Assembly: GCF_004364775.1 (NCBI RefSeq)
Contig: NZ_SOAL01000001.1
Coordinates: 372,001 to 436,000 of the forward strand
DNA length: 64,000 nucleotides
DNA from: Comamonas sp. JUb58
Lineage (GTDB): Bacteria; Pseudomonadota; Gammaproteobacteria; Burkholderiales; Burkholderiaceae_C
Direction of reading: 5' to 3'
The translations under genes and the position numbers were made by a program. Position 1 is the stretch's first letter; the number at the start of each line of letters is the position of its first letter. This document shows, piece by piece, positions 1-64,000 of this stretch. The notes below the pieces were generated by a model. It was not told the origin of the DNA. It worked only from the letters and a program-made list of their open reading frames with translations, and made no database searches.

Positions 1-910
1 AAACAATGCTGTTGTTCACGCCCCGCGTGGACGGTGCATAGATGACAAACTTCTGCTCTTCCACGCGCTTTTCGTCATAGGCCTGCACCTGGCGGATCAC
101 GCCGGCCTGGCCCGACAGCAGCGCGCCAATGCGCACGCTGTCCTCTGGCGTGACGATAAAGCGCACTTCATCCAGGCGCGCGCGGCCCTGGTGCGCCAGC
201 TGCGCCGGTCCCCAGCTGTAGTCCTTGCGGGCCGACAGCAGCAGTTCCTTACCCAGGGTCTCGCTGGCTACCACAAAGGGGCCCGAGCCGATGATCTTGG
301 TGGCATCGCCCAGCTCGTCAAACGGGCGCTCCAGGGTCTGCAAGGCCACGAGGCCCGAGCCGATCACCGAGGTGCCTTGCAGGAAGCCCGGTGAGGGCTT
401 GCTGAAGTAGAACTTCACCGTCAGCGGGCCCAGCACCTCGCTGCGCTCGTAGTTGTTGATGACCTCGGACACCGGCAGCTTGAGCGCCTTGTTGCCGCGC
501 CCATAGGTGTCAAAGTTCTTGGCCACCGCTGCCGCATCCAGCGGCGTGCCGTCGGAGAAAGTCACGCCCGGGCGCAGCTCGAACGTGAACTCGGTTGCCG
601 TGTCATTGACGGTCCAGCTTTTGGCGATCCAGGGCTGGATCTCCAGCGTCTTGGGGTCCTGGTAGGTGAGCTTGTCTGTTATCTGGTTGAGCACGCCGCC
701 GTTCGGGTAGAAGCCGCCGGCTGGCGGGTAGAGGTTGGTATGCGCCTGCTGCTCCAGGTACACCAGCGCGCCACCGCTGGCCGGGCCGGTGTCGGCCTTG
801 GCCTCGGCCACGCTCTCGGTCTTGGAGCAGGCCGACAGCAGCCCACCCAGCGCCAGCAATGCCGCACTCCATACCGCCAATTTTTTGAATTTATTTGCTT
901 TCAACACCAC
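1..910 (-). CDS. Peptide-type ABC transporter substrate-binding lipoprotein (3' end outside window)
   Basis: The reverse strand reads open from a GTG at 910 (alternatives GTG 907, TTG 904) to the window edge, so the C-terminus is missing. The N-terminus is basic and hydrophobic and ends in a lipobox (LLSAC), so this is a periplasmic lipoprotein. The mature part has SBP_bac_5 features: a region reading NQITDKLTYQDPKTLEIQPW, then FELRPGVTFSDGTPL and a later IGSGPFVV segment. Family members bind oligopeptides, dipeptides, nickel or opines for an ABC importer. The ligand cannot be told from this part. A GAGGG sequence precedes the GTG. The permease genes would lie outside the window. Confidence 0.85.
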   Translation of the reverse strand, partial: MVLKANKFKKLAVWSAALLALGGLLSACSKTESVAEAKADTGPASGGALVYLEQQAHTNLYPPAGGFYPNGGVLNQITDKLTYQDPKTLEIQPWIAKSWTVNDTATEFTFELRPGVTFSDGTPLDAAAVAKNFDTYGRGNKALKLPVSEVINNYERSEVLGPLTVKFYFSKPSPGFLQGTSVIGSGLVALQTLERPFDELGDATKIIGSGPFVVASETLGKELLLSARKDYSWGPAQLAHQGRARLDEVRFIVTPEDSVRIGALLSGQAGVIRQVQAYDEKRVEEQKFVIYAPSTRGVNNSIV

Positions 911-1269
911 GCACCACCCTCGCTAGCCACGGGCAACCTTGCCTGCACCGGCGCGCCAACCGCGGCCGCCGGGCAGCGGCACCCTTGCAGAAAGTGCCGC
1001 CATCTGGGTTTGTCATGCTAGGCATTTGGCGTGCGGCGAGAAGGTATTTTTCGGAGCATCGATATACGCAAACCAAGGAAGCGTGCGGCTGCCGAGCCCG
1101 CTGCCGCATAGAGGGTTTGCGCATAAGCACATGCGCGGCTGCCGCATATGCACATGCGATCTGCGCAGTTCACGGATGGGCATGCCGCACCAACAATGGG
1201 CTGAGAACGTGTTGACGTTCGTAGGCACGCATCACCTCCCGCCGATGCAGCACATTTCCAAGAGACTCC
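911..1269. other. Divergent intergenic region
   Basis: This stretch separates the lipoprotein gene (reverse) from the OsmC gene (forward) and should hold both promoters. It contains short direct copies of CACATGCG and several GC-rich inverted segments around 1120-1165. I see no convincing gene, operator or terminator. Confidence 0.5.
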
Positions 1270-1836
1270 ATGAGTGCAAGCCCTGCTACCTTGAATGACT
1301 ACCTGGCTGAAAAGCGCGGCGCCGTGTTGGCCCGCGATGCCCAGATCGATGCCGGCACGGCCCAGGCCACGGACCTGCGCGCCAGCGTGAGCGCCGAAGG
1401 GCGCAGCGGCGTGCGCCGCATCCGCATCCGCGAGCACCAGGTCATCAGCGACAGCCCGCCCAGCTTTGCCGGCTACAACCTGGGCCCCAGCTCGCCCGAG
1501 CTGCAGCTGGGCGTGCTGGGCAGCTGCGTCACCCATATCTTTCTGATCCAGGCATCGGCGCAGCAAGTGCCGCTGACCAGTCTGGAGGTAGAGGTGAGCG
1601 GCGTGATCGACCCGCGCGCCGGCAAGCCTGGCCACGAGGCCACGCCCGTCTGGCCCCATGACATTGCCTACACCGTGCATATTGATTCGCCCGCGCCGCG
1701 CGCCGACATCGATGCGCTGTTTGCCGCCGTCGAGCGCACCTGCCCGATCCTGAACCTGCTGCGCCAGCCGCAGACCATCCGCGCGACCGTCGAGCACAGC
1801 GATTCGCTGGCTCAGACGCAGAAGCAAGCGGCCTGA
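1270..1836 (+). CDS. OsmC family protein
   Basis: The product is 188 aa. The two cysteines used by OsmC/Ohr peroxidases are visible: one in the helix GVLGSCVTHIFL near residue 80 and one in the CPILNLL motif near residue 158. Family members reduce organic hydroperoxides or act as small thiol-redox proteins in the cytosol. It is longer than typical OsmC (about 140 aa) because of an N-terminal extension of about 50 residues. It lies 34 bp upstream of a VOC-family gene in the same direction and may share a transcript. The specific substrate is not evident. Confidence 0.8.
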   Translation: MSASPATLNDYLAEKRGAVLARDAQIDAGTAQATDLRASVSAEGRSGVRRIRIREHQVISDSPPSFAGYNLGPSSPELQLGVLGSCVTHIFLIQASAQQVPLTSLEVEVSGVIDPRAGKPGHEATPVWPHDIAYTVHIDSPAPRADIDALFAAVERTCPILNLLRQPQTIRATVEHSDSLAQTQKQAA

Positions 1837-1870
1837 TTCCCTTCCTCCCCCTTTTACGGATCTATCTCCC

Positions 1871-2644
1871 ATGGCTCTGACACTTGACCACATCGTGATC
1901 GCGGTCCACGACCTCGACAAAACCATTGACGACTACGCCGCACTGGGCTTTACCGTGGTGCGCGGCGGTGAGCACCCCGGCCGCCCCACCCACAATGCGC
2001 TGGTGGTGTTTGAAGACGGCGCCTATTTCGAGCTGATCGCCTGGCGCAGCCCGGCGCCGCAAGACCGCTGGTGGCAGCTGCTGGACCAGCATGGCGAAGG
2101 CATCATCGACTTTGCACTGCTGCCCCCCAGCACTGCCGAGGTGATTGCTGCGGCCAAGGCGCGTGGCCTGGAGCTGCAAGGCCCGCTGGATGGTGGCCGC
2201 CTGCGCCCCGATGGCGAAAAACTGCAATGGCAGACCGGCCGCCCGCACACGCATGACCTGCCCTTCCTCTGCGGCGACATCACCCCACGCAAGCTGCGCG
2301 TGCCCGAGGGCGAACTGCGCCAGCATGCCAACGGTGCCACCGGTGTGGCGCGCCTGACGGTCGCCGTCAGCGACCTGCTGCAAAGCCTGGAGCGCTACCG
2401 TGCGCTGCTGGGCGACAAGGCCCACATCCACGCGGCCGACGGCGGCAACACTGCCACCATCGCGCTGGGCAACAGCGTGCTGGAGCTGACGCAAACGGCG
2501 CCGCAGTTGCAGAGCAAGGGCGAAGGGCCATTGGCGATTGTGCTCAAGGGTGCAGGTACCTGGGAGCAAGCCTCTGCCAAGCTGACGCATGGTGCAGACA
2601 TTGCATTTGCGAAGGCGGAGCTGGCGGTTGAAGTCGAATCCTGA
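1871..2644 (+). CDS. VOC-fold (glyoxalase-like) protein
   Basis: The product is 257 aa. It starts with the typical VOC first strand (LDHIVIAVHDLD) and contains FEDGAYFELIAW, the usual end strand of a glyoxalase-like domain. A second VOC-like half begins near residue 160 (ARLTVAVSDLLQSLERYRALLG). This matches the PF13468-type glyoxalase-like proteins, where two beta-alpha-beta modules form a metal-binding cavity. Members include lyases, dioxygenases and resistance proteins, so the reaction is unknown. It probably forms a unit with the OsmC gene. Confidence 0.8.
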   Translation: MALTLDHIVIAVHDLDKTIDDYAALGFTVVRGGEHPGRPTHNALVVFEDGAYFELIAWRSPAPQDRWWQLLDQHGEGIIDFALLPPSTAEVIAAAKARGLELQGPLDGGRLRPDGEKLQWQTGRPHTHDLPFLCGDITPRKLRVPEGELRQHANGATGVARLTVAVSDLLQSLERYRALLGDKAHIHAADGGNTATIALGNSVLELTQTAPQLQSKGEGPLAIVLKGAGTWEQASAKLTHGADIAFAKAELAVEVES

Positions 2645-2994
2645 GCCATGACAGAGGTATCTGTGGCCAGCGAGTCATGGCGACTCGGCAATCGGATTCT
2701 GCGCAATAGGGAGGGCTTGCGGAATCGCCTTCTCACCACATAGTTATCAGCGCCCGTTGCTGATCCTAGGATTTCCTGGTGCAGCAACCAGCCATGGCTG
2801 GCTGCTGCATGGCACACCGATTATTCGGCGCTCCATTTTCTAGGACAAGCAAGGATGCCACCATCGCGTGGCTTCATACGCATGCCCAACAGCGCTGCAC
2901 CCAGTACAGCTTCGCCGCGAAATCTTCTCCGGCTCTGTGTATCATCCCTCTGGTAGCTGAATCATGTGGGATTCGTTCGCGACTACGGACTGGG
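2645..2994. other. Intergenic region upstream of the Wadjet operon
   Basis: About 350 bp separate the VOC gene from jetA. An open frame runs through part of it in phase with jetA from 2779, but homology-like sequence begins only at MQFFNPP, so I treat this as leader or promoter DNA. It holds the 28-bp palindrome listed separately. Confidence 0.5.
2781..2808. repeat. 28-bp near-perfect palindrome upstream of jetA
   Basis: Two 14-base arms (GCAGCAACCAGCCA and TGGCTGGCTGCTGC) are complementary except at one position and have no spacer. It lies about 195 bp before the jetA start. It has no following T-run, so it is unlikely to be an intrinsic terminator. It could be an operator or a chance hairpin. 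Confidence 0.5.
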
Positions 2995-3003
2995 ATGCCA
3001 AGC

Positions 3004-4455
3004 ATGCAATTCTTCAACCCTCCGCGTGAAAATTTCTTCCGACCTCTCACGCATGACAACCGCGAACTGTGCGCAACGGTACTGCGCGCATTGCACGAAA
3101 GGGTGCACGGCGCCAACGCCGATTATGCGGAAGTCCTGACCCGAGAGCTGGTGCTTGAGGTGATCCAGCAAGCGCTGGCAGATCCCACGCTGAGAGGCAT
3201 TGTTTTCGCTGAAGGACAAGCGGTGCGCCCTCAAGATGAGCGCCTGTATGCCAGTGATCTGCTACGCAAGCTCAAGGAGCATGGCTGGCTAGATGACTAC
3301 CGAGACCCCATTGACCTGCAGCCCACACTGAAGCTCAGCCGCGCAGGCAAAGCGTTCAGCGAGACCTTTGCCAACCTTGATGACTCCCGCGCCAAAACAA
3401 GGCAGCGCAATATGCGTTCCGCCCGCAAAGCGCTGACAGCGTTTCTTGCGAGCCGAGATGTCGACGAACTCCTTGACGCACATGAATTCGCCAGCCGCGT
3501 GGTACAGGATCTGCAGGAGGACATCGAATACTTCCGCCACTTGATCCAGAGTCTGACTCGGGAGGCGCTTGCGCAGAAGGTAGCCTGGAGCGAGTTCAAC
3601 GAGTTCATAGAGAAGCGCTTTGCGCGCGAATATGCCGTGCGCCTTGTGGCTGACTCTGCCGAACGCCACCGTGGCCAGATCAATGAAGCCTTGGAAGAGG
3701 TCAGAGCTCTCGACGGAGAGCAGCGCAGCGGCGTAGATGCCCATCTGCTGCAGCGTGCGCCTTGGTTAGAGCAAACAGCACAGGGTCGCAGTCCCATGCT
3801 GTGGCTGGCAGACCGCACCGAAAGCATGGTCGACGCCGCTTGCGGTCTGAAGCTTCCCATGCTGCGCTCGGAAATGAACAACTATGTGCGGCGCTTTACC
3901 AGTCTTCTACGCCAGGCACTCTCCCTTGACTATGGCGCTGACTCTCCCCTCGGACGAACCATGGCCTGGCTGAAGGAACAACCAGAGCCAGCACATGATG
4001 ATCTCCTTGACGTCCTGGCTCAACGTCTGGCGACCGCAGAAATTCGCCTGCCCGGTGGTCTGTTGCGCTGGACTGTTCGAGATAGCGGATCCGAGGCCTT
4101 AGCGCTAGCACCGCTGATTGTGGACGAAGAAAGCCGCCTTCACGCATTGCTACGCAGGGCAGAAGCCGAGGCCTTTGCCTTTAGCGATCAGCAAGTTCTA
4201 CAAGGTTTACTGCCTCATTTACAAAGCGGTCCTATTAGCTTGGCAGCACTGCCATTGGATAGTGCCGAAGACGCGGTTCGCGTGCTGCATGCAGTTGGTG
4301 CAGTACGTTCTGCCGAAGGACGACGGCTGGTCCAGGCCCGTAAAAAACCGGGGCAGGTGACCAACAGTTATTTCCAGGCTGATGACTACGAGTTACTCAT
4401 AATGCCTATCGAAGGGCTTGGATCCTGGCCCGATGGATCTGAGCATGGGCGCTAA
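3004..4455 (+). CDS. jetA: Wadjet system protein JetA (MukF/kleisin-like)
   Basis: The product is 483 aa from ATG 3004; ATG 2995 is also possible. The N-terminus (FFNPPRENFFRPLT...) is followed by a winged-helix-like part (residues about 70-110) with LLRKLKEHGWLDDYRD, then a long helical middle region. This resembles the JetA families described for Wadjet, closest by eye to the DUF5716-like form rather than DUF3375. In Wadjet, JetA is the kleisin bridging the SMC-like ATPase JetC in the JetABC loop-extruding motor that recognises small circular DNA. The gene order A-B-C-D, a 6-bp gap to jetB and the SMC-like third gene support the call. The type assignment is my inference. Confidence 0.85.
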   Translation: MQFFNPPRENFFRPLTHDNRELCATVLRALHERVHGANADYAEVLTRELVLEVIQQALADPTLRGIVFAEGQAVRPQDERLYASDLLRKLKEHGWLDDYRDPIDLQPTLKLSRAGKAFSETFANLDDSRAKTRQRNMRSARKALTAFLASRDVDELLDAHEFASRVVQDLQEDIEYFRHLIQSLTREALAQKVAWSEFNEFIEKRFAREYAVRLVADSAERHRGQINEALEEVRALDGEQRSGVDAHLLQRAPWLEQTAQGRSPMLWLADRTESMVDAACGLKLPMLRSEMNNYVRRFTSLLRQALSLDYGADSPLGRTMAWLKEQPEPAHDDLLDVLAQRLATAEIRLPGGLLRWTVRDSGSEALALAPLIVDEESRLHALLRRAEAEAFAFSDQQVLQGLLPHLQSGPISLAALPLDSAEDAVRVLHAVGAVRSAEGRRLVQARKKPGQVTNSYFQADDYELLIMPIEGLGSWPDGSEHGR

Positions 4456-4461
4456 ACACAT

Positions 4462-5151
4462 ATGCTGCAATCCCTGCCCCAATACATAGAACAGCGCCTG
4501 ACCACCGAAGGCTCCGTCCATATCAAAACAGCCCGCTTCGCTGAATTAGCCGGAAGATTGCTGGCCAGTGGCGTGCTGTGGCGTGAATATTCCCGGCCGG
4601 AAGCGGCGCTATACGATGATGCACTCCAATGCGAACACTTGCTGCGCGAATGGTTCGCCTGCATGGGCTTTGTGTTGACCCACGATAGCGATGCCCGCTT
4701 ACTGCGGCTCTACCCTCCAGGAACAGACGGAGGTGATGACGAGGAAGAAGGCATTCGCCGCCTGCGCGCCCGTCTGTCGCGCGATTTTGTGGCGGCCGTG
4801 ATTGCCCTACGCTTCCTCTACACCGAAGCACTCACAGGGCGCCGCTCACTAGTGGACGAGCGTCTGGCTATCAGCCTGGAAGAACTGTCCCAAGCCGTGG
4901 TATCCCTGTTAGCGCACAAGCTGCCCAACGCTGCCAGCGATCGCATGGCTCTGCTGCGTGAACTGCGCAAACACCGTGTGCTGCATTTTGTTGAAGGCGA
5001 CAACGCAGGTGATATGCAGATGGGCCTAGCCGTGTTGCGTCCAGTGATGAGCTTCGTCAGTGACGAGGCATTAGAAGAGGCCTTGCGCACGGTGGTGCAG
5101 CAAGGACGACCTTTGCCCACTAGCAAGGCAACCACCGAGGACAGCCTATGA
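4462..5151 (+). CDS. jetB: Wadjet system protein JetB (MukE-like)
   Basis: The product is 229 aa. It starts 6 bp after jetA, and its stop overlaps the jetC start by 4 bp (ATGA), so the genes are translationally coupled. The sequence is mostly helical with a central acidic run (GGDDEEEG, residues 90-97), consistent with the MukE-like winged-helix JetB family (DUF4194 or a related type). In the complex JetB dimerises and binds JetA. The name rests mainly on operon position and size; the family profile was not checked. Confidence 0.8.
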   Translation: MLQSLPQYIEQRLTTEGSVHIKTARFAELAGRLLASGVLWREYSRPEAALYDDALQCEHLLREWFACMGFVLTHDSDARLLRLYPPGTDGGDDEEEGIRRLRARLSRDFVAAVIALRFLYTEALTGRRSLVDERLAISLEELSQAVVSLLAHKLPNAASDRMALLRELRKHRVLHFVEGDNAGDMQMGLAVLRPVMSFVSDEALEEALRTVVQQGRPLPTSKATTEDSL

Positions 5152-8100
5152 AGATCGCCAAGCTGCTGACCTGGCATTGGGGGTCGCTGGAAGACCGTGA
5201 GTGGCATTTCGCTGATGCGGTATTGCTGACGGGAGAATCGGGTTCGGGAAAATCCACATTGCTGGATGCGATACAGACGGTGCTGACAGCTGCACACCAG
5301 CACGTGGTGCAGTTCAACATTGGCCAGGACGAATCCACACAAAGCCGGCGTGGTGGCAAAGAGCCTCGTACCTTGGCTGCATACGCCTTGGGGCAGCAAG
5401 CCGATGGCGTCTTCCTGCGTACCCGTTCAAGCAGCTATGCGGGCATCGTCTTCGAGGCGTCCGATTCCGCTGGCGAAAAAGCAGAGCCTTTCACAGCACT
5501 GGTGGGCGTAGAGGCCTTCGAGGATGGACGGCGAGCGGTGCTCCAAGGATCCCCGCAGTTCTATATCGTCCGCCGGGCACTATCGCTAGACCATCTGGCG
5601 CGACGAGCCGGTGAGGCGCTTGGCTCTTCGCCATTGCCATTGAAGGAGCTCTATGTACAACTCCAGCACCGCTTGCAGCCCGACAAGGACAAGGCTGCAG
5701 CGGCAGTACAGCGCTTCTCCGACAAAGGTAGTTATCTGCAACACCTCTATGGCGCACTGATGGGTAAGACGGCGGTCGGCGAGCACGATGCAACGCGTGC
5801 CGCCAAATCACTCGTCAAGGCCATGGCCTACAAGGAACTGGGTAACGTCAATGATCTGGTGCGCGACGAGATTCTGGAGCCGCACGATTTCAGCAAAGAC
5901 CTTGAGAAAATGCGCGAGTTGATGCGCTCCATCGCCAGCCTCAAGCTGGAGGCCGAGCGTCTGGTATTGAATCTGGAACGGCTTGCCACGGCACAAGCCA
6001 GCGGTGACCAAGTACTGGACGAGGCCAGGCGGTTTGTCACCACCACCATCGCTCATGCGCTGCGCGCTCTTAGTGAGGCGCAGACTGAGCTAGCTGCTGT
6101 GCAGCGCCAGATAGGCATACAAGGAAAGAAGCAGCAGCTGCTGCAAGACAAGCTGGCATCGCTAGAAGCTCAAGAAGTCCAAATGCGCGAGCAGCTGCGC
6201 AGCGTCGAAAAATGCCTGGATGATAGCGATGTGGCACGCGAGAAGCAGGCATTGGAAAACCAGGTCCGTATCCAGGCTGACCAGTTTCGACTGCACTGGA
6301 GCCGAGTGCAAGAGACGGCGCATGGCATCGACGGCATGGCGTCCCAGCTCGAACAGCTGCTCCAGCTGAACTTGTCGGCGGTACCTACGCTCGCTGCCGC
6401 AGTACATAGCCTGCGGCCCGCAGCACAGGAGGTGCTCAAGCACTGGCCGGCCATGGTCCAGGTCTATGCGCGTGCAGCGATGCTGGATGTGGAATTGCCC
6501 GCCTTCGAATTGGAACTGTTCGACGCGCATCTGGACAGTCTAGGCAAGCATATCCATGAGGGAGATACCTCGGTACAAGGCGCGGTGCTACAGGCCTTGT
6601 CCGAGGTCGGCATTCGCATGAATCAGCTGAACGACGAGACTGAGCAACATGATGCCGAACTGCGCCGCCTTCAGTCCGGTCGCGCGCAAGGGCCTAGGGA
6701 TGCCCATGAGGCGGTGGCATTGATTGAACGTGAGATCCCAGCTGCTCGTCCCCATCTGTTGGCACAACTGGTTGAGCCAAGGCCTGGAACGCATTGGCAA
6801 AATGCCATCGAAGGCTACATGGGTGGAGACCGATTTTCCATCATTGTTGAGGCAGGCATGGAGGCGGACTGCGCCCAGCTGGTGAAACGAAAATTCCACG
6901 TGCGTTCGCCCAAAGTCGTGCAGGGTAAAAAGGCGATGGAGGATACGCAAGGCCGACAGCTCGAAGCCCGATCCATCCTGCATGAGCTTAATTGCCAGCA
7001 CCCAGTAGCCCAGGCATTCCTGACAGCGCAATATGGCCGCGTCCGTAAAGTGGATAGTGCAGAGGAATTGGCGCGCACCCCGCAAGGCCTGATGGAGGAA
7101 GGCATGGGCAGTCGTGGCTATGGCATGTTCGCCTGCCGTGCGCCTGACGCGGAGCTGGCCTTCGGCGAAACTGCGCGCCAACGGCGTCGACAGTGGTGCG
7201 AAGAGACGCTTCAGCGGCTGGCCAAGGAGACCAGAGCGCTACAAGCGCTGCGCCAGTCGCTGCATGCCTTTACCCGTATGTTCAACGGGCCAGTTTTTAT
7301 GCCGCTGACACCGCTGCTGCTACCCGTTCTGGAGAGCCAGGCCCAACATGCCCATGCCGAGCTGGCGCTCAAGGCATTGGACCTATCAGCCATTGATGCA
7401 CTGTTGACTGAGTTGAGCGATCTGAACGCACGCATCAATGACGTGCGACTGCAGCACAGTGACGAAAAGGAGCAGATGGGCGCGACAAAGCAGGCTTTGA
7501 GTGGCTTCCACAAACGCGAGGCCGATCTGCTGGCACGTTTGCCAGATCTCGACATCACCTGTGTCAACGCCAAGGTCTGGGCGTCTCGCTTTGCGAGTGC
7601 CGTGCCCGCCCAGGCCACCGAACCGCAATTGCTCCAGGAATCCGAAGCTCTGGTAGCCCAATCGGAGACTAGCCTGGACGCACTGCGCCATCGCATGCAA
7701 AGCCTGCGGGATGGCCTGCCTCGTACATTGCGCGAGTTGGAGCAGGCTGTGGCGACCTACTTGGCTGGCGCCCGTGATGACAGCGAGCGCTTTACCTGGA
7801 TCGCCCCTCCCCGCAGCGTGGATCGACTGGAAGAGATGCTGCCTGCAGTCGAAAGCGTCCGGAACGCTATTTGCGAGCAAGCCCAGCGCCAGCGCGCTAT
7901 CGGTTTGGCTGAGAATGCGCAGGCGCTGGGTATAGCTGAAGGCCAGTTCAACCATGTCTTCACCAGCAGCTTCTGCTTCAAGGTGCGCGATGACGTCAAG
8001 CAAGGCGCACTGACACTGCAACGGCTTAATCGCCACTTGCAAGATATTCGCTTCGGAAGCGACACCTTCAGGCTGGAATGGGACTGGGTACCTCGCATGC

Positions 8101-8831
8101 AAAAAGTGCAGGAGTTCTTCGAGGCCGTGGAAAGCGCAGTAGAGGGATTGGAGCAAGACCGCGGTTCGATCTTCAACTCCACTCGGCTCACTGACAGCCA
8201 GCGCGCCACGGCAGAAGATATTCGCCGCTTGTTGCTGGCCAATGACCAAGGCGCGAGTGAGCGTGCGCTGCGTGAACTGGCCGACTATCGCAACTACCGA
8301 CGCTACGATATCGTGCGCACCAGCCCAGTGGGTACCACGCGGCTATCCACCTGGGGTACAGGGTCGGGCGGCGAACTAGAAACGCCTTTCTACGTTGTAC
8401 GCTCGGCCGTGCTGGCCCATGCTTTAGGCCACTTTGGCCGAGATCGCCGCGAGGCGCCTGCACTGCGCCTTATGCTCAATGACGAGGCTTTTTCAAAAAT
8501 GGACGAGACGCGCTCGCGAAATGTACTGCAGTTTCTCTCGCAAACACTGGGGCTTCAGTTGGTGGTGGCAATGCCGACATCCAAATCTGGCGCAGTCAAG
8601 CCCGAGTTCGACAAGGAGTTCACTTTCTCCAAGGTCATGGCGAGACGCGATGGCAAGGAGCTGTTCATCAGCGAAGCGCAGGAGAAAAAGCTCAACCGGC
8701 CAGCACTTGCCCGCTTGTGGAGCGCACATGCCGACCGTGCCCGCGAGACCGCACGCACGCAGTGGATGGCTCAGCAAGCACCAAAGCCAAGCGCTGAGGA
8801 TGAAGGCGGTAATGGGGGTGCAGCGTCTTGA
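5148..8831 (+). CDS. jetC: Wadjet system SMC-like ATPase JetC
   Basis: The product is 1227 aa. An ABC/SMC Walker A motif, GESGSGKST, sits at residues 29-37. A long central coiled-coil region (about 260-1000) has a hinge-like interruption near residues 500-600. A signature-like GTGSGGE segment lies near residue 1070, and Walker B is RLMLNDEAF at about 1107-1115. This is the layout of MukB/SbcC-like ATPases. JetC powers DNA loop extrusion; closed circles small enough to be fully extruded are passed to JetD for cleavage. The start overlaps jetB by 4 bp and the stop lies just before jetD. Confidence 0.92.
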   Translation: MKIAKLLTWHWGSLEDREWHFADAVLLTGESGSGKSTLLDAIQTVLTAAHQHVVQFNIGQDESTQSRRGGKEPRTLAAYALGQQADGVFLRTRSSSYAGIVFEASDSAGEKAEPFTALVGVEAFEDGRRAVLQGSPQFYIVRRALSLDHLARRAGEALGSSPLPLKELYVQLQHRLQPDKDKAAAAVQRFSDKGSYLQHLYGALMGKTAVGEHDATRAAKSLVKAMAYKELGNVNDLVRDEILEPHDFSKDLEKMRELMRSIASLKLEAERLVLNLERLATAQASGDQVLDEARRFVTTTIAHALRALSEAQTELAAVQRQIGIQGKKQQLLQDKLASLEAQEVQMREQLRSVEKCLDDSDVAREKQALENQVRIQADQFRLHWSRVQETAHGIDGMASQLEQLLQLNLSAVPTLAAAVHSLRPAAQEVLKHWPAMVQVYARAAMLDVELPAFELELFDAHLDSLGKHIHEGDTSVQGAVLQALSEVGIRMNQLNDETEQHDAELRRLQSGRAQGPRDAHEAVALIEREIPAARPHLLAQLVEPRPGTHWQNAIEGYMGGDRFSIIVEAGMEADCAQLVKRKFHVRSPKVVQGKKAMEDTQGRQLEARSILHELNCQHPVAQAFLTAQYGRVRKVDSAEELARTPQGLMEEGMGSRGYGMFACRAPDAELAFGETARQRRRQWCEETLQRLAKETRALQALRQSLHAFTRMFNGPVFMPLTPLLLPVLESQAQHAHAELALKALDLSAIDALLTELSDLNARINDVRLQHSDEKEQMGATKQALSGFHKREADLLARLPDLDITCVNAKVWASRFASAVPAQATEPQLLQESEALVAQSETSLDALRHRMQSLRDGLPRTLRELEQAVATYLAGARDDSERFTWIAPPRSVDRLEEMLPAVESVRNAICEQAQRQRAIGLAENAQALGIAEGQFNHVFTSSFCFKVRDDVKQGALTLQRLNRHLQDIRFGSDTFRLEWDWVPRMQKVQEFFEAVESAVEGLEQDRGSIFNSTRLTDSQRATAEDIRRLLLANDQGASERALRELADYRNYRRYDIVRTSPVGTTRLSTWGTGSGGELETPFYVVRSAVLAHALGHFGRDRREAPALRLMLNDEAFSKMDETRSRNVLQFLSQTLGLQLVVAMPTSKSGAVKPEFDKEFTFSKVMARRDGKELFISEAQEKKLNRPALARLWSAHADRARETARTQWMAQQAPKPSAEDEGGNGGAAS

Positions 8832-8833
8832 TC

Positions 8834-10100
8834 ATGGACTCGCAACCATTCATTCCCAGCCCCGATTCTCCGGCGCCGCATCCTTTTTTGCTGCGTGTTT
8901 CCCAGAGCCTGCTCGCGAAGGCCGAGCGAAGTAGCGCAACAGGCCCCGTTCGTTTATCACTAGACCGCAAGGCTGCACCCGAGTTGTACGATGCAGTGGA
9001 TGCCGATCAAATCCAGTTGCTGCGGATGCAAATTGATGATCTGTGCCATACAGGTTGGGTCCGGTTGCGACTGGAGGATCCTCGCGCATTCGCCAGTTTT
9101 GGCGATCGCAAGCCCAAGCTGGAATTGAGCGACTTCGATGCATTGGCCGCCTGGGCTGGATACACCCCACGAGCCCAGCGCTGGAGACAGCAATGGCGTG
9201 CACATCTCGCAGAATATTGGGTAGCCACTCCGCTGCAAGCACCTTCAGACCCTGCGGCGGTATTGGATCATCTTGCACGCAACCCCTTGCTTCCGGTGGA
9301 ATGCCTCTCCGTGGAGGAGGCCACCCTCAGCATCACCTTGTTGACGGCCCTATGTCGCTCCGGTCAGGCCATCGCTTTGCGCGAGGCGTCGGCCAGCATC
9401 TTTCAGGGCCGCGCCAAGGTGCTTGACCATCGGGAGGAGTTGCTGAGGTTGCTGGGCGCAGCACATGAGCAGTTCGCAGACACGCCAGCACAGTTGCTGT
9501 TGGCACCACCATACAGGACGGCGGCAGACGGCGATGCAACGGCTGCATTTACGGAGGTGCTGTTTATCGAGAATCTGGTCACTTTCGAGCACATGGCAGA
9601 CACACGCGGATCCTCCTGGGCGGACAGTTTGCTCATCTATGCAGCAGGCTTTCGCGGAAGCACTCGCAAGCTGCGCATGCGTGCCAACTGCCGCCTGTAC
9701 CTGCGTGCGCCAGCGCCATCCATCGTCTTGCCAGAAATTGAGCGCTGGCTTTTTTCCACAGCCGCACACCACAGCGATGGCCAGACATCCCTGCCGGTGT
9801 ATTTTTTCCGGAGATCTCGACTATGCAGGCATGCAGATACTTGCAAGCCTGTGTGAGGTATTTCCGCATACCCAAGCCTGGCGTCCAGGCTTTGTCCCCT
9901 TGGCCAAGCTGTTGGAATCGGGGGCTGGCCATGCACCCCAATGGGCAGCCAAAGCACTGCAAACAGACCCCGGCGCCACGGGCTGCGTCTACGCAGACAG
10001 TGCCCTGCTGCCTTTGTTGCGTGTGAAGGATCGCTTCATAGACCAGGAAGCTTTAGACCTGAACGCGATCATCAGATCACATGGTTCGGCCGCCATGTGA
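8834..10100 (+). pseudogene. jetD: Wadjet nuclease JetD, frameshifted within the Toprim domain
   Basis: Reading starts at ATG 8834 (or TTG 8828, overlapping jetC). The first frame gives about 340 aa and ends at 9856. JetD-like sequence includes the Toprim glutamate strand LFIENLVTF near residue 246. At a run of six T followed by CC (9802-9809) the correct frame changes: the first frame reads into RRSRLCRH, while the other frame continues with GDLDYAGMQI, the Toprim DxD motif, and runs to a stop at 10100. One surplus base separates the catalytic Glu from DxD. The protein is the topoisomerase VI A-like nuclease that cuts plasmids. It is either a real loss-of-function mutation, a sequencing error in the homopolymer, or unusual +1 frameshifting. 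Confidence 0.85.
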
Positions 10101-10143
10101 CCGACAGCGATTGCCTCATGGCTCAAGCCAGCTTGAGGAGAGA

Positions 10144-11529
10144 TCAATACACATCGCGCCGGTAACGCCCGGCCAGTGCCAGGGCATCCACTTCAGCGGC
10201 GCCCAGCACCTGGCGCAGCACGGTATCCACACCCTGCGCCATGCCCTGCTGGCTGCCGCAGACATAGATCGCAGCGCCGCGCGCGACCCAGTCGCGCAGC
10301 TGCTGCGCCTGGCGCTCCAGCAACTGCTGCACATAACAAGGGTCGGTGGCATCTCTTGACCAGGCGCGGTCCAGCCGCTCCAGCTGGCCAGCGGCCAGCC
10401 ACTGCTGCAGTTGCGCGTCCAGCAGCGCATCCTCACCCGGCTTGCGCTCGCCAAACAGCAGCCACTGGTCGGAGCGACCCATCGCAATGCGTGCGCGGAT
10501 ATGGCTGCACAGGCCCGCCAAGCCGGTGCCATTGCCGATCAGCAGCAGGGGGCGCTCGGCGTTGTCTCCCAATCTAAAACCGCTGTGCGCACGCAGCTGC
10601 ATCGGCAACACATCGCCCACGGCCATGCCCTCGCACAGCCAGCCCGATGCCAGGCCCGGTGTGCCATCGGCACGCGTGCTTTGGCGCACCAGCAGTTGCA
10701 GCTGGCCATCCTCGGGCACCGAGGCAATCGAATAATCTCGGCTGCGCTGCGGATCGGCCGGCACCACCAGCGATACCAGGTCACCGGATTCCCAGCGCGG
10801 CAATGCGCCGGACTGCGGCTGCCAGTCGAGCAGGTACACCGGGCCGCCCTGGCTGCCGGGGTTGAGCAACTGGCGGCGGCGCAGCACCCAGGGCTGGGCA
10901 GCTTCCGGCTGGCGCCAGCCATCGCCAGCCTGGCCGGTCAGCGTCTGCAGCAGCTCGGCCGTCTGGCCCTGCCAGGCGACCAGGCTGGCCTCATCGCCGT
11001 TGTCCATGCACAGCACATCGGCCTTGGCGCCCTGCTGCTGCAGCCACTGCTGCACGCGCAGGCCAAAGGCGCAGAAGGCCGCGTATTCGCTGTCGCCCAG
11101 CGCCAGCACCTGGGCACTGTGCCCGGGCAGCGGTTGCGCCTGCTCCAGCACCTGGCGCACAAAAGGCAGGGCGTCGTCGGGCGCATCGCCCTCGCCGGTG
11201 GTGGACAGCAGCCAGAGGCTTTGCGAGCAGGCCTGCAAGTCGGCCAGGCGCAGCGCCTGCACCGGCCGCAGTTGGACTGCGCAGCCGCCGGCATGCAGTA
11301 CGCGCGCGGTCTCATGGGCCAGGGCCTCGGCCCGGCCGGTCTGGCTGGCATAGGCCACCAGCACCGGCGCGCCCTGCTGGCTGCCCGCTTGCAGCGCGAG
11401 CTGCTCCTGGCGCTCAGCCCGGCGCTGGCGCCACAGCCGCCCTGCAATGCCGGCACACAGCAGCGCATACCCCGCCACCAAGCCTGCTGCGCCTGCCATC
11501 CGCGCAGGGCTTGCTATCCAATCCATCAT
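10144..11529 (-). CDS. Membrane-anchored flavodoxin/FNR-type reductase (sulfite reductase flavoprotein-like)
   Basis: The product is 461 aa. One N-terminal transmembrane helix (about 10-30) is followed by a basic stretch, a flavodoxin domain (about 55-195) with the FMN loop YASQTGRAE and STTGEGDAPDD, then an FNR-like module with the FAD motif RDYSIAS, the nucleotide motif IGNGTGLAG and a C-terminal YVCGSQQGM. This is the domain order of cytochrome P450 reductase and CysJ, tethered to the membrane. It is the last gene of the PepSY/DUF2271/DUF4198/ApbE operon and overlaps apbE by 4 bp. I infer that it passes NADPH electrons to the PepSY protein for ferric-siderophore reduction. Confidence 0.85.
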   Translation of the reverse strand: MMDWIASPARMAGAAGLVAGYALLCAGIAGRLWRQRRAERQEQLALQAGSQQGAPVLVAYASQTGRAEALAHETARVLHAGGCAVQLRPVQALRLADLQACSQSLWLLSTTGEGDAPDDALPFVRQVLEQAQPLPGHSAQVLALGDSEYAAFCAFGLRVQQWLQQQGAKADVLCMDNGDEASLVAWQGQTAELLQTLTGQAGDGWRQPEAAQPWVLRRRQLLNPGSQGGPVYLLDWQPQSGALPRWESGDLVSLVVPADPQRSRDYSIASVPEDGQLQLLVRQSTRADGTPGLASGWLCEGMAVGDVLPMQLRAHSGFRLGDNAERPLLLIGNGTGLAGLCSHIRARIAMGRSDQWLLFGERKPGEDALLDAQLQQWLAAGQLERLDRAWSRDATDPCYVQQLLERQAQQLRDWVARGAAIYVCGSQQGMAQGVDTVLRQVLGAAEVDALALAGRYRRDVY

Positions 11530-12665
11530 CGCTTCATGCTGCCTGCAAAACGCTGCTCCCAGGCCGGCGTCATACGGCGCAGGCCTTGCGGCTGCCCGGC
11601 ATCGGGATGGGTGTGGAACACCGCCGCCAGCTGCTGCTGCAGCGCAAACTGCCAGCCGTCCTCGGGCCCCAGCACCGTGAGCACGGTGGCCAGCGCATCG
11701 GCATGCATGCAGTCGCGGTGGTAAACAGTCACGCTGGTCAGCGCATGGGCCACGGGCCGGCCGCTGCGCGGGTCCAGGCTGTGTGAAAAACGCTGACCAC
11801 CCTGCATGAACACATGCCAGTGGTCGCCCGAACTGGCCAGCGCGCCATCGCCCAGCGGCACCACCAGTGGTTCATCACCGGCAACACCTGCCACGGCTAC
11901 ACGCCAAGGCTGGCCGCCGGGTTTCTGGCCCCAGGCCCGGATCTCTCCGCCAATCTCCAGCAGCGCATGCTGCCAGCCGGCCGCGCGCAGGCGCTCGGCG
12001 ACCCAGTCCACGGCATAGCCCTTGGCGATGCCGCTCAGATCCAGCTGCAGGCCACCGGGCTGCAGCAAGCGCCGCTGCTGCGGCTGCCACTGCAGACGCT
12101 GGTGGCCGCAGACCTGCAGCGCGCGGTCAATATCGGCCTGCGCAGGTGCTTGGCCACTGTGCGGCGCTTGTGGGTTCGCACGCGGGCCAAAGCCCCAGAG
12201 CGACACCAGCGCACCCACCGTCGGGTCATAGGCGCCATCGCAGGCGCGGGCCCAGTGCAGGGCCGCATCCAGCACCTGCGCCAGCTCGGGTGGCAGCACC
12301 TGCCAGCTGCCTGCATCCGCGGCATTGAAGCGCGAGAGGCAGGAGTCCGCCTCCCAGTTGCTCATCTGCGCGATCACGGCATCGAGCGTTTGCTGCACCA
12401 GCGCTTGTACCGGCGCCAGCGGGGCATAGTCGGGGTTGGCCAGGCGCAGCGACCAGGTGGTGCCCATCGTTGCGCCCTGCAGGCTGTGCAGGCTGCCATC
12501 CTGCGCATGCTGCATCGCAGGCGCCTTCCAGGCGGGGGATGCAAAGGAGCGGCCGGCTAAAGCCTGACCCGCCAGCGCAGGCTGGCCTTCACCCCGGGCC
12601 CGGGCCTGGGCCTGGGGGATTTGCCAGATGCCGGCGCCATAGTGGATGCGCGGTGCCGTGCTCAT
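11526..12665 (-). CDS. apbE: FAD:protein FMN transferase (ApbE family)
   Basis: The product is 379 aa from ATG 12665, which has a GGAG ribosome site 5 bases upstream; an in-frame extension to 12716 lacks one. ApbE motifs are present: GATMGTTWSL near residue 65, DLSGIAKGYAVD, EIGGEIRAWG, and HSLDPRSGRPV followed by MHADALATVL, the Mg2+/FAD site. The family attaches FMN covalently to Ser/Thr of target proteins. No signal peptide or lipobox is visible, so a cytoplasmic location is likely. The operon context is iron uptake. No acceptor motif of the D-x-x-S/T-G-A-T/S type was found in the neighbouring proteins. Confidence 0.9.
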   Translation of the reverse strand: MSTAPRIHYGAGIWQIPQAQARARGEGQPALAGQALAGRSFASPAWKAPAMQHAQDGSLHSLQGATMGTTWSLRLANPDYAPLAPVQALVQQTLDAVIAQMSNWEADSCLSRFNAADAGSWQVLPPELAQVLDAALHWARACDGAYDPTVGALVSLWGFGPRANPQAPHSGQAPAQADIDRALQVCGHQRLQWQPQQRRLLQPGGLQLDLSGIAKGYAVDWVAERLRAAGWQHALLEIGGEIRAWGQKPGGQPWRVAVAGVAGDEPLVVPLGDGALASSGDHWHVFMQGGQRFSHSLDPRSGRPVAHALTSVTVYHRDCMHADALATVLTVLGPEDGWQFALQQQLAAVFHTHPDAGQPQGLRRMTPAWEQRFAGSMKR

Positions 12666-12722
12666 AGCCGCTCCGCGATCAGGCCGGCGCTTGTCCGTGT
12701 TGCTGTCACCCGCCACTGCGCC

Positions 12723-13523
12723 TTAAGGCAGCACTTCCAGGGTGGCGACATAGGCCAGGCGGCGTTCCTTGGCGATGGGGTTGGAGGTCTTGTCGTCCTT
12801 GACGTCCGCATCCAGCCAGTACATGCCCGCCGTGGGGAACTTGACCTTGACGTGGCCCTGGGCATCGGTCTTGAGCTTGATCTCGTTGACGGCATCGCGG
12901 TAGCGCTTGCCATCGGGCACCAGCACCACTTCGACATCGGCAGCCGGTTTGCCATCGACATGGAAGGCAAAGGTGGCTTCCTCACCCACCACCAGGTCGT
13001 TGGGGTGGGTAACAGGCACCAGCTCCAGGCCCTTGCCGCTCAAACGCAGCGGGCTGGGCTTGCCCATGGTCACAAAGGTCTCGATGCGGCTGATGCTTTC
13101 CGCCACGCGCACGTCCTTGGCATCGGCGGGGATCTGCTTGGCGATCTCTTCGGCGCTGCCGCGCAGGCGCTTCATCTGGCCAGCGGCATCCTTGTAGGAG
13201 CCCATGACGCCGCTGTTGACAATGGCCAGCTGGTAGGTACCGGCTTGCTCGGGCTTGATGTCAAAGACGCTGCGCAGCTCGCCCTTGTGGGCATTCTTGG
13301 GCTCCACCGTGCTGCCATCGGGCGCCGTGATCACCAGCTTGTCCAGGCCCAGCGGGCGGTGGTTGAAGAAGAACATGTCGTTGGACACGGCAGCATCGAC
13401 CGTGACCCAGTCCGCCTTGGACAGCACGGTGCTGGAAGGCTTCATCCAGACGCTGTGGGCCTGGGCGCCGATGGCGGCGCAGCTCAGCGCCAGCGCGGCG
13501 GCGATACGGGTGGCAGAAAACAT
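12723..13523 (-). CDS. DUF4198 family periplasmic protein
   Basis: The product is 266 aa with a clear signal peptide ending AIGAQA before HSVWMKP. The start at 13523 has a GAGGAG ribosome site. The mature protein has the pattern of DUF4198 proteins: a His-rich new N-terminus, beta-sandwich repeats and a C-terminal part with GHVKVKFPTAGMYWLDAD. Family members occur in metal, mainly iron or nickel, uptake loci, and the first His of the mature protein may bind metal. It is one of two small periplasmic proteins between the PepSY and apbE genes. The exact role is unknown. Confidence 0.85.
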   Translation of the reverse strand: MFSATRIAAALALSCAAIGAQAHSVWMKPSSTVLSKADWVTVDAAVSNDMFFFNHRPLGLDKLVITAPDGSTVEPKNAHKGELRSVFDIKPEQAGTYQLAIVNSGVMGSYKDAAGQMKRLRGSAEEIAKQIPADAKDVRVAESISRIETFVTMGKPSPLRLSGKGLELVPVTHPNDLVVGEEATFAFHVDGKPAADVEVVLVPDGKRYRDAVNEIKLKTDAQGHVKVKFPTAGMYWLDADVKDDKTSNPIAKERRLAYVATLEVLP

Positions 13524-13556
13524 GGCGACTCTCCTCAGAAATAGTGTTGTGTTGGA

Positions 13557-14078
13557 TCAGGGCTTGAGTTCGAGCTTGATCTCGCCCAGCTCCGTCTTGC
13601 CCTGGGCAGACAGGCTGGTGGCCTGCTTGGCAGGCCATTCAAAAGGAATGCTCACCAGCTCGCGGCCACCGACTTCGCGTGCGGCCTCGATCTGCAGCTT
13701 GTACTGGCCCGGCTCCAGCTTGGGCAGCGGGTTGCTGCCTTCGGAGAAGGACAGCGCATGCTTGCCTGCCGGCTTGGTGGGCTGGGTCACGCCATCGATG
13801 GGTACGCTCAACTCACGGCCGCTGCGGCGCCACCACTGGCGCATGTCCTTGAGCCATTTTGCGCCTTCGGCATCGCGCTTTTTCACCTCGTACCAGACCG
13901 ACAGATTGGCGGCGACTGTGCCGTCAGCGCGCTCCAGCCAGACGGCAACATAGGGGCGGTGGTATTCGGCCACCTCCAGGCGTGGCAGCTCCACGCCGAC
14001 ATTCAGCCCACCGGCAACGGCCGGCAGCCCAGCCACCGCCGTCAAGGCCACGGTGAAACGCGAAACAGTGCTTGTCAT
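13557..14078 (-). CDS. DUF2271 family periplasmic protein
   Basis: The product is 173 aa with a signal-like N-terminus and a GAGGAG ribosome site. It has the DUF2271 pattern: VELPRLEVAEYHRPYVAVWLE near residues 28-48, followed by KDMRQWWRRSGRE, a motif typical of the family. DUF2271 genes are found with PepSY, DUF4198 and ApbE genes in iron-regulated operons. The location is periplasmic. Its biochemical function is not established; I infer a part in periplasmic iron reduction or handling. Confidence 0.85.
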   Translation of the reverse strand: MTSTVSRFTVALTAVAGLPAVAGGLNVGVELPRLEVAEYHRPYVAVWLERADGTVAANLSVWYEVKKRDAEGAKWLKDMRQWWRRSGRELSVPIDGVTQPTKPAGKHALSFSEGSNPLPKLEPGQYKLQIEAAREVGGRELVSIPFEWPAKQATSLSAQGKTELGEIKLELKP

Positions 14079-14115
14079 GTGCTCTCCTCGGAATAAAAAG
14101 ACGGTGGCTGCGCGC

Positions 14116-14763
14116 TCAGTGCACCAGCAGCAGCGCGAGCAGCGCTGGGACCAGCAGGCCCAGGCCCACCATGGGCCAGGTCATGGGGCGGCGGCCGGCA
14201 TGCATCTGCAGAATGAACAGACCGGTGATGCAGAACACCAGACAGGCGCCTGCAAAGATGTCGATGAACCAGGTCCAGGCCAGGCCCGCATGGCGGCCCT
14301 TGTGCAAATCGTTGAAGTAGGAGATCCAGCCCCGGTCGGTGGATTCATGCTCGGCCTGCCCATCGCTCAGCGCAACGCGCACCCAGGCATCGCCACCTGG
14401 CCGAGGCAAGGCCACATAGACCTCGTCCTCATTCCATTCCACCACGCGCTTGCGCGTGTCGGCGCCCAGCTCTGTGCGCAGCCAGCCTTGCACATCGGCA
14501 GGCAGCGGCTGGGCGGTGTCTGCGGCCTCTTTGTGGCTTGCGGCCGCCTGTTGCAGGCCCTGCAGCAGCGGCGCGGGCAAGGTGCCTTCGCGCAGCACCA
14601 CGGCGGGCTTGGCCTCGATCTGGCCGGCATGGTTGAGCGTGAAGCCCGTCACCGCAAACAGCAGCATGCCCACCAGGCAGATGGCGGAGCTGACCCAGTG
14701 CCATTCATGCAAGGTCTTGAGCCAGTAGGCCCGCTGCGAAGAGGAAGACGCGTTGGCTTTCAT
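14116..14763 (-). CDS. PepSY-associated transmembrane protein
   Basis: The product is 215 aa. A first membrane helix (about 27-48) follows the segment LHEWHWVSS; a periplasmic PepSY-like part comes next, then two helices from about 160 to the end, preceded by NDLHKGRHAG. The paired histidines at the two membrane borders are typical haem ligands in PepSY-TM reductases such as FoxB, which reduce ferric siderophores. It is the first gene of a five-gene operon downstream of a Fur-like site, so it is probably iron-repressed. Electron supply by the flavoprotein at the end of the operon is an inference. Confidence 0.85.
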   Translation of the reverse strand: MKANASSSSQRAYWLKTLHEWHWVSSAICLVGMLLFAVTGFTLNHAGQIEAKPAVVLREGTLPAPLLQGLQQAAASHKEAADTAQPLPADVQGWLRTELGADTRKRVVEWNEDEVYVALPRPGGDAWVRVALSDGQAEHESTDRGWISYFNDLHKGRHAGLAWTWFIDIFAGACLVFCITGLFILQMHAGRRPMTWPMVGLGLLVPALLALLLVH

Positions 14764-14841
14764 GCGGAGAGAGGCAGGTGTCAGACCCGGCGGCGGGGCA
14801 GGACGGCGCCGGGCAAAAGCAGGGATTTTAAGGAAAATAAA

Positions 14842-14856
14842 TGCTAATGAATCTCA
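14842..14856 (-). promoter_or_regulatory. Putative Fur box upstream of the PepSY operon
   Basis: The sequence TGCTAATGAATCTCA fits the 7-1-7 Fur pattern TGATAATnATTATCA at 11 of 14 defined positions. It lies 79 bp before the PepSY start, in the only gap between this operon and the hydroxylase gene upstream. Confidence 0.55.
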
Positions 14857-14898
14857 TTTTCAAATACTTTACCCAGTGGAGACATGGGTATGCGGTAC

Positions 14899-15579
14899 TC
14901 AGGTCTCCGCCCACATGCGCAGCAGGTTGTGGTAATGGCCGGTGAGGGAGACGGTGTCTTCCGTCTCGCCCAGCTGGTTGCGCAGCCGCTGGATGCTCTG
15001 GTCCAGCTCAAACAGCATCGCGCGCCGGGCATCGTCCCGCACCAAACTCTGGGTCCAGAAGAAGGAGCTGACCCGCTCGCCCCGGGTCACCGGCTCGACC
15101 CGGTGCAGGCTGGACGAGGGGTAGAGGATCAGGTCGCCCGCAGGCAGCTTTACCTCGTGCATGCCATAGGTATCGACCACGACCAGCTCGCCGCCGTCAT
15201 AGTCCTCGGGGTCGGACAGGAACAAGGTCGAGGACACATCGGTGCGCAGCCACTGGGCCACGCCGGCCTCGCGCCGCGCGGCGCCATCGACATGCAGGCC
15301 ATAGGTTTCGGATTCGGCATAGCGGTTGAACAGCGGCGCCATCGTGCGCGCCGGCAGCGCAGCCTGAAAGAACAGCGTATTGGCCGCCAGCGCACGCTGG
15401 ATGATGCGGCCCTGCTCCAGCGCCACGGGCGAGGTCTCGGGCAGTTGCCGGTTGCGCTTGACCTGCGCGCCCTGGCTGCCAACCGTGGCACGGCCGTCTA
15501 TCCAGTCGGCCGCATCGATGGCCGCGCGCATGGCGGCCACCTCGTCGCGCGTGAGTACATTGGGAATGTGCAGCATCAT
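14899..15579 (-). CDS. piuC: PKHD-type Fe(II)/2-oxoglutarate hydroxylase (PiuC/YbiX type)
   Basis: The product is 226 aa, the usual length for the family. The 2-OG dioxygenase facial triad is visible: H-x-D in YGLHVDGAA near residue 97 and a distal His in [10 protein letters not shown] near 157, with the 2-OG-binding Arg shortly after. Family genes sit beside TonB-dependent siderophore receptors and are repressed by Fur; the substrate is not firmly known. Here the gene lies 61 bp downstream of the receptor gene, beyond an intrinsic terminator, with a GGAGGAG ribosome site, so it is likely expressed by read-through. Confidence 0.92.
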
Positions 15580-15597
15580 GGCTTGATCTCCTCCATG

Positions 15598-15623
15598 AAA
15601 AAAGCCCCGGCAGACGCGGGGCT
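15598..15623 (-). terminator. Intrinsic terminator after the siderophore receptor gene
   Basis: On the reverse strand an AGCCCCG/CGGGGCT stem with a 7-base loop is followed directly by six T. It sits between the receptor stop and the hydroxylase start and may attenuate read-through. Confidence 0.8.
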
Positions 15624-15639
15624 GGCTTCAAACAAGTGA

Positions 15640-18000
15640 TTAGAAGCTAAAGTTCGCCGTCACGCGCGCCGAGCGTGGAATGCCGGGGAAGTAGCGGTAG
15701 CCGCTCTTGTTGATGGCCGCCACATAGCGCTTGTTGAACAAGTTATAGACGTTCAGCTGGATATCCACGTTCTTGTTGATGCGGTAGCTGGCCAGTGCGT
15801 CAAATACCCAGTAGGACTCGGTGAAATTGGGCGTGCCCACAGCACCATCGGTGCCGCGCTTGAGGCCGCTGGAGTAGCGCGCGCCGCCACCCACCGTCAG
15901 GCCCGTAGAGAACTGGTAGCTGCTCCACAGCGACAGCGCATTCTTGGGCGTGTAGGCCAGGCCGCTGGAGCCGTCCTGCGCCACATTGGCGCCCGTGGCC
16001 ACCTTGGTGTTCTGGATGGTGTAGCCCGCAGTCACGCCCCAGGCGGGGGTGATCTGGCCGGTGGCGCCCAGCTCCAGGCCTTGCACCGTCTTCTTGCCGG
16101 TCTGGCTGATGGTGCCGTCCGAGTCGGTCACGATTTCGTTGGTGATCTCGGTACGGAACAGTGCACCGGTCAGCAGCACCCGCTTGTCCATCAGCTCCCA
16201 CTTGGTACCCACTTCGGCCGTCTTGGCCTTTTGCGGTGCCATGTTGGGGTTGCCAGCGTTGTTGGCTGCAGCAGACAGCGCAAAGTTGCTGCCGCCTGGA
16301 GGTTGCTGCGACAGTGCGTAGTTCACATACACGCTGCCATTAGGCGCGGGCTTGTACAGCAGGCCGGCCTTCCAGCTCACCAGGTTGCCCGAGGCCTGCA
16401 GGCCATCCGAAGTGGTGGGCACCACGGTGCCGGCTGGGTTGGCGCCGCAAGGCTGGGTGGTGGAAGTGGCCGTGCAGACAGCCATCGCGTTGTACTTGGT
16501 CTTGTAGTGGTCCCAACGCAGGCCCATGTTGGCCTGCCATTGGTCATTGAACTGCAAGGTGTCAAAGGCATACAGCGCGACGGTATCGGTCGTACCCTTG
16601 CTGTCCGCACCGTTGCGCGCATAGCTCGGCAGCGACACGCTGGAGTCCGGGTTGTAGATGCTGACCGTGGGCACCACGCCCGTCGTCGCCAAGCCGTAGT
16701 TGGTCTGCTCTTCGCGCGTCAGCTCCAGGCCGGTGCTCAGGCTGTGCTTGACCGAGCCGGTTGCAAAGGCGGTGGTCAAATTGGTCTGGTTGGTCAGGAT
16801 GCGGTTGACCTGGTCCTTGGTGTTGATGTTGCGCGACATCGTCCAGGTGGAGGGGTCGGCCGGGTTGGGCGTCAGCAAGGAGCCCGGCGTCCAGGCGCCG
16901 GTGGTGGCGTTCTGCGAATAGCCGGTGGCCATGAAGGCCGACAGCAGGTAGTTCTGCTTGGTCTGGCCCCAGCGCGTGGTGTTGCGCAAGGTGGTGCCGG
17001 GCGCAATGTCATGCTCCAGGCGCAAGGTGGCCATGTCGGCGGTCACATCGTCGTGGTCCGAGGCCGTGCCGTAGAAATTGCTCGAATCCACGCGCGATGC
17101 GCTGTTCAGGAAGCTGCGGTAGCCAGGGTAGTTGCTGCGGTCGGGCGCACTGTAGCCGGGCAGGCCCAGGGTCATCACACCGCCATCGGGCACATTGCTT
17201 TGCTTGACGTGCAGCAGGTTCAGGAACACGCGCGTGTCGGTGTTCAGGCCAAAGGCAAACGACGGCGCCAGGCCCCAGCGGTCGTTCTTGACCTGGTCGC
17301 GGCCGGCCACACCGGCATCCTGCACCATGGCGTTGAGGCGGAATGCCGTGCCGTTGTCGTGGCTCAGGCTGCGGTTCAGATCGATGGTGGTGCGCTTGTA
17401 GCTGCCGCTGCCAAAGCCCAGCGAGCCGCCGAAGCTATCGGTCATGTTGGGCTGCTTGGTGACCATGTTGATCGCGCCGGTGGGCGCGCTGCGGCCGTAA
17501 TCGGTGCCGGCGGGGCCCTTGGTCACTTCCACCTGGTCGGTGTTGAACACATCGCGCGACAGCGCGCCCACATCGCGCACACCGTCCACATAGATGCTGC
17601 TGGACGTGTCAAAACCGCGCATGTAGATGGCATCGCCCGTGCTGGTATTGCCGTTCTCGCCCGCGTAGAAAGTGCCCACGCCGGGCACATTGCGCAGTGC
17701 TTCGGTCAGGGTGGTGGCGCCCTGCTCCTTCATCACCTGCTCCTTGACCACGGAGATCGTCTGCGTGGTGTTGACCAGGGGCTGGGTGAACTTGGGCGAG
17801 GACAGCTGGCTGGGCTCATAGCCGGTTTCGCGCGGTGCCTCCACCGTCACTTCTTTCAGCGTGACCGTCGGTGCAGGTGCGTTCTGCGCCAAAGCCGGCA
17901 TGCCCAGTACCGCGATGGCAGTCGCTGCCACCAGACCGGCCTTGGGGGCAGGAGCGGCAGCACCATGTTTGCGACTTTTGATATAGGTTTGTTGTGTCAT
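15640..18000 (-). CDS. TonB-dependent siderophore receptor (Fiu-like)
   Basis: The product is 786 aa from ATG 18000. A signal peptide ends near ALAQNAPAP, followed by a TonB-box-like LKEVTVEAP, a plug domain (TISVVKEQVMKEQGATTLTEAL, then RGFDTSSSIYVDGVRDVG) and a 22-strand beta barrel ending in the expected C-terminal Phe (TANFSF). The plug resembles catecholate and monomeric-catechol receptors such as Fiu. It imports ferric siderophore across the outer membrane using TonB energy. A Fur box about 100 bp upstream and the linked hydroxylase and reductase operon support an iron role. The ligand is not determined. Confidence 0.93.
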   Translation of the reverse strand: MTQQTYIKSRKHGAAAPAPKAGLVAATAIAVLGMPALAQNAPAPTVTLKEVTVEAPRETGYEPSQLSSPKFTQPLVNTTQTISVVKEQVMKEQGATTLTEALRNVPGVGTFYAGENGNTSTGDAIYMRGFDTSSSIYVDGVRDVGALSRDVFNTDQVEVTKGPAGTDYGRSAPTGAINMVTKQPNMTDSFGGSLGFGSGSYKRTTIDLNRSLSHDNGTAFRLNAMVQDAGVAGRDQVKNDRWGLAPSFAFGLNTDTRVFLNLLHVKQSNVPDGGVMTLGLPGYSAPDRSNYPGYRSFLNSASRVDSSNFYGTASDHDDVTADMATLRLEHDIAPGTTLRNTTRWGQTKQNYLLSAFMATGYSQNATTGAWTPGSLLTPNPADPSTWTMSRNINTKDQVNRILTNQTNLTTAFATGSVKHSLSTGLELTREEQTNYGLATTGVVPTVSIYNPDSSVSLPSYARNGADSKGTTDTVALYAFDTLQFNDQWQANMGLRWDHYKTKYNAMAVCTATSTTQPCGANPAGTVVPTTSDGLQASGNLVSWKAGLLYKPAPNGSVYVNYALSQQPPGGSNFALSAAANNAGNPNMAPQKAKTAEVGTKWELMDKRVLLTGALFRTEITNEIVTDSDGTISQTGKKTVQGLELGATGQITPAWGVTAGYTIQNTKVATGANVAQDGSSGLAYTPKNALSLWSSYQFSTGLTVGGGARYSSGLKRGTDGAVGTPNFTESYWVFDALASYRINKNVDIQLNVYNLFNKRYVAAINKSGYRYFPGIPRSARVTANFSF

Positions 18001-18100
18001 AAACGAGGAAAGCAGAGTAAAGAAAACGCTTGCAGATTCATCGACTTGGAGGCCAAAAGCCGTCCAGACCGCAGAACATGAGCAAGCGCTAACTCGCAAT

Positions 18101-18119
18101 GATAACGATTCTCGTTATT
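18101..18119 (-). promoter_or_regulatory. Fur box in the receptor/AraC intergenic region
   Basis: GATAACGATTCTCGTTATT matches the 19-bp Fur consensus GATAATGATAATCATTATC at 15 positions and is a near palindrome. It lies upstream of the receptor gene and within the divergent region shared with the AraC gene. Confidence 0.85.
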
Positions 18120-18304
18120 AATTTCACTTAGCTTTCACCAAACCCCGTCTTCTGTCGCGAAGTGGCAACAGGCGGCTGACCAGGCATCGCCGCTGACGAT
18201 GCCAGACGTTCCTTCGCACGGGGTTGGTCGGGTGGGTGATGGGCGGGTCGCTGCCATGCGAGAATCGCCGGCGGCTCAGCCCCAGCCCCTGTCAAAGCCA
18301 TCGC

Positions 18305-19153
18305 ATGCCTGCCCCAACGCCCACTACGACACCCACCAGCCAGCCGGCCCAGGCGTTCTGGTGCGACCCGGCCCTGCCCTTTGTGGAAAGCCGCCGCGCC
18401 AGCCAGAGCCGGGCCTGCTACAAGCCGCACCACCACCCGAGCTTTTCCATCGGCGCGGTCGATGGCGGCCACAGCGTCTTCACCGGCGCGGAGGCCGGCC
18501 CCGTCCGGCTGTCGCCTGGCGCCCTGGTCTTTGTGCCGGCCGAGCGTGTGCATGCCTGCAACCCGGCGCCCGATAGCGTCTGGAGCTACCAGATGCTGCA
18601 CCTGGATGCCGGCTGGCTGCAGGCGCTGCGTGCGGAATATGCGGACCCGGCGGCGATGGCCAACGAGCCGGTGCGTATCGTCGAGGACCCCGCCCGCTAC
18701 CAGCGCTTCTGCCAGCTCAATGCCCAGCTTTTCTCGCAAGCCGACGCGTCCGACAAGGAAGCCAGCCTGGTCGAGTTCATCGGCGACCTCGACACCCAGC
18801 AAGGCCTGCAGATCCACGCCCCCGAGCTGCCATCGCAGTTGGCGCAGCGCATTCGCCCGGCGCTGGACTGCCTGCGCGCCAACCCCTGCGCCAGCGTGCC
18901 ACTGAACCAACTCGCCGACCTGGCGGGCATGAGCCGCTACCAGACCATCCGCGCCTTTCGCAAGCTGACGGGCCTGGCACCCCATGCCTGGCAGCTGAAC
19001 CAGCGCATCAACCTGGCCAAGCAGCAGCTGCGCGGGCAAGACGGCATAGCGGCAGTGGCGCTGCAACTCGGCTTTGCCGACCAGGCGCATTTTCAGCGGG
19101 TGTTTAAGGCGCATACCGGCGTCACGCCAGGCTGCTTTCGCAAGACGCATTAG
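18305..19153 (+). CDS. AraC family transcriptional regulator
   Basis: The product is 282 aa from ATG 18305; longer in-frame starts lack support. The N-terminal part (about 30-150) is a cupin-like ligand domain with KPHHHPSFSIGAV and PGALVFVPAERVHACNP. The C-terminal about 100 residues form the double helix-turn-helix AraC domain (LNQLADLAGMSRYQTIRAFRK and IAAVALQLGFADQAHFQRVFK). Such regulators are often paired with a LysE exporter, as here, and probably control it. The gene is divergent from the siderophore receptor across the Fur box. Its stop codon abuts the start of a palindromic repeat. Confidence 0.9.
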   Translation: MPAPTPTTTPTSQPAQAFWCDPALPFVESRRASQSRACYKPHHHPSFSIGAVDGGHSVFTGAEAGPVRLSPGALVFVPAERVHACNPAPDSVWSYQMLHLDAGWLQALRAEYADPAAMANEPVRIVEDPARYQRFCQLNAQLFSQADASDKEASLVEFIGDLDTQQGLQIHAPELPSQLAQRIRPALDCLRANPCASVPLNQLADLAGMSRYQTIRAFRKLTGLAPHAWQLNQRINLAKQQLRGQDGIAAVALQLGFADQAHFQRVFKAHTGVTPGCFRKTH

Positions 19154-19302
19154 AGCCGCTAACACAACCCTTGATGCGTCGTTGCCTCGCCGGCCGCGCC
19201 AAGCCTTGTCGTACTCCTGTACTGCCTGCGGCTTGACGCCTAGTCGGGGACGCCTAGTCTCAACCGCAAACCTTCGGTTTGCTGGGTCGTGTTAGCGGCT
19301 CT
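19152..19302. repeat. Palindromic intergenic repeat (MITE/REP-like) between araC-type and lysE-type genes
   Basis: The ends are a 14-base perfect inverted repeat (AGAGCCGCTAACAC at 19152-19165, complement at 19289-19302), extended by four more pairs after one mismatch. The interior holds an 11-base direct repeat (GACGCCTAGTC at 19235 and 19249) and a hairpin GCAAAC-CTTCGG-TTTGC at 19266-19282 with a C(UUCG)G tetraloop. No coding capacity is seen. It overlaps the last bases of the AraC stop codon. Confidence 0.75.
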
Positions 19303-19397
19303 TAGTAGTAGCCCATAGCAAGCGCTGCAATTTCGTTCAATACAAGGCGGGCGGCAGCCGCCACCATGCAAGGCCATCCCCCGCCTGGTCCTTTTGC

Positions 19398-20030
19398 ATG
19401 CAACAGTTTTTGCTGATCGCAGCCGCCCATTTTCTGGCGCTGCTCTCCCCCGGTCCTGATTTCTTTTTGATCGCCCGCACCTCGCTGGCCAGCGGCTGGC
19501 GCAGCGCTGGCGCCGCCTGCCTTGGTATCGCGCTGGCCAATGGCGTGTTTATCGTCACCGCCTTTGCCGGTGTCGCCGCGCTCCAGCCGGGCAGCCAGCT
19601 GTTCATCGCGCTGCAGCTGGCCGGCTGCGGCTATCTGCTTTACCTGGGCCTGCTGTTTATCCGCCATGCGGGTAAAAGCGCGCTGGGCGTTGCGGCCAGC
19701 CCGGGCCAAACGGCTTCTGCCCGCACCAGCTGGCGCCGTGCGGCCGGCATGGGTTTTCTGTCGGGCATCCTCAACCCGAAGAACGCGCTGTTCTATGCCA
19801 GCCTGGCGGCCATGCTGACGGGCCCGCATGCCAGCGCGGGCTGGAAGCTGGTGTACGGCAGCTGGATGTTCAGCATCGTGCTGCTCTGGGACCTGCTGAT
19901 TGCCGCGCTGATCGGCAACCCGGCGGTGCTGCGGCGCTTTGCGCGGGCACTGCCCTGGCTGGAGCGCATCTCGGGCGCGGTGCTGATCCTGCTGGCCCTG
20001 GGGGTGATCGCCGCGCTGTGGCTGCGTTGA
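19398..20030 (+). CDS. LysE family amino-acid exporter
   Basis: The product is 210 aa and very hydrophobic, with about six membrane helices. The LysE/RhtB signature near the N-terminus, LLSPGPDFFLIARTSLASGW (residues 14-33), and GFLSGILNPKNALFY in the middle are present. Family members export amino acids or related metabolites by proton antiport. It follows an AraC gene in the same direction, a common regulator-exporter pairing. The substrate is unknown. Confidence 0.9.
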   Translation: MQQFLLIAAAHFLALLSPGPDFFLIARTSLASGWRSAGAACLGIALANGVFIVTAFAGVAALQPGSQLFIALQLAGCGYLLYLGLLFIRHAGKSALGVAASPGQTASARTSWRRAAGMGFLSGILNPKNALFYASLAAMLTGPHASAGWKLVYGSWMFSIVLLWDLLIAALIGNPAVLRRFARALPWLERISGAVLILLALGVIAALWLR

Positions 20031-20057
20031 GGGTCGCTCGGCCACCCAAGCCCCGGC

Positions 20058-20079
20058 ATTGTTCCGGCCACCGAACAAT
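20058..20079. promoter_or_regulatory. Putative LysR operator upstream of yghU
   Basis: A perfect inverted repeat ATTGTTC-N8-GAACAAT (8-base arms if the outer C/G are counted) lies about 200 bp before the yghU start. The same arms and spacing, with one mismatch, recur upstream of the LysR gene that lies convergently after this operon. Confidence 0.6.
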
Positions 20080-20277
20080 GAATTCGCCCCTGCCGCGTTG
20101 ATCGCGCCGAGCGGCATTTCTAGAATTTCTCCATCGACGGACATCGCCGCTGCAGCGAATCTGGGCCTGCATGCAGGCCCACACTTTGGGGCTGGGGTGA
20201 TGGCCTTTTCCTCACCTTGATCGGTGGTGGCCAGCGGTCCCCGCAACGGACAGCTGCGCGCCGCCCAGGAGCACGCG

Positions 20278-21153
20278 ATGGCGCAAGCCCTTCTTGACAA
20301 CCAACCGGCCGGCTATGTGCCGGACAAAGTCTGGACCCCGAAAAACCAGTACGGCGGTACCTTTGGCAGCATCAACCAGCCGGTGTCCGGCGCCCGCTTT
20401 GAGCGGGCCCTGCCAGTCGGCCAACACCCGCTGCAGCTGTATTCGCAGGGAACACCCAACGGCCAGAAGATCACCATCCTGCTCGAAGAGCTGCTGGCCG
20501 CCGGCCACAGCGGCGCCGAGTACGACGCCTGGCTGATCGACATCTTCAAGGGCGAGCAGTTTGGGAGCGGCTTTGTCAGCCTCAACCCCAATGGCAAGAT
20601 CCCGGCGCTGGTGGACCAGAGCAGCGACCCGGTCACCGAGGTGTTTGAGAGCGGCTCCATCCTCGTCTACCTGGCCGAGCGCTTTGGCGCCTTTCTGCCC
20701 ACCGAGGGCCGGGCACGCACTGCCACCTTCAATTGGCTGATGTGGCAGATGGGATCGGCACCGTTTGCCGGTGGCGGTCTGGGCCATTTCTATGCCTATG
20801 CGCCGCTCAAGATCGAGTACGCGATCGACCGCTATGCGATGGAGGTCAAGCGCCAGCTGCATGTGCTCGACACCCACCTGGCCTCGCACGAATACCTGGC
20901 CGGCGACCAGTACACCATTGCCGACATGGCCGTGCTGCCCTGGTACCCCGGCAGCCTCTATGGCGTCTACAACACGCATGAGTTCCTGGCGGTGCAGGAT
21001 TACAAGCACCTGCTGCGCTGGTACCAGGCGCTGTGCGAACGGCCCGCCGTGGCACGTGGCCGTCGCGTCAACCGCCTGTCGGACAAGCCCGGCGAGTTTC
21101 TGCGCGAGCGCCATGACGCCAGCGACTTTGAGACGCTGAGCCCCAAGCTCTAG
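20278..21153 (+). CDS. yghU: Glutathione-dependent disulfide-bond oxidoreductase (YghU/Nu-class GST)
   Basis: The product is 291 aa from ATG 20278, which has an AGGAG site; an open extension to 20224 does not. The N-terminal YVPDKVWTPKNQYGGTFGSINQPVSGA-type segment and the GST thioredoxin-fold domain with LYSQGTPNGQKITILLEEL match YghU closely. These enzymes bind two glutathiones and show disulfide-bond reductase activity. It begins a three-gene unit with another GST and an AhpD-like protein, suggesting response to electrophile or thiol stress. A LysR operator candidate lies upstream. Confidence 0.92.
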   Translation: MAQALLDNQPAGYVPDKVWTPKNQYGGTFGSINQPVSGARFERALPVGQHPLQLYSQGTPNGQKITILLEELLAAGHSGAEYDAWLIDIFKGEQFGSGFVSLNPNGKIPALVDQSSDPVTEVFESGSILVYLAERFGAFLPTEGRARTATFNWLMWQMGSAPFAGGGLGHFYAYAPLKIEYAIDRYAMEVKRQLHVLDTHLASHEYLAGDQYTIADMAVLPWYPGSLYGVYNTHEFLAVQDYKHLLRWYQALCERPAVARGRRVNRLSDKPGEFLRERHDASDFETLSPKL

Positions 21154-21309
21154 GCCCTTCGCCGTAGCCCGCTGGCTGCAGCGGGTTCGGCACGGGCCAT
21201 CCCCCTCCTCACCCACCCACAGGGTCCATCGGGCCCTGAGGCCGCCGCATGCGCGGGGCTCAGGCCCGGACACCACTCTCTTCTTTCAGGCTCCACTACC
21301 AAGGCATTT

Positions 21310-21924
21310 ATGAAACTGTATTACGCACCCGGCTCCTGCGGCCTGGCCTCGCAAATCGCGATGCAAGAGGTTGGCCAGGCTTACACGCTGGTCAAAGTCG
21401 ATTTCAAGACCAAGACCACCGTCGAGGGCGACTACCTGAAGGTGTCGCCCAAAGGCTTTATCCCCGTGCTGCAGATGGAGGACGGCGACCAACTGACGGA
21501 GGGCGCCGTCATCCTGCAGTGGATTGCCGACCAGCACCCCGACCGCCAGCTGCTGCCTGCCTTTGGCAGCCGTGCCCGCTACACGGCATTGGAATGGCTC
21601 AACTTTGTAGCCAGCGATCTGCACAAGGGCATGGCCGTGATGTTCTCGCCCTTTCTGGATGAGGCGACCAAGCAGCGCTTTGCCGAGGGCAATTTGCGCA
21701 GCAAGTTCCAGTACATCGACGAGCACCTGCGCCAGAACGACTATGTGCTGGGCGAGCGCTTCTCGGTGGCCGACGCCTATCTGTACAACGTGCTGTCCTG
21801 GCCCCACCGCGTGAACATCGACATGGCCGGCTACCACCATATCGCCCGGTTCATGGAGCGCATGGAGCAGCGCCCCAGTGTGCAAGCCGCGCTGAAAGCC
21901 GAAGGCCTGGCGGCCCAGGGCTGA
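21310..21924 (+). CDS. gstA: Beta-class glutathione S-transferase
   Basis: The product is 204 aa. The bacterial beta-class signature is clear: MKLYYAPGSCGLASQIA with the catalytic Cys10, and DLHKGM, holding the His that contacts it, near residue 105. The C-terminal all-helical domain ends RPSVQAALKAEGL. The enzyme conjugates glutathione to electrophiles or works as a thiol-dependent reductase in the cytosol. It lies between yghU and an AhpD-like gene and probably shares their LysR control. Confidence 0.92.
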   Translation: MKLYYAPGSCGLASQIAMQEVGQAYTLVKVDFKTKTTVEGDYLKVSPKGFIPVLQMEDGDQLTEGAVILQWIADQHPDRQLLPAFGSRARYTALEWLNFVASDLHKGMAVMFSPFLDEATKQRFAEGNLRSKFQYIDEHLRQNDYVLGERFSVADAYLYNVLSWPHRVNIDMAGYHHIARFMERMEQRPSVQAALKAEGLAAQG

Positions 21925-21993
21925 TACGCCCCCATAACCATCCCTGGCAAGCGCAGCGGCGCTTGCTTTTCACACCCTGGAAAGAACGACAAG

Positions 21994-22338
21994 ATGATGC
22001 AAGACTGGAACCACTACCGCGCCTCCCTGCTGGAGCGCGTGGGCGACTTTGCCCAACACAGCCCCGATGTGCTGCGCGGCCTGGCGACCATGGACCATGC
22101 GGCCACCAAGAGCGGCCAGTTGGGGCCCAAGATCCACGAGCTGATCTCGCTGGCCGTGGCCGTCACCACCCGCTGCGATGGCTGCATTGCTGTGCACACG
22201 CAAAAGGCGGCCGAGGCGGGCGCCAGCGTGGAAGAGATATCCGAAGCGCTGGGCGTGGCGATTGCGATGAACGCCGGCGCCGCACTGACCTATTCGGCGC
22301 GGGTGATCGAGGCCTTCCAGCAGCTGCCGCAGAAATAG
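21994..22338 (+). CDS. Carboxymuconolactone decarboxylase family (AhpD-like) protein
   Basis: The product is 114 aa. It has the AhpD-type redox motif CDGCIAVHTQKA near residues 58-69 (CxxC with the His four residues on), so it is more likely a thiol-disulfide or peroxidase protein than a decarboxylase. It sits 69 bp after the GST gene and is the last gene before the convergent LysR gene. A role in peroxide or thiol-reactive stress is inferred from the operon. Confidence 0.88.
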   Translation: MMQDWNHYRASLLERVGDFAQHSPDVLRGLATMDHAATKSGQLGPKIHELISLAVAVTTRCDGCIAVHTQKAAEAGASVEEISEALGVAIAMNAGAALTYSARVIEAFQQLPQK

Positions 22339-22398
22339 CGCTGGGCCATCCCACCCAGGCGCTCAACGCAGACAGCGCGCCACAGGGCGCCTACCGGC

Positions 22399-23307
22399 TC
22401 AGCGCAAGGTGGCGTGGTTGGCAAACAGCTGCGCCACCCAGTCGACAAACACACGCACCTTGGCCGACAGGTGGCGGTTCTGCGGGTAGACCACGTGGAT
22501 GGGCAGCGGCTCATTGGTCCAGTCTTCCAGGATGGACTGGATGCGGCCATCCTGGAGCATGGGCGCGAGCAGAAAGTCGGCCATCTGCACAATGCCCAGG
22601 CCGGCTAGGCCGGCGGCGGTGTAGGCATAGCTGTCGCTCAGTGCGATATGGCTGGACAGGGCGACCTGGATCTTTTCGCCATCGCGCTTGAAGTACCAGT
22701 CAAACACCTTGCCGGTGCGCGCCGAGAAGTAGTTCACGCAGCGGTGGTGCACCAGGTCATTGGGGTGCTGGGGCCGGCCATGGCGCTGGAGGTAGTCCGG
22801 CGATGCGCAGGTCAGGTAGTGCATGGTGCCGACGCGGCGCGCAATCAGGCTGGAGTCGCTCAGTTTGCGGCCACCACGAATGGCGCAGTCCACGCCCTCT
22901 TCCATCAAATCCACCTGGCGGTCACTGCAGCCCAGTTCCACCTGGATGTCGGGGTAGAGCGCCATGAAGTCCGGCAACGCCGGGATGATCAGCTCAATCG
23001 CCAACCCGGTCGGCGCATCGATGCGCAGCCGCCCGGAAGGGCTGACCCGCGTTTGCACCAGGCAGTCTTCTGCATCGCGCACATCGGCCAGAATGCGCAT
23101 GCAGCGCTCGTAGTACGTGGCGCCTTCGGCCGTGACGCTGACATGCCGGGTCGTGCGGTTGAGCAGCTTGACCGACAGCGCGGTCTCCAGCCCCTGGATC
23201 AAGGTGGACACCGTGGCCTTGGGCAGCTTCATGTTCTCTGCGGCACGCGTGAAGCCGCCGCAGTCGACCACCTGCACAAAGACCTCCATCGCCTGAAACT
23301 TGTTCAT
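22399..23307 (-). CDS. LysR family regulator (likely regulator of the yghU operon)
   Basis: The product is 302 aa with an N-terminal winged helix-turn-helix (MNKFQAMEVFVQVVDCGGFT, then LPKATVSTLIQGLE) and a LysR substrate domain with CASPDYLQRHGRPQ. The length is normal. The same operator-like palindrome occurs upstream of this gene and upstream of yghU, so autoregulation and control of the YghU/GST/AhpD genes are likely. The ligand is unknown. It is paralogous to the next LysR gene. Confidence 0.92.
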   Translation of the reverse strand: MNKFQAMEVFVQVVDCGGFTRAAENMKLPKATVSTLIQGLETALSVKLLNRTTRHVSVTAEGATYYERCMRILADVRDAEDCLVQTRVSPSGRLRIDAPTGLAIELIIPALPDFMALYPDIQVELGCSDRQVDLMEEGVDCAIRGGRKLSDSSLIARRVGTMHYLTCASPDYLQRHGRPQHPNDLVHHRCVNYFSARTGKVFDWYFKRDGEKIQVALSSHIALSDSYAYTAAGLAGLGIVQMADFLLAPMLQDGRIQSILEDWTNEPLPIHVVYPQNRHLSAKVRVFVDWVAQLFANHATLR

Positions 23308-23393
23308 CTTGCACTCTCCAAAGATCCGCCCTTGGCAGGGCCCTTGTCTACGCCAGATGCGATGGTTACCGCGTTGCTGCCAATGATAAATAT

Positions 23394-23430
23394 CTGAACA
23401 ATGAATTGACTGTTCAGCAGCCCGAACAAT
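23394..23430. promoter_or_regulatory. Composite LysR operator upstream of its own gene
   Basis: Two overlapping palindromes are seen: CTGAACA-N10-TGTTCAG (23394-23417) and ACTGTTC-N8-GAACAAT (23409-23430). The second copies the yghU site with one mismatch, and the 12-mer GAACAATGAATT (23396) is identical to the one at 20073. It is 87 bp before the LysR start. Confidence 0.65.
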
Positions 23431-23445
23431 CGATGCCAGCCTGCA

Positions 23446-24384
23446 TCAGCGCGCCTCGGCAGCGCGCTTGCTGCGGGGCCAGCCCATCTGCTCCTGACTG
23501 ACCAGTTCGCTGACCCAGTCCACAAAGGCCCGTACCGTGGGTGAGAGGTGGCGGTTTTGCGGGTACAGCACCGACAGCGGGGCTGCCGGTGCCGCATAGT
23601 CGGCCAGCACCTGGCGCAGGCGCCCGCTGATCAGATGCTCCCGCACCATATAGCTGCCCGGCCGGATGAGGCCCAGGCCATCGAGGCCGCAGGCCACATA
23701 GGCATCGGTGTCGTTGACGATCAGGCTCTCCGCCATGCGGATGAAGCGCAGCTCCCCATCGACCAGAAAATCCCACTCCAGCGAGCGCGCGGTGCGGGCC
23801 GACAGGTAGCCCACCGCATGGTGCCGGGCCAGGTCCTCCAGGGTCTGCGGTGTGCCGTGCTGCTCCAGGTATTCCGGTGAGGCGCAGGTCACCCAGTCAA
23901 AGGCTGCAATGCGCCTGGCCACCAGCGTGGGTGAGTCTTCCGGCGTGCCAGCGCGGATCACGCAGTCGATGCCCTCCTGCACCAGCTCGACGGTACGGTC
24001 GGATACGGTCAGGGTCAGCTCGATATCGGGGAAGCGCGCCAGAAAATCCTTGATCGCGGGCAGCACCACCAGCCGGGCCAGCGACAAGGTCATGTCTACC
24101 CGCAAGCGGCCGCGCGGCCGGGCCGCACCACCGGCAAAGCTGGCCTCGACCGCTTCGATGTCGGCCAGCAGCCGGCGGCAGTGGTCAAAGTAAAGCGTGC
24201 CATCGGGCGTGAGGCTGATGTGGCGCGTGGTCCGCTGCAGCAGGCGCACGCCCAGAAAAGCCTCCAGCTCCTTCACAGCCCGGGTCACGCGCGAGGGCGG
24301 CAGCGACAGGCTGTCGGCCGCCCGCGTGAAGCTGTGCATCTCGACGACACGGGCAAAGATCTGCATCGATTGAAGGCGGTCCAT
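23446..24384 (-). CDS. LysR family regulator (likely of the RND efflux operon)
   Basis: The product is 312 aa with a LysR helix-turn-helix (MDRLQSMQIFARVVEMHSFT; LPPSRVTRAVKELEAFLG) and an effector domain containing CASPEYLEQHGTPQ. It is transcribed divergently from the RND efflux genes 205 bp away, and a LysR-type box (24410-24424) lies just upstream of it. By analogy with MexT-type regulators it probably activates the pump; this is inference from position. It resembles the adjacent LysR protein and may have arisen by duplication. Confidence 0.92.
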   Translation of the reverse strand: MDRLQSMQIFARVVEMHSFTRAADSLSLPPSRVTRAVKELEAFLGVRLLQRTTRHISLTPDGTLYFDHCRRLLADIEAVEASFAGGAARPRGRLRVDMTLSLARLVVLPAIKDFLARFPDIELTLTVSDRTVELVQEGIDCVIRAGTPEDSPTLVARRIAAFDWVTCASPEYLEQHGTPQTLEDLARHHAVGYLSARTARSLEWDFLVDGELRFIRMAESLIVNDTDAYVACGLDGLGLIRPGSYMVREHLISGRLRQVLADYAAPAAPLSVLYPQNRHLSPTVRAFVDWVSELVSQEQMGWPRSKRAAEAR

Positions 24385-24409
24385 GGCGCTTGTCCCGGCT
24401 GGGGTTTTA

Positions 24410-24424
24410 TTGCATTAAACGCAA
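24410..24424. promoter_or_regulatory. LysR-type box near the efflux regulator promoter
   Basis: TTGCATTAAACGCAA is an interrupted palindrome; its inner bases fit the T-N11-A LysR box. It lies 26 bp before the LysR start in the region divergent to the RND operon. Confidence 0.5.
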
Positions 24425-24588
24425 CAAGTATAAGTTTGAAGGCGAATTAATGGCATGGGCAGTGGGTTTCCGAATCCATACGCGCACCATAATTCCAAAC
24501 CAGGCAATAAACTAAACCAGATTTTGGGCTAGATGTTTGGGGGTGCGCGGCCCACACTGCAGGCCGTTCAACTACGGCGAGAAGTCGC

Positions 24589-25782
24589 ATGAAACCCCTG
24601 AAAAAGCACCCCTTGGCAGCGCTGGCGTTGGCGGCCATTTCGGTCGCCAGCGCCGGCCTGGTTCTGACCAGACACGGCACACAAGCCCACGCCGAAGCTG
24701 CCGCCGCGCCACCGCCCACCGTCACCTACAAGCCGGCGCTGCAGCGCCCGGTATCGGATGCCCAGGACTACACCGGCCGCCTGGAGGCGGTGGACGTAGT
24801 CGATGTCCGCCCCAAGGTGCCGGGCACCTTGATGAAGGTCCACTTCAAGGATGGCCAGCATGTCCGCCAGGGCGATCTGCTGTTCAGCATCGACCCGGCA
24901 CCGCTGCAGGCCCAGTTGCAGCAGGCACAGGCCAACCTGGCGGGCGCGCAGGAGCGCCAGCGCCTTGCCAACAGCGAGCTGGCCCGGGGCCAACGGCTGA
25001 TGGAATCGGCCTCGATCGCGCGCCGCGAATTCGATGCCCTCGACAATGCTGCGCGTGAAGCCGCCGCCGCACTCAAGGGCGTGCAGGCCGCCGTGGCCCA
25101 GGTGCAGTTGCAGCTGGGCTATACGCAGCTGCGGGCACCGATCACGGGCCGCATCTCGCGTGCGGAAATCACCGCCGGCAATGTGGTGGTGGCGGGCGGC
25201 GACGCAACCCCGCTCACCCGCATCGTCTCGGACGGCAAGCTCTATGCCGCCTTCCATGTGGACGAGCAAAGCTATCTGCGCATCATTGCGCCCTCGCTGC
25301 GCAGCGGCGCGCAGCCAGCGGTCAGCGTCGGGCTGGCCAACGATGCAGGTTTTCCGCATGCCGCCACCATCGAAGCGCTGGACAACCAGATGGACACCCG
25401 CTCAGGTACCGTGCGGGTGCGCGCCCGCATCGCCCAGGCCAGCGCCGAGATGCTGCCCGGACTGCAGGCCCGTGTGCGCCTGCAAGGCGGCACGGCCTAC
25501 AACGCCATCATGGTGGACGAGGCCGCCGTCAGCACCGACCAGGACCGCAAGTACGTGCTGATCGTCAATGCCGAGAACAAGGTGGAGCGCCGCTTTGTCG
25601 AGCTGGGCGCGCTGCAGGGCAAGGAGCGCGTGCTGCGCAGCGGTGTGCCCGCCGATGCCAAGGTCATCGTTGATGGCGCCTACCGCGCCCCGCCCGGCAC
25701 CACGGTGACCGCGGTCGCCGCTGAAGCCGCCGACGGCCCGCAGGCCGCATCCAGCCCAGCGGCGACGGGAGAGCGGTCGTGA
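24589..25782 (+). CDS. RND efflux periplasmic adaptor (MexE-like)
   Basis: The product is 397 aa. An N-terminal signal anchor is followed by a membrane-fusion-protein layout: lipoyl halves around VRPKVPGTLMKVHFKDGQHV and QLGYTQLRAPITGRISRA, an alpha-hairpin between (about 105-180), then a beta-barrel domain. No lipobox is seen. The adaptor links the inner-membrane pump and the outer-membrane channel. It overlaps the pump gene by 4 bp. The closest named type by general appearance is MexE/BpeE; substrates are unknown. Confidence 0.92.
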   Translation: MKPLKKHPLAALALAAISVASAGLVLTRHGTQAHAEAAAAPPPTVTYKPALQRPVSDAQDYTGRLEAVDVVDVRPKVPGTLMKVHFKDGQHVRQGDLLFSIDPAPLQAQLQQAQANLAGAQERQRLANSELARGQRLMESASIARREFDALDNAAREAAAALKGVQAAVAQVQLQLGYTQLRAPITGRISRAEITAGNVVVAGGDATPLTRIVSDGKLYAAFHVDEQSYLRIIAPSLRSGAQPAVSVGLANDAGFPHAATIEALDNQMDTRSGTVRVRARIAQASAEMLPGLQARVRLQGGTAYNAIMVDEAAVSTDQDRKYVLIVNAENKVERRFVELGALQGKERVLRSGVPADAKVIVDGAYRAPPGTTVTAVAAEAADGPQAASSPAATGERS

Positions 25783-28700
25783 ACATCTCCAAGTTCTTCA
25801 TCGACAGGCCGATCTTTGCCTGTGTGCTGTCTGCGCTGATCTTGCTGGCCGGCATCGTGGCCGGCTTCAACATGCCGGTGTCGGAATACCCGCAGGTCAT
25901 TCCGCCATCGGTCGTCATCCATGCGCAGTACCCCGGCGCCAATGCCAAGACCATCGCCGAGACGGTGGCAGCGCCGCTGGAGCAGTCCGTCAATGGCGTG
26001 GAAGACATGCTCTACATGGAATCCAAGGCCAGCGGCGATGGCCATCTCTACCTCACGGTGACCTTCAAGCTGGGCACCAACCCGGACCGGGCCCAGCAGC
26101 TGGTGCAGACCCGCGTGTCGCAGGCACAGGCCCGGCTGCCCGAAGATGTGCAGCGCCTGGGCGTGACCGCCGTCAAGAACTCGCCCATCATCACCGTGTC
26201 GGTGCACATGGTCTCGCCCAAGGGCACCTATGACAACAACTACATCAGCAACTACGCGATCCTGCATGTCAAGGATCGGCTGGCGCGCATTGCCGGCGTG
26301 GGCGAGGTGGCGATCTGGGGACCGGGCGGCTATGCCATGCGCGTCTGGCTCGACCCGGCGGCCCTGGCCGAGCGCGGCCTGAGCGCCAATGATGTGGCCA
26401 GCGCGATCCGGCGCCAGAACATCCAGGCGGCGGTGGGCACCATCGGCAGCGCCCCAGCTGCAGCCGACACTGCGTTCCAGCTCAACGTCAACGCGGACGG
26501 GCGCCTCAAATCACCCGAAGAGTTCAAGAACATCATCATCAAATCCGATGCGCGCGGCGCCATCACCCGCCTGGGCGATGTGGCCCGGGTGGAGCTGGGC
26601 GCCGAAGACTATGGCATCCGCGCCACCTTGGACAATGCACCGGCCGTGGCGGTGACCGTGCAAGAGGCGCCCGGCGCCAACTCGCTGCGCATATCGCGCG
26701 AGGTGCACCAGGCCATGGAAGAGCTGGCCAAGGACTTCCCGGAGGATGTGGTCTACCGCATCGTCTATGAACCCAGCCGCGCCGTCCAATCCGGCATCGA
26801 TGCCGTGGTCAAGACCTTGCTGGAGTCAGTGGCGCTGGTGGTGCTGGTGGTGTTTCTCTTCCTGCAGACCTGGCGCGCCTCGGTCATCCCGCTGCTGGCC
26901 GTGCCGATCTCCATCGTGGGCACCTTCAGCTTTCTGCTGCTGGCCGGCTACTCCATCAACACGCTGTCGCTGTTTGGTCTGGTCGTGGCCATCGGCATTG
27001 TGGTGGATGACGCCATCGTCGTCGTCGAAAACGTGGAGCGCAATATTGCACGCGGCTTGGGCCCGCGCGAGGCCACCTACCAAGCGATGCGCGAGGTCAG
27101 CGGCCCCATCATCGCCATTGCGCTGACCCTGTCTGCGGTGTTCCTGCCGCTGGCCTTTCTCAGTGGGCTCACGGGGGAGTTCTACAAGCAGTTCGCGGTG
27201 ACCATTGCGATCTCGACCTTGATCTCGGCGGTCAACTCGCTGACCTTGTCGCCCGCACTGTCGGCGCTGCTGCTCCAGCCCCATGGAGCCGCGCCGGATG
27301 CCGTCACCCGCATCACGCAGCGGCTGTTTGGCCGCTTCTTTGCCAGCTTCAACCGCCGCTTTGAGCGCGCATCGGAGCGCTATGGCCAGGGCGTGGGGGG
27401 CGTGCTCAAGCGCAAGGGGGCCATGATGCTGGTGTATGCGGCGCTGCTGGCTGGCACCTGGTGGCTCACCGGCCATGTACCCGGCGGCTTTGTGCCCCCG
27501 CAGGACAAGGAATACCTGGTCAGCCTGGCGCAGTTGCCCGAGGGCTCGACCCTGGACCGCACCGAGGCCACGATGACGGCGATGAACGAGGTGGCCCTCA
27601 AGCACCCTGCCGTGCTGGGCACCTCCAGCTACAGCGGGCTGTCGATCAATGGCGTGACCAAGAGCTCCAGCACCGCGCTGAGCTTTGTGCTGCTCAAGCC
27701 CTTTAACGAGCGCCAAGGCTATAGCGCCAACCAGGTCGCTGCCGATCTGGGCCAGGAGTACCGCAAGATCGGCCATGCCTTTACCGGCATCTTTCCGCCG
27801 CCACCCGTCTATGGACTGGGCACGCTGGGCGGCTTCAAGCTGCAGATCGAGGACCGCGCCGACCTGGGCTATGAGGCGCTGTACACGGCCACCCAGGCCT
27901 TCATCAAGAAGGCGGCTGAGGCACCCGAGCTGGGGCCGTTGTTCTCGACCTATACCGTCAATGTGCCGCAGCTGAAGATCGACATCGACCGGGCCAAGGC
28001 GCAGCAACTGGGTGTCGATACCCCGGCGGTGCTCAGCACCTTGCAGGCCTTCCTGGGTTCGTACTACGTCAATGATTTCAACTTTCTGGGCCGCGTCTAC
28101 CAGGTGCGCATGCAGGCGGACAGCCCCTTCCGCTCCAAGCCCGATGACATCGGCCAGCTGCATGTGCGCAGCGAGTCGGGGCAGATGGTGCCGCTGGCCT
28201 CGGTAGCCACAGTCAGCCAGACCTATGGGCCCGACCAGGTCGTGCGCTACAACGGCTTCACCGCAGCCGACATTGGCGGCAGCCCCGCGCCCGGTTATTC
28301 GTCCGACCAGGCCATGGCGGCCATCCAGCGGATCGCCTCGGAAACCTTGCCACCCGGCATGGGCTTTGAGTGGACCGACCTGACCTACCAGCAGATCATT
28401 GCCGGCAACAGCGCAGTCTGGATCCTGCCACTGTGTGTGCTGCTGGTCTTCTTTGTGCTGGCTGCCCAGTACGAAAGCCTGAGCCTGCCGCTGGCCATCA
28501 TCCTGATCATCCCGATGGGCATTTTCTCGGCGCTGCTGGGGGTCTGGTTGACGGGCGGCGACAACAACATCTTTACCCAGATAGGGCTCATCGTGCTGGT
28601 GGGGCTGTCCGCCAAGAACGCGATCCTGATCGTGGAGTTTGCGCGTGAGCTGGAGATGGCAGGCCGGTCCACGCTCCAGGCTGTCATCGACGCCTGCCGC

Positions 28701-28985
28701 CTGCGGCTGCGCCCCATCCTGATGACCTCGCTGGCGTTCATCATGGGCGTGATACCGCTGGTGCTGTCCTCCGGCGCCGGTGCCGAAATGCGCCAGGCCA
28801 TGGGCATCTCGGTGTTCTTCGGCATGCTGGGCGTGACGCTGTTCGGCCTGTTCCTCACCCCCTTGTTCTATCTGCTCGCCCGGGCACTGGGCAGAGGCCG
28901 GCCGCTGCATTCAGCCGCGCCCCACGCTGCACCCACGCTGGTGCCCCACACCGTTGAACTGAAACCTGCGGAGGGCCAGCCATGA
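25779..28985 (+). CDS. RND efflux inner-membrane pump (MexF-like)
   Basis: The product is 1068 aa from GTG 25779. The N-terminus NISKFFIDRPIFACVLSALI is typical of hydrophobe/amphiphile efflux RND pumps. The proton-relay aspartates of TM4 are in GIVVDDAIVVVENVERN (about 407-423), and a second half mirrors the first with VGLSAKNAILIVEFA. The transporter uses proton influx to expel drugs, solvents or metabolites. It is translationally coupled to both the adaptor and the channel genes. Confidence 0.95.
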   Translation: MNISKFFIDRPIFACVLSALILLAGIVAGFNMPVSEYPQVIPPSVVIHAQYPGANAKTIAETVAAPLEQSVNGVEDMLYMESKASGDGHLYLTVTFKLGTNPDRAQQLVQTRVSQAQARLPEDVQRLGVTAVKNSPIITVSVHMVSPKGTYDNNYISNYAILHVKDRLARIAGVGEVAIWGPGGYAMRVWLDPAALAERGLSANDVASAIRRQNIQAAVGTIGSAPAAADTAFQLNVNADGRLKSPEEFKNIIIKSDARGAITRLGDVARVELGAEDYGIRATLDNAPAVAVTVQEAPGANSLRISREVHQAMEELAKDFPEDVVYRIVYEPSRAVQSGIDAVVKTLLESVALVVLVVFLFLQTWRASVIPLLAVPISIVGTFSFLLLAGYSINTLSLFGLVVAIGIVVDDAIVVVENVERNIARGLGPREATYQAMREVSGPIIAIALTLSAVFLPLAFLSGLTGEFYKQFAVTIAISTLISAVNSLTLSPALSALLLQPHGAAPDAVTRITQRLFGRFFASFNRRFERASERYGQGVGGVLKRKGAMMLVYAALLAGTWWLTGHVPGGFVPPQDKEYLVSLAQLPEGSTLDRTEATMTAMNEVALKHPAVLGTSSYSGLSINGVTKSSSTALSFVLLKPFNERQGYSANQVAADLGQEYRKIGHAFTGIFPPPPVYGLGTLGGFKLQIEDRADLGYEALYTATQAFIKKAAEAPELGPLFSTYTVNVPQLKIDIDRAKAQQLGVDTPAVLSTLQAFLGSYYVNDFNFLGRVYQVRMQADSPFRSKPDDIGQLHVRSESGQMVPLASVATVSQTYGPDQVVRYNGFTAADIGGSPAPGYSSDQAMAAIQRIASETLPPGMGFEWTDLTYQQIIAGNSAVWILPLCVLLVFFVLAAQYESLSLPLAIILIIPMGIFSALLGVWLTGGDNNIFTQIGLIVLVGLSAKNAILIVEFARELEMAGRSTLQAVIDACRLRLRPILMTSLAFIMGVIPLVLSSGAGAEMRQAMGISVFFGMLGVTLFGLFLTPLFYLLARALGRGRPLHSAAPHAAPTLVPHTVELKPAEGQP

Positions 28986-30496
28986 GCCGCCTTTTTGCCA
29001 CCATCCAACACACCGCGCAGCTTGGCACACGCGCCGTGGCCACAGCCATCAGCCTGTTGCTGCTGGCAGCCTGCTCACAGCTGCCCACTGAACATCGCCC
29101 GGCACTGGCGATCCCTGCGAACTACCGGGAGCCCAGCGACCCATCCGCATCGGCATTGCTGCCGCCGAGCCCCTTGGGCCGCTGGAAGCCGGCCGAGCCC
29201 GCCGACCAGCAAGCGCCATCGCCCTGGTGGGAGGTCTTTGAGGACCCGGTGCTGCTGGCGCTGGAGCAGCAGGCCCTGCAAGCCAACCCTGATGTCAGCA
29301 TCGCCATGGCCCGGCTGCAACAGGCCCGCGCGCTGGCAGCGCGCAGCGAAGCGGCGCGGATGCCGGAGATCAACGCCGGCGCCAGCTACAGCCGCCAGCG
29401 CACACCGGGCGCTGCGACAGGCCGCGAAGACGGAGCATCCGGCAGCAGCCAGTCGCTGTGGCAGGCACAGGCCTCGGTGGCCTATGAGCTAGATGTCTTT
29501 GGTCGCGTGTCCTCCAGCATTGCGGCTGCGCAGGCGGACAGGGCCCAACAGCAGGCCCTGGCGCACCAGATGCTGCTGCTGGTGCAGGCCGATGTGGCGA
29601 CAACCTACTTCCGGCTGCGCCAGCTGGAGGCGGAACTGCGCCTGCTGCGCGACACAGTCCAGTTGCGCGAAGACGCTGCAGGCTTGCTGGACCGCCGGCT
29701 GAGCGCAGGGGCGGTAGCGCCTTTTGTCGCCGACCAGGCCCGCACCGAAGTGCTGACGGCCCGCGCCGAGCAACTGGCGCTGGAGCAGCAGCAAGCGCTG
29801 GCGCTGCATGCACTGTCCATCTTGCTGGGCCAGGCGCCGGCCAGCTTTGCGCTGGCGCCACTGCCCCTGGCGCCTGTCAGCGTGCAGCTGCCGGCGGGCC
29901 TGCCATCGGCCTTGCTGGAACGCCGCCCCGATATCGCCGCAGCCGAGCGAGCCATGGCGGCCGAGAACGCCCGCATCGGTATTGCCCAGGCCGCGTTCTT
30001 TCCGTCGTTCTCGTTGACCGGTGCGCTGGGCTATGCGTCGTCGGACCTGGGCCACCTGCTGCAGTGGTCGCAACGCAGCTTTCTGCTGGGGCCGCTGCTG
30101 AGCCTGCCGATTTTTGACGGCGGACGGCGCGAGGCCGAGCTGGCCCGCGGCCATGCGCTGTACGACGAACGGGTGGCCCAGTACCGCAAGACCGTGCTGC
30201 ATGCCTTTGGCGAAGTCGAGGATGCGCTGGCCGCGATGCGAACCCTGGACGAGCGCATCGTGCACCAGCACGGCGCCGAGCAGGCCTCGTCGCGCGTCGC
30301 CCGATCGGCGCAGTCCCGCTTCGACGAAGGGGATGTCGACTACCTCGTTGTTGTCGATGCCGAGCGCACGCGGCTACGCAGCCGCCAGGCACTGATCCAG
30401 TCGCAAGGCGAACGCGCCCGCGCCACCGTGGCGCTGGTGCGCGCACTGGGCGGCGGCTGGCAGAGCACCACCACGGTTGACGGCGCTGGCGATTGA
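28982..30496 (+). CDS. RND outer-membrane channel lipoprotein (OprN/NodT-like)
   Basis: The product is 504 aa. The lipobox LLLAACSQLP near residue 27 marks a lipoprotein of the NodT family. The mature part carries two TolC-type repeats, with PDVSIAMARLQQARA near 101-115 and RRPDIAAAERAMAAENARIG in the second half. It forms the trimeric outer-membrane duct of the pump. The gene starts in the pump stop codon (ATGA). Confidence 0.94.
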   Translation: MSRLFATIQHTAQLGTRAVATAISLLLLAACSQLPTEHRPALAIPANYREPSDPSASALLPPSPLGRWKPAEPADQQAPSPWWEVFEDPVLLALEQQALQANPDVSIAMARLQQARALAARSEAARMPEINAGASYSRQRTPGAATGREDGASGSSQSLWQAQASVAYELDVFGRVSSSIAAAQADRAQQQALAHQMLLLVQADVATTYFRLRQLEAELRLLRDTVQLREDAAGLLDRRLSAGAVAPFVADQARTEVLTARAEQLALEQQQALALHALSILLGQAPASFALAPLPLAPVSVQLPAGLPSALLERRPDIAAAERAMAAENARIGIAQAAFFPSFSLTGALGYASSDLGHLLQWSQRSFLLGPLLSLPIFDGGRREAELARGHALYDERVAQYRKTVLHAFGEVEDALAAMRTLDERIVHQHGAEQASSRVARSAQSRFDEGDVDYLVVVDAERTRLRSRQALIQSQGERARATVALVRALGGGWQSTTTVDGAGD

Positions 30497-30615
30497 TCCC
30501 GCACCAGAAGGAGGTGCCTGCATCTCAGGCCCTCCTCTCTGGCACCCCAAAAAACCTGGCGCAGCGCAGCCTCTGCGGGCGCCATCCCCTTTCCTGTCCT
30601 TTAGGAGGCAATTCC

Positions 30616-31704
30616 ATGTCTGTTGCAGACCTGTTCAAGCCGCTCACGCTGCGGCATGGTCCGGCGATGAAGAACCGCTTCATGCTCGCCCCGCTCACCA
30701 ACCAGCAGAGCGAACCCGATGGCCGCGCCAGCGCCGATGACCTGGAGTGGATACGGCAACTGTCCGAAGGCGGCTATGCCTTGGTACAGACCTGTGCGAC
30801 CACGGTCGAGGCCGGCGGCATCGCCTTTGCGCGCCAGCTGGGCATTCATGGCGAGGCGCATCTGCCCGGCCTGGCCCAAATGGCAGCCCGCTTGCGGGCG
30901 GGCGGCACCTTGTCTGCGGTGCAGCTGCACCATGCCGGGCACCGCGCCAACCCTTTGCTCGGCGGCATTCCGGCGCCGGCATCGGGCCACACCCTGCCGG
31001 GCGTACGTGCCTTGACCACCGAGGCGGTGCAACGCATCCGCGACAGCTTTATCGCCAGCGCCCAGCGGGCTGAGCAGGCCGGCTTCGACGGCATCGCCGT
31101 GCATGGCGCCTTTGGCTGGATCCTGTCGGAGTTCATGTCACCTCTGCTCAACGACCGCCAGGACCAGTACGGCGGCAGCCTGGACAACCGGGCGCGCCTG
31201 ACGATCGAGGTGATCGAAGGCATCCGCAAGGCCTGCGGCCCGGATTTTCAGATCGGCTGGCGTCTGTCGATCGAGCGCTATGGCCTGCGCCTGGAGGAGC
31301 TGCGCGACATCACCGCCGAGATCCTCGACCGCGAACTGATCGACTACCTCGATCTGGCGCTGTGGGATTCAGCCCAGACCGTGCAGGACGGTGCATGGAA
31401 AGGCAGGACCTTGCTCAGCCTGTTTACCGAGCTGCCACGCAAAGGCGTGCGGCTGGGCGCTGCCGGCAAGATCATGAGCGCCGAGCGCGCCGGCCAGCTG
31501 CTGGATGAGGGCTGCGACTTCGTGCTTGTCGGCCGCGCCAGCATTTTGCAGCGCGACTTTCCAAAGCAAGTGCAGTCCAACCCGCGTTACGAAAGCCCGC
31601 GCATGCCGGTGAGCGCGCAGTACCTGCGAGAGCGGGGGCTGAACGAGCACTTTATCGACCACATGCGCGGCTGGCAGAGCTTTGTGGTGCATGGCTCGCC
31701 ATAG
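30616..31704 (+). CDS. NADH:flavin oxidoreductase (old yellow enzyme family)
   Basis: The product is 362 aa from ATG 30616 with a TAGGAGG site; an open extension reaches back to the channel stop. It is an FMN TIM-barrel protein: MKNRFMLAPLTNQQSEPDG at the N-terminus, VQLHHAGHRA, then the substrate-side AVHGAFGWILSEFMSPLLNDRQDQYGG-type segment. OYE enzymes reduce activated C=C bonds and electrophiles. As the fourth gene of the efflux unit it may modify the electrophilic compounds that the pump expels, a plausible but unproved link. Confidence 0.9.
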   Translation: MSVADLFKPLTLRHGPAMKNRFMLAPLTNQQSEPDGRASADDLEWIRQLSEGGYALVQTCATTVEAGGIAFARQLGIHGEAHLPGLAQMAARLRAGGTLSAVQLHHAGHRANPLLGGIPAPASGHTLPGVRALTTEAVQRIRDSFIASAQRAEQAGFDGIAVHGAFGWILSEFMSPLLNDRQDQYGGSLDNRARLTIEVIEGIRKACGPDFQIGWRLSIERYGLRLEELRDITAEILDRELIDYLDLALWDSAQTVQDGAWKGRTLLSLFTELPRKGVRLGAAGKIMSAERAGQLLDEGCDFVLVGRASILQRDFPKQVQSNPRYESPRMPVSAQYLRERGLNEHFIDHMRGWQSFVVHGSP

Positions 31705-31814
31705 CACTTGGCGTGCCCCCTGGTCAGCAGGTTCCGCCATCCGGCACGTGGATTGCGGACCAGGCCGTCAAAATGCAGCGTGGTCGACACGCTCGTGTTT
31801 GGCGCCTGAGCCCA

Positions 31815-32507
31815 TCAGGCTGCCAAAGACCGCGAGCGCAGCGTATCGCAGTACGCCATGCACAGAGAGATCCAGCAAGCCGATGCGATGCAGGATGCCA
31901 GGATGTCCGAGACATAGTGCGCGCCCAGGTAAATGCGGCTCAGGCCCACCAGTGCCACGATGCCCATCAGTGCGACGCCCAGGCATAGGCGCGAACTCCA
32001 AGCTAAAGAGCTTCTCAGGGTCATGCACAGGGCCCAGCCCACCACAATGCCTGCAGACAGGGTATGGCCGCTCGGGAAACCAAAGCCGTGGGCTGAAACC
32101 AGGGGCTCCAAAGCGGGACGCGTGCGGTGGAATGCCGTTTTCAGGATGAAATTCAGCGGCGCAGCGCCAATCAAGAGTGCAGCCGATTCGCCCACCAATC
32201 GCCACTGGCGGCGGATGATGGGGAAAGCAAAGGCCACCAGCGCCACCAGGACCAGGAGCGGCGTCTGGATCCGGTGCATGGTCAGCATGAGGCCATGCAG
32301 TTGCGCATGGCCGATGCTTCTCAACTTCTTGATCAAGACCAGTTCTTGCGCCTCTACACCCGGATTGATAACGAATGCGGCCAGGATCAACAGGCTGGTC
32401 CCCAAGATCCAGGACAGGATCAAGAAACGCTTGGAGGTGGATAAAGCCCCAGGCCACGGAGTCGTGGGGTGGAGGCTTCTATCGGCAGCAGGAAGCTCGA
32501 GCTGCAT
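31815..32507 (-). CDS. PAP2 family membrane phosphatase
   Basis: The product is 230 aa from ATG 32507, which has an AAAGGA site; an upstream in-frame start at 32549 is less likely. The three PAP2 motifs are seen: KTAFHRTRP, PSGHTLS and SRIYLGAHYVSD. Several membrane helices surround them. Family members dephosphorylate lipids such as phosphatidate, undecaprenyl-PP or PGP, with the active site on the periplasmic side. The substrate is not evident. It converges with the oxidoreductase gene. Confidence 0.9.
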   Translation of the reverse strand: MQLELPAADRSLHPTTPWPGALSTSKRFLILSWILGTSLLILAAFVINPGVEAQELVLIKKLRSIGHAQLHGLMLTMHRIQTPLLVLVALVAFAFPIIRRQWRLVGESAALLIGAAPLNFILKTAFHRTRPALEPLVSAHGFGFPSGHTLSAGIVVGWALCMTLRSSLAWSSRLCLGVALMGIVALVGLSRIYLGAHYVSDILASCIASACWISLCMAYCDTLRSRSLAA

Positions 32508-32780
32508 GAAGGGTCCTTTCAGGCCGGAATGTGCAAGGAGCCGGTGCATGTCCGCTGAATGCCTTGCGTGGCTCGCCCGCCATTCTCTGGACCATCCGAG
32601 ACGGCCTGATGACTGTCTCGGTCATTTTCGTTGCCAACGAGAGCGGCAGCTGATTGGCGGTGCCTGATGTGCCTGAACTTGGTCGCTGAATGGACCTCAG
32701 GTGAAGGTGGCGTCGTGACGCGACGTCGCTCCCGGCTTCGCGTGACGACATCGATGGAAGCGGGAAAAGCCCGAAAAACG

Positions 32781-32811
32781 AAAAAGCCTCAGAGCATTTC
32801 TACTCTGAGGC
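32781..32811 (-). terminator. Intrinsic terminator after the tRNA-Ser/tRNA-Arg unit
   Basis: A 9-bp stem (GCCTCAGAG with its complement) and an 8-base loop are followed on the reverse strand by five T. The element is nearly the same as the one after the second tRNA-Arg gene. Confidence 0.88.
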
Positions 32812-32819
32812 TTAACGTT

Positions 32820-32896
32820 TGGTGCGGCTGGCAGGAATCGAACCCACGACCCCTTGGTTCGTAGCCAAGTACTCTATCCAGCTGAGCTACAGCCGC
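32820..32896 (-). tRNA. tRNA-Arg (ACG)
   Basis: A 77-base cloverleaf with encoded CCA. The acceptor stem is GCGGCTG/CAGCCGC, the T-arm contains GGTTCGATTCC, and the anticodon loop CTACGAA gives ACG. It is identical to the tRNA at 45965-46041. Confidence 0.97.
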
Positions 32897-32910
32897 TAAT
32901 TATCGATGCT

Positions 32911-33001
<91 letters not shown>

Positions 33002-33492
33002 GCAGCGCCGAAGCTGCAATTGTAGCAGGCAATTTGATGGTCTCGGGAAGAAACGCAGATTTCTTGGAAATTGATGGGTTGGAGGGTGGTTAGCACGGAC
33101 GTTGGAACCATGTTGTCCCGAACGGGACGGCGAGCCAAGGGATCTGATGCTGAAGCATACATGTTCTAGCGATAAACGCCTTGGTGGAAGGCCTGCACCT
33201 CAAACCACAGCTCAAATTTGCGCTCCTAGGGAAACGTGACAGCTGAGTTATCTTGAATGCAAACAAGCCGATTCCGTACGCCATCTCGCACTCCTACCCC
33301 TGCGGTTGCTCAGCATGCCAGCCTTGAGCAAAGGTAGGGAGACGCAAATCTTGGAAGGCCATCGCTGCATCGATGCCCGAAACGCAATCAGCATCCAGCG
33401 AAACTCGCGTGCGGCAAGACCCACATTGAAGTAACATACTGTAATCAATCCAGTCGGCGGCTGCCGCCTACTATTTACCAAGCGAGTACATC
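33002..33492. other. Gene-free region behind the tRNA genes
   Basis: I see no convincing gene here. Short reverse-strand frames (33090-33284, 33248-33481) lack recognisable motifs. Composition is more mixed than in the neighbouring core genes, which fits an accessory junction beside tRNA genes. Confidence 0.45.
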
Positions 33493-34008
33493 TTGAAAGA
33501 CTTGATCAACAAAGCGAAGAACTCTGCAGGCCAAATAGTGGAAGTCGGCAGCCAAACTGTCTCCAAAGGCGCAAAGCGCTTGAACATCAATAGCGTGAGT
33601 ATCAAACGTGGTAGTGCAACATTGATTGATGGCGTTACAGACGCATCTAAGCAAATGTACGAATTGGGCAAGGGCGCGATCAAAACTGACTTAGCCAAGG
33701 ATGCTGCAGCGGGAGCTGCAATTGGTGCCGCTATAGCTCTGCCCCTCCCTATCGTCGGGCCTGCACTCGGCGCTGCCGTTGGAGCTGGCCTCGGTCTTTA
33801 TAAAAATATTTCACAAGGCCCTAGACCCCAAAGCTCATCGCCTGAAGCGGCAAGCAAAGTGATTGAGGTAGAGGCTAAGGAGGTGAAGGCCCCCACGGTC
33901 AGCATCGATAAATGCGAAGAACTGGAGAAGCTGTTCGCCCTCAAGGAAAAAGGTGTGCTAACGGATGAAGAATTTTCTGAAGCAAAGCAGAAAATACTTG
34001 CACGCTAA
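33493..34008 (+). CDS. SHOCT-domain protein with glycine-zipper membrane segment
   Basis: The product is 171 aa from a TTG start at 33493. The middle (about 72-105) is a glycine/alanine-rich hydrophobic stretch, AGAAIGAAIALPLPIVGPAL and onward, typical of glycine-zipper membrane proteins. The last about 30 residues, LEKLFALKEKGVLTDEEFSE and onward, are a SHOCT domain, a short module common at C-termini of bacterial proteins that mediates oligomerisation or binding. No enzyme motif is present. The lower GC content and position beside tRNA genes suggest acquisition. The function is unknown. Confidence 0.75.
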   Translation: MKDLINKAKNSAGQIVEVGSQTVSKGAKRLNINSVSIKRGSATLIDGVTDASKQMYELGKGAIKTDLAKDAAAGAAIGAAIALPLPIVGPALGAAVGAGLGLYKNISQGPRPQSSSPEAASKVIEVEAKEVKAPTVSIDKCEELEKLFALKEKGVLTDEEFSEAKQKILAR

Positions 34009-34206
34009 TGCGCGGTCCAGACTAACCTGATCGAATGACCAGCTGCCACCAGCTTGGCACCACGCGAACGCGATGTGATATCCCAAGGACGGACGTAGGA
34101 AGCCAAACAGCAATGCTGGCAGTAGAGCATAGGCACTCGCCCCGGCTCAAGCGAAGCGAGAGCAGCGAACACTCATCACCCTGACATGCCCGCTGTTTTT
34201 ACGACC

Positions 34207-35055
34207 TCAATTGCGATTAAGCCCAAACCGCCTGCTCCCCAGCGCCACCTTCCAATAGTTCTCCCGAGCGATCACTTCGCGGCGAGGCATAGTTGTTGAC
34301 AAGGCTTCCAAGAGCGTAAATCTGAACTCGTTTTCACGGCCTGGATGATTTTTGAGTAATTCCATCAGCTCCAAATTGCCGCCATGGCCGGTGGCGGCAT
34401 AGGCGCTCCATCGCTGCCAAATCCCATTGAGGCCGTAAGCTGAACCGACGTACTGCCGGCCACTCTTCTCGTCCGTGATGAGATAAACACCGGCAATAGA
34501 GCCCAAGCCTTGTTGCCACGTGACCTCCGTCATCGCCAGACGCAGTTCCGCAATCACCAATGAGGTATCTGAGACGGTTGTAAACGGGACTGCAGGTTCA
34601 GCCCGTAGACGAACCGGGTAGTTGTTGGCTTTCTGAAGGACCCGTCGCCAGCCCACTTCTTTGCCGGTCCAGGTGATCTGCAACTTCATTCGCAAGTCGG
34701 CCAACTGTTCAAGCTCCTCAAGCTCATGGTAGAAGCCACCTGTCTGTTCCTCAAAAGGCTCTAGACTTTCTTTCAACAGTCCTCTGTCAAACGCCTCCTG
34801 CCCCGGCATCACATCGGTGATCCGCCACAAGCCCAACAGCACGCCCTGCCCCGGCTGGTGCCCATAAAAGCCAATGATGAGGCCGCCTTGTTTATGTGGC
34901 CTAAGCTGCATGGCTTGGTACAAGGTCAAAGCCCGAGTCCCAAGGAATTTTTGCAATGGATACCTCCCGGTCTTGTGCCTCATTAAGGTGACTGGTTGGG
35001 CAGATGGATCAATTCCCCGTTCCTGAAGCAATCCGTATAGCTGGGTCGAAATCAT
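34207..35055 (-). CDS. GIY-YIG nuclease family protein
   Basis: The product is 282 aa. The C-terminal about 90 residues carry GIY-YIG features: GVYLITDEKSGRQYVGSAYG, an Arg in WQRWSAYAATG, and a Glu in VIARENYWK that would bind metal. The N-terminal about 185 residues are of unknown type and could serve as a DNA-binding or partner module. No ribosome site is clear at ATG 35055. Stand-alone proteins of this layout are usually accessory; no restriction or phage gene is adjacent. A role in DNA cleavage is likely from the fold only. Confidence 0.8.
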   Translation of the reverse strand: MISTQLYGLLQERGIDPSAQPVTLMRHKTGRYPLQKFLGTRALTLYQAMQLRPHKQGGLIIGFYGHQPGQGVLLGLWRITDVMPGQEAFDRGLLKESLEPFEEQTGGFYHELEELEQLADLRMKLQITWTGKEVGWRRVLQKANNYPVRLRAEPAVPFTTVSDTSLVIAELRLAMTEVTWQQGLGSIAGVYLITDEKSGRQYVGSAYGLNGIWQRWSAYAATGHGGNLELMELLKNHPGRENEFRFTLLEALSTTMPRREVIARENYWKVALGSRRFGLNRN

Positions 35056-35420
35056 GATGGTTACGTCAAATAAGCGACGACGAAAATTATCAGTGATCGA
35101 AGTTTGAATTACGCCGAGTTGGCGAAAGACTCCGCATGCAGTTCGCGGAACATGAAGGGAAGCGTACCTTTCATCAAGCGCATCCTTGCCATTCGGAGTG
35201 CGCTTCGGCGCCCATCAGCAGCGGGGCTGATCTTAGGCAGGAATTGCGCACTGCTCAATGACTGTAGTGATCAGGTCATCAAGACGAAGCAAACCTTAAC
35301 GGAACCTGATGGTGACGGCACGTCTGTCCCAGCCGTGACCCTCGTGGCGGAGCTCCGTTCTTATGCTTGCGTCCGTCACATGACAATCCCGTGACGCTTT
35401 CAAGAGACTCCCCCCACCCA
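35056..35420. other. Intergenic region between the GIY-YIG and M20 peptidase genes
   Basis: About 365 bp with no recognisable gene. A frame at 35104-35394 (96 aa) overlaps the possible leader of the peptidase gene, has no motif, and is probably spurious. It may be a remnant of acquired DNA. Confidence 0.4.
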
Positions 35421-36689
35421 ATGATTACTATGAAAAAAACCTTGTTGGCCATGGCCGCTGCTGCGGCCCTTTCCTTGTCCGTATCGGGTTGCTCCGACAG
35501 CAGCGCCTCCTCGCTGCGCTACAACGCTGTGCTCGACCAGGCTTCGCAGACCGAGAAAGCGGCAGTGCTGCAGACGCTGCAGGAACTGGTCAATATCGAG
35601 ACGGGTACCAATGACGCCATCGGCATTCCACAGATGGGCAATTACCTGGAGGCGCGCCTGCAGGCACTGGGCGCCAATGTGGTGCGCCACAAGGCAGAAG
35701 CGGGTGTTGTGGGTGACAACATTGTCGGCACCTTCCAGGGCAGTGGCACCAAGAGCCTGCTGCTGATGGCACACATGGACACCGTCTACACCCGGGGCAT
35801 TCTGGCCACGGCACCCTTCAAGGTGGAGGGCGACAAGGCCTACGGCGCGGGCATTGCCGATGCCAAGGGCGGCATCGCCGTGATTCTGCACAGCCTGGGC
35901 TTGCTCAAGGCGCAGAACTTCAGCAAGTTCAAGACCATCACGGTGATGTTCAACACCGATGAGGAAAAGGGCTCCTTCGGCTCGCGCGATCTGATCCAGC
36001 AGTTGGCCGCGTCACACGACTATGTGCTGTCCTACGAGCCTTCGGGCCTGGAAGAAGGCTTTGGCACCGCCACCTCAGGCATTGCCTATGTGCAAGCCGT
36101 GGTGCATGGCAAGGCATCGCATGCCGGCGTGGCGCCCGAGGCAGGCATCAATGCACTGACCGAAGCCTCGGCCCTGGTGCTGCGCACGCAGGATATCCAG
36201 GACAAGGCCAAGGAACGCGGCTTCAACTGGACCACGATGACCGCTGGCGGCAGCGCCACCAACATCATCCCGGACAAGGCCGTGGTCAACGCCGATGTGC
36301 GCTATGGCAAGAATGAAGATCTGGATCTGATAAAGGGCATGCTGGACAAGGCCGCATCGGTGCCCCATGTGCACGGTGCCACCATCGACATCAACCTGAC
36401 CCGGGGCCGCCCTGCCTTCAACGCCACCGACGACGGCGTCAAGCTGATCCAAAAGGCCATCACCATCTATGCCGATGTGGGTGGTAAATCAGAGATGTAC
36501 ACCACGCGCGGTGGTGGTGGATCGGATGCCGCCTATGCCGCGCTGTCGGGCAAGCCGGTGATTGAAGGCCTGGGCCTGCCAGGCGCCAACTACCACTCCA
36601 ACCTGGCCGAGTATGTGCTGACCGAGCCGATCGCAAGACGCCTCTACCTGTCGGCACAGCTGATCTCCGATCTGGGCCAGGGCATGTAA
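35421..36689 (+). CDS. M20 family metallopeptidase, lipoprotein (carboxypeptidase G2-like)
   Basis: The product is 422 aa from ATG 35421 (ATG 35430 also possible). The N-terminus is a lipoprotein signal with lipobox LSVSGC. Zinc ligands typical of M20 enzymes are visible: MAHMDT, ADAKGG, NTDEEKGS, YEPSG and ANYHSN. A dimerisation domain lies between about 205 and 320 (GKASHAGVAPEAGINAL). The glutamate-carboxypeptidase type hydrolyses C-terminal Glu from folates or similar amides in the periplasm. A terminator follows. Confidence 0.92.
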   Translation: MITMKKTLLAMAAAAALSLSVSGCSDSSASSLRYNAVLDQASQTEKAAVLQTLQELVNIETGTNDAIGIPQMGNYLEARLQALGANVVRHKAEAGVVGDNIVGTFQGSGTKSLLLMAHMDTVYTRGILATAPFKVEGDKAYGAGIADAKGGIAVILHSLGLLKAQNFSKFKTITVMFNTDEEKGSFGSRDLIQQLAASHDYVLSYEPSGLEEGFGTATSGIAYVQAVVHGKASHAGVAPEAGINALTEASALVLRTQDIQDKAKERGFNWTTMTAGGSATNIIPDKAVVNADVRYGKNEDLDLIKGMLDKAASVPHVHGATIDINLTRGRPAFNATDDGVKLIQKAITIYADVGGKSEMYTTRGGGGSDAAYAALSGKPVIEGLGLPGANYHSNLAEYVLTEPIARRLYLSAQLISDLGQGM

Positions 36690-36714
36690 GCGTTTCACTC
36701 CACCTCCCCTCTTC

Positions 36715-36745
36715 AGGCGCCAGCACACACTGGCGCCTTTTTATT
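36715..36745 (+). terminator. Intrinsic terminator after the M20 peptidase gene
   Basis: The stem AGGCGCCAG/CTGGCGCCT with the 6-base loop CACACA is followed by TTTTATTTT. Confidence 0.88.
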
Positions 36746-36939
36746 TTGTGGATCCATCGCAAGCATCCTCCTTCGGTGGTAGCGCTGGAACTGTAGAAAA
36801 AAGACGACGATGCCGGGGCCTGCCAGCGTACGTGGCAACACCGCGCCAGGCCGCCGCTGCGGACTATCATTGCCAAGTCAGCGGGCAGTCTCGGCCAGCA
36901 TGCAGGCGCTGCCCGCCCCAGCTTCTGAGGAGTGATGCC

Positions 36940-37437
36940 ATGTTCTCGATGAGTGTTCCGTGGTGGGAGTTTGTGGTGCGCGGCTTTGTCGTCTACGCGT
37001 TCCTGCTGGTGTTCTTGCGGCTGACCGGGCGGCGCCAGATTGGCCAATACGATCCCTTCGACCTGATCTTGCTGCTGATCCTGTCAAACGCGGTGCAGAA
37101 CTCGATGAACGCGGGCGACAACTCGCTGATCGGCGGGCTGATATCGGCCACGACCCTGATTGCCTGCCACTCCATCGTCGCGCAGCTGAGCTACCGCAGC
37201 AGGCGGGTGTCGCGCTGGGTCGATGGGATCCCCAAGCGGCTGATCTCCAACGGCCAGGTCAACCGGCAGGTGATGGATGCCGAGCTCATCACCAGCGATG
37301 ACCTGAAGGCCGCGCTGCGCGGCGCAGGCTGCCTGCACACCTACGAGGTGGAGCAGGCCACGATAGAGACCAACGGACAGATCACCATCGTGCTGCGCAA
37401 CCGCGACAGCTCCTCGGGCGCGTCCGACGCGGTCTAG
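36940..37437 (+). CDS. DUF421 (YetF-like) membrane protein
   Basis: The product is 165 aa from ATG 36940 with a GAGGAG site. Two to three N-terminal membrane helices are followed by the DUF421 segment FLRLTGRRQIGQYDPFDLIL near residues 24-43, then a small soluble C-terminal domain with IPKRLISNGQVNRQVMDAE. The family is widespread and its function is not established. The stop abuts the aliA stop at 37438, so the two genes converge with no gap. Confidence 0.88.
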   Translation: MFSMSVPWWEFVVRGFVVYAFLLVFLRLTGRRQIGQYDPFDLILLLILSNAVQNSMNAGDNSLIGGLISATTLIACHSIVAQLSYRSRRVSRWVDGIPKRLISNGQVNRQVMDAELITSDDLKAALRGAGCLHTYEVEQATIETNGQITIVLRNRDSSSGASDAV

Positions 37438-39078
37438 CTACAGCGCGGCCTTCAGCTGCTCGCGCAGTTTGAACTTCTGGATCTTGCCCGAGGGCGTAGC
37501 GGGCATTTCTGGCAGCACCACCAGCCGCTCGGGCAGGTAGTGGGGCGCCAGCTTCTGCGTCCGCAAGAAGTCGGTTAGGTCGGCCAGCGCCGGCTCCGCC
37601 GCGCCGGGTTTGAGCACGATCACCGCGCAGGCCCGCTCGCCCAGGCGCTCGTCCGCATAGGCCACCAGGGCTGCCTGCGCCACGGCCGGGTGCTTGTAGA
37701 GCAGGGCCTCCACCTCCACCACCGGAATGTTTTCACCGCCGCGGATGATCACATCCTTGCTGCGGCCGGTGATGCGGATATAGCCTTGCGCATCCATGCG
37801 CGCCTGGTCGCCAGTGTCGAACCAGCCGTCATCGGTGGTGGCATTGAGATGCGGGCGTTTCAGATAGCCGCCAAAGTTGGAATTGGCACGCACCCACAAC
37901 TGGCCGATCTCGCCGCGTGGGCACTCCTGGCCCAGCGCGTCCAGTACCTTGACCTCGGCGCCGGGCAGCGGCAGGCCATCGGTCTCGACCGCGCGCTGCG
38001 CGCCATCGCTGGGCAAGGTGGTGGTGACGGCGCCGTTCTCCGACATGCCCCAGGCCGAGATGATCTGCGCCCCCAAGGCAGCTTGCGCCTGCTCCACCAA
38101 GGGACCGGGGATGGGCGCACCGGCGCACAGAAAGCTGCGCAGGCTGGGCACCGCCCCGCTGGTTGCCACCTCGCGCGACAGATCGGCCAGAAACGGCGTC
38201 GATGCCATCGTGAAGCTACAGCGCCATTGCCGGATCAGCTGGGCGGTGGTGGCGGCGTTCCATACGTCCAGCAGTACCGCCGTGGCTCCCAGCATCACCG
38301 GCATCATCAGCCCGTACATAAAGCCGGTCTGGTGCGCCATGGGCGAGGCCATCAGCACCACATCGTCACTGCCCAGCGCCAGGCGCTCGGCATAGGCATG
38401 GATGTTGGCCATCAAGGTGTTGGAGGAGTGCATCACGCCCTTGGGCTCGCCCGTGGTGCCGCTGGTGTAGATGAGCTGGGTGATGGCATCGGGCAGGACC
38501 CGGTGGCGCCCCAGGATCTGCGTGGCATCCGCATCGCGCTCCCAGGCGGGCTGGGTCAGCAACGCCTCAAAGCTGTCCGCGCCGGCACCACCGATGGCGA
38601 CCACGTGCTGAAGCTGGGGCAGCTGCGGCTGAATACCTTTGAGCATCGCCTCGTAGTCCAGGTTGCGAAAGTCCTTGAGCACCACGACCAGCTTGGCCTC
38701 CCCGTGGCCCAGCATAAAGAGCAGCTCACGCTCCCGAAAGATGGGCATCAAGGGGTTGAGCACCGCGCCGATGCGCGCGCATGCCAGGTACAGCACCGTG
38801 AACTGCCATACATTGGGCAACTGGCAGGCCACCACATCGGCAGGCCGCACACCCAGCCGCCACAAGCCGATGGCCACGCGGTCGGCCATGCGCGCCAGCT
38901 GGGTGTAGTTGAAGGACTGCGCAGCGCCCTCGCCCGTGCGCTGCCCCACCAGCGCCAGCCGGTCGGGCCACTGCTGCGCGGCCTGGTCCAGCGCGTCGTT
39001 GATGGTGGTGTCACGCCACCAGCCCTGGCTGCGCATCTGCGCACGGCGCGGCGCCAGCAATACGGCATCAAATTGCAT
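37438..39078 (-). CDS. aliA: Cyclohexanecarboxylate-CoA ligase (AliA-like)
   Basis: The product is 546 aa of the AMP-forming acyl-CoA ligase family. The AMP-binding motif IYTSGTTGEPKGVMHSS is near residue 207, DTGDQARMDAQGYIRITGRSKD near 423, and the C-terminal lysine motif is PATPSGKIQKFKLRE. It would activate cyclohexanecarboxylate or a similar alicyclic acid to the CoA thioester. The specific name rests on its neighbours: an acyl-CoA dehydrogenase, BadI and BadH orthologues and a divergent BadR. It is the last gene of the operon. Confidence 0.85.
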   Translation of the reverse strand: MQFDAVLLAPRRAQMRSQGWWRDTTINDALDQAAQQWPDRLALVGQRTGEGAAQSFNYTQLARMADRVAIGLWRLGVRPADVVACQLPNVWQFTVLYLACARIGAVLNPLMPIFRERELLFMLGHGEAKLVVVLKDFRNLDYEAMLKGIQPQLPQLQHVVAIGGAGADSFEALLTQPAWERDADATQILGRHRVLPDAITQLIYTSGTTGEPKGVMHSSNTLMANIHAYAERLALGSDDVVLMASPMAHQTGFMYGLMMPVMLGATAVLLDVWNAATTAQLIRQWRCSFTMASTPFLADLSREVATSGAVPSLRSFLCAGAPIPGPLVEQAQAALGAQIISAWGMSENGAVTTTLPSDGAQRAVETDGLPLPGAEVKVLDALGQECPRGEIGQLWVRANSNFGGYLKRPHLNATTDDGWFDTGDQARMDAQGYIRITGRSKDVIIRGGENIPVVEVEALLYKHPAVAQAALVAYADERLGERACAVIVLKPGAAEPALADLTDFLRTQKLAPHYLPERLVVLPEMPATPSGKIQKFKLREQLKAAL

Positions 39079-39141
39079 GCTTGTCTCCTGTCGGTTGGGG
39101 CTCGGCGCTAGTGGGCTGCGCTTGGGAGCAGATCGCGATGG

Positions 39142-40293
39142 CTATGCGGGCACGGCCTGCCTGCCGGCCCGGTCGCGGGCAATGATGGTTTTCATGATCT
39201 GGGCCGTGCCATCGCCAATCTGAAAGCCCAGCACATCGCGCAGGCGCTGCTCCATCACGCCCCGGTCGTAGCCGCCATGGCCAAACATCAAGAGGCACTG
39301 GTGGATGCAGTCGTAGGCCAGCTTGGGGGCCCACCATTTGCACATGGCCGCTTCGGCACTGTGGGGCTTGCCCTGGTCCTTGAGCCACAGCGCCTGCAGG
39401 CACAAAAGGCGTGCGGCACTGACCTGCGTATCAAAATCTGCCAGTGGGTGCGACACGCCCTGGAAGGCCGACAAAGGCTTGCCAAAGGCCTGGCGCCGGG
39501 TGACGTACTGCCAGGCATCGTCAAGCGCCGCACGCGCCACGGCCAGCACCTGCAGGCCGATCAGCGCGCGCGAATAGTCAAAGCCCTGCATCACCTGCAC
39601 AAAGCCCTGGTTCTCATCACCCAGGCGGTGCGAAAGCGGCACACGCACGTTGTCGAAGAACAGCGAGCCCCGGCCAATAGCGCGCTGGCCATGGCAGTCA
39701 AAGCGGCTGCGTGTGATGCCAGGCAGGTCCATCGGCACCAGCAAAGCCGTCACGCCATGCGCGCCTGATTCCACCGTGCCGGTGCGGCCAAACACCACGG
39801 CGATATCGCACTGGTCTGCGGCAGAGATGGAGGTTTTCTCACCATTGAGCACATAGCCTTCCGCATCGCGCTCGATGCGCAGACGCAGGCTGGCGGCGTC
39901 GGAGCCGCCACGGGGCTCGGTCAGCGCAATGGCGCACAGCGCCTCGCCCGCCACCATTTTCTGCAACCAGGGCCCCGCCACATCCGGCTGGCCATGGGCT
40001 GCCAGGATCTGCGCATTGAGCGATGCCAGCAGTGGCACATAGGACATGCTCAGGTCGGCGCGCGCCAGCTCCTCATGCACCACACCGGCAGCCAGGCAAC
40101 CCAGGCCCTGCCCGCCCAGATGCTCGGGCAGCTCGGGGGCAATCAGGCCCATCGCGCCCATCTCGCGCATCAGGCTGCGGTCCAGCACCCGGGTCCGGTC
40201 GCGCTCCAGAAAGCCCGGCGCCACGCGCGCCTCTGCAAACCGGCGCACCGATGCGGCCAGGGTCATCAAATCATCGTTCAGGTACGGATTCAT
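39142..40293 (-). CDS. aliB: Acyl-CoA dehydrogenase (cyclohexanecarboxyl-CoA dehydrogenase, AliB-like)
   Basis: The product is 383 aa from ATG 40293, with AGAGGT ahead; a GTG two codons upstream is possible. Acyl-CoA dehydrogenase features include ALTEPRGGSDAASLRL, GEKTSISAADQCD, GRGSLFFDNVRVP and a C-terminal MFGHGGYDRG. It binds FAD and would oxidise cyclohexanecarboxyl-CoA to the 1-ene. Electron acceptor genes are not nearby. It lies 63 bp before aliA in the same operon. Confidence 0.85.
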   Translation of the reverse strand: MNPYLNDDLMTLAASVRRFAEARVAPGFLERDRTRVLDRSLMREMGAMGLIAPELPEHLGGQGLGCLAAGVVHEELARADLSMSYVPLLASLNAQILAAHGQPDVAGPWLQKMVAGEALCAIALTEPRGGSDAASLRLRIERDAEGYVLNGEKTSISAADQCDIAVVFGRTGTVESGAHGVTALLVPMDLPGITRSRFDCHGQRAIGRGSLFFDNVRVPLSHRLGDENQGFVQVMQGFDYSRALIGLQVLAVARAALDDAWQYVTRRQAFGKPLSAFQGVSHPLADFDTQVSAARLLCLQALWLKDQGKPHSAEAAMCKWWAPKLAYDCIHQCLLMFGHGGYDRGVMEQRLRDVLGFQIGDGTAQIMKTIIARDRAGRQAVPA

Positions 40294-40317
40294 GGGCACC
40301 TCTTGCGGCAGGCTGCG

Positions 40318-41100
40318 TTACTTGGCGTGTTTGCGGAAATCGGGCTTGCGCTTCTCCTTGAGCGCAGCCACGCCTTCGCGCGACTCGTCGGTGTCGTAAT
40401 ACAGCTTGAGCGCATACATGCCCATGCCGGCAATGCCCGCCTGGTGCGCGGTGTCCATGTTGAAGCTGCGCTTGGCAATGGCAATTGCGGTGGGGCTGCG
40501 CTCGCAGATGGTCTCAGCCCATTCCTGCACGGTGGCATCGAGCTGCTCCGGCGCCACGCAGATATTGGCCAGGCCCATGGCGACTGCCTCCTCGCCGGAG
40601 TAGCGCTTGTTCAGATACCAGATCTCGCGCGCCTTTTTCTCGCCCACCACACGCGCCAGAAACGCCGTGCCATAGCCCGGGTCCACCGAGCCCATCTTGG
40701 GACCCACTTGGCCAAAGATGGCCTTGTCGGAGCAGATCGTCAGATCACAGATGGTGCACAGCACATTGCCGCCGCCAATCGCATAGCCCTGCACGCGGGC
40801 AATCACCGGTTTGGGCACATTGCGGATGGCATCGTGCAGCTCTTCCATCGGCAGGCCGATGGTGCCACGGCCATCGTAGTTGCCATCGTGCGCCGATTGG
40901 TCACCGCCAGTGCAAAAGGCCTTGTCGCCCGCACCGGCCAGCACAATGCAGCCCACGCTGCGGTCGTAGCCCGCCTTGTTCAGCGCGCGGATCAGCTCGT
41001 CGCAGGTGATGCCGCGAAAGGCATTCATCTTCTCGGGGCGGTTGATGGTGATCCAGGCCACGTGCTTGCGCACTTCGTAGAGGATGTCTTCGAATTCCAT
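40318..41100 (-). CDS. badI: 2-Ketocyclohexanecarboxyl-CoA hydrolase (BadI)
   Basis: The product is 260 aa of the crotonase fold. I recognise long stretches that match Rhodopseudomonas palustris BadI, for example STHDGNYDGRGT-type sequence (here SAHDGNYDGRGTIG), GYAIGGGNVL, and SFNMDTAHQAGIAGMG. BadI opens the ring of 2-ketocyclohexane-1-carboxyl-CoA to pimelyl-CoA. It lies between badH and aliB. Ring fission in this cluster would therefore yield a CoA ester for beta-oxidation. Confidence 0.93.
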   Translation of the reverse strand: MEFEDILYEVRKHVAWITINRPEKMNAFRGITCDELIRALNKAGYDRSVGCIVLAGAGDKAFCTGGDQSAHDGNYDGRGTIGLPMEELHDAIRNVPKPVIARVQGYAIGGGNVLCTICDLTICSDKAIFGQVGPKMGSVDPGYGTAFLARVVGEKKAREIWYLNKRYSGEEAVAMGLANICVAPEQLDATVQEWAETICERSPTAIAIAKRSFNMDTAHQAGIAGMGMYALKLYYDTDESREGVAALKEKRKPDFRKHAK

Positions 41101-41129
41101 GTCAGTCTCCTTGTAATTGGTGGGGGCCT

Positions 41130-41894
41130 TCAGCCGGCCATCGTGAGGCCGCCCGATACGCTGATGACCTGGCCGGTCACATAGGCGGCATCGGCGGAGG
41201 CAAAGAACAGGATGGCGCCGGGCAAGTCCTCGGGCTGGCCAATGCGGCCCAGCGGGATCGCGCGGGTAAAGGCCTCAAGCAGCTTGTCGGGGTTGCCAGC
41301 GCCCTCCTTGTAGCTGGCGAACAAGGCCGTGTCCGTGGGGCCGGGGCAAACCACATTCACGGTGATGTTGTGGCGGGCATGCTCACGCGCCAGGGTTTTG
41401 GACAGCGCCACCAGCCCGCCCTTGCAGGCCGCATAGACCGCCTCGCCCGAGGAGCCCACGCGCGCCGCGTCAGACGCGATATTGACGACACGCCCGGCCT
41501 TGCGCTCTGCCATGCGCGGCAGCACTGCGTGGTGCATGTGCAAGGCGCCTACCAGGTTGATGGCAATCAGCTGCTGCCATTCACTCTCGTTGGTCTTGGT
41601 GAAGGGCTTGAACACATCCCAGCCGGCGTTGTTGACCAGCACATCAATGGCAGCCCAGTGCTCGGCTTGCTGCACGGCGGCATCCACACTGGCGCGATCG
41701 GTGATGTCGCAGGCCAGCGCTTGCGCCCGTCCGCCAGCAGCTGCAATTGCATCGGCCACCGCCTGCGCGGCCCCCAGCTGCTTGTCGAGCACCGTCACCC
41801 GGGCGCCTTCTCCGGCAAAGCGCTTGCAGGTGGCACCACCAATGCCGCCACCGCCACCAGTTACTACAACATGTTGCCCATCAAAACGTGCCAT
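41130..41894 (-). CDS. badH: 2-Hydroxycyclohexanecarboxyl-CoA dehydrogenase (BadH, SDR)
   Basis: The product is 254 aa from ATG 41894; an upstream in-frame start at 41915 is less likely. It is a classical short-chain dehydrogenase: nucleotide motif TGGGGGIGGAT (residues 11-21), NNAGWD, and catalytic Ser/Tyr/Lys in SDAARVGSSGEAVYAACKGG. It would oxidise 2-hydroxycyclohexanecarboxyl-CoA to the ketone used by BadI. Its place next to badI and the divergent badR supports the name. It is the first gene of the operon. Confidence 0.88.
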   Translation of the reverse strand: MARFDGQHVVVTGGGGGIGGATCKRFAGEGARVTVLDKQLGAAQAVADAIAAAGGRAQALACDITDRASVDAAVQQAEHWAAIDVLVNNAGWDVFKPFTKTNESEWQQLIAINLVGALHMHHAVLPRMAERKAGRVVNIASDAARVGSSGEAVYAACKGGLVALSKTLAREHARHNITVNVVCPGPTDTALFASYKEGAGNPDKLLEAFTRAIPLGRIGQPEDLPGAILFFASADAAYVTGQVISVSGGLTMAG

Positions 41895-41949
41895 GATTCC
41901 ACCTTTCTTGCGCAATGCATCGTTTAATTAGACAATATATTTACATAAA

Positions 41950-41964
41950 TGCCATGCCATGGCA
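41950..41964. promoter_or_regulatory. Candidate BadR operator
   Basis: TGCCAT-GCC-ATGGCA is a perfect 6-bp inverted repeat just before the badR start, in the AT-richer badH/badR divergent region. MarR proteins commonly bind such sites in their own promoters. Confidence 0.4.
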
Positions 41965-41975
41965 ATATCCCGATC

Positions 41976-42494
41976 ATGAGCAAAACCGCCAAAACCCCTA
42001 GAGAAAACCCGAACCAGCTGCGCAACGATCTGGCCAACCGGCTGTACTTCAAGCTCTACCAATGCGCCAACATGTTGCATAAAACAGGCACCAAGGCGGT
42101 GGAAGCCCAGGGCCTGACCACGCAGCAATGGGCCGTTATGGGCGCCCTGTCGCGGCCAGAAACCGCAGGTGGCATGGGCATGGGGGAGTTGGCGCGTTAC
42201 CTCCTGGTAAGCCGCCAGAATCTGACCGGCCTGCTGTCACGCATGGAGGCCGCCGGCTATGTGCACAGCGTGCCCGACCCGGCGGACAAACGCTCGCGCC
42301 TGGTGCAGCTTACCCCTGCCGGGCAGCAGGTGTGGCAGCACGATGCGGCCGAGTCGATAGGCCGCTATTACGAGCAGGCGCTGGAGGGCTTCTCGAGCAA
42401 TGACATGGTGCACACCCTGCACTACCTGCTCAAGCTGCTGGACAACATGAAGGCGATTGATGCGCAGCAGAATGCGGGCAAGGAGGAAGGCTGA
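41976..42494 (+). CDS. badR: MarR family regulator BadR-like
   Basis: The product is 172 aa from ATG 41976. A MarR winged helix is visible: LTTQQWAVMGALSRPE, then MGELARYLLVSRQNLTGLLSRME and a wing with DPADKRSRLVQLT. It is divergent from badH. In R. palustris, BadR is a MarR repressor released by 2-ketocyclohexanecarboxyl-CoA; the same role is inferred here. A TTG start or a longer form from 41949 is possible. Confidence 0.88.
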   Translation: MSKTAKTPRENPNQLRNDLANRLYFKLYQCANMLHKTGTKAVEAQGLTTQQWAVMGALSRPETAGGMGMGELARYLLVSRQNLTGLLSRMEAAGYVHSVPDPADKRSRLVQLTPAGQQVWQHDAAESIGRYYEQALEGFSSNDMVHTLHYLLKLLDNMKAIDAQQNAGKEEG

Positions 42495-42734
42495 GTGCGG
42501 AAACCCAAGCATCTTCATCCTCAGACATGGTTCCACCAAGCCCAAGGCATTGCTTCAGTGAACAACTCGAACCGTGCAATGCGCATCAGAGGCAGGAACT
42601 CGTCTCCCATTCGTCCATAGACCTCTGCATACCGGTCGGCTGCCAACCGAATCTTCTGTCTTTACGATGCAGAAACATGCAACGAGACAAACGGAGTCTG
42701 CATATAATTAAATTTTTACAATTGATACATAACC

Positions 42735-43205
42735 ATGTGGAAAACAGCATCGGCCATGTGCCTGCTCGCAGCCTTTTTGACGGGTTGCGCTTCGGTCAAT
42801 ATGGCGAGCAAGGAAGAGTCAGCCAAAGCCAAGACCTTCCAACTGCCCAGCGCAGGCAATGCCGGCCTCTATGTTTACCGCAACAGCATGTTCGGCGCAG
42901 CGCTCAAGAAGGACATCACCATCGATGGCAAGTGCCTCGGCGAAAGCGCATCGAAGGTATTTTTCTACACTGAAGTTGAAGGCGGCAAGACCCACAGAAT
43001 CGAGACTGAATCCGAGTTCTCCCCCAACGGCATTGATTTGACGACCGAGGCAGACAAGACCTATTTTGTCCGCCAGTACATCAAGATGGGCGCCTTTGTA
43101 GGCGGTGCCAACTTGGAAATCGTGCCCGCTGAACAAGGCAAGGCAGACCTGGCTGAGCTGGATATGGCAGTCCCCGGTAAATGCGGTGAAAGACGTGTTC
43201 AGTAA
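42735..43205 (+). CDS. DUF2846-like lipoprotein
   Basis: The product is 156 aa with a lipobox LTGCAS near residue 18. The mature part has GLYVYRNSMFGAALKKDITIDG and YFVRQYIKMG, matching small DUF2846 lipoproteins. The function is unknown. A TATAAT element at 42703 in an AT-rich stretch is a likely promoter. A strong terminator follows, so the gene is monocistronic. Confidence 0.82.
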   Translation: MWKTASAMCLLAAFLTGCASVNMASKEESAKAKTFQLPSAGNAGLYVYRNSMFGAALKKDITIDGKCLGESASKVFFYTEVEGGKTHRIETESEFSPNGIDLTTEADKTYFVRQYIKMGAFVGGANLEIVPAEQGKADLAELDMAVPGKCGERRVQ

Positions 43206-43270
43206 GCGCTGACCAATCGCCATGCATATGCGATGCCATTGAAAGCACTTGGAATGGCATACGTTGAGAA

Positions 43271-43306
43271 AGGCCCTTGCTCTTGATGATGAGCAAGGGC
43301 CTTTTT
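43271..43306 (+). terminator. Intrinsic terminator after the DUF2846 gene
   Basis: A 12-bp stem AGGCCCTTGCTC/GAGCAAGGGCCT with loop TTGATGAT ends in TTTTT. Confidence 0.92.
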
Positions 43307-43415
43307 GATGGGTTTCGTACGCACAAGCCCTGTGGCGTCCCCTACCCAAGGCGGCTTCACAACCACCTCACACCCACCTCAATCGCTGCACACACGACCC
43401 TTCTAGCATGGGCGA

Positions 43416-43847
43416 ATGCAGTTACCAAAGCCAGCTTCACAAGGCCAAGCCGCAGGCCTCATCCTGGGCACGGTCGTGCTCGCCAATATCGTGACGACCT
43501 GGGTTCTGATCAGCAACTTGGATGCAATGCTTTACCCCGTCGAAGCCGACGCGATCATGATTCCCATCGCCAACAACTTTCTCAACTCGCTGTGCCTCCT
43601 GCTCTTGGCTGGTGTAGGCATCTGCCTGCCTCGGCATCACATTGCCTGGCGCATGGCGAGTCGCATCTTGATCGGGGTAGCAGTCATGTATGCACTGGCG
43701 TTGGCAGTGTACTGGTGGTACCCCTTTCACTATTTGGCTGGAGCCTCATTTTTGCCTGCGGTGCTGGCCTGCGCTTGGGCAGTCTGTTTACCAGCACGCA
43801 AACTGCCGGCCAGGGGCGCAAACACCAGGCCCTCCGAACTGGCCTGA
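43416..43847 (+). CDS. Small membrane protein, unknown
   Basis: The product is 143 aa with four likely membrane helices (about 13-33, 50-68, 80-98, 105-122) and no recognised motif. No clear ribosome site precedes ATG 43416. The hydrophobic pattern suggests a real protein, but no family is recognised. Confidence 0.55.
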   Translation: MQLPKPASQGQAAGLILGTVVLANIVTTWVLISNLDAMLYPVEADAIMIPIANNFLNSLCLLLLAGVGICLPRHHIAWRMASRILIGVAVMYALALAVYWWYPFHYLAGASFLPAVLACAWAVCLPARKLPARGANTRPSELA

Positions 43848-43974
43848 TCGTCCCCCATGGCAAGTCAGGGACTGATGCCGCTTCCCAACAAGTTCGCACG
43901 AGGACAGAGAAGACCTGATGGGAAATGCGCACGTCAGCGGATGCCAGAGCTCAGACTTTCCCGCCCTTCTCTCC

Positions 43975-45153
43975 TCAGGAGCACAGATAGCGCCGCTTCA
44001 GCATCAGGCCGCCGCCCAACAGCCCTAGCGATAGCAGCAGCAAGGCTCCATCTGACAGCGCAGGAACAGCGACCGCAGGAGATAGCACCACAGGCGCAGC
44101 TGCCTCCCCGTCATCATCCGCAATCCGAACCGAGGCCTGCGATGCACCCGCCAGCAAACTGTAGTCATCGGGGTTGTCCGCTGGTTCGATGGCAACCGAC
44201 ACAGTGACCTGGCCATCGCCTTTGACGGTATTGGCAGTGGCTGTGATCGTGCAACTCGCCGTGCTGTCGCCCACTGCAATCTCCAGCGGACCAGCACAAC
44301 CGCTGTAGCGACTGGCGTCGCCCGAGGTGTTCAGCCCAATACTGAGCGCAGCCTCCGCAGGCCGGCTCAAGCGCAGGGTACAGATCGAGGTTAGCCCTTC
44401 GGAGTCCAGCAGCTGTGCCTTGTCGCACTGGATCGAGGCACTGGGCGGGACCACCTCGAAATTGGCCGACACCGAGGCCAGCGGGCCGACCACCTCGATA
44501 TTGTCAATGGCGCCAACAAAGCCGCTGGAGCCATTGCCAGCACCGCCTTCTACGGCGAAGACCACCATGTCGGCAAAGCGCTCATCTGACTGGAAGTCCG
44601 AAAAAGGCCGTCGTATGTTGGGATCAAAGCCGCCTTGAGCAGCGCTGCGCCCTTGCCAGACGATGCCCTGGAGCATATCGGCCGTCGTCCACTGGTCCAG
44701 ACCAACGCCCTGCACCCCGGCAATATCGGGGGTGTAGACAAGGGTCTGCGTATGCACGCCGGCCGCATTGCGCAGGTACAGCCGCAGCACGGGGGCCTGG
44801 TCCACCACATCGGTGCGGTGCACCAGCCACTGGTAGGAGATTTTGGTCAGCTCCGACAGTTTGCCGAAAGTATTCTCGGGGTAGTAAGCCAGCCCGGCCT
44901 TGGAGGAGGTGACTGGCAGCTCCAGACGCAGCGAGCCATTGCCGCTGTTTGCGAAATCCTTGGTGACCTGGGCCAGACCTGCACTCGTCAGCCCCACCTG
45001 CCCCCACTGGTCTGGGCCACTGCTCCCCCATTGGAAGGTCGCCTCAGGCACCACGTCGGCAGCGGCCACCACGGCGGCGTTCGCCCTCTGCGTCCCCAGC
45101 CATACCGAGCCCAGAACCAAACCCATGGTGCAAATGCGAAACAACAACTTCAT
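43975..45153 (-). CDS. IPTL-CTERM sorting-domain protein
   Basis: The product is 392 aa with a signal peptide ending RANAA and a C-terminal tail VPALSDGALLLLSLGLLGGG followed by a basic LKRR. This is the layout of IPTL-CTERM anchors, processed by an exosortase-type enzyme. The body is a large beta-rich secreted domain with a Calx-beta-like last part (CTLRLSRPAEAALSIGL, then VRIADDDGE). The exosortase gene is not in this window. The protein is likely displayed at the envelope or surface; function unknown. Confidence 0.85.
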   Translation of the reverse strand: MKLLFRICTMGLVLGSVWLGTQRANAAVVAAADVVPEATFQWGSSGPDQWGQVGLTSAGLAQVTKDFANSGNGSLRLELPVTSSKAGLAYYPENTFGKLSELTKISYQWLVHRTDVVDQAPVLRLYLRNAAGVHTQTLVYTPDIAGVQGVGLDQWTTADMLQGIVWQGRSAAQGGFDPNIRRPFSDFQSDERFADMVVFAVEGGAGNGSSGFVGAIDNIEVVGPLASVSANFEVVPPSASIQCDKAQLLDSEGLTSICTLRLSRPAEAALSIGLNTSGDASRYSGCAGPLEIAVGDSTASCTITATANTVKGDGQVTVSVAIEPADNPDDYSLLAGASQASVRIADDDGEAAAPVVLSPAVAVPALSDGALLLLSLGLLGGGLMLKRRYLCS

Positions 45154-45286
45154 AGCCGCTCCTTGTGTTGATACGCATTATTGTTTCAAGATGTAAACAA
45201 CTCCAGCTTTTTATTATCTATTTCTATGGAGTGATGTTTTTCTGATGATTGGGAAGATGGCTGGGCTTGGCACCAGCCCTCCGAGC

Positions 45287-45718
45287 TCATTCCGCTGTTT
45301 CGCGGTGCCAGCGCAGGCTCAAGAAACCCAGCACCAGTGCAAACGCGGTCAGCAAGACCAGCATCAGCCCGCCCAGCTTGGGAGCAGGCCGGGAAAAGGC
45401 CCCTGCTGCCTGCTCGGTCACCGCAGTCATGCTGTGGCGCACGCGGTGGAAAACCGTGTCGTCGTCTTGCGCGAGCGCGCTGCCTGCCGCATGCAGGTCT
45501 GCGCTGGGCAAGGCCACCCCTTGCGCCCAGGTGCTAGCCAGCCGACCTGCATAGGGCCCTTGGCTATCGGCCGACCCTTGCTGCGAGCCCAGCAGGTGGT
45601 AGTCCGCCGGCATCTCTCTGGTCGTTGCAGCAGCGGGCAGCGCATGCAGCAGCACGCAGCCCAAAGCCACCAACCACCCAAGAATCAGACGCCTGCACAA
45701 CCTCATTTCAGCAGCCAT
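45287..45718 (-). CDS. Secreted small protein with C-terminal membrane anchor, unknown
   Basis: The product is 143 aa. It has a signal peptide (RRLILGWLVALGCVLLHALP) and a C-terminal hydrophobic segment GLMLVLLTAFALVLGFLSLR followed by charged residues. The design is like a sorting-tail protein, but no standard PEP/IPTL motif is visible. It lies upstream of the IPTL-CTERM gene on the same strand, 133 bp apart. No family is recognised. Confidence 0.55.
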   Translation of the reverse strand: MAAEMRLCRRLILGWLVALGCVLLHALPAAATTREMPADYHLLGSQQGSADSQGPYAGRLASTWAQGVALPSADLHAAGSALAQDDDTVFHRVRHSMTAVTEQAAGAFSRPAPKLGGLMLVLLTAFALVLGFLSLRWHRETAE

Positions 45719-45964
45719 ATACAGAAATTAACAATGTTGCTTACTATCGGACTGCGCCTACAAACGGTCAATCCCCAAAATTAGTGAATATGTACTACGG
45801 TGGTCCTCGGCACTACAGGCTGCCCACTATGACTTATGCGTGTCACAAACCGGGAAAAAGTCCGGATCTGGATGCCGAAAGCGCCTCTCGCTCCCGCCCT
45901 CCGGTGACGGCATACCAAAAAAGATGGCTATGATCAAAATTTGCGTGCTATAATCGATGGCTTA

Positions 45965-46041
45965 GCGGCTGTAGCTCAGCTGGATAGAGTACTTGGCTAC
46001 GAACCAAGGGGTCGTGGGTTCGATTCCTGCCAGCCGCACCA
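45965..46041 (+). tRNA. tRNA-Arg (ACG), second copy
   Basis: A 77-base tRNA with encoded CCA and anticodon ACG, identical in sequence to the copy at 32820-32896 on the other strand. A TATAAT at 45949 forms a likely promoter. Confidence 0.97.
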
Positions 46042-46049
46042 AACGTAAA

Positions 46050-46080
46050 GCCTCAGAGCAGCAATGCTCTGAGGCTTTTT
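46050..46080 (+). terminator. Intrinsic terminator after tRNA-Arg
   Basis: An 11-bp perfect stem (GCCTCAGAGCA/TGCTCTGAGGC) with a GCAA tetraloop is followed by TTTTT. Confidence 0.92.
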
Positions 46081-46186
46081 CGTTGCTGGGGCGGCGCCTG
46101 TGCAGATCTACGCAGCCCCATGAAAAAAGCCGATCTCCATCAAGGAGGCCGGCTTGTGAACAGTACAGCGACTGTGCGCTGACGGT

Positions 46187-47659
46187 TTACTTGGTCGGGC
46201 GAATCAGCACATATTGGGTCCACTCACCCCGGCGGAACAGCACGTTGACGGGCTTGGACTTGTCGGCCTTGGCCACCGCAGCGTCGAACTGCTTGACGTC
46301 GTTGATCTCGGTGTTGGCAATGCCCAAGATCACATCGCCTTGCTTCAGACCGGCACGGGCAGCTGCCTCATCGGCCGATACGATCTGCACGCCACCCTTG
46401 AGGTGCATGGACTTGCGCTGTGCATCGGTCAGATCGGTCACCACCAGGCCCAGCTGCTGGGCAGCGGTGGAAGGCTTGGCCTTCTCCGGCTCTTTACTGG
46501 TCGCTGCAGCATCTGCGCTGGCATCCGACGGAATCTCGATGATGGTGATCGGCAGATCCAGGGTCTTGCCACGGCGGAAAACAGTAACGGTGCTCTTCGA
46601 ACCGGGTTTGGTGTTACCCACCCAGCGCGGCAGATCCGCCAGCTTTTCCAATGGCTTGCCATCGAACTTGGTGATGATGTCGCCCGCTTCCACGCCCGCC
46701 TTCTCCGCAGGCGAACCACTTTCCACACCCGTCACCATCGCGCCCTGGGCCTTGCCCAAGCCGATGGATTCAGCGACATCCTTGTTCACCGTGGAGATTT
46801 GCACGCCGATCTTGCCGCGCACCACGCGGCCGGTGGCGCGCAGCTGGTCGCTCACGCGCACCGCTTCATCGATCGGGATCGAGAACGAGATGCCCATGAA
46901 GCCGCCCGAACGCGAATAGATCTGGCTGTTGATACCCACGACCTCGCCACGCATGTTCAGCAGCGGGCCGCCCGAGTTGCCAGGGTTGATGGCAACATCG
47001 GTCTGGATAAAGGGCAGGTAATCGCCGGTGTCGCGCTGCTTGGCCGACACAATGCCGGCGGTCACCGAGTTCTCCAGGCCAAAGGGCGAGCCGATGGCCA
47101 TCACCCATTCGCCCACACGCAGGCGGTTCACATCGCCAATCTTGACGGCAGGCAGGCCAGTGGCATCGATCTTCACCACGGCCACATCGGTGCGCTTGTC
47201 GGCGCCCACGATCTTGGCCTTGAACTCGCGCTTGTCGGTCAGGGTCACGATGACTTCATCGGCGCCATCGACCACATGCGCATTGGTCATCACATAGCCG
47301 TCAGCCGTCAGGATGAAGCCCGAGCCCAGGCCGCTGGGCACTTCTTCGCCATCGGCGCCGGGGCGCTGTGGGCGTTGCTGTTTGGGAACGCTGGGCACCG
47401 GCAGGCCAAAGCGCTTGAAGAACTCCAGCATCTCCGGATCCAGGCCGCTCTGGCTTTGGCGGTTGGAGACCTTTTCCATCGTGCGGATGTTGACCACCGA
47501 TGGGCCCACCTGGTCAACCAGGTCGGTGAAATCAGGCAGGCCACGCACCACGGCAGGTGCGGGGGTCTGGGCTGCTGCCGGCAGCATCATCGCGCTGCTG
47601 ACGGACAGAATGGCCGCCAGTGCACTGATCTGAAAAGGCTTCCAACGCTTTAGAGACAT
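46187..47659 (-). CDS. Periplasmic Do-type serine protease (DegP/MucD-like)
   Basis: The product is 490 aa from ATG 47659 with a GAGGAG site; a longer frame to 47758 lacks one. A signal peptide ends PAAAQ. The trypsin-like triad is present: His in MTNAHVVDG, Asp in KRTDVAVVKI, Ser in NPGNSGGPLL, then two PDZ domains (GKIGVQI... and LGLVVTDL...). It degrades or refolds damaged periplasmic proteins. It follows rpoE and rseA as in MucD loci, but a terminator lies between, so its own promoter is likely. Confidence 0.94.
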   Translation of the reverse strand: MSLKRWKPFQISALAAILSVSSAMMLPAAAQTPAPAVVRGLPDFTDLVDQVGPSVVNIRTMEKVSNRQSQSGLDPEMLEFFKRFGLPVPSVPKQQRPQRPGADGEEVPSGLGSGFILTADGYVMTNAHVVDGADEVIVTLTDKREFKAKIVGADKRTDVAVVKIDATGLPAVKIGDVNRLRVGEWVMAIGSPFGLENSVTAGIVSAKQRDTGDYLPFIQTDVAINPGNSGGPLLNMRGEVVGINSQIYSRSGGFMGISFSIPIDEAVRVSDQLRATGRVVRGKIGVQISTVNKDVAESIGLGKAQGAMVTGVESGSPAEKAGVEAGDIITKFDGKPLEKLADLPRWVGNTKPGSKSTVTVFRRGKTLDLPITIIEIPSDASADAAATSKEPEKAKPSTAAQQLGLVVTDLTDAQRKSMHLKGGVQIVSADEAAARAGLKQGDVILGIANTEINDVKQFDAAVAKADKSKPVNVLFRRGEWTQYVLIRPTK

Positions 47660-47832
47660 ATCACTCCTCAATTTGACAATATGGCGGCAGCGCATTTTTA
47701 GCGATTCAAACGCCTTGCAATGGTGCCGTGCCGCAATTGGAGGGGCAATAGGCCTCAAGGTTCCAAGCGTGCATCACCTTCAGATAGGCAGCAAAACACA
47801 GGTTTCAAGCCTTGATCGGTGAAAGGCATAAA

Positions 47833-47858
47833 AAAACACCTGCAAGGCAGGTGTTTTT
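47833..47858. terminator. Bidirectional terminator between rseA and degP-like genes
   Basis: Stem CACCTGC/GCAGGTG, loop AAG, flanked by A-runs and T-runs, so it works in both directions. It is on the 3' side of rseA. Confidence 0.85.
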
Positions 47859-47895
47859 CTGAAAAGCAGGTGATTTTGGCAAGTTCAGCCGATGA

Positions 47896-48654
47896 TCAGC
47901 ACAAGCGCGAAGTCTTGTCTGCGCAACCACTGTTGCGTTTTTCCGCATTAAAGGTGGCATTGCGCAAGAAGCCAGCAGGCATCTGCAGATTGGCGGTGAC
48001 GCCAATCTGGCCGCGTGCGGCGAGCACTTCATCAAGGCGCGGATCGCGCAGCATGATGGTGGAGTTCTGCCCCACAGTTACTTGCTGCTCAATCAAACCT
48101 TGTGCATTAGCAGCGGCTGGGTGGCTAGCGGCAGCAGACGCCACTACTTGCGGTGCTGCCGCGCTCGCCACCTGTTGCTGTGCGTTGCCGCCAGCGAGCA
48201 ACCCCATGCTGTTCCAGCCCACCATGGCCACCGCCGCCACGGTGGCAAAGCCGGCCACCATCTTCCAGCGGAAGACCGAGTGGTTGGCGGCATCCTGTGC
48301 GGCAGCGGCAGGCTTGATGGTCTGCGCAGCGGCAGCAGCCACGGCCGGCACCGCAACAGCGCCTGGCGCAGGTTGGCCCTGGGCCACCAGCGGCGGCTCC
48401 AGCGCAATCTTGGCATTCAGCGCATCCAGGAAGGCCAGGCTGTCGGAGCACGGCGCATGGGCCGAGCGCATCAGGTCGCCAATGACCTGGTAGGACTGCA
48501 GCGAGGCGTAACAGGCCTCGTCGTCGGCCAGCTCTGGCAGTTCAGCCAGCAGTTGGCTGAGCGCCCGGTCGTCCAGTTCACCATCGACCCAGGCGGACAG
48601 CTGCTCACAGGCTGCCTGCGTGCTCTTGTTCGATGCTTGGTTTTCGAGATTCAT
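47896..48654 (-). CDS. rseA: Sigma-E anti-sigma factor RseA-like
   Basis: The product is 252 aa from ATG 48654, with AGGA eight bases upstream; ATG 48660 is too close to it. The N-terminus has the RseA/MucA anti-sigma fold signature CEQLSAWVDGELDDRAL, and a single membrane helix lies at about 130-155 (RWKMVAGFATVAAVAMVGW). The periplasmic tail is Ala/Gln-rich. It holds RpoE at the membrane until envelope stress. It immediately follows rpoE. No rseB gene follows it. Confidence 0.9.
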   Translation of the reverse strand: MNLENQASNKSTQAACEQLSAWVDGELDDRALSQLLAELPELADDEACYASLQSYQVIGDLMRSAHAPCSDSLAFLDALNAKIALEPPLVAQGQPAPGAVAVPAVAAAAAQTIKPAAAAQDAANHSVFRWKMVAGFATVAAVAMVGWNSMGLLAGGNAQQQVASAAAPQVVASAAASHPAAANAQGLIEQQVTVGQNSTIMLRDPRLDEVLAARGQIGVTANLQMPAGFLRNATFNAEKRNSGCADKTSRLC

Positions 48655-48710
48655 AGCCATTTTCCTAGCGGGCCCCAGGCCCTTGCAGCCAGTCATCACA
48701 CTCATATCAG

Positions 48711-49346
48711 CTACCAACGCTTGCCAGACTGGCGTTCAAGCATGGGCTTTACCTTGGCGGAAATCGCCTCGCGGGCGCGGAAAATTCGCGACCGTACGGT
48801 ACCGATGGGACAATCCATCGCAGCGGCAATGTCTTCATAAGACATGCCTTCAATCTCACGCAGCACGATAGCCTGTCGCAGGTCTTCGGGCAGCGCGTCC
48901 ATAGCGGTGTTCACGGCCTGGGCAATTTCCTTGGCAGCGATCACCGTCTCTGGCGTCTCATCCGTGGTTAGTTCACGTCCGGGCGCATAAGTTTCATCGT
49001 CATCGTCTTTTGCGCGCAAAGCACTTTCCGTCATCACCGGATTGCGGATCAGTTCCACCATCGCCTTCTTGGCGGTATTGACGGCGATACGGTACAGCCA
49101 GGTGTAGAACTGCGCATCTCCACGGAACTGCGGCAGCGCGCGATAGGCGCGCAGAAAGGTTTCCTGGGCCAGATCGGGCACCAGATCCACATCGCGCACC
49201 ATGCGCCCGATCAGGCGCTCAATGCGGCGCTGGTATTTGAGCACCAGCAGGCCATAGGCTTTTTGATCTCCTGCCACCGTGCGCTGCACCAGGTGCAGAT
49301 CGCTGTCATTTGCATTCGGGGTACTGGCCGTTGGCGTTCCCGTCAT
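48711..49346 (-). CDS. rpoE: RNA polymerase sigma factor RpoE
   Basis: The product is 211 aa of the ECF sigma family. Region 2 has DLVPDLAQETFLRAYRALPQ and FYTWLYRIAVNTAKK; region 4 has LPEDLRQAIVLREIEGMSYEDIAAAMDCPIGTVRSRIFRAR-type sequence. It directs transcription of envelope-stress genes. The anti-sigma gene follows on the same strand. Confidence 0.96.
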   Translation of the reverse strand: MTGTPTASTPNANDSDLHLVQRTVAGDQKAYGLLVLKYQRRIERLIGRMVRDVDLVPDLAQETFLRAYRALPQFRGDAQFYTWLYRIAVNTAKKAMVELIRNPVMTESALRAKDDDDETYAPGRELTTDETPETVIAAKEIAQAVNTAMDALPEDLRQAIVLREIEGMSYEDIAAAMDCPIGTVRSRIFRAREAISAKVKPMLERQSGKRW

Positions 49347-49407
49347 AAAAGAGGCCCTCTTGGCGCTACAAGCTTGCAGCTATTGTTGTGGTTGTTCAGC
49401 TGTAGGC

Positions 49408-49893
49408 TTACACCTGATGGATGTTCTGCGGTTCAGCGGCAAGCGACGAGTATAAAACCCGACGAATATCCGGCCAACGCTCTGGATTAGCGGCTTTCGC
49501 CACCAGCAGCCACTGACTGCGACCCGGGCTTTGCAGCCCTTTAGCCTGCAACAAAATCCACGATTGCCCATCCATCAGCACGGCCAGTTGCGCAAGCTCC
49601 TGGCGCTGCTCCAGCGCCAGCGGGCCTTGCCCAAGGCACCACTGAGAGCCGGTACAGCACAAACAAGTTCCCTGCGGCCACAGCGGCATGCGCCAAACCA
49701 GCCCGATGGCCAGCGCCAACACCAGCACCGCTAGTGCGCGTGGCAGCACCGATGGTGCGGATGCATGCATCCAGACCAGGCATAGCACCGTGACCAGGCC
49801 CAGCCAGCTGGCCAGTAGCAGGCGGATGCGCATCGGACTTGGCAGCGCAAAGGACTGCAGCGCCATCAGGGCAGCTGGGCGATGGTGGGGCAT
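49408..49893 (-). CDS. YgfX/CptA-like membrane protein
   Basis: The product is 161 aa from the likely ATG 49893; upstream in-frame starts extend into the fabF side without support. The N-terminal part has two hydrophobic segments (LLLASWLGLVTVLCLVWMHA, then VLVLALAIGLVW), typical of YgfX. The rest is a soluble domain with WLLVAKAANPERW. Family members affect cell division or envelope functions. The place between fabF and rpoE is common in related bacteria. Confidence 0.7.
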   Translation of the reverse strand: MPHHRPAALMALQSFALPSPMRIRLLLASWLGLVTVLCLVWMHASAPSVLPRALAVLVLALAIGLVWRMPLWPQGTCLCCTGSQWCLGQGPLALEQRQELAQLAVLMDGQSWILLQAKGLQSPGRSQWLLVAKAANPERWPDIRRVLYSSLAAEPQNIHQV

Positions 49894-50012
49894 GGCTGGG
49901 TGACGATTGAAAAAGGCATCGCTCCATTCTGCAATGCACCCCTCGATGACCGCGCAGGGCAAACCCCGTGTTGAAGCTTCAACATCGCATTGACCAAGGC
50001 GGCTCAAAAACA

Positions 50013-50039
50013 ACAAAGGCCTCTGTAACAGAGGCCTTA
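50013..50039 (-). terminator. Intrinsic terminator after fabF
   Basis: On the reverse strand AAGGCCTCTG-TTA-CAGAGGCCTT is followed by TGTTGTTTTT. It marks the end of the fatty acid operon. Confidence 0.85.
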
Positions 50040-50080
50040 TCCAAGCTTGAGAGCTGTGGCGCACCGGGCGCCAACCGCCA

Positions 50081-51325
50081 TCAAACCCGTTTGAACACCA
50101 GGGTGCCGTTGGTGCCGCCAAAACCGAAGTTGTTCTTGACAGCGATCTCCAGCTTGGCGTCGCGCGCGGTGTTCGCGCAGTAGTCCAGATCGCATTCCGG
50201 ATCCTGGTCCACCAAGTTGATGGTCGGGGGAATCTTCTGGTCCTTCAATGCCATGACGGTAAAGACGCTCTCCAGGCCGCCAGCACCACCCAGCAAATGG
50301 CCGGTCATGGATTTGGTCGAGCTGACCACCAGCTTCTTGGCATGGTCACCCATGGCCGCCTTGATGGCATTGGTCTCGTTGAGGTCTCCCAGCGGCGTGG
50401 AGGTGCCGTGGGCATTGAGGTAGTCCACCTGGTCGGCATTGACGCCTGCATTGCGCAGAGCGGCCAGCATGGCGCGGCGTGGGCCGTCCATGTTGGGCGC
50501 GGTCATGTGACCGGCGTCAGCGCTCATGCCATAACCCAGCAACTCGGCATAGATCTTGGCACCACGGGCCTTGGCGTGCTCGTACTCTTCGAGCACCACA
50601 ATACCGGCGCCCTCACCCAGCACAAAGCCGTCACGGCCCTTGTCCCAGGGGCGCGATGCCGCCTTGGGATCGTCATTGCGTGTGGACAGCGCGCGCATTG
50701 CTGCGAACCCACCCACACCCAACGGAGAAACAGTGGCTTCGGTACCACCTGCAATCATGACGTCGGCATCGCCGTACTCAATCATGCGACCGGCTTCACC
50801 AATGCAGTGCAAACCTGTCGTGCAAGCAGTCACCACCGACAGGTTCGGGCCTTTGAAGCCAAAACGCATCGATACATGACCTGCGACCATATTGATAATG
50901 GACGCGGGAACAAAGAAAGGCGTGATGCGGCGCGCACCACGGCGCTCATATTCACCGTGCGTGTTCTCGATCAGTGGCAAACCACCGATACCCGAACCGA
51001 TCACACAGCCAATACGAGTTGCGAGCTCTTCATCCAGCGCCTCGCCCAAAGGCAGGCCGGCGTCTTTCACTGCCTCTTGGGCAGCGGCAATACCGTAATG
51101 AATGAAGGAGTCCATCGTGCGTGCTTCCTTGGCACTCATATAGGACTCAAGGTCAAAACCCTTCACCTCACCTGCAATCTTGCAGCTGAAATCAGTGGTG
51201 TCGAACTTGGTAATGAGGTCAATGCCGGATTGACCGGCCAAAATGTTGGACCAGGCTTCAGCAACCGTGTTACCCACGGGGCTGATGCAACCCAGACCAG
51301 TCACGACGACGCGACGGCGACTCAT
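50081..51325 (-). CDS. fabF: Beta-ketoacyl-ACP synthase II
   Basis: The product is 414 aa, usual length. The catalytic Cys is in [10 protein letters not shown] and the two His in [13 protein letters not shown] and [12 protein letters not shown]. It condenses acyl-ACP with malonyl-ACP in chain elongation. It lies after acpP, the normal order. Confidence 0.97.
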
Positions 51326-51409
51326 GCGTTACAACTTTCTTGTTGATCTCTCGGAAGATTCGCAGCAAGACACTTGCGCCACAAGGGCGCCAAGTGCATG
51401 CGCAATCAA

Positions 51410-51685
<276 letters not shown>

Positions 51686-51754
51686 CTAGCTGCTTCAGCA
51701 ATACCTGAGTGCAACTTGCCGTCGCGAGGAAACGGCATTCAACTTTCGTCAAAT

Positions 51755-52501
51755 TTACATATACATGCCGCCATTGACATGCAACTCCTGTCCGGTCACA
51801 TAACCGGCACCGTCTGAGGCCAAATAGACCACAGCGTTGGCAATGTCTTGCGGCTGTCCCAGCTTGCCCAAGGCAATCTGCGACTGCAGAGCTTTCTTCT
51901 GTTCTTCGGGCAACTGGGCCGTCATATCGGTCTCGATGAAACCAGGCGCCACGCAGTTTACCGTGATGCCACGGCTGCCCAGCTCCTTGGCCAGCGAGCG
52001 CGTCATACCTGCCACACCCGCCTTGGCGGCCGCGTAGTTGGCCTGACCGGCATTGCCGGATGCGCCCACCACACTGGTGATGCTGATGATACGGCCAAAA
52101 CGCTGCTTCATCATCGGGCGGATGGCAGCGCGGCTGGCGCCGAACACGGCCTTCAGATTGGTGCCCAGCACGGCGTCCCAGTCGTCATCCTTCATGCGCA
52201 TGGCCAGGGTGTCGCGGGTGATACCGGCGTTGTTGACCAACACATGCAGGCCGCCTTGGGTCTTGACCAGGCTGTCGATCAGCGCTTCGACGGCAGCGCC
52301 ATCGTTCACATCCAGGGCCACGCCACGCGAGCCGGCAAAGGCCGACAGCGCTTGCGAGATCTTGGCTGCGCCGTCTTCGGTCGTTGCCGTGCCGATCACC
52401 TGGTAGCCGGCTGCGCCGAGCGCCTGGGCAATGGCTGCGCCAATACCGCGCGATGCGCCGGTAACCAGGGCGACTTTGGCTGTTGAGGTGGTTTCAGTCA
52501 T
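51755..52501 (-). CDS. fabG: 3-Oxoacyl-ACP reductase
   Basis: The product is 248 aa, a short-chain dehydrogenase with TGASRGIGAAIA, NNAGITRD, and the SITSVVGASGNAGQANYAAAKA active-site region containing Tyr and Lys. It reduces the keto group using NADPH. It overlaps fabD by 4 bp. Confidence 0.97.
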   Translation of the reverse strand: MTETTSTAKVALVTGASRGIGAAIAQALGAAGYQVIGTATTEDGAAKISQALSAFAGSRGVALDVNDGAAVEALIDSLVKTQGGLHVLVNNAGITRDTLAMRMKDDDWDAVLGTNLKAVFGASRAAIRPMMKQRFGRIISITSVVGASGNAGQANYAAAKAGVAGMTRSLAKELGSRGITVNCVAPGFIETDMTAQLPEEQKKALQSQIALGKLGQPQDIANAVVYLASDGAGYVTGQELHVNGGMYM

Positions 52502-53442
52502 GCGATGGCTTCTTTGGTTTCTTGCAAAGTGGCGGGGTCGTACAGAGCCACACCGACGAGTTCAGGGTCGATGCGCTTGGTCATGCCGGTCAGCACCTTG
52601 CCCGGGCCGCATTCGACCAGGTGGGTGGCGCCCAGCGCACGCAGGTGCTGCACGCACTCGACCCAACGCACGGGGCCAAAGGCCTGGCGGTACAGCGCAT
52701 CACGGATGGCATCGGCATCGGTAGGCATCGCCACATCGATATTGTTGAGCACAGGAATCTGGGGCGCAGCCAGTTGCAGCTCGGCCAGGGCCAGCTTGAG
52801 CTTTTCAGCGGCGGGCTTCATCAGGCTGGAATGGAAAGGTGCCGACACCGGCAGTGGCAGCGCGCGCTTGGCACCTGCTTCCTTCACGGCCAGGCTGGCC
52901 GCTTCCACCGCGGCCTTGGAGCCGGCGATGACCGTCTGGCCGGGGTCGTTGAAGTTCACCGCCTCGACGACCTCAGTGCCGCCCAGCTGGGCAGTCACCT
53001 GGGCGCACACGGCCTTGACCTTGTCGGCATCCAGGCCCAGCACTGCCGCCATGGCGCCGGCACCCACAGGCACGGCCTCTTGCATGGCGGCACCACGCAG
53101 GCGCACCAGCGGCGCGGCCTGGCTCAAGGTCAATACACCGGCAGCTACCAGTGCGGAATATTCGCCCAGCGAGTGGCCGGCAACGGCCATCGGCATGGCG
53201 CCGCCTTCGGCCTGCCAAACACGCCATGCGGCCACACCAGCGACCAGCATCACCGGCTGGGTGTTGGCGGTCAGTGCCAGCGTTTCTTTGGGGCCGTTCT
53301 GGATCAGCGCGCCCAGGTCTTCACCCAGCGCATCCGAGGCTTCCTGCAGCGCCTGAACGACGGCAGGGTGGCCACCCCAGGCATCGAGCATGCCCATGGA
53401 CTGCGAGCCTTGGCCCGGAAATACAAATGCAAAAGCGCTCAT
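52498..53442 (-). CDS. fabD: Malonyl-CoA:ACP transacylase
   Basis: The product is 314 aa from ATG 53442; a TTG at 53454 could add four residues. The motifs FVFPGQGSQS and AGHSLGEYSAL (nucleophile Ser) are clear. It loads malonyl units onto AcpP. It is coupled to fabG by overlap. Confidence 0.96.
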   Translation of the reverse strand: MSAFAFVFPGQGSQSMGMLDAWGGHPAVVQALQEASDALGEDLGALIQNGPKETLALTANTQPVMLVAGVAAWRVWQAEGGAMPMAVAGHSLGEYSALVAAGVLTLSQAAPLVRLRGAAMQEAVPVGAGAMAAVLGLDADKVKAVCAQVTAQLGGTEVVEAVNFNDPGQTVIAGSKAAVEAASLAVKEAGAKRALPLPVSAPFHSSLMKPAAEKLKLALAELQLAAPQIPVLNNIDVAMPTDADAIRDALYRQAFGPVRWVECVQHLRALGATHLVECGPGKVLTGMTKRIDPELVGVALYDPATLQETKEAIA

Positions 53443-53506
53443 GTCTCGGTTCAATCAGTTTTTATCAATTGGCGGATGGCAGCGGTCTCGGCAACGCCGA
53501 GCCATG

Positions 53507-54487
53507 CTACATCGTCAGCAGCACCGCACCCCAGGTGAAGCCACCGCCCACGCCTTCCAGCATCACATTCTGCCCAGGCTTGACCTGACCGCTGCGCACC
53601 GCATGGTCCAGCGCCAGCGGGATCGAGGCCGCCGAGGTGTTGCCATGCTGGTCCACCGTGACGACGACTTTCTCAGGTGCAAGCTTGAGCTTGCGCGCGG
53701 TGCTCATCATGATGCGCAGGTTGGCCTGGTGCGGGATCAGCCAATCGATATCGGCTTCCTGCATCTTGGCTTTTTCGAGTGCAGCGCGTGCAGCCTTGTC
53801 CAGCACACCGACGGCGAGCTTGAACACGGCCTGGCCATCCATGCGCAGCAGCGGCGAGCCAATCACCAGACCGCCCGAGACATTGCCCGGCACGCACAGA
53901 ATGTCAACATGGCTGCCATCGGCATGCAGCTCGGTCGCCAGAATGCCCGGCTTGTCAGAGGCTTCCAGCACCACGGCGCCGGCGCCATCGCCAAACAGCA
54001 CACAGGTGGTGCGGTCATTGAAGTCCAGAATGCGGCTGAATACCTCGGCACCCACCACCAGCACACGCTTGGCACTGCCGGACTTGATCATCGAGTCCGC
54101 CACCGTCAGTGCATAGACGAAGCCGCTGCATACCGCCTGCATGTCAAACACCGGGCAGCCATTGGCAATGCCCAGCTTGTTCTGCAGGATGGCGGCGGTC
54201 GACGGGAACACCATGTCCGGCGTCGAGGTCGCGACGATGATCAGATCAATATCGCTGGCTTGGATATTGGCGGCCTGGAGGGCATTCTTCGAGGCCTCCA
54301 GCGCCAGATCGCTGGCCACAACATCAGGCGCTGCAAAATGGCGCGCCTTGATACCAGTGCGCTCCACAATCCACTCGTCGGAGGTTTCCAGACCGCGCGT
54401 GGCCATTTCAGCGGCCAACTCATCATTGGTGACACGACGTGGCGGCAGGTAGCTGCCAGTGCCGATAATGCGGGAATAAATACTCAT
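53507..54487 (-). CDS. fabH: Beta-ketoacyl-ACP synthase III
   Basis: The product is 326 aa. The catalytic Cys is in [11 protein letters not shown], with His in [10 protein letters not shown] and the Asn in HGNTSAAS. It starts fatty acid synthesis by joining acetyl-CoA and malonyl-ACP. It lies 5 bp from plsX. Confidence 0.97.
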
Positions 54488-54492
54488 CGAAT

Positions 54493-55545
54493 TCAGGTAG
54501 GAGACGTCACGGTTTTGGCAGCAGCAGTGCTGTCTGCCGACATCAGCAGGGGCGCTGCCGTCTGAATCTTGGTCTGCACGCGCCCCAGCAAATCATTGCG
54601 GGCGGCATCATAGGCGCGCCGCAAGGCATGCTCATACGCCACCGCGTCGGCCGAGCCATGGCTTTTGAAAACCAGGCCGCGCAATCCGAGCAATGCAGCC
54701 CCATTGTAGCGGCGGTGGTCCACCCGCTTCATCAAGCGCGCCAGCACCGGGTAAGCGATCACTGCGGCGATCTTGGTGAGCAGGTTGCGTTTGAACTCTT
54801 GCTTGAGCCCGTTGCTGATCATGCTGGCCACGCCTTCGCTGGCCTTGAGCGCGACATTGCCGACAAAGCCATCACAGGTCACGATATCCACCGTGCCCTT
54901 GAAGATGTCATTGCCTTCGACATTGCCGTAAAAATTGAGATAACCCGACTGTCCCGCCGTGCGCAGCAGCTCGCCGGCACGCTTAATGACCTCGCTGCCC
55001 TTGATGGCTTCTTCGCCAATATTGAGCAGGCCGACGGTGGGGTTTTCGGTGTTTTCCAGGGCGCTGACCAAGGCAGAGCCCATGACGGCGAACTGCAGCA
55101 GATGCTCTGCACTGCAGTCCACATTGGCGCCCAGGTCCAGCACCGTCGTGGCGCCGCCCTTGGCGTGGGGAAGCTGGGTGGCGATAGCCGGGCGGTCAAT
55201 GCCGTCCAGCGTCTTGAGCACATAACGGGCAATGGCCATCAAAGCCCCGGTATTGCCCGCCGACACGGCTGCCAGTGCGGCACCCGTCTTCACCTGGCTG
55301 ATGGCCACCCGCATCGAAGAATCCTTCTTCTTGCGCAGGGCCACTTCCACCGGGTCATCCATAGTGACCACTTCGCTTGCATGCACGATGGTGGCACGCT
55401 CGTGCTGAAAAGACTGCAATGCCTCAGCCTGCCCGACCATCAACAGATGGGCATCAGGGTGGCTATCCAAAAACTTCTTGCATGCGGGTAGCGTGACACG
55501 GATACCTGCGTCCCCACCCATGCAATCCACGGCCAGTGTGATCAT
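54493..55545 (-). CDS. plsX: Phosphate acyltransferase PlsX
   Basis: The product is 350 aa with the PlsX opening [12 protein letters not shown] and [15 protein letters not shown]. It makes acyl-phosphate from acyl-ACP for phospholipid synthesis. The gene lies between rpmF and fabH, the conserved order. Confidence 0.96.
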
Positions 55546-55621
55546 TCGTTCGGTAATTCTTTGACGTTGTTCGCACCGAGTTCCAGTCCGCCGCGCCCCG
55601 CGCCGCTTTCTGGCAAGAAAT

Positions 55622-55661
55622 AAAAAAGGCCCGCGCTACTATGTAGCTGCGGGCCTTTTTT
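55622..55661 (-). terminator. Bidirectional terminator between rpmF and plsX
   Basis: Stem GGCCCGC/GCGGGCC (55628-55634, 55649-55655) is flanked by A- and T-runs of six. It sits just downstream of rpmF, so plsX may rely on read-through or its own promoter. Confidence 0.85.
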
Positions 55662-55674
55662 ATACAGCTATGGC

Positions 55675-55857
55675 TTAGGCTTCCGACTTGTTCTTCAGCA
55701 CTTGGCGGCCACGGTAGAAACCGTTGGGGCTGATGTGGTGGCGCATGTGGGTTTCACCGGTGGTGGGTTCCACAGCGATGCCAGGCACGTTCAGTGCGTT
55801 GTGCGAACGGTGCATGCCGCGCTTGGAAGGGGATTTCTTGTTTTGTTGAACAGCCAT
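55675..55857 (-). CDS. rpmF: 50S ribosomal protein L32
   Basis: The product is 60 aa from ATG 55857 with a GGAG site: [20 protein letters not shown] at the start and [17 protein letters not shown] at the end. It lacks the CxxC zinc pairs of some L32 forms, in keeping with the zinc-free type. It pairs with yceD as in E. coli. Confidence 0.97.
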
Positions 55858-56012
55858 GATGGCTCCTGAGTCTTGAAAGGGTTGGTGACATGGCCTGCGC
55901 AATCACAAACGCATGCCCTAAATTTACGCGACTAGCCCATTAAAGACACGAGGGATTCGCGCGAAGCCTCAAATTATAGCAAAGATCGCAAGCAGGCTTC
56001 AAGCCACCCACA

Positions 56013-56570
56013 CTAGGATTGGTTTTTATCGATGCGCAGCGATGCCAGCGCCGCGAAGGGATTGGCTTTTTCCGCAGGGCGGTCGTCAAAATCCTGGGTG
56101 GCGGACTCCAGCTTCACATCCACCGGGCAGACCTCGTGCATGGGCACCATGGGCAAGGCCATCAGCAGCTCGTCCTCGATCAACTCCAGTGCATCGATCT
56201 GGGGCGCCAGCACCAGCACATCTTCTTCGCTCTCGTCATCCAGCGCGGCCGCCGTGGCCTCATCCTTTACAAAGCGGAAGGAGCGGCTGCTTTCCACTGC
56301 CACATCCACCGGGCGCATGCAGCGCTGGCACTGCAGCTGCACCTGGGTTTCGGCATGCAGGTGCAGCCAGGCCTGGCCTGGGCCGCCTGTCGATTCCACC
56401 CATTCACCATCCAGCACCCAGCGCACGGGCTCGGCAGCAGCGGCCTCGCCGCGCTGGTCTTCGGCCAGCAAGCGGGCCAGTTGCCCCAGGGGCACCTCGC
56501 CTTCCAGCGCCGCGTTTTGGTGGGCAAAAGCCTTGATCTCAAGGCGATTGACTGAAAATTCCTTTGTCAT
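56013..56570 (-). CDS. yceD: YceD family protein (DUF177)
   Basis: The product is 185 aa from ATG 56570; a much longer frame runs upstream but is antisense to maf and not supported. The conserved YceD segment LQCQRCMRPVDV has the Cys pair, followed by an acidic region and HEVCPVD. The family is implicated in 23S rRNA or ribosome accumulation. The genes yceD-rpmF-plsX are a conserved unit. Confidence 0.93.
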   Translation of the reverse strand: MTKEFSVNRLEIKAFAHQNAALEGEVPLGQLARLLAEDQRGEAAAAEPVRWVLDGEWVESTGGPGQAWLHLHAETQVQLQCQRCMRPVDVAVESSRSFRFVKDEATAAALDDESEEDVLVLAPQIDALELIEDELLMALPMVPMHEVCPVDVKLESATQDFDDRPAEKANPFAALASLRIDKNQS

Positions 56571-56596
56571 GCGCGCCAGTGTAAGAGAATCTGGGC

Positions 56597-57193
56597 ATGT
56601 CTGAATCCCTGATGCCCCGCGCCCTTGTACTGGGCTCCACCTCCCGCTACCGGCGAGAGCTTCTGTCGCGCTTCCGCCTGCCCTTCGAGACGGCCTCGCC
56701 CGATGTGGACGAAACCCCACAGCCCGGCGAAAGCCCCGCCGCGCTGGCGCTGCGCCTGGCGCTGGCCAAGGCCCATGCGGTGGCCGCCCAGTACCCTGAT
56801 GCGATCGTGATCGGCTCCGACCAAGTGGCCGACCTGCACGGTCAGCCGCTGGGCAAGCCGATGGTGCATGACAAAGCCGTGGCACAGCTGCGCGCAATGA
56901 GCGGACAAAGCATGCAGTTCCACACCGCCGTGGCCGTGGTCTGCAAGGCCAGCGGCTTTGCGCAGGCCGATACCGCCGTGGTGCGCACCGTGTTCCGCCC
57001 GCTTGATGACGCAGAAATCGAACGCTACCTGCTTGCCGAAACCCCTTATGACTGCGCCGGCAGCGCCAAGAGCGAAGGCCTGGGCATAACCCTGCTCGAC
57101 GCCATCGAAAGCGACGACCCCACCGCCTTGATCGGCCTGCCCTTGATCCGCACAGCCCGTTTGCTGCGCGCTGCCGGATTGGTGTTGCCATGA
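56597..57193 (+). CDS. Maf family nucleotide pyrophosphatase (YceF-type)
   Basis: The product is 198 aa. The N-terminal ALVLGSTSRYRRELLSRFRL and SPDVDETPQPGESP match Maf/YceF, and the catalytic Asp is in IVIGSDQVADL. YceF hydrolyses m7GTP and similar modified nucleotides. It is divergent from yceD, the arrangement found in E. coli, and overlaps the next gene by 4 bp. Confidence 0.93.
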   Translation: MSESLMPRALVLGSTSRYRRELLSRFRLPFETASPDVDETPQPGESPAALALRLALAKAHAVAAQYPDAIVIGSDQVADLHGQPLGKPMVHDKAVAQLRAMSGQSMQFHTAVAVVCKASGFAQADTAVVRTVFRPLDDAEIERYLLAETPYDCAGSAKSEGLGITLLDAIESDDPTALIGLPLIRTARLLRAAGLVLP

Positions 57194-57972
57194 ACCAACA
57201 AGTCACAAAGGGACGCTTGTTTCTGGTCCCCACCCCACTCGATTTTGGCTGCGCTACCGAGGCGCCGCTGACCGATGTACTGCCACTGCACACCGTGCAG
57301 GCCGCTGCCCGCATCACCCACTGGGTCTGCGAGAACGCCAAAAGCTGCCGCGCCTTTCTCAAGCGGGTGGATGCCGTGGCGCCCCTGGCCCTGCCACTGC
57401 AGCAGCAAAACATTGCCGAGCTGCCGCGCGAAGCCCATAAAAAAGGCGACCACAACCCACAGACCACCGCCAGCAGCGATGGCAGCAGCCTGATTGCCGC
57501 CGCACTGCAAGGCCATGATGTGGGCCTGGTCAGCGAGGCGGGCATGCCCGCGATTGCCGACCCTGGCAGCTCGGCGGTGCGCGCCGCCCATGATGCAGGC
57601 ATTGATGTGGTGCCGCTGGTCGGCCCCACCTCGCTGTTGCTGGCACTGGCCGCCAGTGGCCTCAATGGCCAGAACTTTGCGTTTGTGGGTTATGTGCCCA
57701 GCGATGCCGCCGACCGCAGCGCCCGCCTGCGCGAGCTGGAGCAGCTGGCGCTGCGCCAGGGCCAGACTCAGATCTTCATCGAGACGCCTTACCGCAACCA
57801 GGCGCTGCTGGGCGCGCTGCTGCAAACCCTGCAGCCCAATACGCGCCTGTCCATCTCCAGCGGACTGACCTTGGAGAGCGCCAACACCCAAAGCCGCCTG
57901 GTCAAGCAGTGGAAGCCGCTCAACACCAGCCTGGACAACCGCACCCCGATGGTGTTTGCCATTGGCCGCTGA
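57190..57972 (+). CDS. SAM-dependent methyltransferase, tetrapyrrole-methylase fold (RsmI-like)
   Basis: The product is 260 aa. GRLFLVPTPLD near residue 8, DVGLVSEAGMPAIADPGSSAV and VGPTSLLLALAASGLNGQNFAFVGYVP match the RsmI/YraL family (SAM-dependent 2'-O-methylation of 16S rRNA C1402). It has unusual spacing in the middle compared with classical RsmI, so it may be a paralogue with a different target. It is coupled to maf by an ATGA overlap. Confidence 0.88.
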   Translation: MNQQVTKGRLFLVPTPLDFGCATEAPLTDVLPLHTVQAAARITHWVCENAKSCRAFLKRVDAVAPLALPLQQQNIAELPREAHKKGDHNPQTTASSDGSSLIAAALQGHDVGLVSEAGMPAIADPGSSAVRAAHDAGIDVVPLVGPTSLLLALAASGLNGQNFAFVGYVPSDAADRSARLRELEQLALRQGQTQIFIETPYRNQALLGALLQTLQPNTRLSISSGLTLESANTQSRLVKQWKPLNTSLDNRTPMVFAIGR

Positions 57973-58011
57973 CCCTCGTTAGTCGCTGCAGCCCATGCGG
58001 CTGCGCCCATG

Positions 58012-58038
58012 AAAAAAGCGGTGCCCAGGCACCGCTTT
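58012..58038 (-). terminator. Intrinsic terminator after the S49 peptidase gene
   Basis: Stem AAAGCGGTGC/GCACCGCTTT with loop CCAG; on the reverse strand it is followed by a T-run. It ends the HAD-Rieske-S49 unit. Confidence 0.82.
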
Positions 58039-58060
58039 GTCATTCAAGCCTTGCAGACTG

Positions 58061-59092
58061 TCAGCGCACGCTGGGCAGTAGCGACATCGAGCGCAAGGTA
58101 CCAACCGCACCCGCACCGACCGAGGCTCCAAAGCGCTTGGCAAAGCGCTCGGCCACATTCTCGCGGCGGGTGTAATCCACCACCTCTTCCGCACCCACCA
58201 CATCGCGGGCCACCTGGTCCAGGCTGCCCAGGCCATCGGCCAAGCCCAGCTTCACGGCCTCCTGGCCGGTCCAGAACAGGCCGCTGAAGGTGTCATCGGT
58301 TTCCTTCAGACGGTCACCCCGACCCTGACGCACCACCTGGATGAACTGCTGGTGAATCTGGCTCAGCATCTGCTGCGCATAGGCCTTTTGCTTGTCGTTC
58401 ATGGGGCTGAATGGGTCCAGCATGCCCTTGTTCGCGCCAGCGGTGAGCAAGCGGCGCTCCACGCCCAGCTTGTCCATCGTGCCGGTAAAGCCAAAACCGT
58501 CCATCAGCACGCCGATGCTGCCAACGATGCTGGCCTTGTCGACATAGATGCTGTCAGCGGCAGAGGCGATGTAGTAAGCCGCAGAAGCACAGGACTCCTC
58601 GACCACCGCATACATCGGCTTCTTGTACTGGGCCTTGAGTCGCACGATCTCGTCATTGATCATGCCGGCCTGCACGGGGCTGCCACCGGGCGAGTTGATC
58701 AGCAGCACCACGGCCTTGGCGCCATCGTCCTCGAAAGCGGTGCGCAGTGCGGCAATCACATATTCGGCACTGGCATCGGCGCCCGAGGCGATCTCGCCCT
58801 TGAGCTCCACCACGGCGGTGTGCTCGGTCGAGGTCTTGGTCGCTGTGCCGTCCGAGCCAAACAGGTAGCTCACAAAGGCGATCACCAGGCCCAGCCAGAC
58901 CAGGCGGAAGAAGATCTTCCAGCGCCGCGCGGCGCGCTGCTCCTTGAGCGTGTCAAAGGCCAGGCGCTCCAGCACCGAGCGTTCCCAGCCCGGGCTGGCT
59001 CCAGCGGCGGCAGGCCCCGCAGCGGCCGGCTGCCCCCACAGGTCGGGCGCCGGCGGCGGATTCTGCTGAGGATTGTTGTCCATGGGGTTCAT
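58061..59092 (-). CDS. S49 family signal-peptide-peptidase-like serine protease
   Basis: The product is 343 aa from ATG 59092, which lies one base after the Rieske stop (TAAG-ATG). A single membrane helix at about 65-85 is preceded by a proline-rich cytoplasmic tail. LLINSPGGSPVQAG and the serine region VVEESCASAAYYIASAAD, with the Lys in GANKGMLDPF, are SppA/SohB features. It digests peptides or membrane-protein fragments in the envelope. Confidence 0.92.
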   Translation of the reverse strand: MNPMDNNPQQNPPPAPDLWGQPAAAGPAAAGASPGWERSVLERLAFDTLKEQRAARRWKIFFRLVWLGLVIAFVSYLFGSDGTATKTSTEHTAVVELKGEIASGADASAEYVIAALRTAFEDDGAKAVVLLINSPGGSPVQAGMINDEIVRLKAQYKKPMYAVVEESCASAAYYIASAADSIYVDKASIVGSIGVLMDGFGFTGTMDKLGVERRLLTAGANKGMLDPFSPMNDKQKAYAQQMLSQIHQQFIQVVRQGRGDRLKETDDTFSGLFWTGQEAVKLGLADGLGSLDQVARDVVGAEEVVDYTRRENVAERFAKRFGASVGAGAVGTLRSMSLLPSVR

Positions 59093-59093
59093 C

Positions 59094-59474
59094 TTAAAAA
59101 TCAAGAGGTTGTAGACGGTTATCCGTGTGCCAATAGACCACGCCATCACTCTCACTCAGCGCAACCTTGACCAAACCGCCACGACAGGGACCGCCGGCAC
59201 AGGCTCCAGTATCGGGCACATAGGCTGCACCATGGGTGGCGCAGAGCAACCAGTTACCTGTGTCGTCGAAAAAACGCCCCGGCTGGTAGTCCATCTCCAT
59301 CGCCACATGGGTGCAGCGGTTCAAGTAGGCGTGGACTCCCTCGTGGTAGCGGATGGCAAAGGCCTGGCAGGTCTGGCCGGCATAGACCACATCAAAGGCC
59401 ACCGCGCGCCCACCGTGCAGCAGCGCATCGCTCTGGCACAAGGCAATCATCTGCGCCGGTACTTCCGCCATCAC
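59094..59474 (-). CDS. Small Rieske (2Fe-2S) protein
   Basis: The product is 126 aa. The cluster ligands are visible as C-x-H in NRCTHVAM (about residues 54-56) and C-x-x-H in LLCATHGAAY (about residues 78-81). No membrane segment is present, so it is a soluble ferredoxin-like protein. Partners are unknown. It lies between a HAD phosphatase and the S49 peptidase in a conserved arrangement. Confidence 0.9.
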   Translation of the reverse strand: MMAEVPAQMIALCQSDALLHGGRAVAFDVVYAGQTCQAFAIRYHEGVHAYLNRCTHVAMEMDYQPGRFFDDTGNWLLCATHGAAYVPDTGACAGGPCRGGLVKVALSESDGVVYWHTDNRLQPLDF

Positions 59475-59531
59475 CGCACCTGTTCACCGAGGTTCATCTG
59501 ACTGTACATACAGACAGTGATTGCACCATAG

Positions 59532-60188
59532 CTAGGCATGATCCGCCATCCACTGTTGCAGTTCAGCAACGGTATGGGCCACATACAGGGGCTTGAAGGC
59601 CTCAAAACCCTCATGGTGGTGGGCGCCATAGCTCACCCCCACGCTTGGGCAGCCCGCATTGACGGCCATTTGCAGATCATGCGTGGTGTCACCCACCATC
59701 AATACGCGCTCGGGCGCCACATCCAGCTCGGCCATCAACTCCTGCAGCATCAGCGGATGGGGCTTGCCAGCCGTCTCGTCCGAGGTGCGCGTTGCCTGGA
59801 AGCGCCCCTTGAGCAAGGTGGTATCCAGCACCCGGTCCAGCCCACGGCGGTTCTTGCCGGTGGCAATGGCCAGCAGGTGGCCGCTGGCCGTCAGTTGGTC
59901 CAGCAGTTCCAACACGCCCTCAAACAAGGTCACCTGCTCCTGGCGCTTGAGGAAATGCAGGCGGTAGCGGTTGGTCAGTTCCACCATCTTGTCCTCCGGC
60001 ACATCGGGCGCCGCATGGCGCAGCGCGCTGTGCAGGCTCATGCCGATCACATACTTTGCCTCCACCAGGCTGGGCACCGTACCGCCCACATCCCGCACCG
60101 CATCCTGGATCGACAGCGCAATCGCTGCGGTCGAGTCAAACAGGGTGCCATCCCAGTCAAAGGCAATCAGGTCAAATTGGCGCGCCAT
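59532..60188 (-). CDS. HAD-IA phosphatase (phosphoglycolate phosphatase-like)
   Basis: The product is 218 aa. HAD motifs: FDWDGTLFDS (nucleophile Asp), AIATGKN, K in TAGKPHP, and MVGDTTHDL. The cap domain is of the C1 type. It probably dephosphorylates small phosphosugars or phosphoglycolate. In related bacteria it follows rluC directly; here an RNase E-like gene lies between. Confidence 0.88.
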   Translation of the reverse strand: MARQFDLIAFDWDGTLFDSTAAIALSIQDAVRDVGGTVPSLVEAKYVIGMSLHSALRHAAPDVPEDKMVELTNRYRLHFLKRQEQVTLFEGVLELLDQLTASGHLLAIATGKNRRGLDRVLDTTLLKGRFQATRTSDETAGKPHPLMLQELMAELDVAPERVLMVGDTTHDLQMAVNAGCPSVGVSYGAHHHEGFEAFKPLYVAHTVAELQQWMADHA

Positions 60189-60656
60189 GGGGTGCTCTTT
60201 CTATATCGGTCACAAATTTCATCCATCGGCCACTAGCGGCATGGGCATGCTCGCTATGGGGTAAACGCACCCGAATCTGGTGAGCGCAGCTGAGCCCGAG
60301 GGGCTCGGCAGGGTCGTTGGTTTAACGGCAGGCATTTTAGTTCAGCCCCCAGGGTTTACGCAGGGCTGCCGTTTGGTGGATAGCGTCCCAGCAAACCCGC
60401 GCAGCCAAAAGGCATGTGTCCCTTGCCTGTCGCCACGAACCGACACCGGCCTACTTTATATGTACCTAAACGCAAGCCGCCCGCAGCAGGCTACAAGGGC
60501 CTACGCTCTTCGAGACAGCGCGACATGGGCTTTGAATTTTCGTTTCAAACCCGTTCAAAGGCGCACACTCCCGCAGCAACAGCTTGATTAGCATGGTGAA
60601 TTGACCGCGTGCCTAGCCGACAAAGCAGGTTTTACACATCCCACACCCATCGCACC
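60189..60656. other. Intergenic region upstream of the RNase E-like paralogue
   Basis: About 468 bp with no gene seen. It should hold the promoter of the following gene and of the HAD gene on the reverse strand. The 12-base segment CCGCGTGCCTAG at 60605 also occurs in the rne leader at 62993. No clear ribosome site lies before the next ATG. Confidence 0.45.
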
Positions 60657-61520
60657 ATGAAACGCATTCTGATCAATGACACACACGCCGATGTGCGACG
60701 CCTCGCCATCGTGGACGGCCAGCAACTGCTGGATTGCGAGATCGAAATAGAGGGCGAAGAGCTGCGTAAAGGCAATATTTACCAAGGCATCATCAGCCGC
60801 ATCGACCGCGCCCTGGGGGTATGCATGGTGTATTACGGCGAAGACTGCGATGGAATGCTGCCTCTCAAAGACATCAGCAAGCAGTGCAGCGATGAAGGCT
60901 TTTCCCCCGGCCAGCTGTACAACCCGCCAGCGGTCAACGAAGGGGATGCGCTGATGGTTCAGTTGATTGAAGAACAGCGGGAAGCCCAAGCAGCCGTCCT
61001 CAGCACCGCGATTACGCTCTCCGGTCGCTATCTGGTACTGGCACCCAGTCAGTATGGCAATGGCCTGTCTCGATACGCGGGAAGCCCTGCGCAGGCGCGA
61101 CTACCAGATTTGCCGAGCCAGCTGGCTTATCCCCCAGGCATGGCGATTGCTGCACGCCATGCCGCCCAGGGCCACAGCGCCACCGAGCTGCAAAGAGATC
61201 TGGATTACCTGCTCAAACTCTGGGAAGCCATTGAACGCGCCGCGCAGTACAACCAGGAGGCATACCTGATCTACCAGGAGTCCAACTTGGTAAGCCGCAC
61301 GATCCGCGACTATTTTCAAGAAGATTTCGCCGCCATCCTGATCGACTGCGAGGCCCTGTATGAACAAGCCCAACGGTTCATGGCACTGGTAATGCCCGAG
61401 CATGCAGACAGGGTTCAGTACTATCAGGAAGACACTCCGCTGTTCGAGCACTTCCAGATCGCCGACCAGATGGAAGCGGTCTACCCGCTAGCCGGGCGGA
61501 CTAAGCCATCCCTATCCTGA
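60657..61520 (+). CDS. RNase E/G N-terminal-domain paralogue (no catalytic region)
   Basis: The product is 287 aa from ATG 60657; a GTG at 60609 adds 16 residues. It aligns with the start of the neighbouring rne without gaps over residues 1-66 (42 identical by my count) and onward to residue 273 of rne. It keeps the RNase H-like/S1/5'-sensor region but ends before the DNase I-like part, so the catalytic Asp residues (E. coli D303, D346) and the Zn-link are absent. RNA-contact residues differ: Phe57 and Phe67 of RNase E are Met, and the Arg-Thr of the 5'-phosphate pocket is Arg-His (167-168). The reading frame is intact. It could be an RNA-binding regulator or partner of RNase E, or a decaying duplicate. 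Confidence 0.8.
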   Translation: MKRILINDTHADVRRLAIVDGQQLLDCEIEIEGEELRKGNIYQGIISRIDRALGVCMVYYGEDCDGMLPLKDISKQCSDEGFSPGQLYNPPAVNEGDALMVQLIEEQREAQAAVLSTAITLSGRYLVLAPSQYGNGLSRYAGSPAQARLPDLPSQLAYPPGMAIAARHAAQGHSATELQRDLDYLLKLWEAIERAAQYNQEAYLIYQESNLVSRTIRDYFQEDFAAILIDCEALYEQAQRFMALVMPEHADRVQYYQEDTPLFEHFQIADQMEAVYPLAGRTKPSLS

Positions 61521-61573
61521 AGACAGACGTCCCAAGCGTTTTTAGCGCCTGGGTGCCAAAACAGGCGCCCTGT

Positions 61574-62593
61574 CTATTCGGCCGCCGAAGCCGCCGCCAC
61601 AAAATCCGCCAGCTCCGCAGGCAGCTCGGCACCCAGCTGTACGCGCTCTGCCGTCTGCGGGTGGTTGAACTGCAGGCGCCAGGCGTGCAGGAACATGCGC
61701 TTGAGGCCATGCTTGGCCAGGCGCTTGTTCAGGTCGAAGTCGCCATATTTCTCATCGCCGGCGATCGCATGGCCACTGCTGGCCAGGTGCACGCGGATCT
61801 GGTGGGTGCGGCCGGTCTTGATCGTCACCTCCAGCAGGCTCATCGCCGGCAGGCCCAGCTGGTGGCGAGCGGCAAACACTTTTTGCACCTTGACCAGCGA
61901 GACCGAGCGCATGCCCTCGGGGTCGTCGGCCGTGGTGGCGCGCACGCGGCGCTCGCCATCGGGCAGCAGGTATTTGCGCAGCGGCGTGTCGATCACCTTC
62001 TTGTTGGCCGGCCATTCGCCGATCACCAGGGCCAGGTAGGTCTTACCCGTCTCGCGTTCGCGGAACTGGTCCTGCAGATGGGTCAGGGCCGAACGCTTCT
62101 TGGCCACCAGCAAGATGCCCGAGGTTTCGCGGTCCAGCCGGTGCACCAGCTCCAGAAAGCGGGCATCCGGGTGGGCGCGGCGCAGCTGCTCGATCACGCC
62201 AAAGCTGACGCCCGAGCCGCCGTGCACCGCCACGCCGGCGGGTTTGTTGATCGCCAGCATGACATCGTCATCGAGCAACAAGGGAAACTCCCTAGCTGGC
62301 ACCGCGCGCTCGGCTTCGTCGGGTTTGGCAGCCACGCGCACCGGCGGAATCCGCACCACATCGCCCGGTTGTACGCGAGTGTCCGCTGTCGTGCGGCCCT
62401 TGTTGATACGGACTTCACCCTGGCGGATGATGCGGTAGATATGGGTCTTGGGTACGCCTTTGAGGTGGCGCATCAGAAAATTGTCCAGGCGCTGGCCTGC
62501 GTCGTCGGGGTGGACCTCGACCAGCCTTACAGCCACTGGGGGTGCTTGTGGACTACGGGGCTCGCCCGGTTTGCCCCCTATAATATGTTTCAC
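61574..62593 (-). CDS. rluC: 23S rRNA pseudouridine synthase RluC
   Basis: The product is 339 aa from GTG 62593. The N-terminal S4 RNA-binding region (AGQRLDNFLMRHLKGVPKTH) is followed by the catalytic motif VHRLDRETSGILL with its Asp. It modifies 23S rRNA at positions 955, 2504 and 2580 in E. coli. It is divergent from rne, the conserved arrangement. It converges with the RNase E-like paralogue. Confidence 0.95.
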   Translation of the reverse strand: MKHIIGGKPGEPRSPQAPPVAVRLVEVHPDDAGQRLDNFLMRHLKGVPKTHIYRIIRQGEVRINKGRTTADTRVQPGDVVRIPPVRVAAKPDEAERAVPAREFPLLLDDDVMLAINKPAGVAVHGGSGVSFGVIEQLRRAHPDARFLELVHRLDRETSGILLVAKKRSALTHLQDQFRERETGKTYLALVIGEWPANKKVIDTPLRKYLLPDGERRVRATTADDPEGMRSVSLVKVQKVFAARHQLGLPAMSLLEVTIKTGRTHQIRVHLASSGHAIAGDEKYGDFDLNKRLAKHGLKRMFLHAWRLQFNHPQTAERVQLGAELPAELADFVAAASAAE

Positions 62594-63181
62594 CTGCGCG
62601 ATAGAGTTATTGGTTTACCGGTGAGCAGTTTAATTCACCCACCAGTACCCGCACAGGCCGGTCGATGTCTGGCTGATCGCCTTGCCGCCCCACCTGCATA
62701 CCAAAAGATTGCGCAGGGGACGCCAAGTGAATCAGGCGGACAGACACATTGAAACAACGAAAAAACAGATTTTTGGCGACAGCTGTCGCAAAGGCCTGCA
62801 ACCAGGCCCCGCTCAGCTGATCGTCTTCACACCAAACATGTTGATTTTGTGGGCTTGGATGGCAACTCTCTGGCACAGCAGCAGCTGTGCGCCAGTGCGT
62901 CTTGCCGTGCCCGCTGTGCGCATGTTCTCAGGGCAGATATCCCAGCCGGAGGCAGCCCAGCGCTGGCTGGCCGGGTATTTACATGCCCTCTCCCGCGTGC
63001 CTAGATCCCCTGTGCTGACATAAGTATTACCAGCAAACATGACACGCTCTGTGAATTCTTTCGTTTCTCTGCGTCTGTCCCGGCATCTGTGGCTCCAGTA
63101 AGAGCCTGTTTATTGTTGGGATTGGAGACAGGTGCCTGACTGACAAAGGCAGCCTGTCCCGCATTACGAAGGACGCGCATC
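62594..63181. other. Long rluC/rne intergenic region (rne leader)
   Basis: A 588-bp non-coding stretch before rne. In E. coli the rne mRNA has a long leader through which RNase E represses its own synthesis. The length here fits a similar long leader. A stable hairpin is listed separately. I see no convincing gene. Confidence 0.55.
63127..63158 (+). promoter_or_regulatory. rne: Hairpin just upstream of the rne ribosome site
   Basis: GACAGG-T-GCCT, a 9-base loop, then AGGC-AG-CCTGTC: ten pairs with a small internal bulge. It is 9 bases before the GAAGGA ribosome site. It is a candidate target for RNase E autoregulation. Confidence 0.5.
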
Positions 63182-64000
63182 ATGAAACGGATGCTGATCA
63201 ACGCCACGCAAGCTGAAGAGCGCCGCCTCGCCATTGTCGATGGCCAAAAGCTGCTGGACTACGAAATTGAAATCGAAGGCCGCGAACAACGCAAAGGCAA
63301 TATCTACAAAGCCGTTGTTACCCGGGTCGAACCCTCTTTGGAAGCCTGCTTTGTCGACTACGGCGAAGACCGCCACGGCTTTCTGCCCTTCAAGGAAATC
63401 TCCAAGCAGTATTTCGCCGAAGGCGTCTCCCCCAGCCAGGCCCGCATCAATGATGTGATCAAGGAAGGCCAGGAGCTGATCGTTCAGGTCGAAAAGGAAG
63501 AACGTGGCAACAAGGGCGCGGCCCTGACCACCTTCATCTCGCTGGCCGGCCGCTATGTGGTGCTGATGCCCAACAACCCCCGTGGTGGTGGTGTCTCGCG
63601 CCGCATCGAAGGCGACGAGCGCGCCGAGCTCAAGGAGGCGATGGACCAGCTGGACTACCCCAAGGGCATGTCCATCATTGCGCGCACCGCCGGCATTGGC
63701 CGCAGCGCACCCGAACTGCAATGGGACTTGAACTACCTGCTCAAGCTCTGGGGCGCCATCGACGGTGCTGCCAAGTCGGGCAAGGGTGCCTTCCTGATCT
63801 ACCAGGAATCGAGCCTGGTGATCCGCGCAATCCGCGACTATTTCCACAATGACATCGGCGACATCCTGATCGACACCGATGACATTTATGAACAAGCCCA
63901 GCAGTTCATGGCCCATGTGATGCCTGAGCACGCTGCCCGCGTCAAGCGCTACCGCGATGACGCGCCGCTGTTCAGCCGCTTCCAGATCGAGCACCAGATC
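63182..64000 (+). CDS. rne: Ribonuclease E (5' part only)
   Basis: The window holds 273 codons from ATG 63182, with a GAAGGA site. MKRMLINATQAEERRLAIVD at the start, the S1 domain (about 39-120) with KEERGNKGAALTTFISLAG, and the 5'-sensor Arg-Thr in SIIARTAGIG (168-169) are typical. It is the main endoribonuclease for mRNA decay and rRNA/tRNA processing. The catalytic DNase I-like part and C-terminal scaffold lie beyond the window edge. Confidence 0.97.
   Translation, partial: MKRMLINATQAEERRLAIVDGQKLLDYEIEIEGREQRKGNIYKAVVTRVEPSLEACFVDYGEDRHGFLPFKEISKQYFAEGVSPSQARINDVIKEGQELIVQVEKEERGNKGAALTTFISLAGRYVVLMPNNPRGGGVSRRIEGDERAELKEAMDQLDYPKGMSIIARTAGIGRSAPELQWDLNYLLKLWGAIDGAAKSGKGAFLIYQESSLVIRAIRDYFHNDIGDILIDTDDIYEQAQQFMAHVMPEHAARVKRYRDDAPLFSRFQIEHQI

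Follow-up and report, generated by a model that had tools for sequence, protein, structure and literature searches.

A stand-alone RNase E N-domain paralogue beside rne in a small group of Comamonas, a putative non-catalytic partner of RNase E

RNase E is essential in E. coli. Its subdomains are named RNase H-like, S1, 5' sensor and DNase I (PMC9841416), and in E. coli RNase E the dimer interface is largely formed by the DNase I domain (PMC4432964). A likewise shortened RNase E large domain is seen in FAU-1, the RNA-binding protein AU-1 of Pyrococcus. In FAU-1 the DNase I domain is only partly lost and both catalytic residues may be kept; the protein carries a DUF402 domain and binds AU-rich RNA, is archaeal and not a recent rne duplicate (PMC4432964). 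A functional likeness to the protein described here, in the form of protein contact with RNase E, is possible for RraA/RraB, RebA, Srd, RapZ and the phage protein Dip: RebA binds the 5' sensor of RNase E and inhibits the enzyme (PMC10783494), Srd and RapZ act on the N-terminal half (PMC13232886), and Dip binds the scaffold half through acidic patches. None of these is described as RNase E-derived in the accessible parts of the corresponding papers (PMC10783494, PMC4980113, PMC13232886). Going by titles and the beginnings of abstracts, no report of a paralogue like the present one was found in the open-access literature.

The paralogue is encoded in a 64,000-nucleotide stretch of Comamonas sp. 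JUb58 (the window), in the local gene order HAD(-), paralogue(+), rluC(-), rne(+). The names HAD and rluC for the first and third of these genes are probable ones and agree with a first-pass annotation of this DNA. The features are listed below, where G000 is the window genome, G019 (Comamonas sp. BIGb0152) and G017 are the two other carriers, and G013, G067 and G031 are relatives with an empty site.

59532..60188, minus strand: probable HAD-family hydrolase, adjoining rluC in insert-free genomes
60210..60231, minus strand: remnant of the rluC 3' end beside HAD, ending in the old rluC stop codon and marking the insertion point (alignment; clearest in G019)
60311..60345, plus strand: promoter-like block, 35 bases identical in G019, resembling the start of the rne upstream region
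60346..60656, plus strand: leader derived from the rne leader, with its inner part gone and weaker predicted folding (alignment, folding)
60657..61520, plus strand: RNase E N-domain paralogue, 287 aa, no DNase I domain, stop codon included (ORF, Pfam, phmmer, alignment)
61551..61570, plus strand: terminator-like hairpin between the paralogue and rluC (consensus match only; 10 such sites in the scanned region, 2.6 expected from shuffles)
61574..62593, minus strand: rluC, 339 aa, its last codons unlike those of the empty-site relatives (343 aa in G013, G067 and G031)
62625..62667, plus strand: rne upstream block matching the promoter-like block of the paralogue (G017 paralogue against G000 rne, 80% over 45, E 6e-6)
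63182..64000, plus strand: rne, the full-length parent gene, running past the end of the window

The ORF at 60657..61520 starts with ATG and is uninterrupted over 287 aa, with no internal stops. Residues 1-277 of its product match E. coli RNase E 1-280 (phmmer, E 1.5e-56) and are 55% identical to the N-domain (residues 1-277) of the rne gene in the same genome, which is itself intact and 1009 aa long. The two share the subdomain order RNase H-like/S1/5' sensor and a related upstream block. Pfam RNase_E_G is matched at 115.3 bits (cut-off 25.5), covering only positions 1-156 of the 270 in the profile, and Pfam S1 at 23.3 bits (cut-off 22); the threshold of the RNase E equivalog NF008074 of NCBIfam is not reached (212.3 bits against 908). 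The DNase I domain, which carries the catalytic D303 and D346, is absent, the protein stopping about 10 residues past the position equivalent to rne 277, and the region of the Zn-link cysteines C404/C407 and the small domain is missing, as is the scaffold. With E. coli subdomain boundaries that we take to be 1-35/215-278 (RNase H-like), 36-118 (S1) and 119-214 (5' sensor), the paralogue would hold these three subdomains whole and end just before the catalytic one. ORF, Pfam and alignment thus agree with the first-pass annotation of an intact stand-alone gene without the catalytic part. The alignment to rne given there as 1-273 in fact reaches 277, and only one gene, rluC, lies between the paralogue and rne, not two. 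That the fold core is kept, as also said there, is suggested by the alignment. A further homologue on contig C28 (502-aa frame, 28% identical to the paralogue) is probably RNase G, judged by similarity and frame length only. This older paralogue has the same N-terminal architecture, and differs in that its frame fits the whole enzyme and in that its N-domain, although more diverged, retains 33 basic residues.

A stand-alone copy is found in three of 53 Comamonas genomes (G000, G019 and G017). All three copies lie at the same site, have intact frames of 284-288 aa and diverge from rne after the same codon. Since intact relatives occupy the same site in two other species, the paralogue is not a chance ORF. 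It was not found in the other 50 of the 53 genus genomes, of which 49 have HAD and rluC together and one, G005 (85% complete), has no rne match at the cut-off used. In a survey of 53 genomes, 52 from the genus and one, G171, from the family, the HAD-rluC gap is 29-228 bp in 49 other genus genomes and 18 bp in G171, compared with 1361-1418 bp in the three carriers; HAD and rluC are normally adjacent (18-228 bp in 50 of 53) and parted here, as first noted. The empty sites in the nearest relatives look clean, which permits a clean comparison with and without the paralogue; the nearest relative examined that lacks it is C. koreensis KCTC 12005 (G067). In C. odontotermitis (G068) and its relative G007 the gap of 123-128 bp (L045 3267-3395, L046 3272-3395) looks by eye unlike that of the koreensis group, and it gave no paralogue-like match.

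Beyond the genus, no further stand-alone N-domain was seen in 399 family genomes (E 1e-35), in 250 genomes of the order with completeness of 90% or more (E 1e-40, with the G017 copy as query) or in 281 genomes of the class with completeness of 95% or more (E 1e-60, with the rne N-domain as query, a cut-off that a strongly diverged copy could escape). These samples overlap and were judged by match counts per genome. No independent truncations were seen elsewhere; at the cut-offs used, second matches occur only in G403, G468 and G944. Those of G468 are fragments at contig ends, and the short rne genes of G929 and G171 are likewise short only because of contig ends. In G403, a genome from the same family, a further RNase E-like copy lies in a 502-aa frame and is 87% identical to the rne N-domain of the window, while the main rne falls into two frames (G403:C2:18816-19631 and G403:C1:581235-582064), possibly a scaffold-less spare or an assembly issue. 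The class-level genome G944 has two RNase E-like genes with the same score in frames of 749 and 901 aa (G944:C21 and G944:C26), perhaps a duplicated rne. A scan of genome contigs gave no matches with the window protein as query and at least 80 loci with the G019 protein, including Comamonas sp. BIGb0152. Sixty plasmid records match, none with 60% identity or more among the 20 matches listed. On the Xanthomonas campestris plasmid NZ_CP017320.1 (13799-14628), an Rne/Rng-like gene and a hypothetical protein lie under a match in two pieces, 43.6% identical to the query. The paralogue is thus seen only in a small Comamonas group.

The paralogue most probably stems from a partial duplication of the nearby rne gene that took in part of the region upstream of it. 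The 470 bp upstream of the paralogue match the rne upstream region at both ends, namely in the promoter-like block 60311-60345 and directly ahead of the ATG; what lies between them in rne is absent. An rluC end is recognisable beside HAD in G000 and G019, in the latter as the old stop codon and 24 coding bases; no such remnant was detected in G017. An 11-bp rluC piece is repeated at both edges of the insert in G019. The simplest route would be a tandem duplication from the rluC 3' end to rne codon ~277, after which the surplus rluC was lost; we infer this history, and another insertion route is possible. As the end point at the domain border would be fixed by the duplication, it is alone no proof of design. 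In the tree the three paralogues are separated from the 53 rne sequences by one split (support 100/98), on long branches. A separate origin of the G017 copy is rejected by all tests (AU p=0.000265), and the data are consistent with a single origin of the three copies. They are best placed as the sister group of the koreensis-group rne (AU 0.95). An origin outside Comamonas is rejected by AU (0.025) but not by KH or SH, and placement with the koreensis and odontotermitis group (AU 0.072) or elsewhere within Comamonas (0.135) is not rejected.

Selection on the gene was analysed with pairwise codon models (own script, F3x4) and with branch models of eight sequences, three of them paralogues, over 276 codons with one omega across sites. 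Pairwise omega is 0.27-0.28 for the three paralogue pairs, and omega=1 is rejected in each (2dlnL >50). Branch omega is 0.262 for the paralogue and 0.24 for the window branch, against 0.022 for rne (~12-fold lower); omega=1 is rejected whether imposed on all paralogue branches (2dlnL 101.7) or just on the window branch (21.9), and no difference in omega was detectable between paralogue branches (2dlnL 1.0). Third-position GC is 0.68-0.70 in the paralogue and 0.74-0.78 in rne. Omega differs among subdomains (RNase H-like 0.16, S1 0.37, 5' sensor 0.30; LRT 21.1, 2 df). The paralogue thus evolves under purifying selection as a protein, and the earlier suggestion that it is kept by selection is borne out by omega of 0.24-0.28.

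These values weigh against a slowly decaying duplicate, that is, a partial copy in the course of being lost whose frame is open by chance or because the loss is recent. Such decay would agree with the absence of the gene from most relatives and with the presence of three non-carriers inside the same clade, and also with the state of its expression signals, since much of the predicted leader structure is gone and no Shine-Dalgarno match precedes the ATG of the window copy (0 kcal/mol, compared with -8.3 to -5.0 kcal/mol for the 53 rne genes and a mean of -3.3 for random 17-mers). Translation of the window copy would therefore appear as the weakest link. The match is weak in G019 (-2.5) and good in G017 (-7.2), the starts of rluC and plsX in the window are likewise weak, and the better match (-5.8) of an in-frame GTG at 60609 makes that codon a candidate alternative start. 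However, all three copies are intact, and in a neutral simulation started from the G019 copy, with substitutions only and no indels, the open frame survives at window-branch divergence in just 2 of 2000 replicates (2, 0, 8 and 0 of 2000 at the four divergences tried). Among the marks of a decaying duplicate named in the first-pass annotation, absence holds for most close relatives, including G067, while dN/dS is clearly below 1. Decay is rather unlikely.

What the selected protein has lost is seen in an alignment of the three paralogues with the 53 rne N-domains and E. coli. Changed in all three paralogues and in none of the 53 rne sequences are F67 (M/L/L), K43 (Q/Q/N), K106 (E), K112 (Q) and T170 (H/D/S). 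The last is T in all 53 rne sequences, and the neighbouring R169 is kept in all paralogues. K112 presumably contacts RNA. H65, an H in 52 of 53 rne, is D/D/E, and F57, invariant in rne, is M/M/F, with G017 keeping F. R3, Q22, K38, Y60, R141 and R169 are kept in all three. The changes first noted in the window copy, F57 and F67 to M and T170 to H beside a kept R169, are all found in the alignment, and the KEERGNKGAA stretch is indeed replaced. Roles for F57, F67, R169 and T170, and for the groove residues considered below, are described in PMC9841416. Basic residues (K+R) fall from 37 in rne to 22-24 in the paralogues, or 35-40% fewer, and the net charge, -7 in rne, is -18 to -21. Rne-invariant K/R are lost just slightly more than other residues (Fisher p 0.12, 0.043 and 0.062). 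Fourteen columns are common to the three paralogues against invariant rne, which fits a common new role and equally common descent alone.

With these key residues lost in all copies and basic residues reduced, the protein appears unlikely to bind RNA at the known sites of the S1 and 5'-sensor subdomains. The idea that the protein binds RNA alone is therefore disfavoured, although some RNA contact is possible, since R3, Q22, F269, R169 and R141 are kept in all three. The mixed oligomers also proposed at first pass are unlikely through known interfaces, because the dimer interface lies mostly in the DNase I domain, which the paralogue lacks along with the Zn-link and small domain.

Our preferred reading, tentative at a probability of about 0.4, is that the paralogue is a partial rne duplication, kept by selection, that serves as a non-catalytic protein partner of RNase E. 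The duplication most probably left a gene of its own, with an rne-like upstream block, a shortened rne leader, the RNase E N-domain and a terminator-like hairpin. Its product would be made alongside RNase E, and the RNase H-like subdomain, the best kept, would contact RNase E, or else a protein whose usual docking site is the RNase E N-domain, so tuning or shielding RNase E instead of binding RNA. Protein contact is favoured because the S1 and 5'-sensor residues are lost, the tetramer-building parts are absent and the RNase H-like part is best kept. Our best guess from the sequences is a modulator or decoy that acts on RNase E at the protein level, and the titration of RNase E suggested at first pass may come close to it, whether RNase E itself or its partners are titrated. 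As in a conserved non-catalytic paralogue (a pseudoenzyme partner), omega is well below 1 (0.26) and the gene is intact in all three carriers; the link to active RNase E is putative. Against a partner role, the RNase E N-domain is identical over 277 aa in G000, a carrier, and in G067 and G031, non-carriers, so no co-adaptation is seen. The absence of the gene from the nearest relatives, alleles that depart from the species tree and the window ATG also count against it, as do the ~12-fold higher omega and lower third-position GC than in rne, the just slightly stronger loss of rne-invariant K/R and the RNA-contact residues that are kept. The gene is real, selected and, by the tests made, of single origin, with a plausible mechanism of birth and a putative function. 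It would be another non-catalytic paralogue of an enzyme, a kind already known. A natural, selected copy of the N-domain with key RNA contacts lost would be a convenient probe for the side of the RNase H-like subdomain that makes protein contacts, and it might uncover a new control of mRNA decay or a protection of RNase E against phages.

The last possibility bears on a second alternative, in which the N-domain copy is a bait that soaks up phage or other factors targeting this part of RNase E, with alleles recombining at one site. The paralogue tree pairs G000 with G019, whereas concatenated flanking genes pair G017 with G019 at 100% (single genes 86, 98 and 97); vertical descent along the species tree costs 56.6 log units and is rejected (AU p=7e-9). 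The alleles are 54-70% identical, compared with 99.0-99.7% for the RNase E N-domains of the same genomes. Synonymous divergence between G000 and G019 is 0.69 in the paralogue (rluC 0.58, HAD 0.61, rne N-domain 0.30), and between G017 and G019 it is 1.16, well above rluC (0.49), HAD (0.44) and rne (0.12). Either alleles moved between species by recombination here, or a number of old alleles underwent sorting and loss; to explain why G067, G013 and G031 lack the gene, one must assume that it was lost or replaced, or that G000 gained it late. The low identity of the alleles, the conflict with the species order and the patchy presence at a fixed site would all suit a bait, and phage proteins acting on RNase E exist, T4 Srd being described as binding the N-terminal half (PMC4980113, PMC13232886). 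However, no report of a phage factor that acts on RNase E in Comamonas came up in the open-access literature, judged by title, scanning viral contigs by pattern gave no close relatives of the paralogue, and nine phage records match, none with 60% identity or more among the matches listed. Omega is below 1 in all three subdomains, where three sequences cannot reveal site-wise positive selection. Such a bait is unlikely, and its most specific form, a dedicated RNase E decoy stripped of catalysis and main RNA contacts, whose divergent alleles are exchanged to bait attackers or hijackers such as phage proteins, is slightly more so.

Binding of structured RNA by the stand-alone protein, through that half of the PMC9841416 groove which lies on the RNase H side, is a third alternative to a protein partner of RNase E. 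R3 and Q22 are kept in all copies, F269 is as in rne, 270 is Q/R/Q and 268 is H as in E. coli (R in Comamonas rne); the RNase H-like subdomain is also the most constrained. The small-domain half of the groove (K433, R488, R490) is missing, however, and the net charge of the RNase H part, -7 in rne, is -13 to -15 here, which together with the lost S1 and 5'-sensor contacts makes this reading quite improbable.

The leader was examined as well. The 35-bp promoter-like block is identical between G000 and G019, while the rest of the leader is ~67-69% identical, and a 30-of-30 identity window was reached by 1 of 2000 shuffles. The block was not called in a sigma-70 consensus scan. The last 130 leader bases of the three copies have predicted folding energies of -27.6, -42.0 and -38.2 kcal/mol; for the corresponding rne leaders the prediction is stronger, at -55.6 kcal/mol. 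Single-sequence folding does not support a conserved autoregulatory hairpin in the paralogue leader, and an Rfam search of window positions 59400-64000 gave no matches up to E 5. That the transcript and not the protein matters, its rne-derived leader with the conserved upstream block competing for an RNase E autoregulation like that of E. coli, where rne is feedback-regulated in cis through its 5' UTR (PMC10989929), is very improbable, as this leader has lost the inner part found in rne, folding is weaker and constraint at the protein level is strong. In the rne leaders of Comamonas themselves (e.g. 63052-63181), strong hairpins are predicted 5' of the ribosome-binding site in most of 13 of the 53 leaders; their stems differ in sequence, and they are a candidate rne autoregulatory element.
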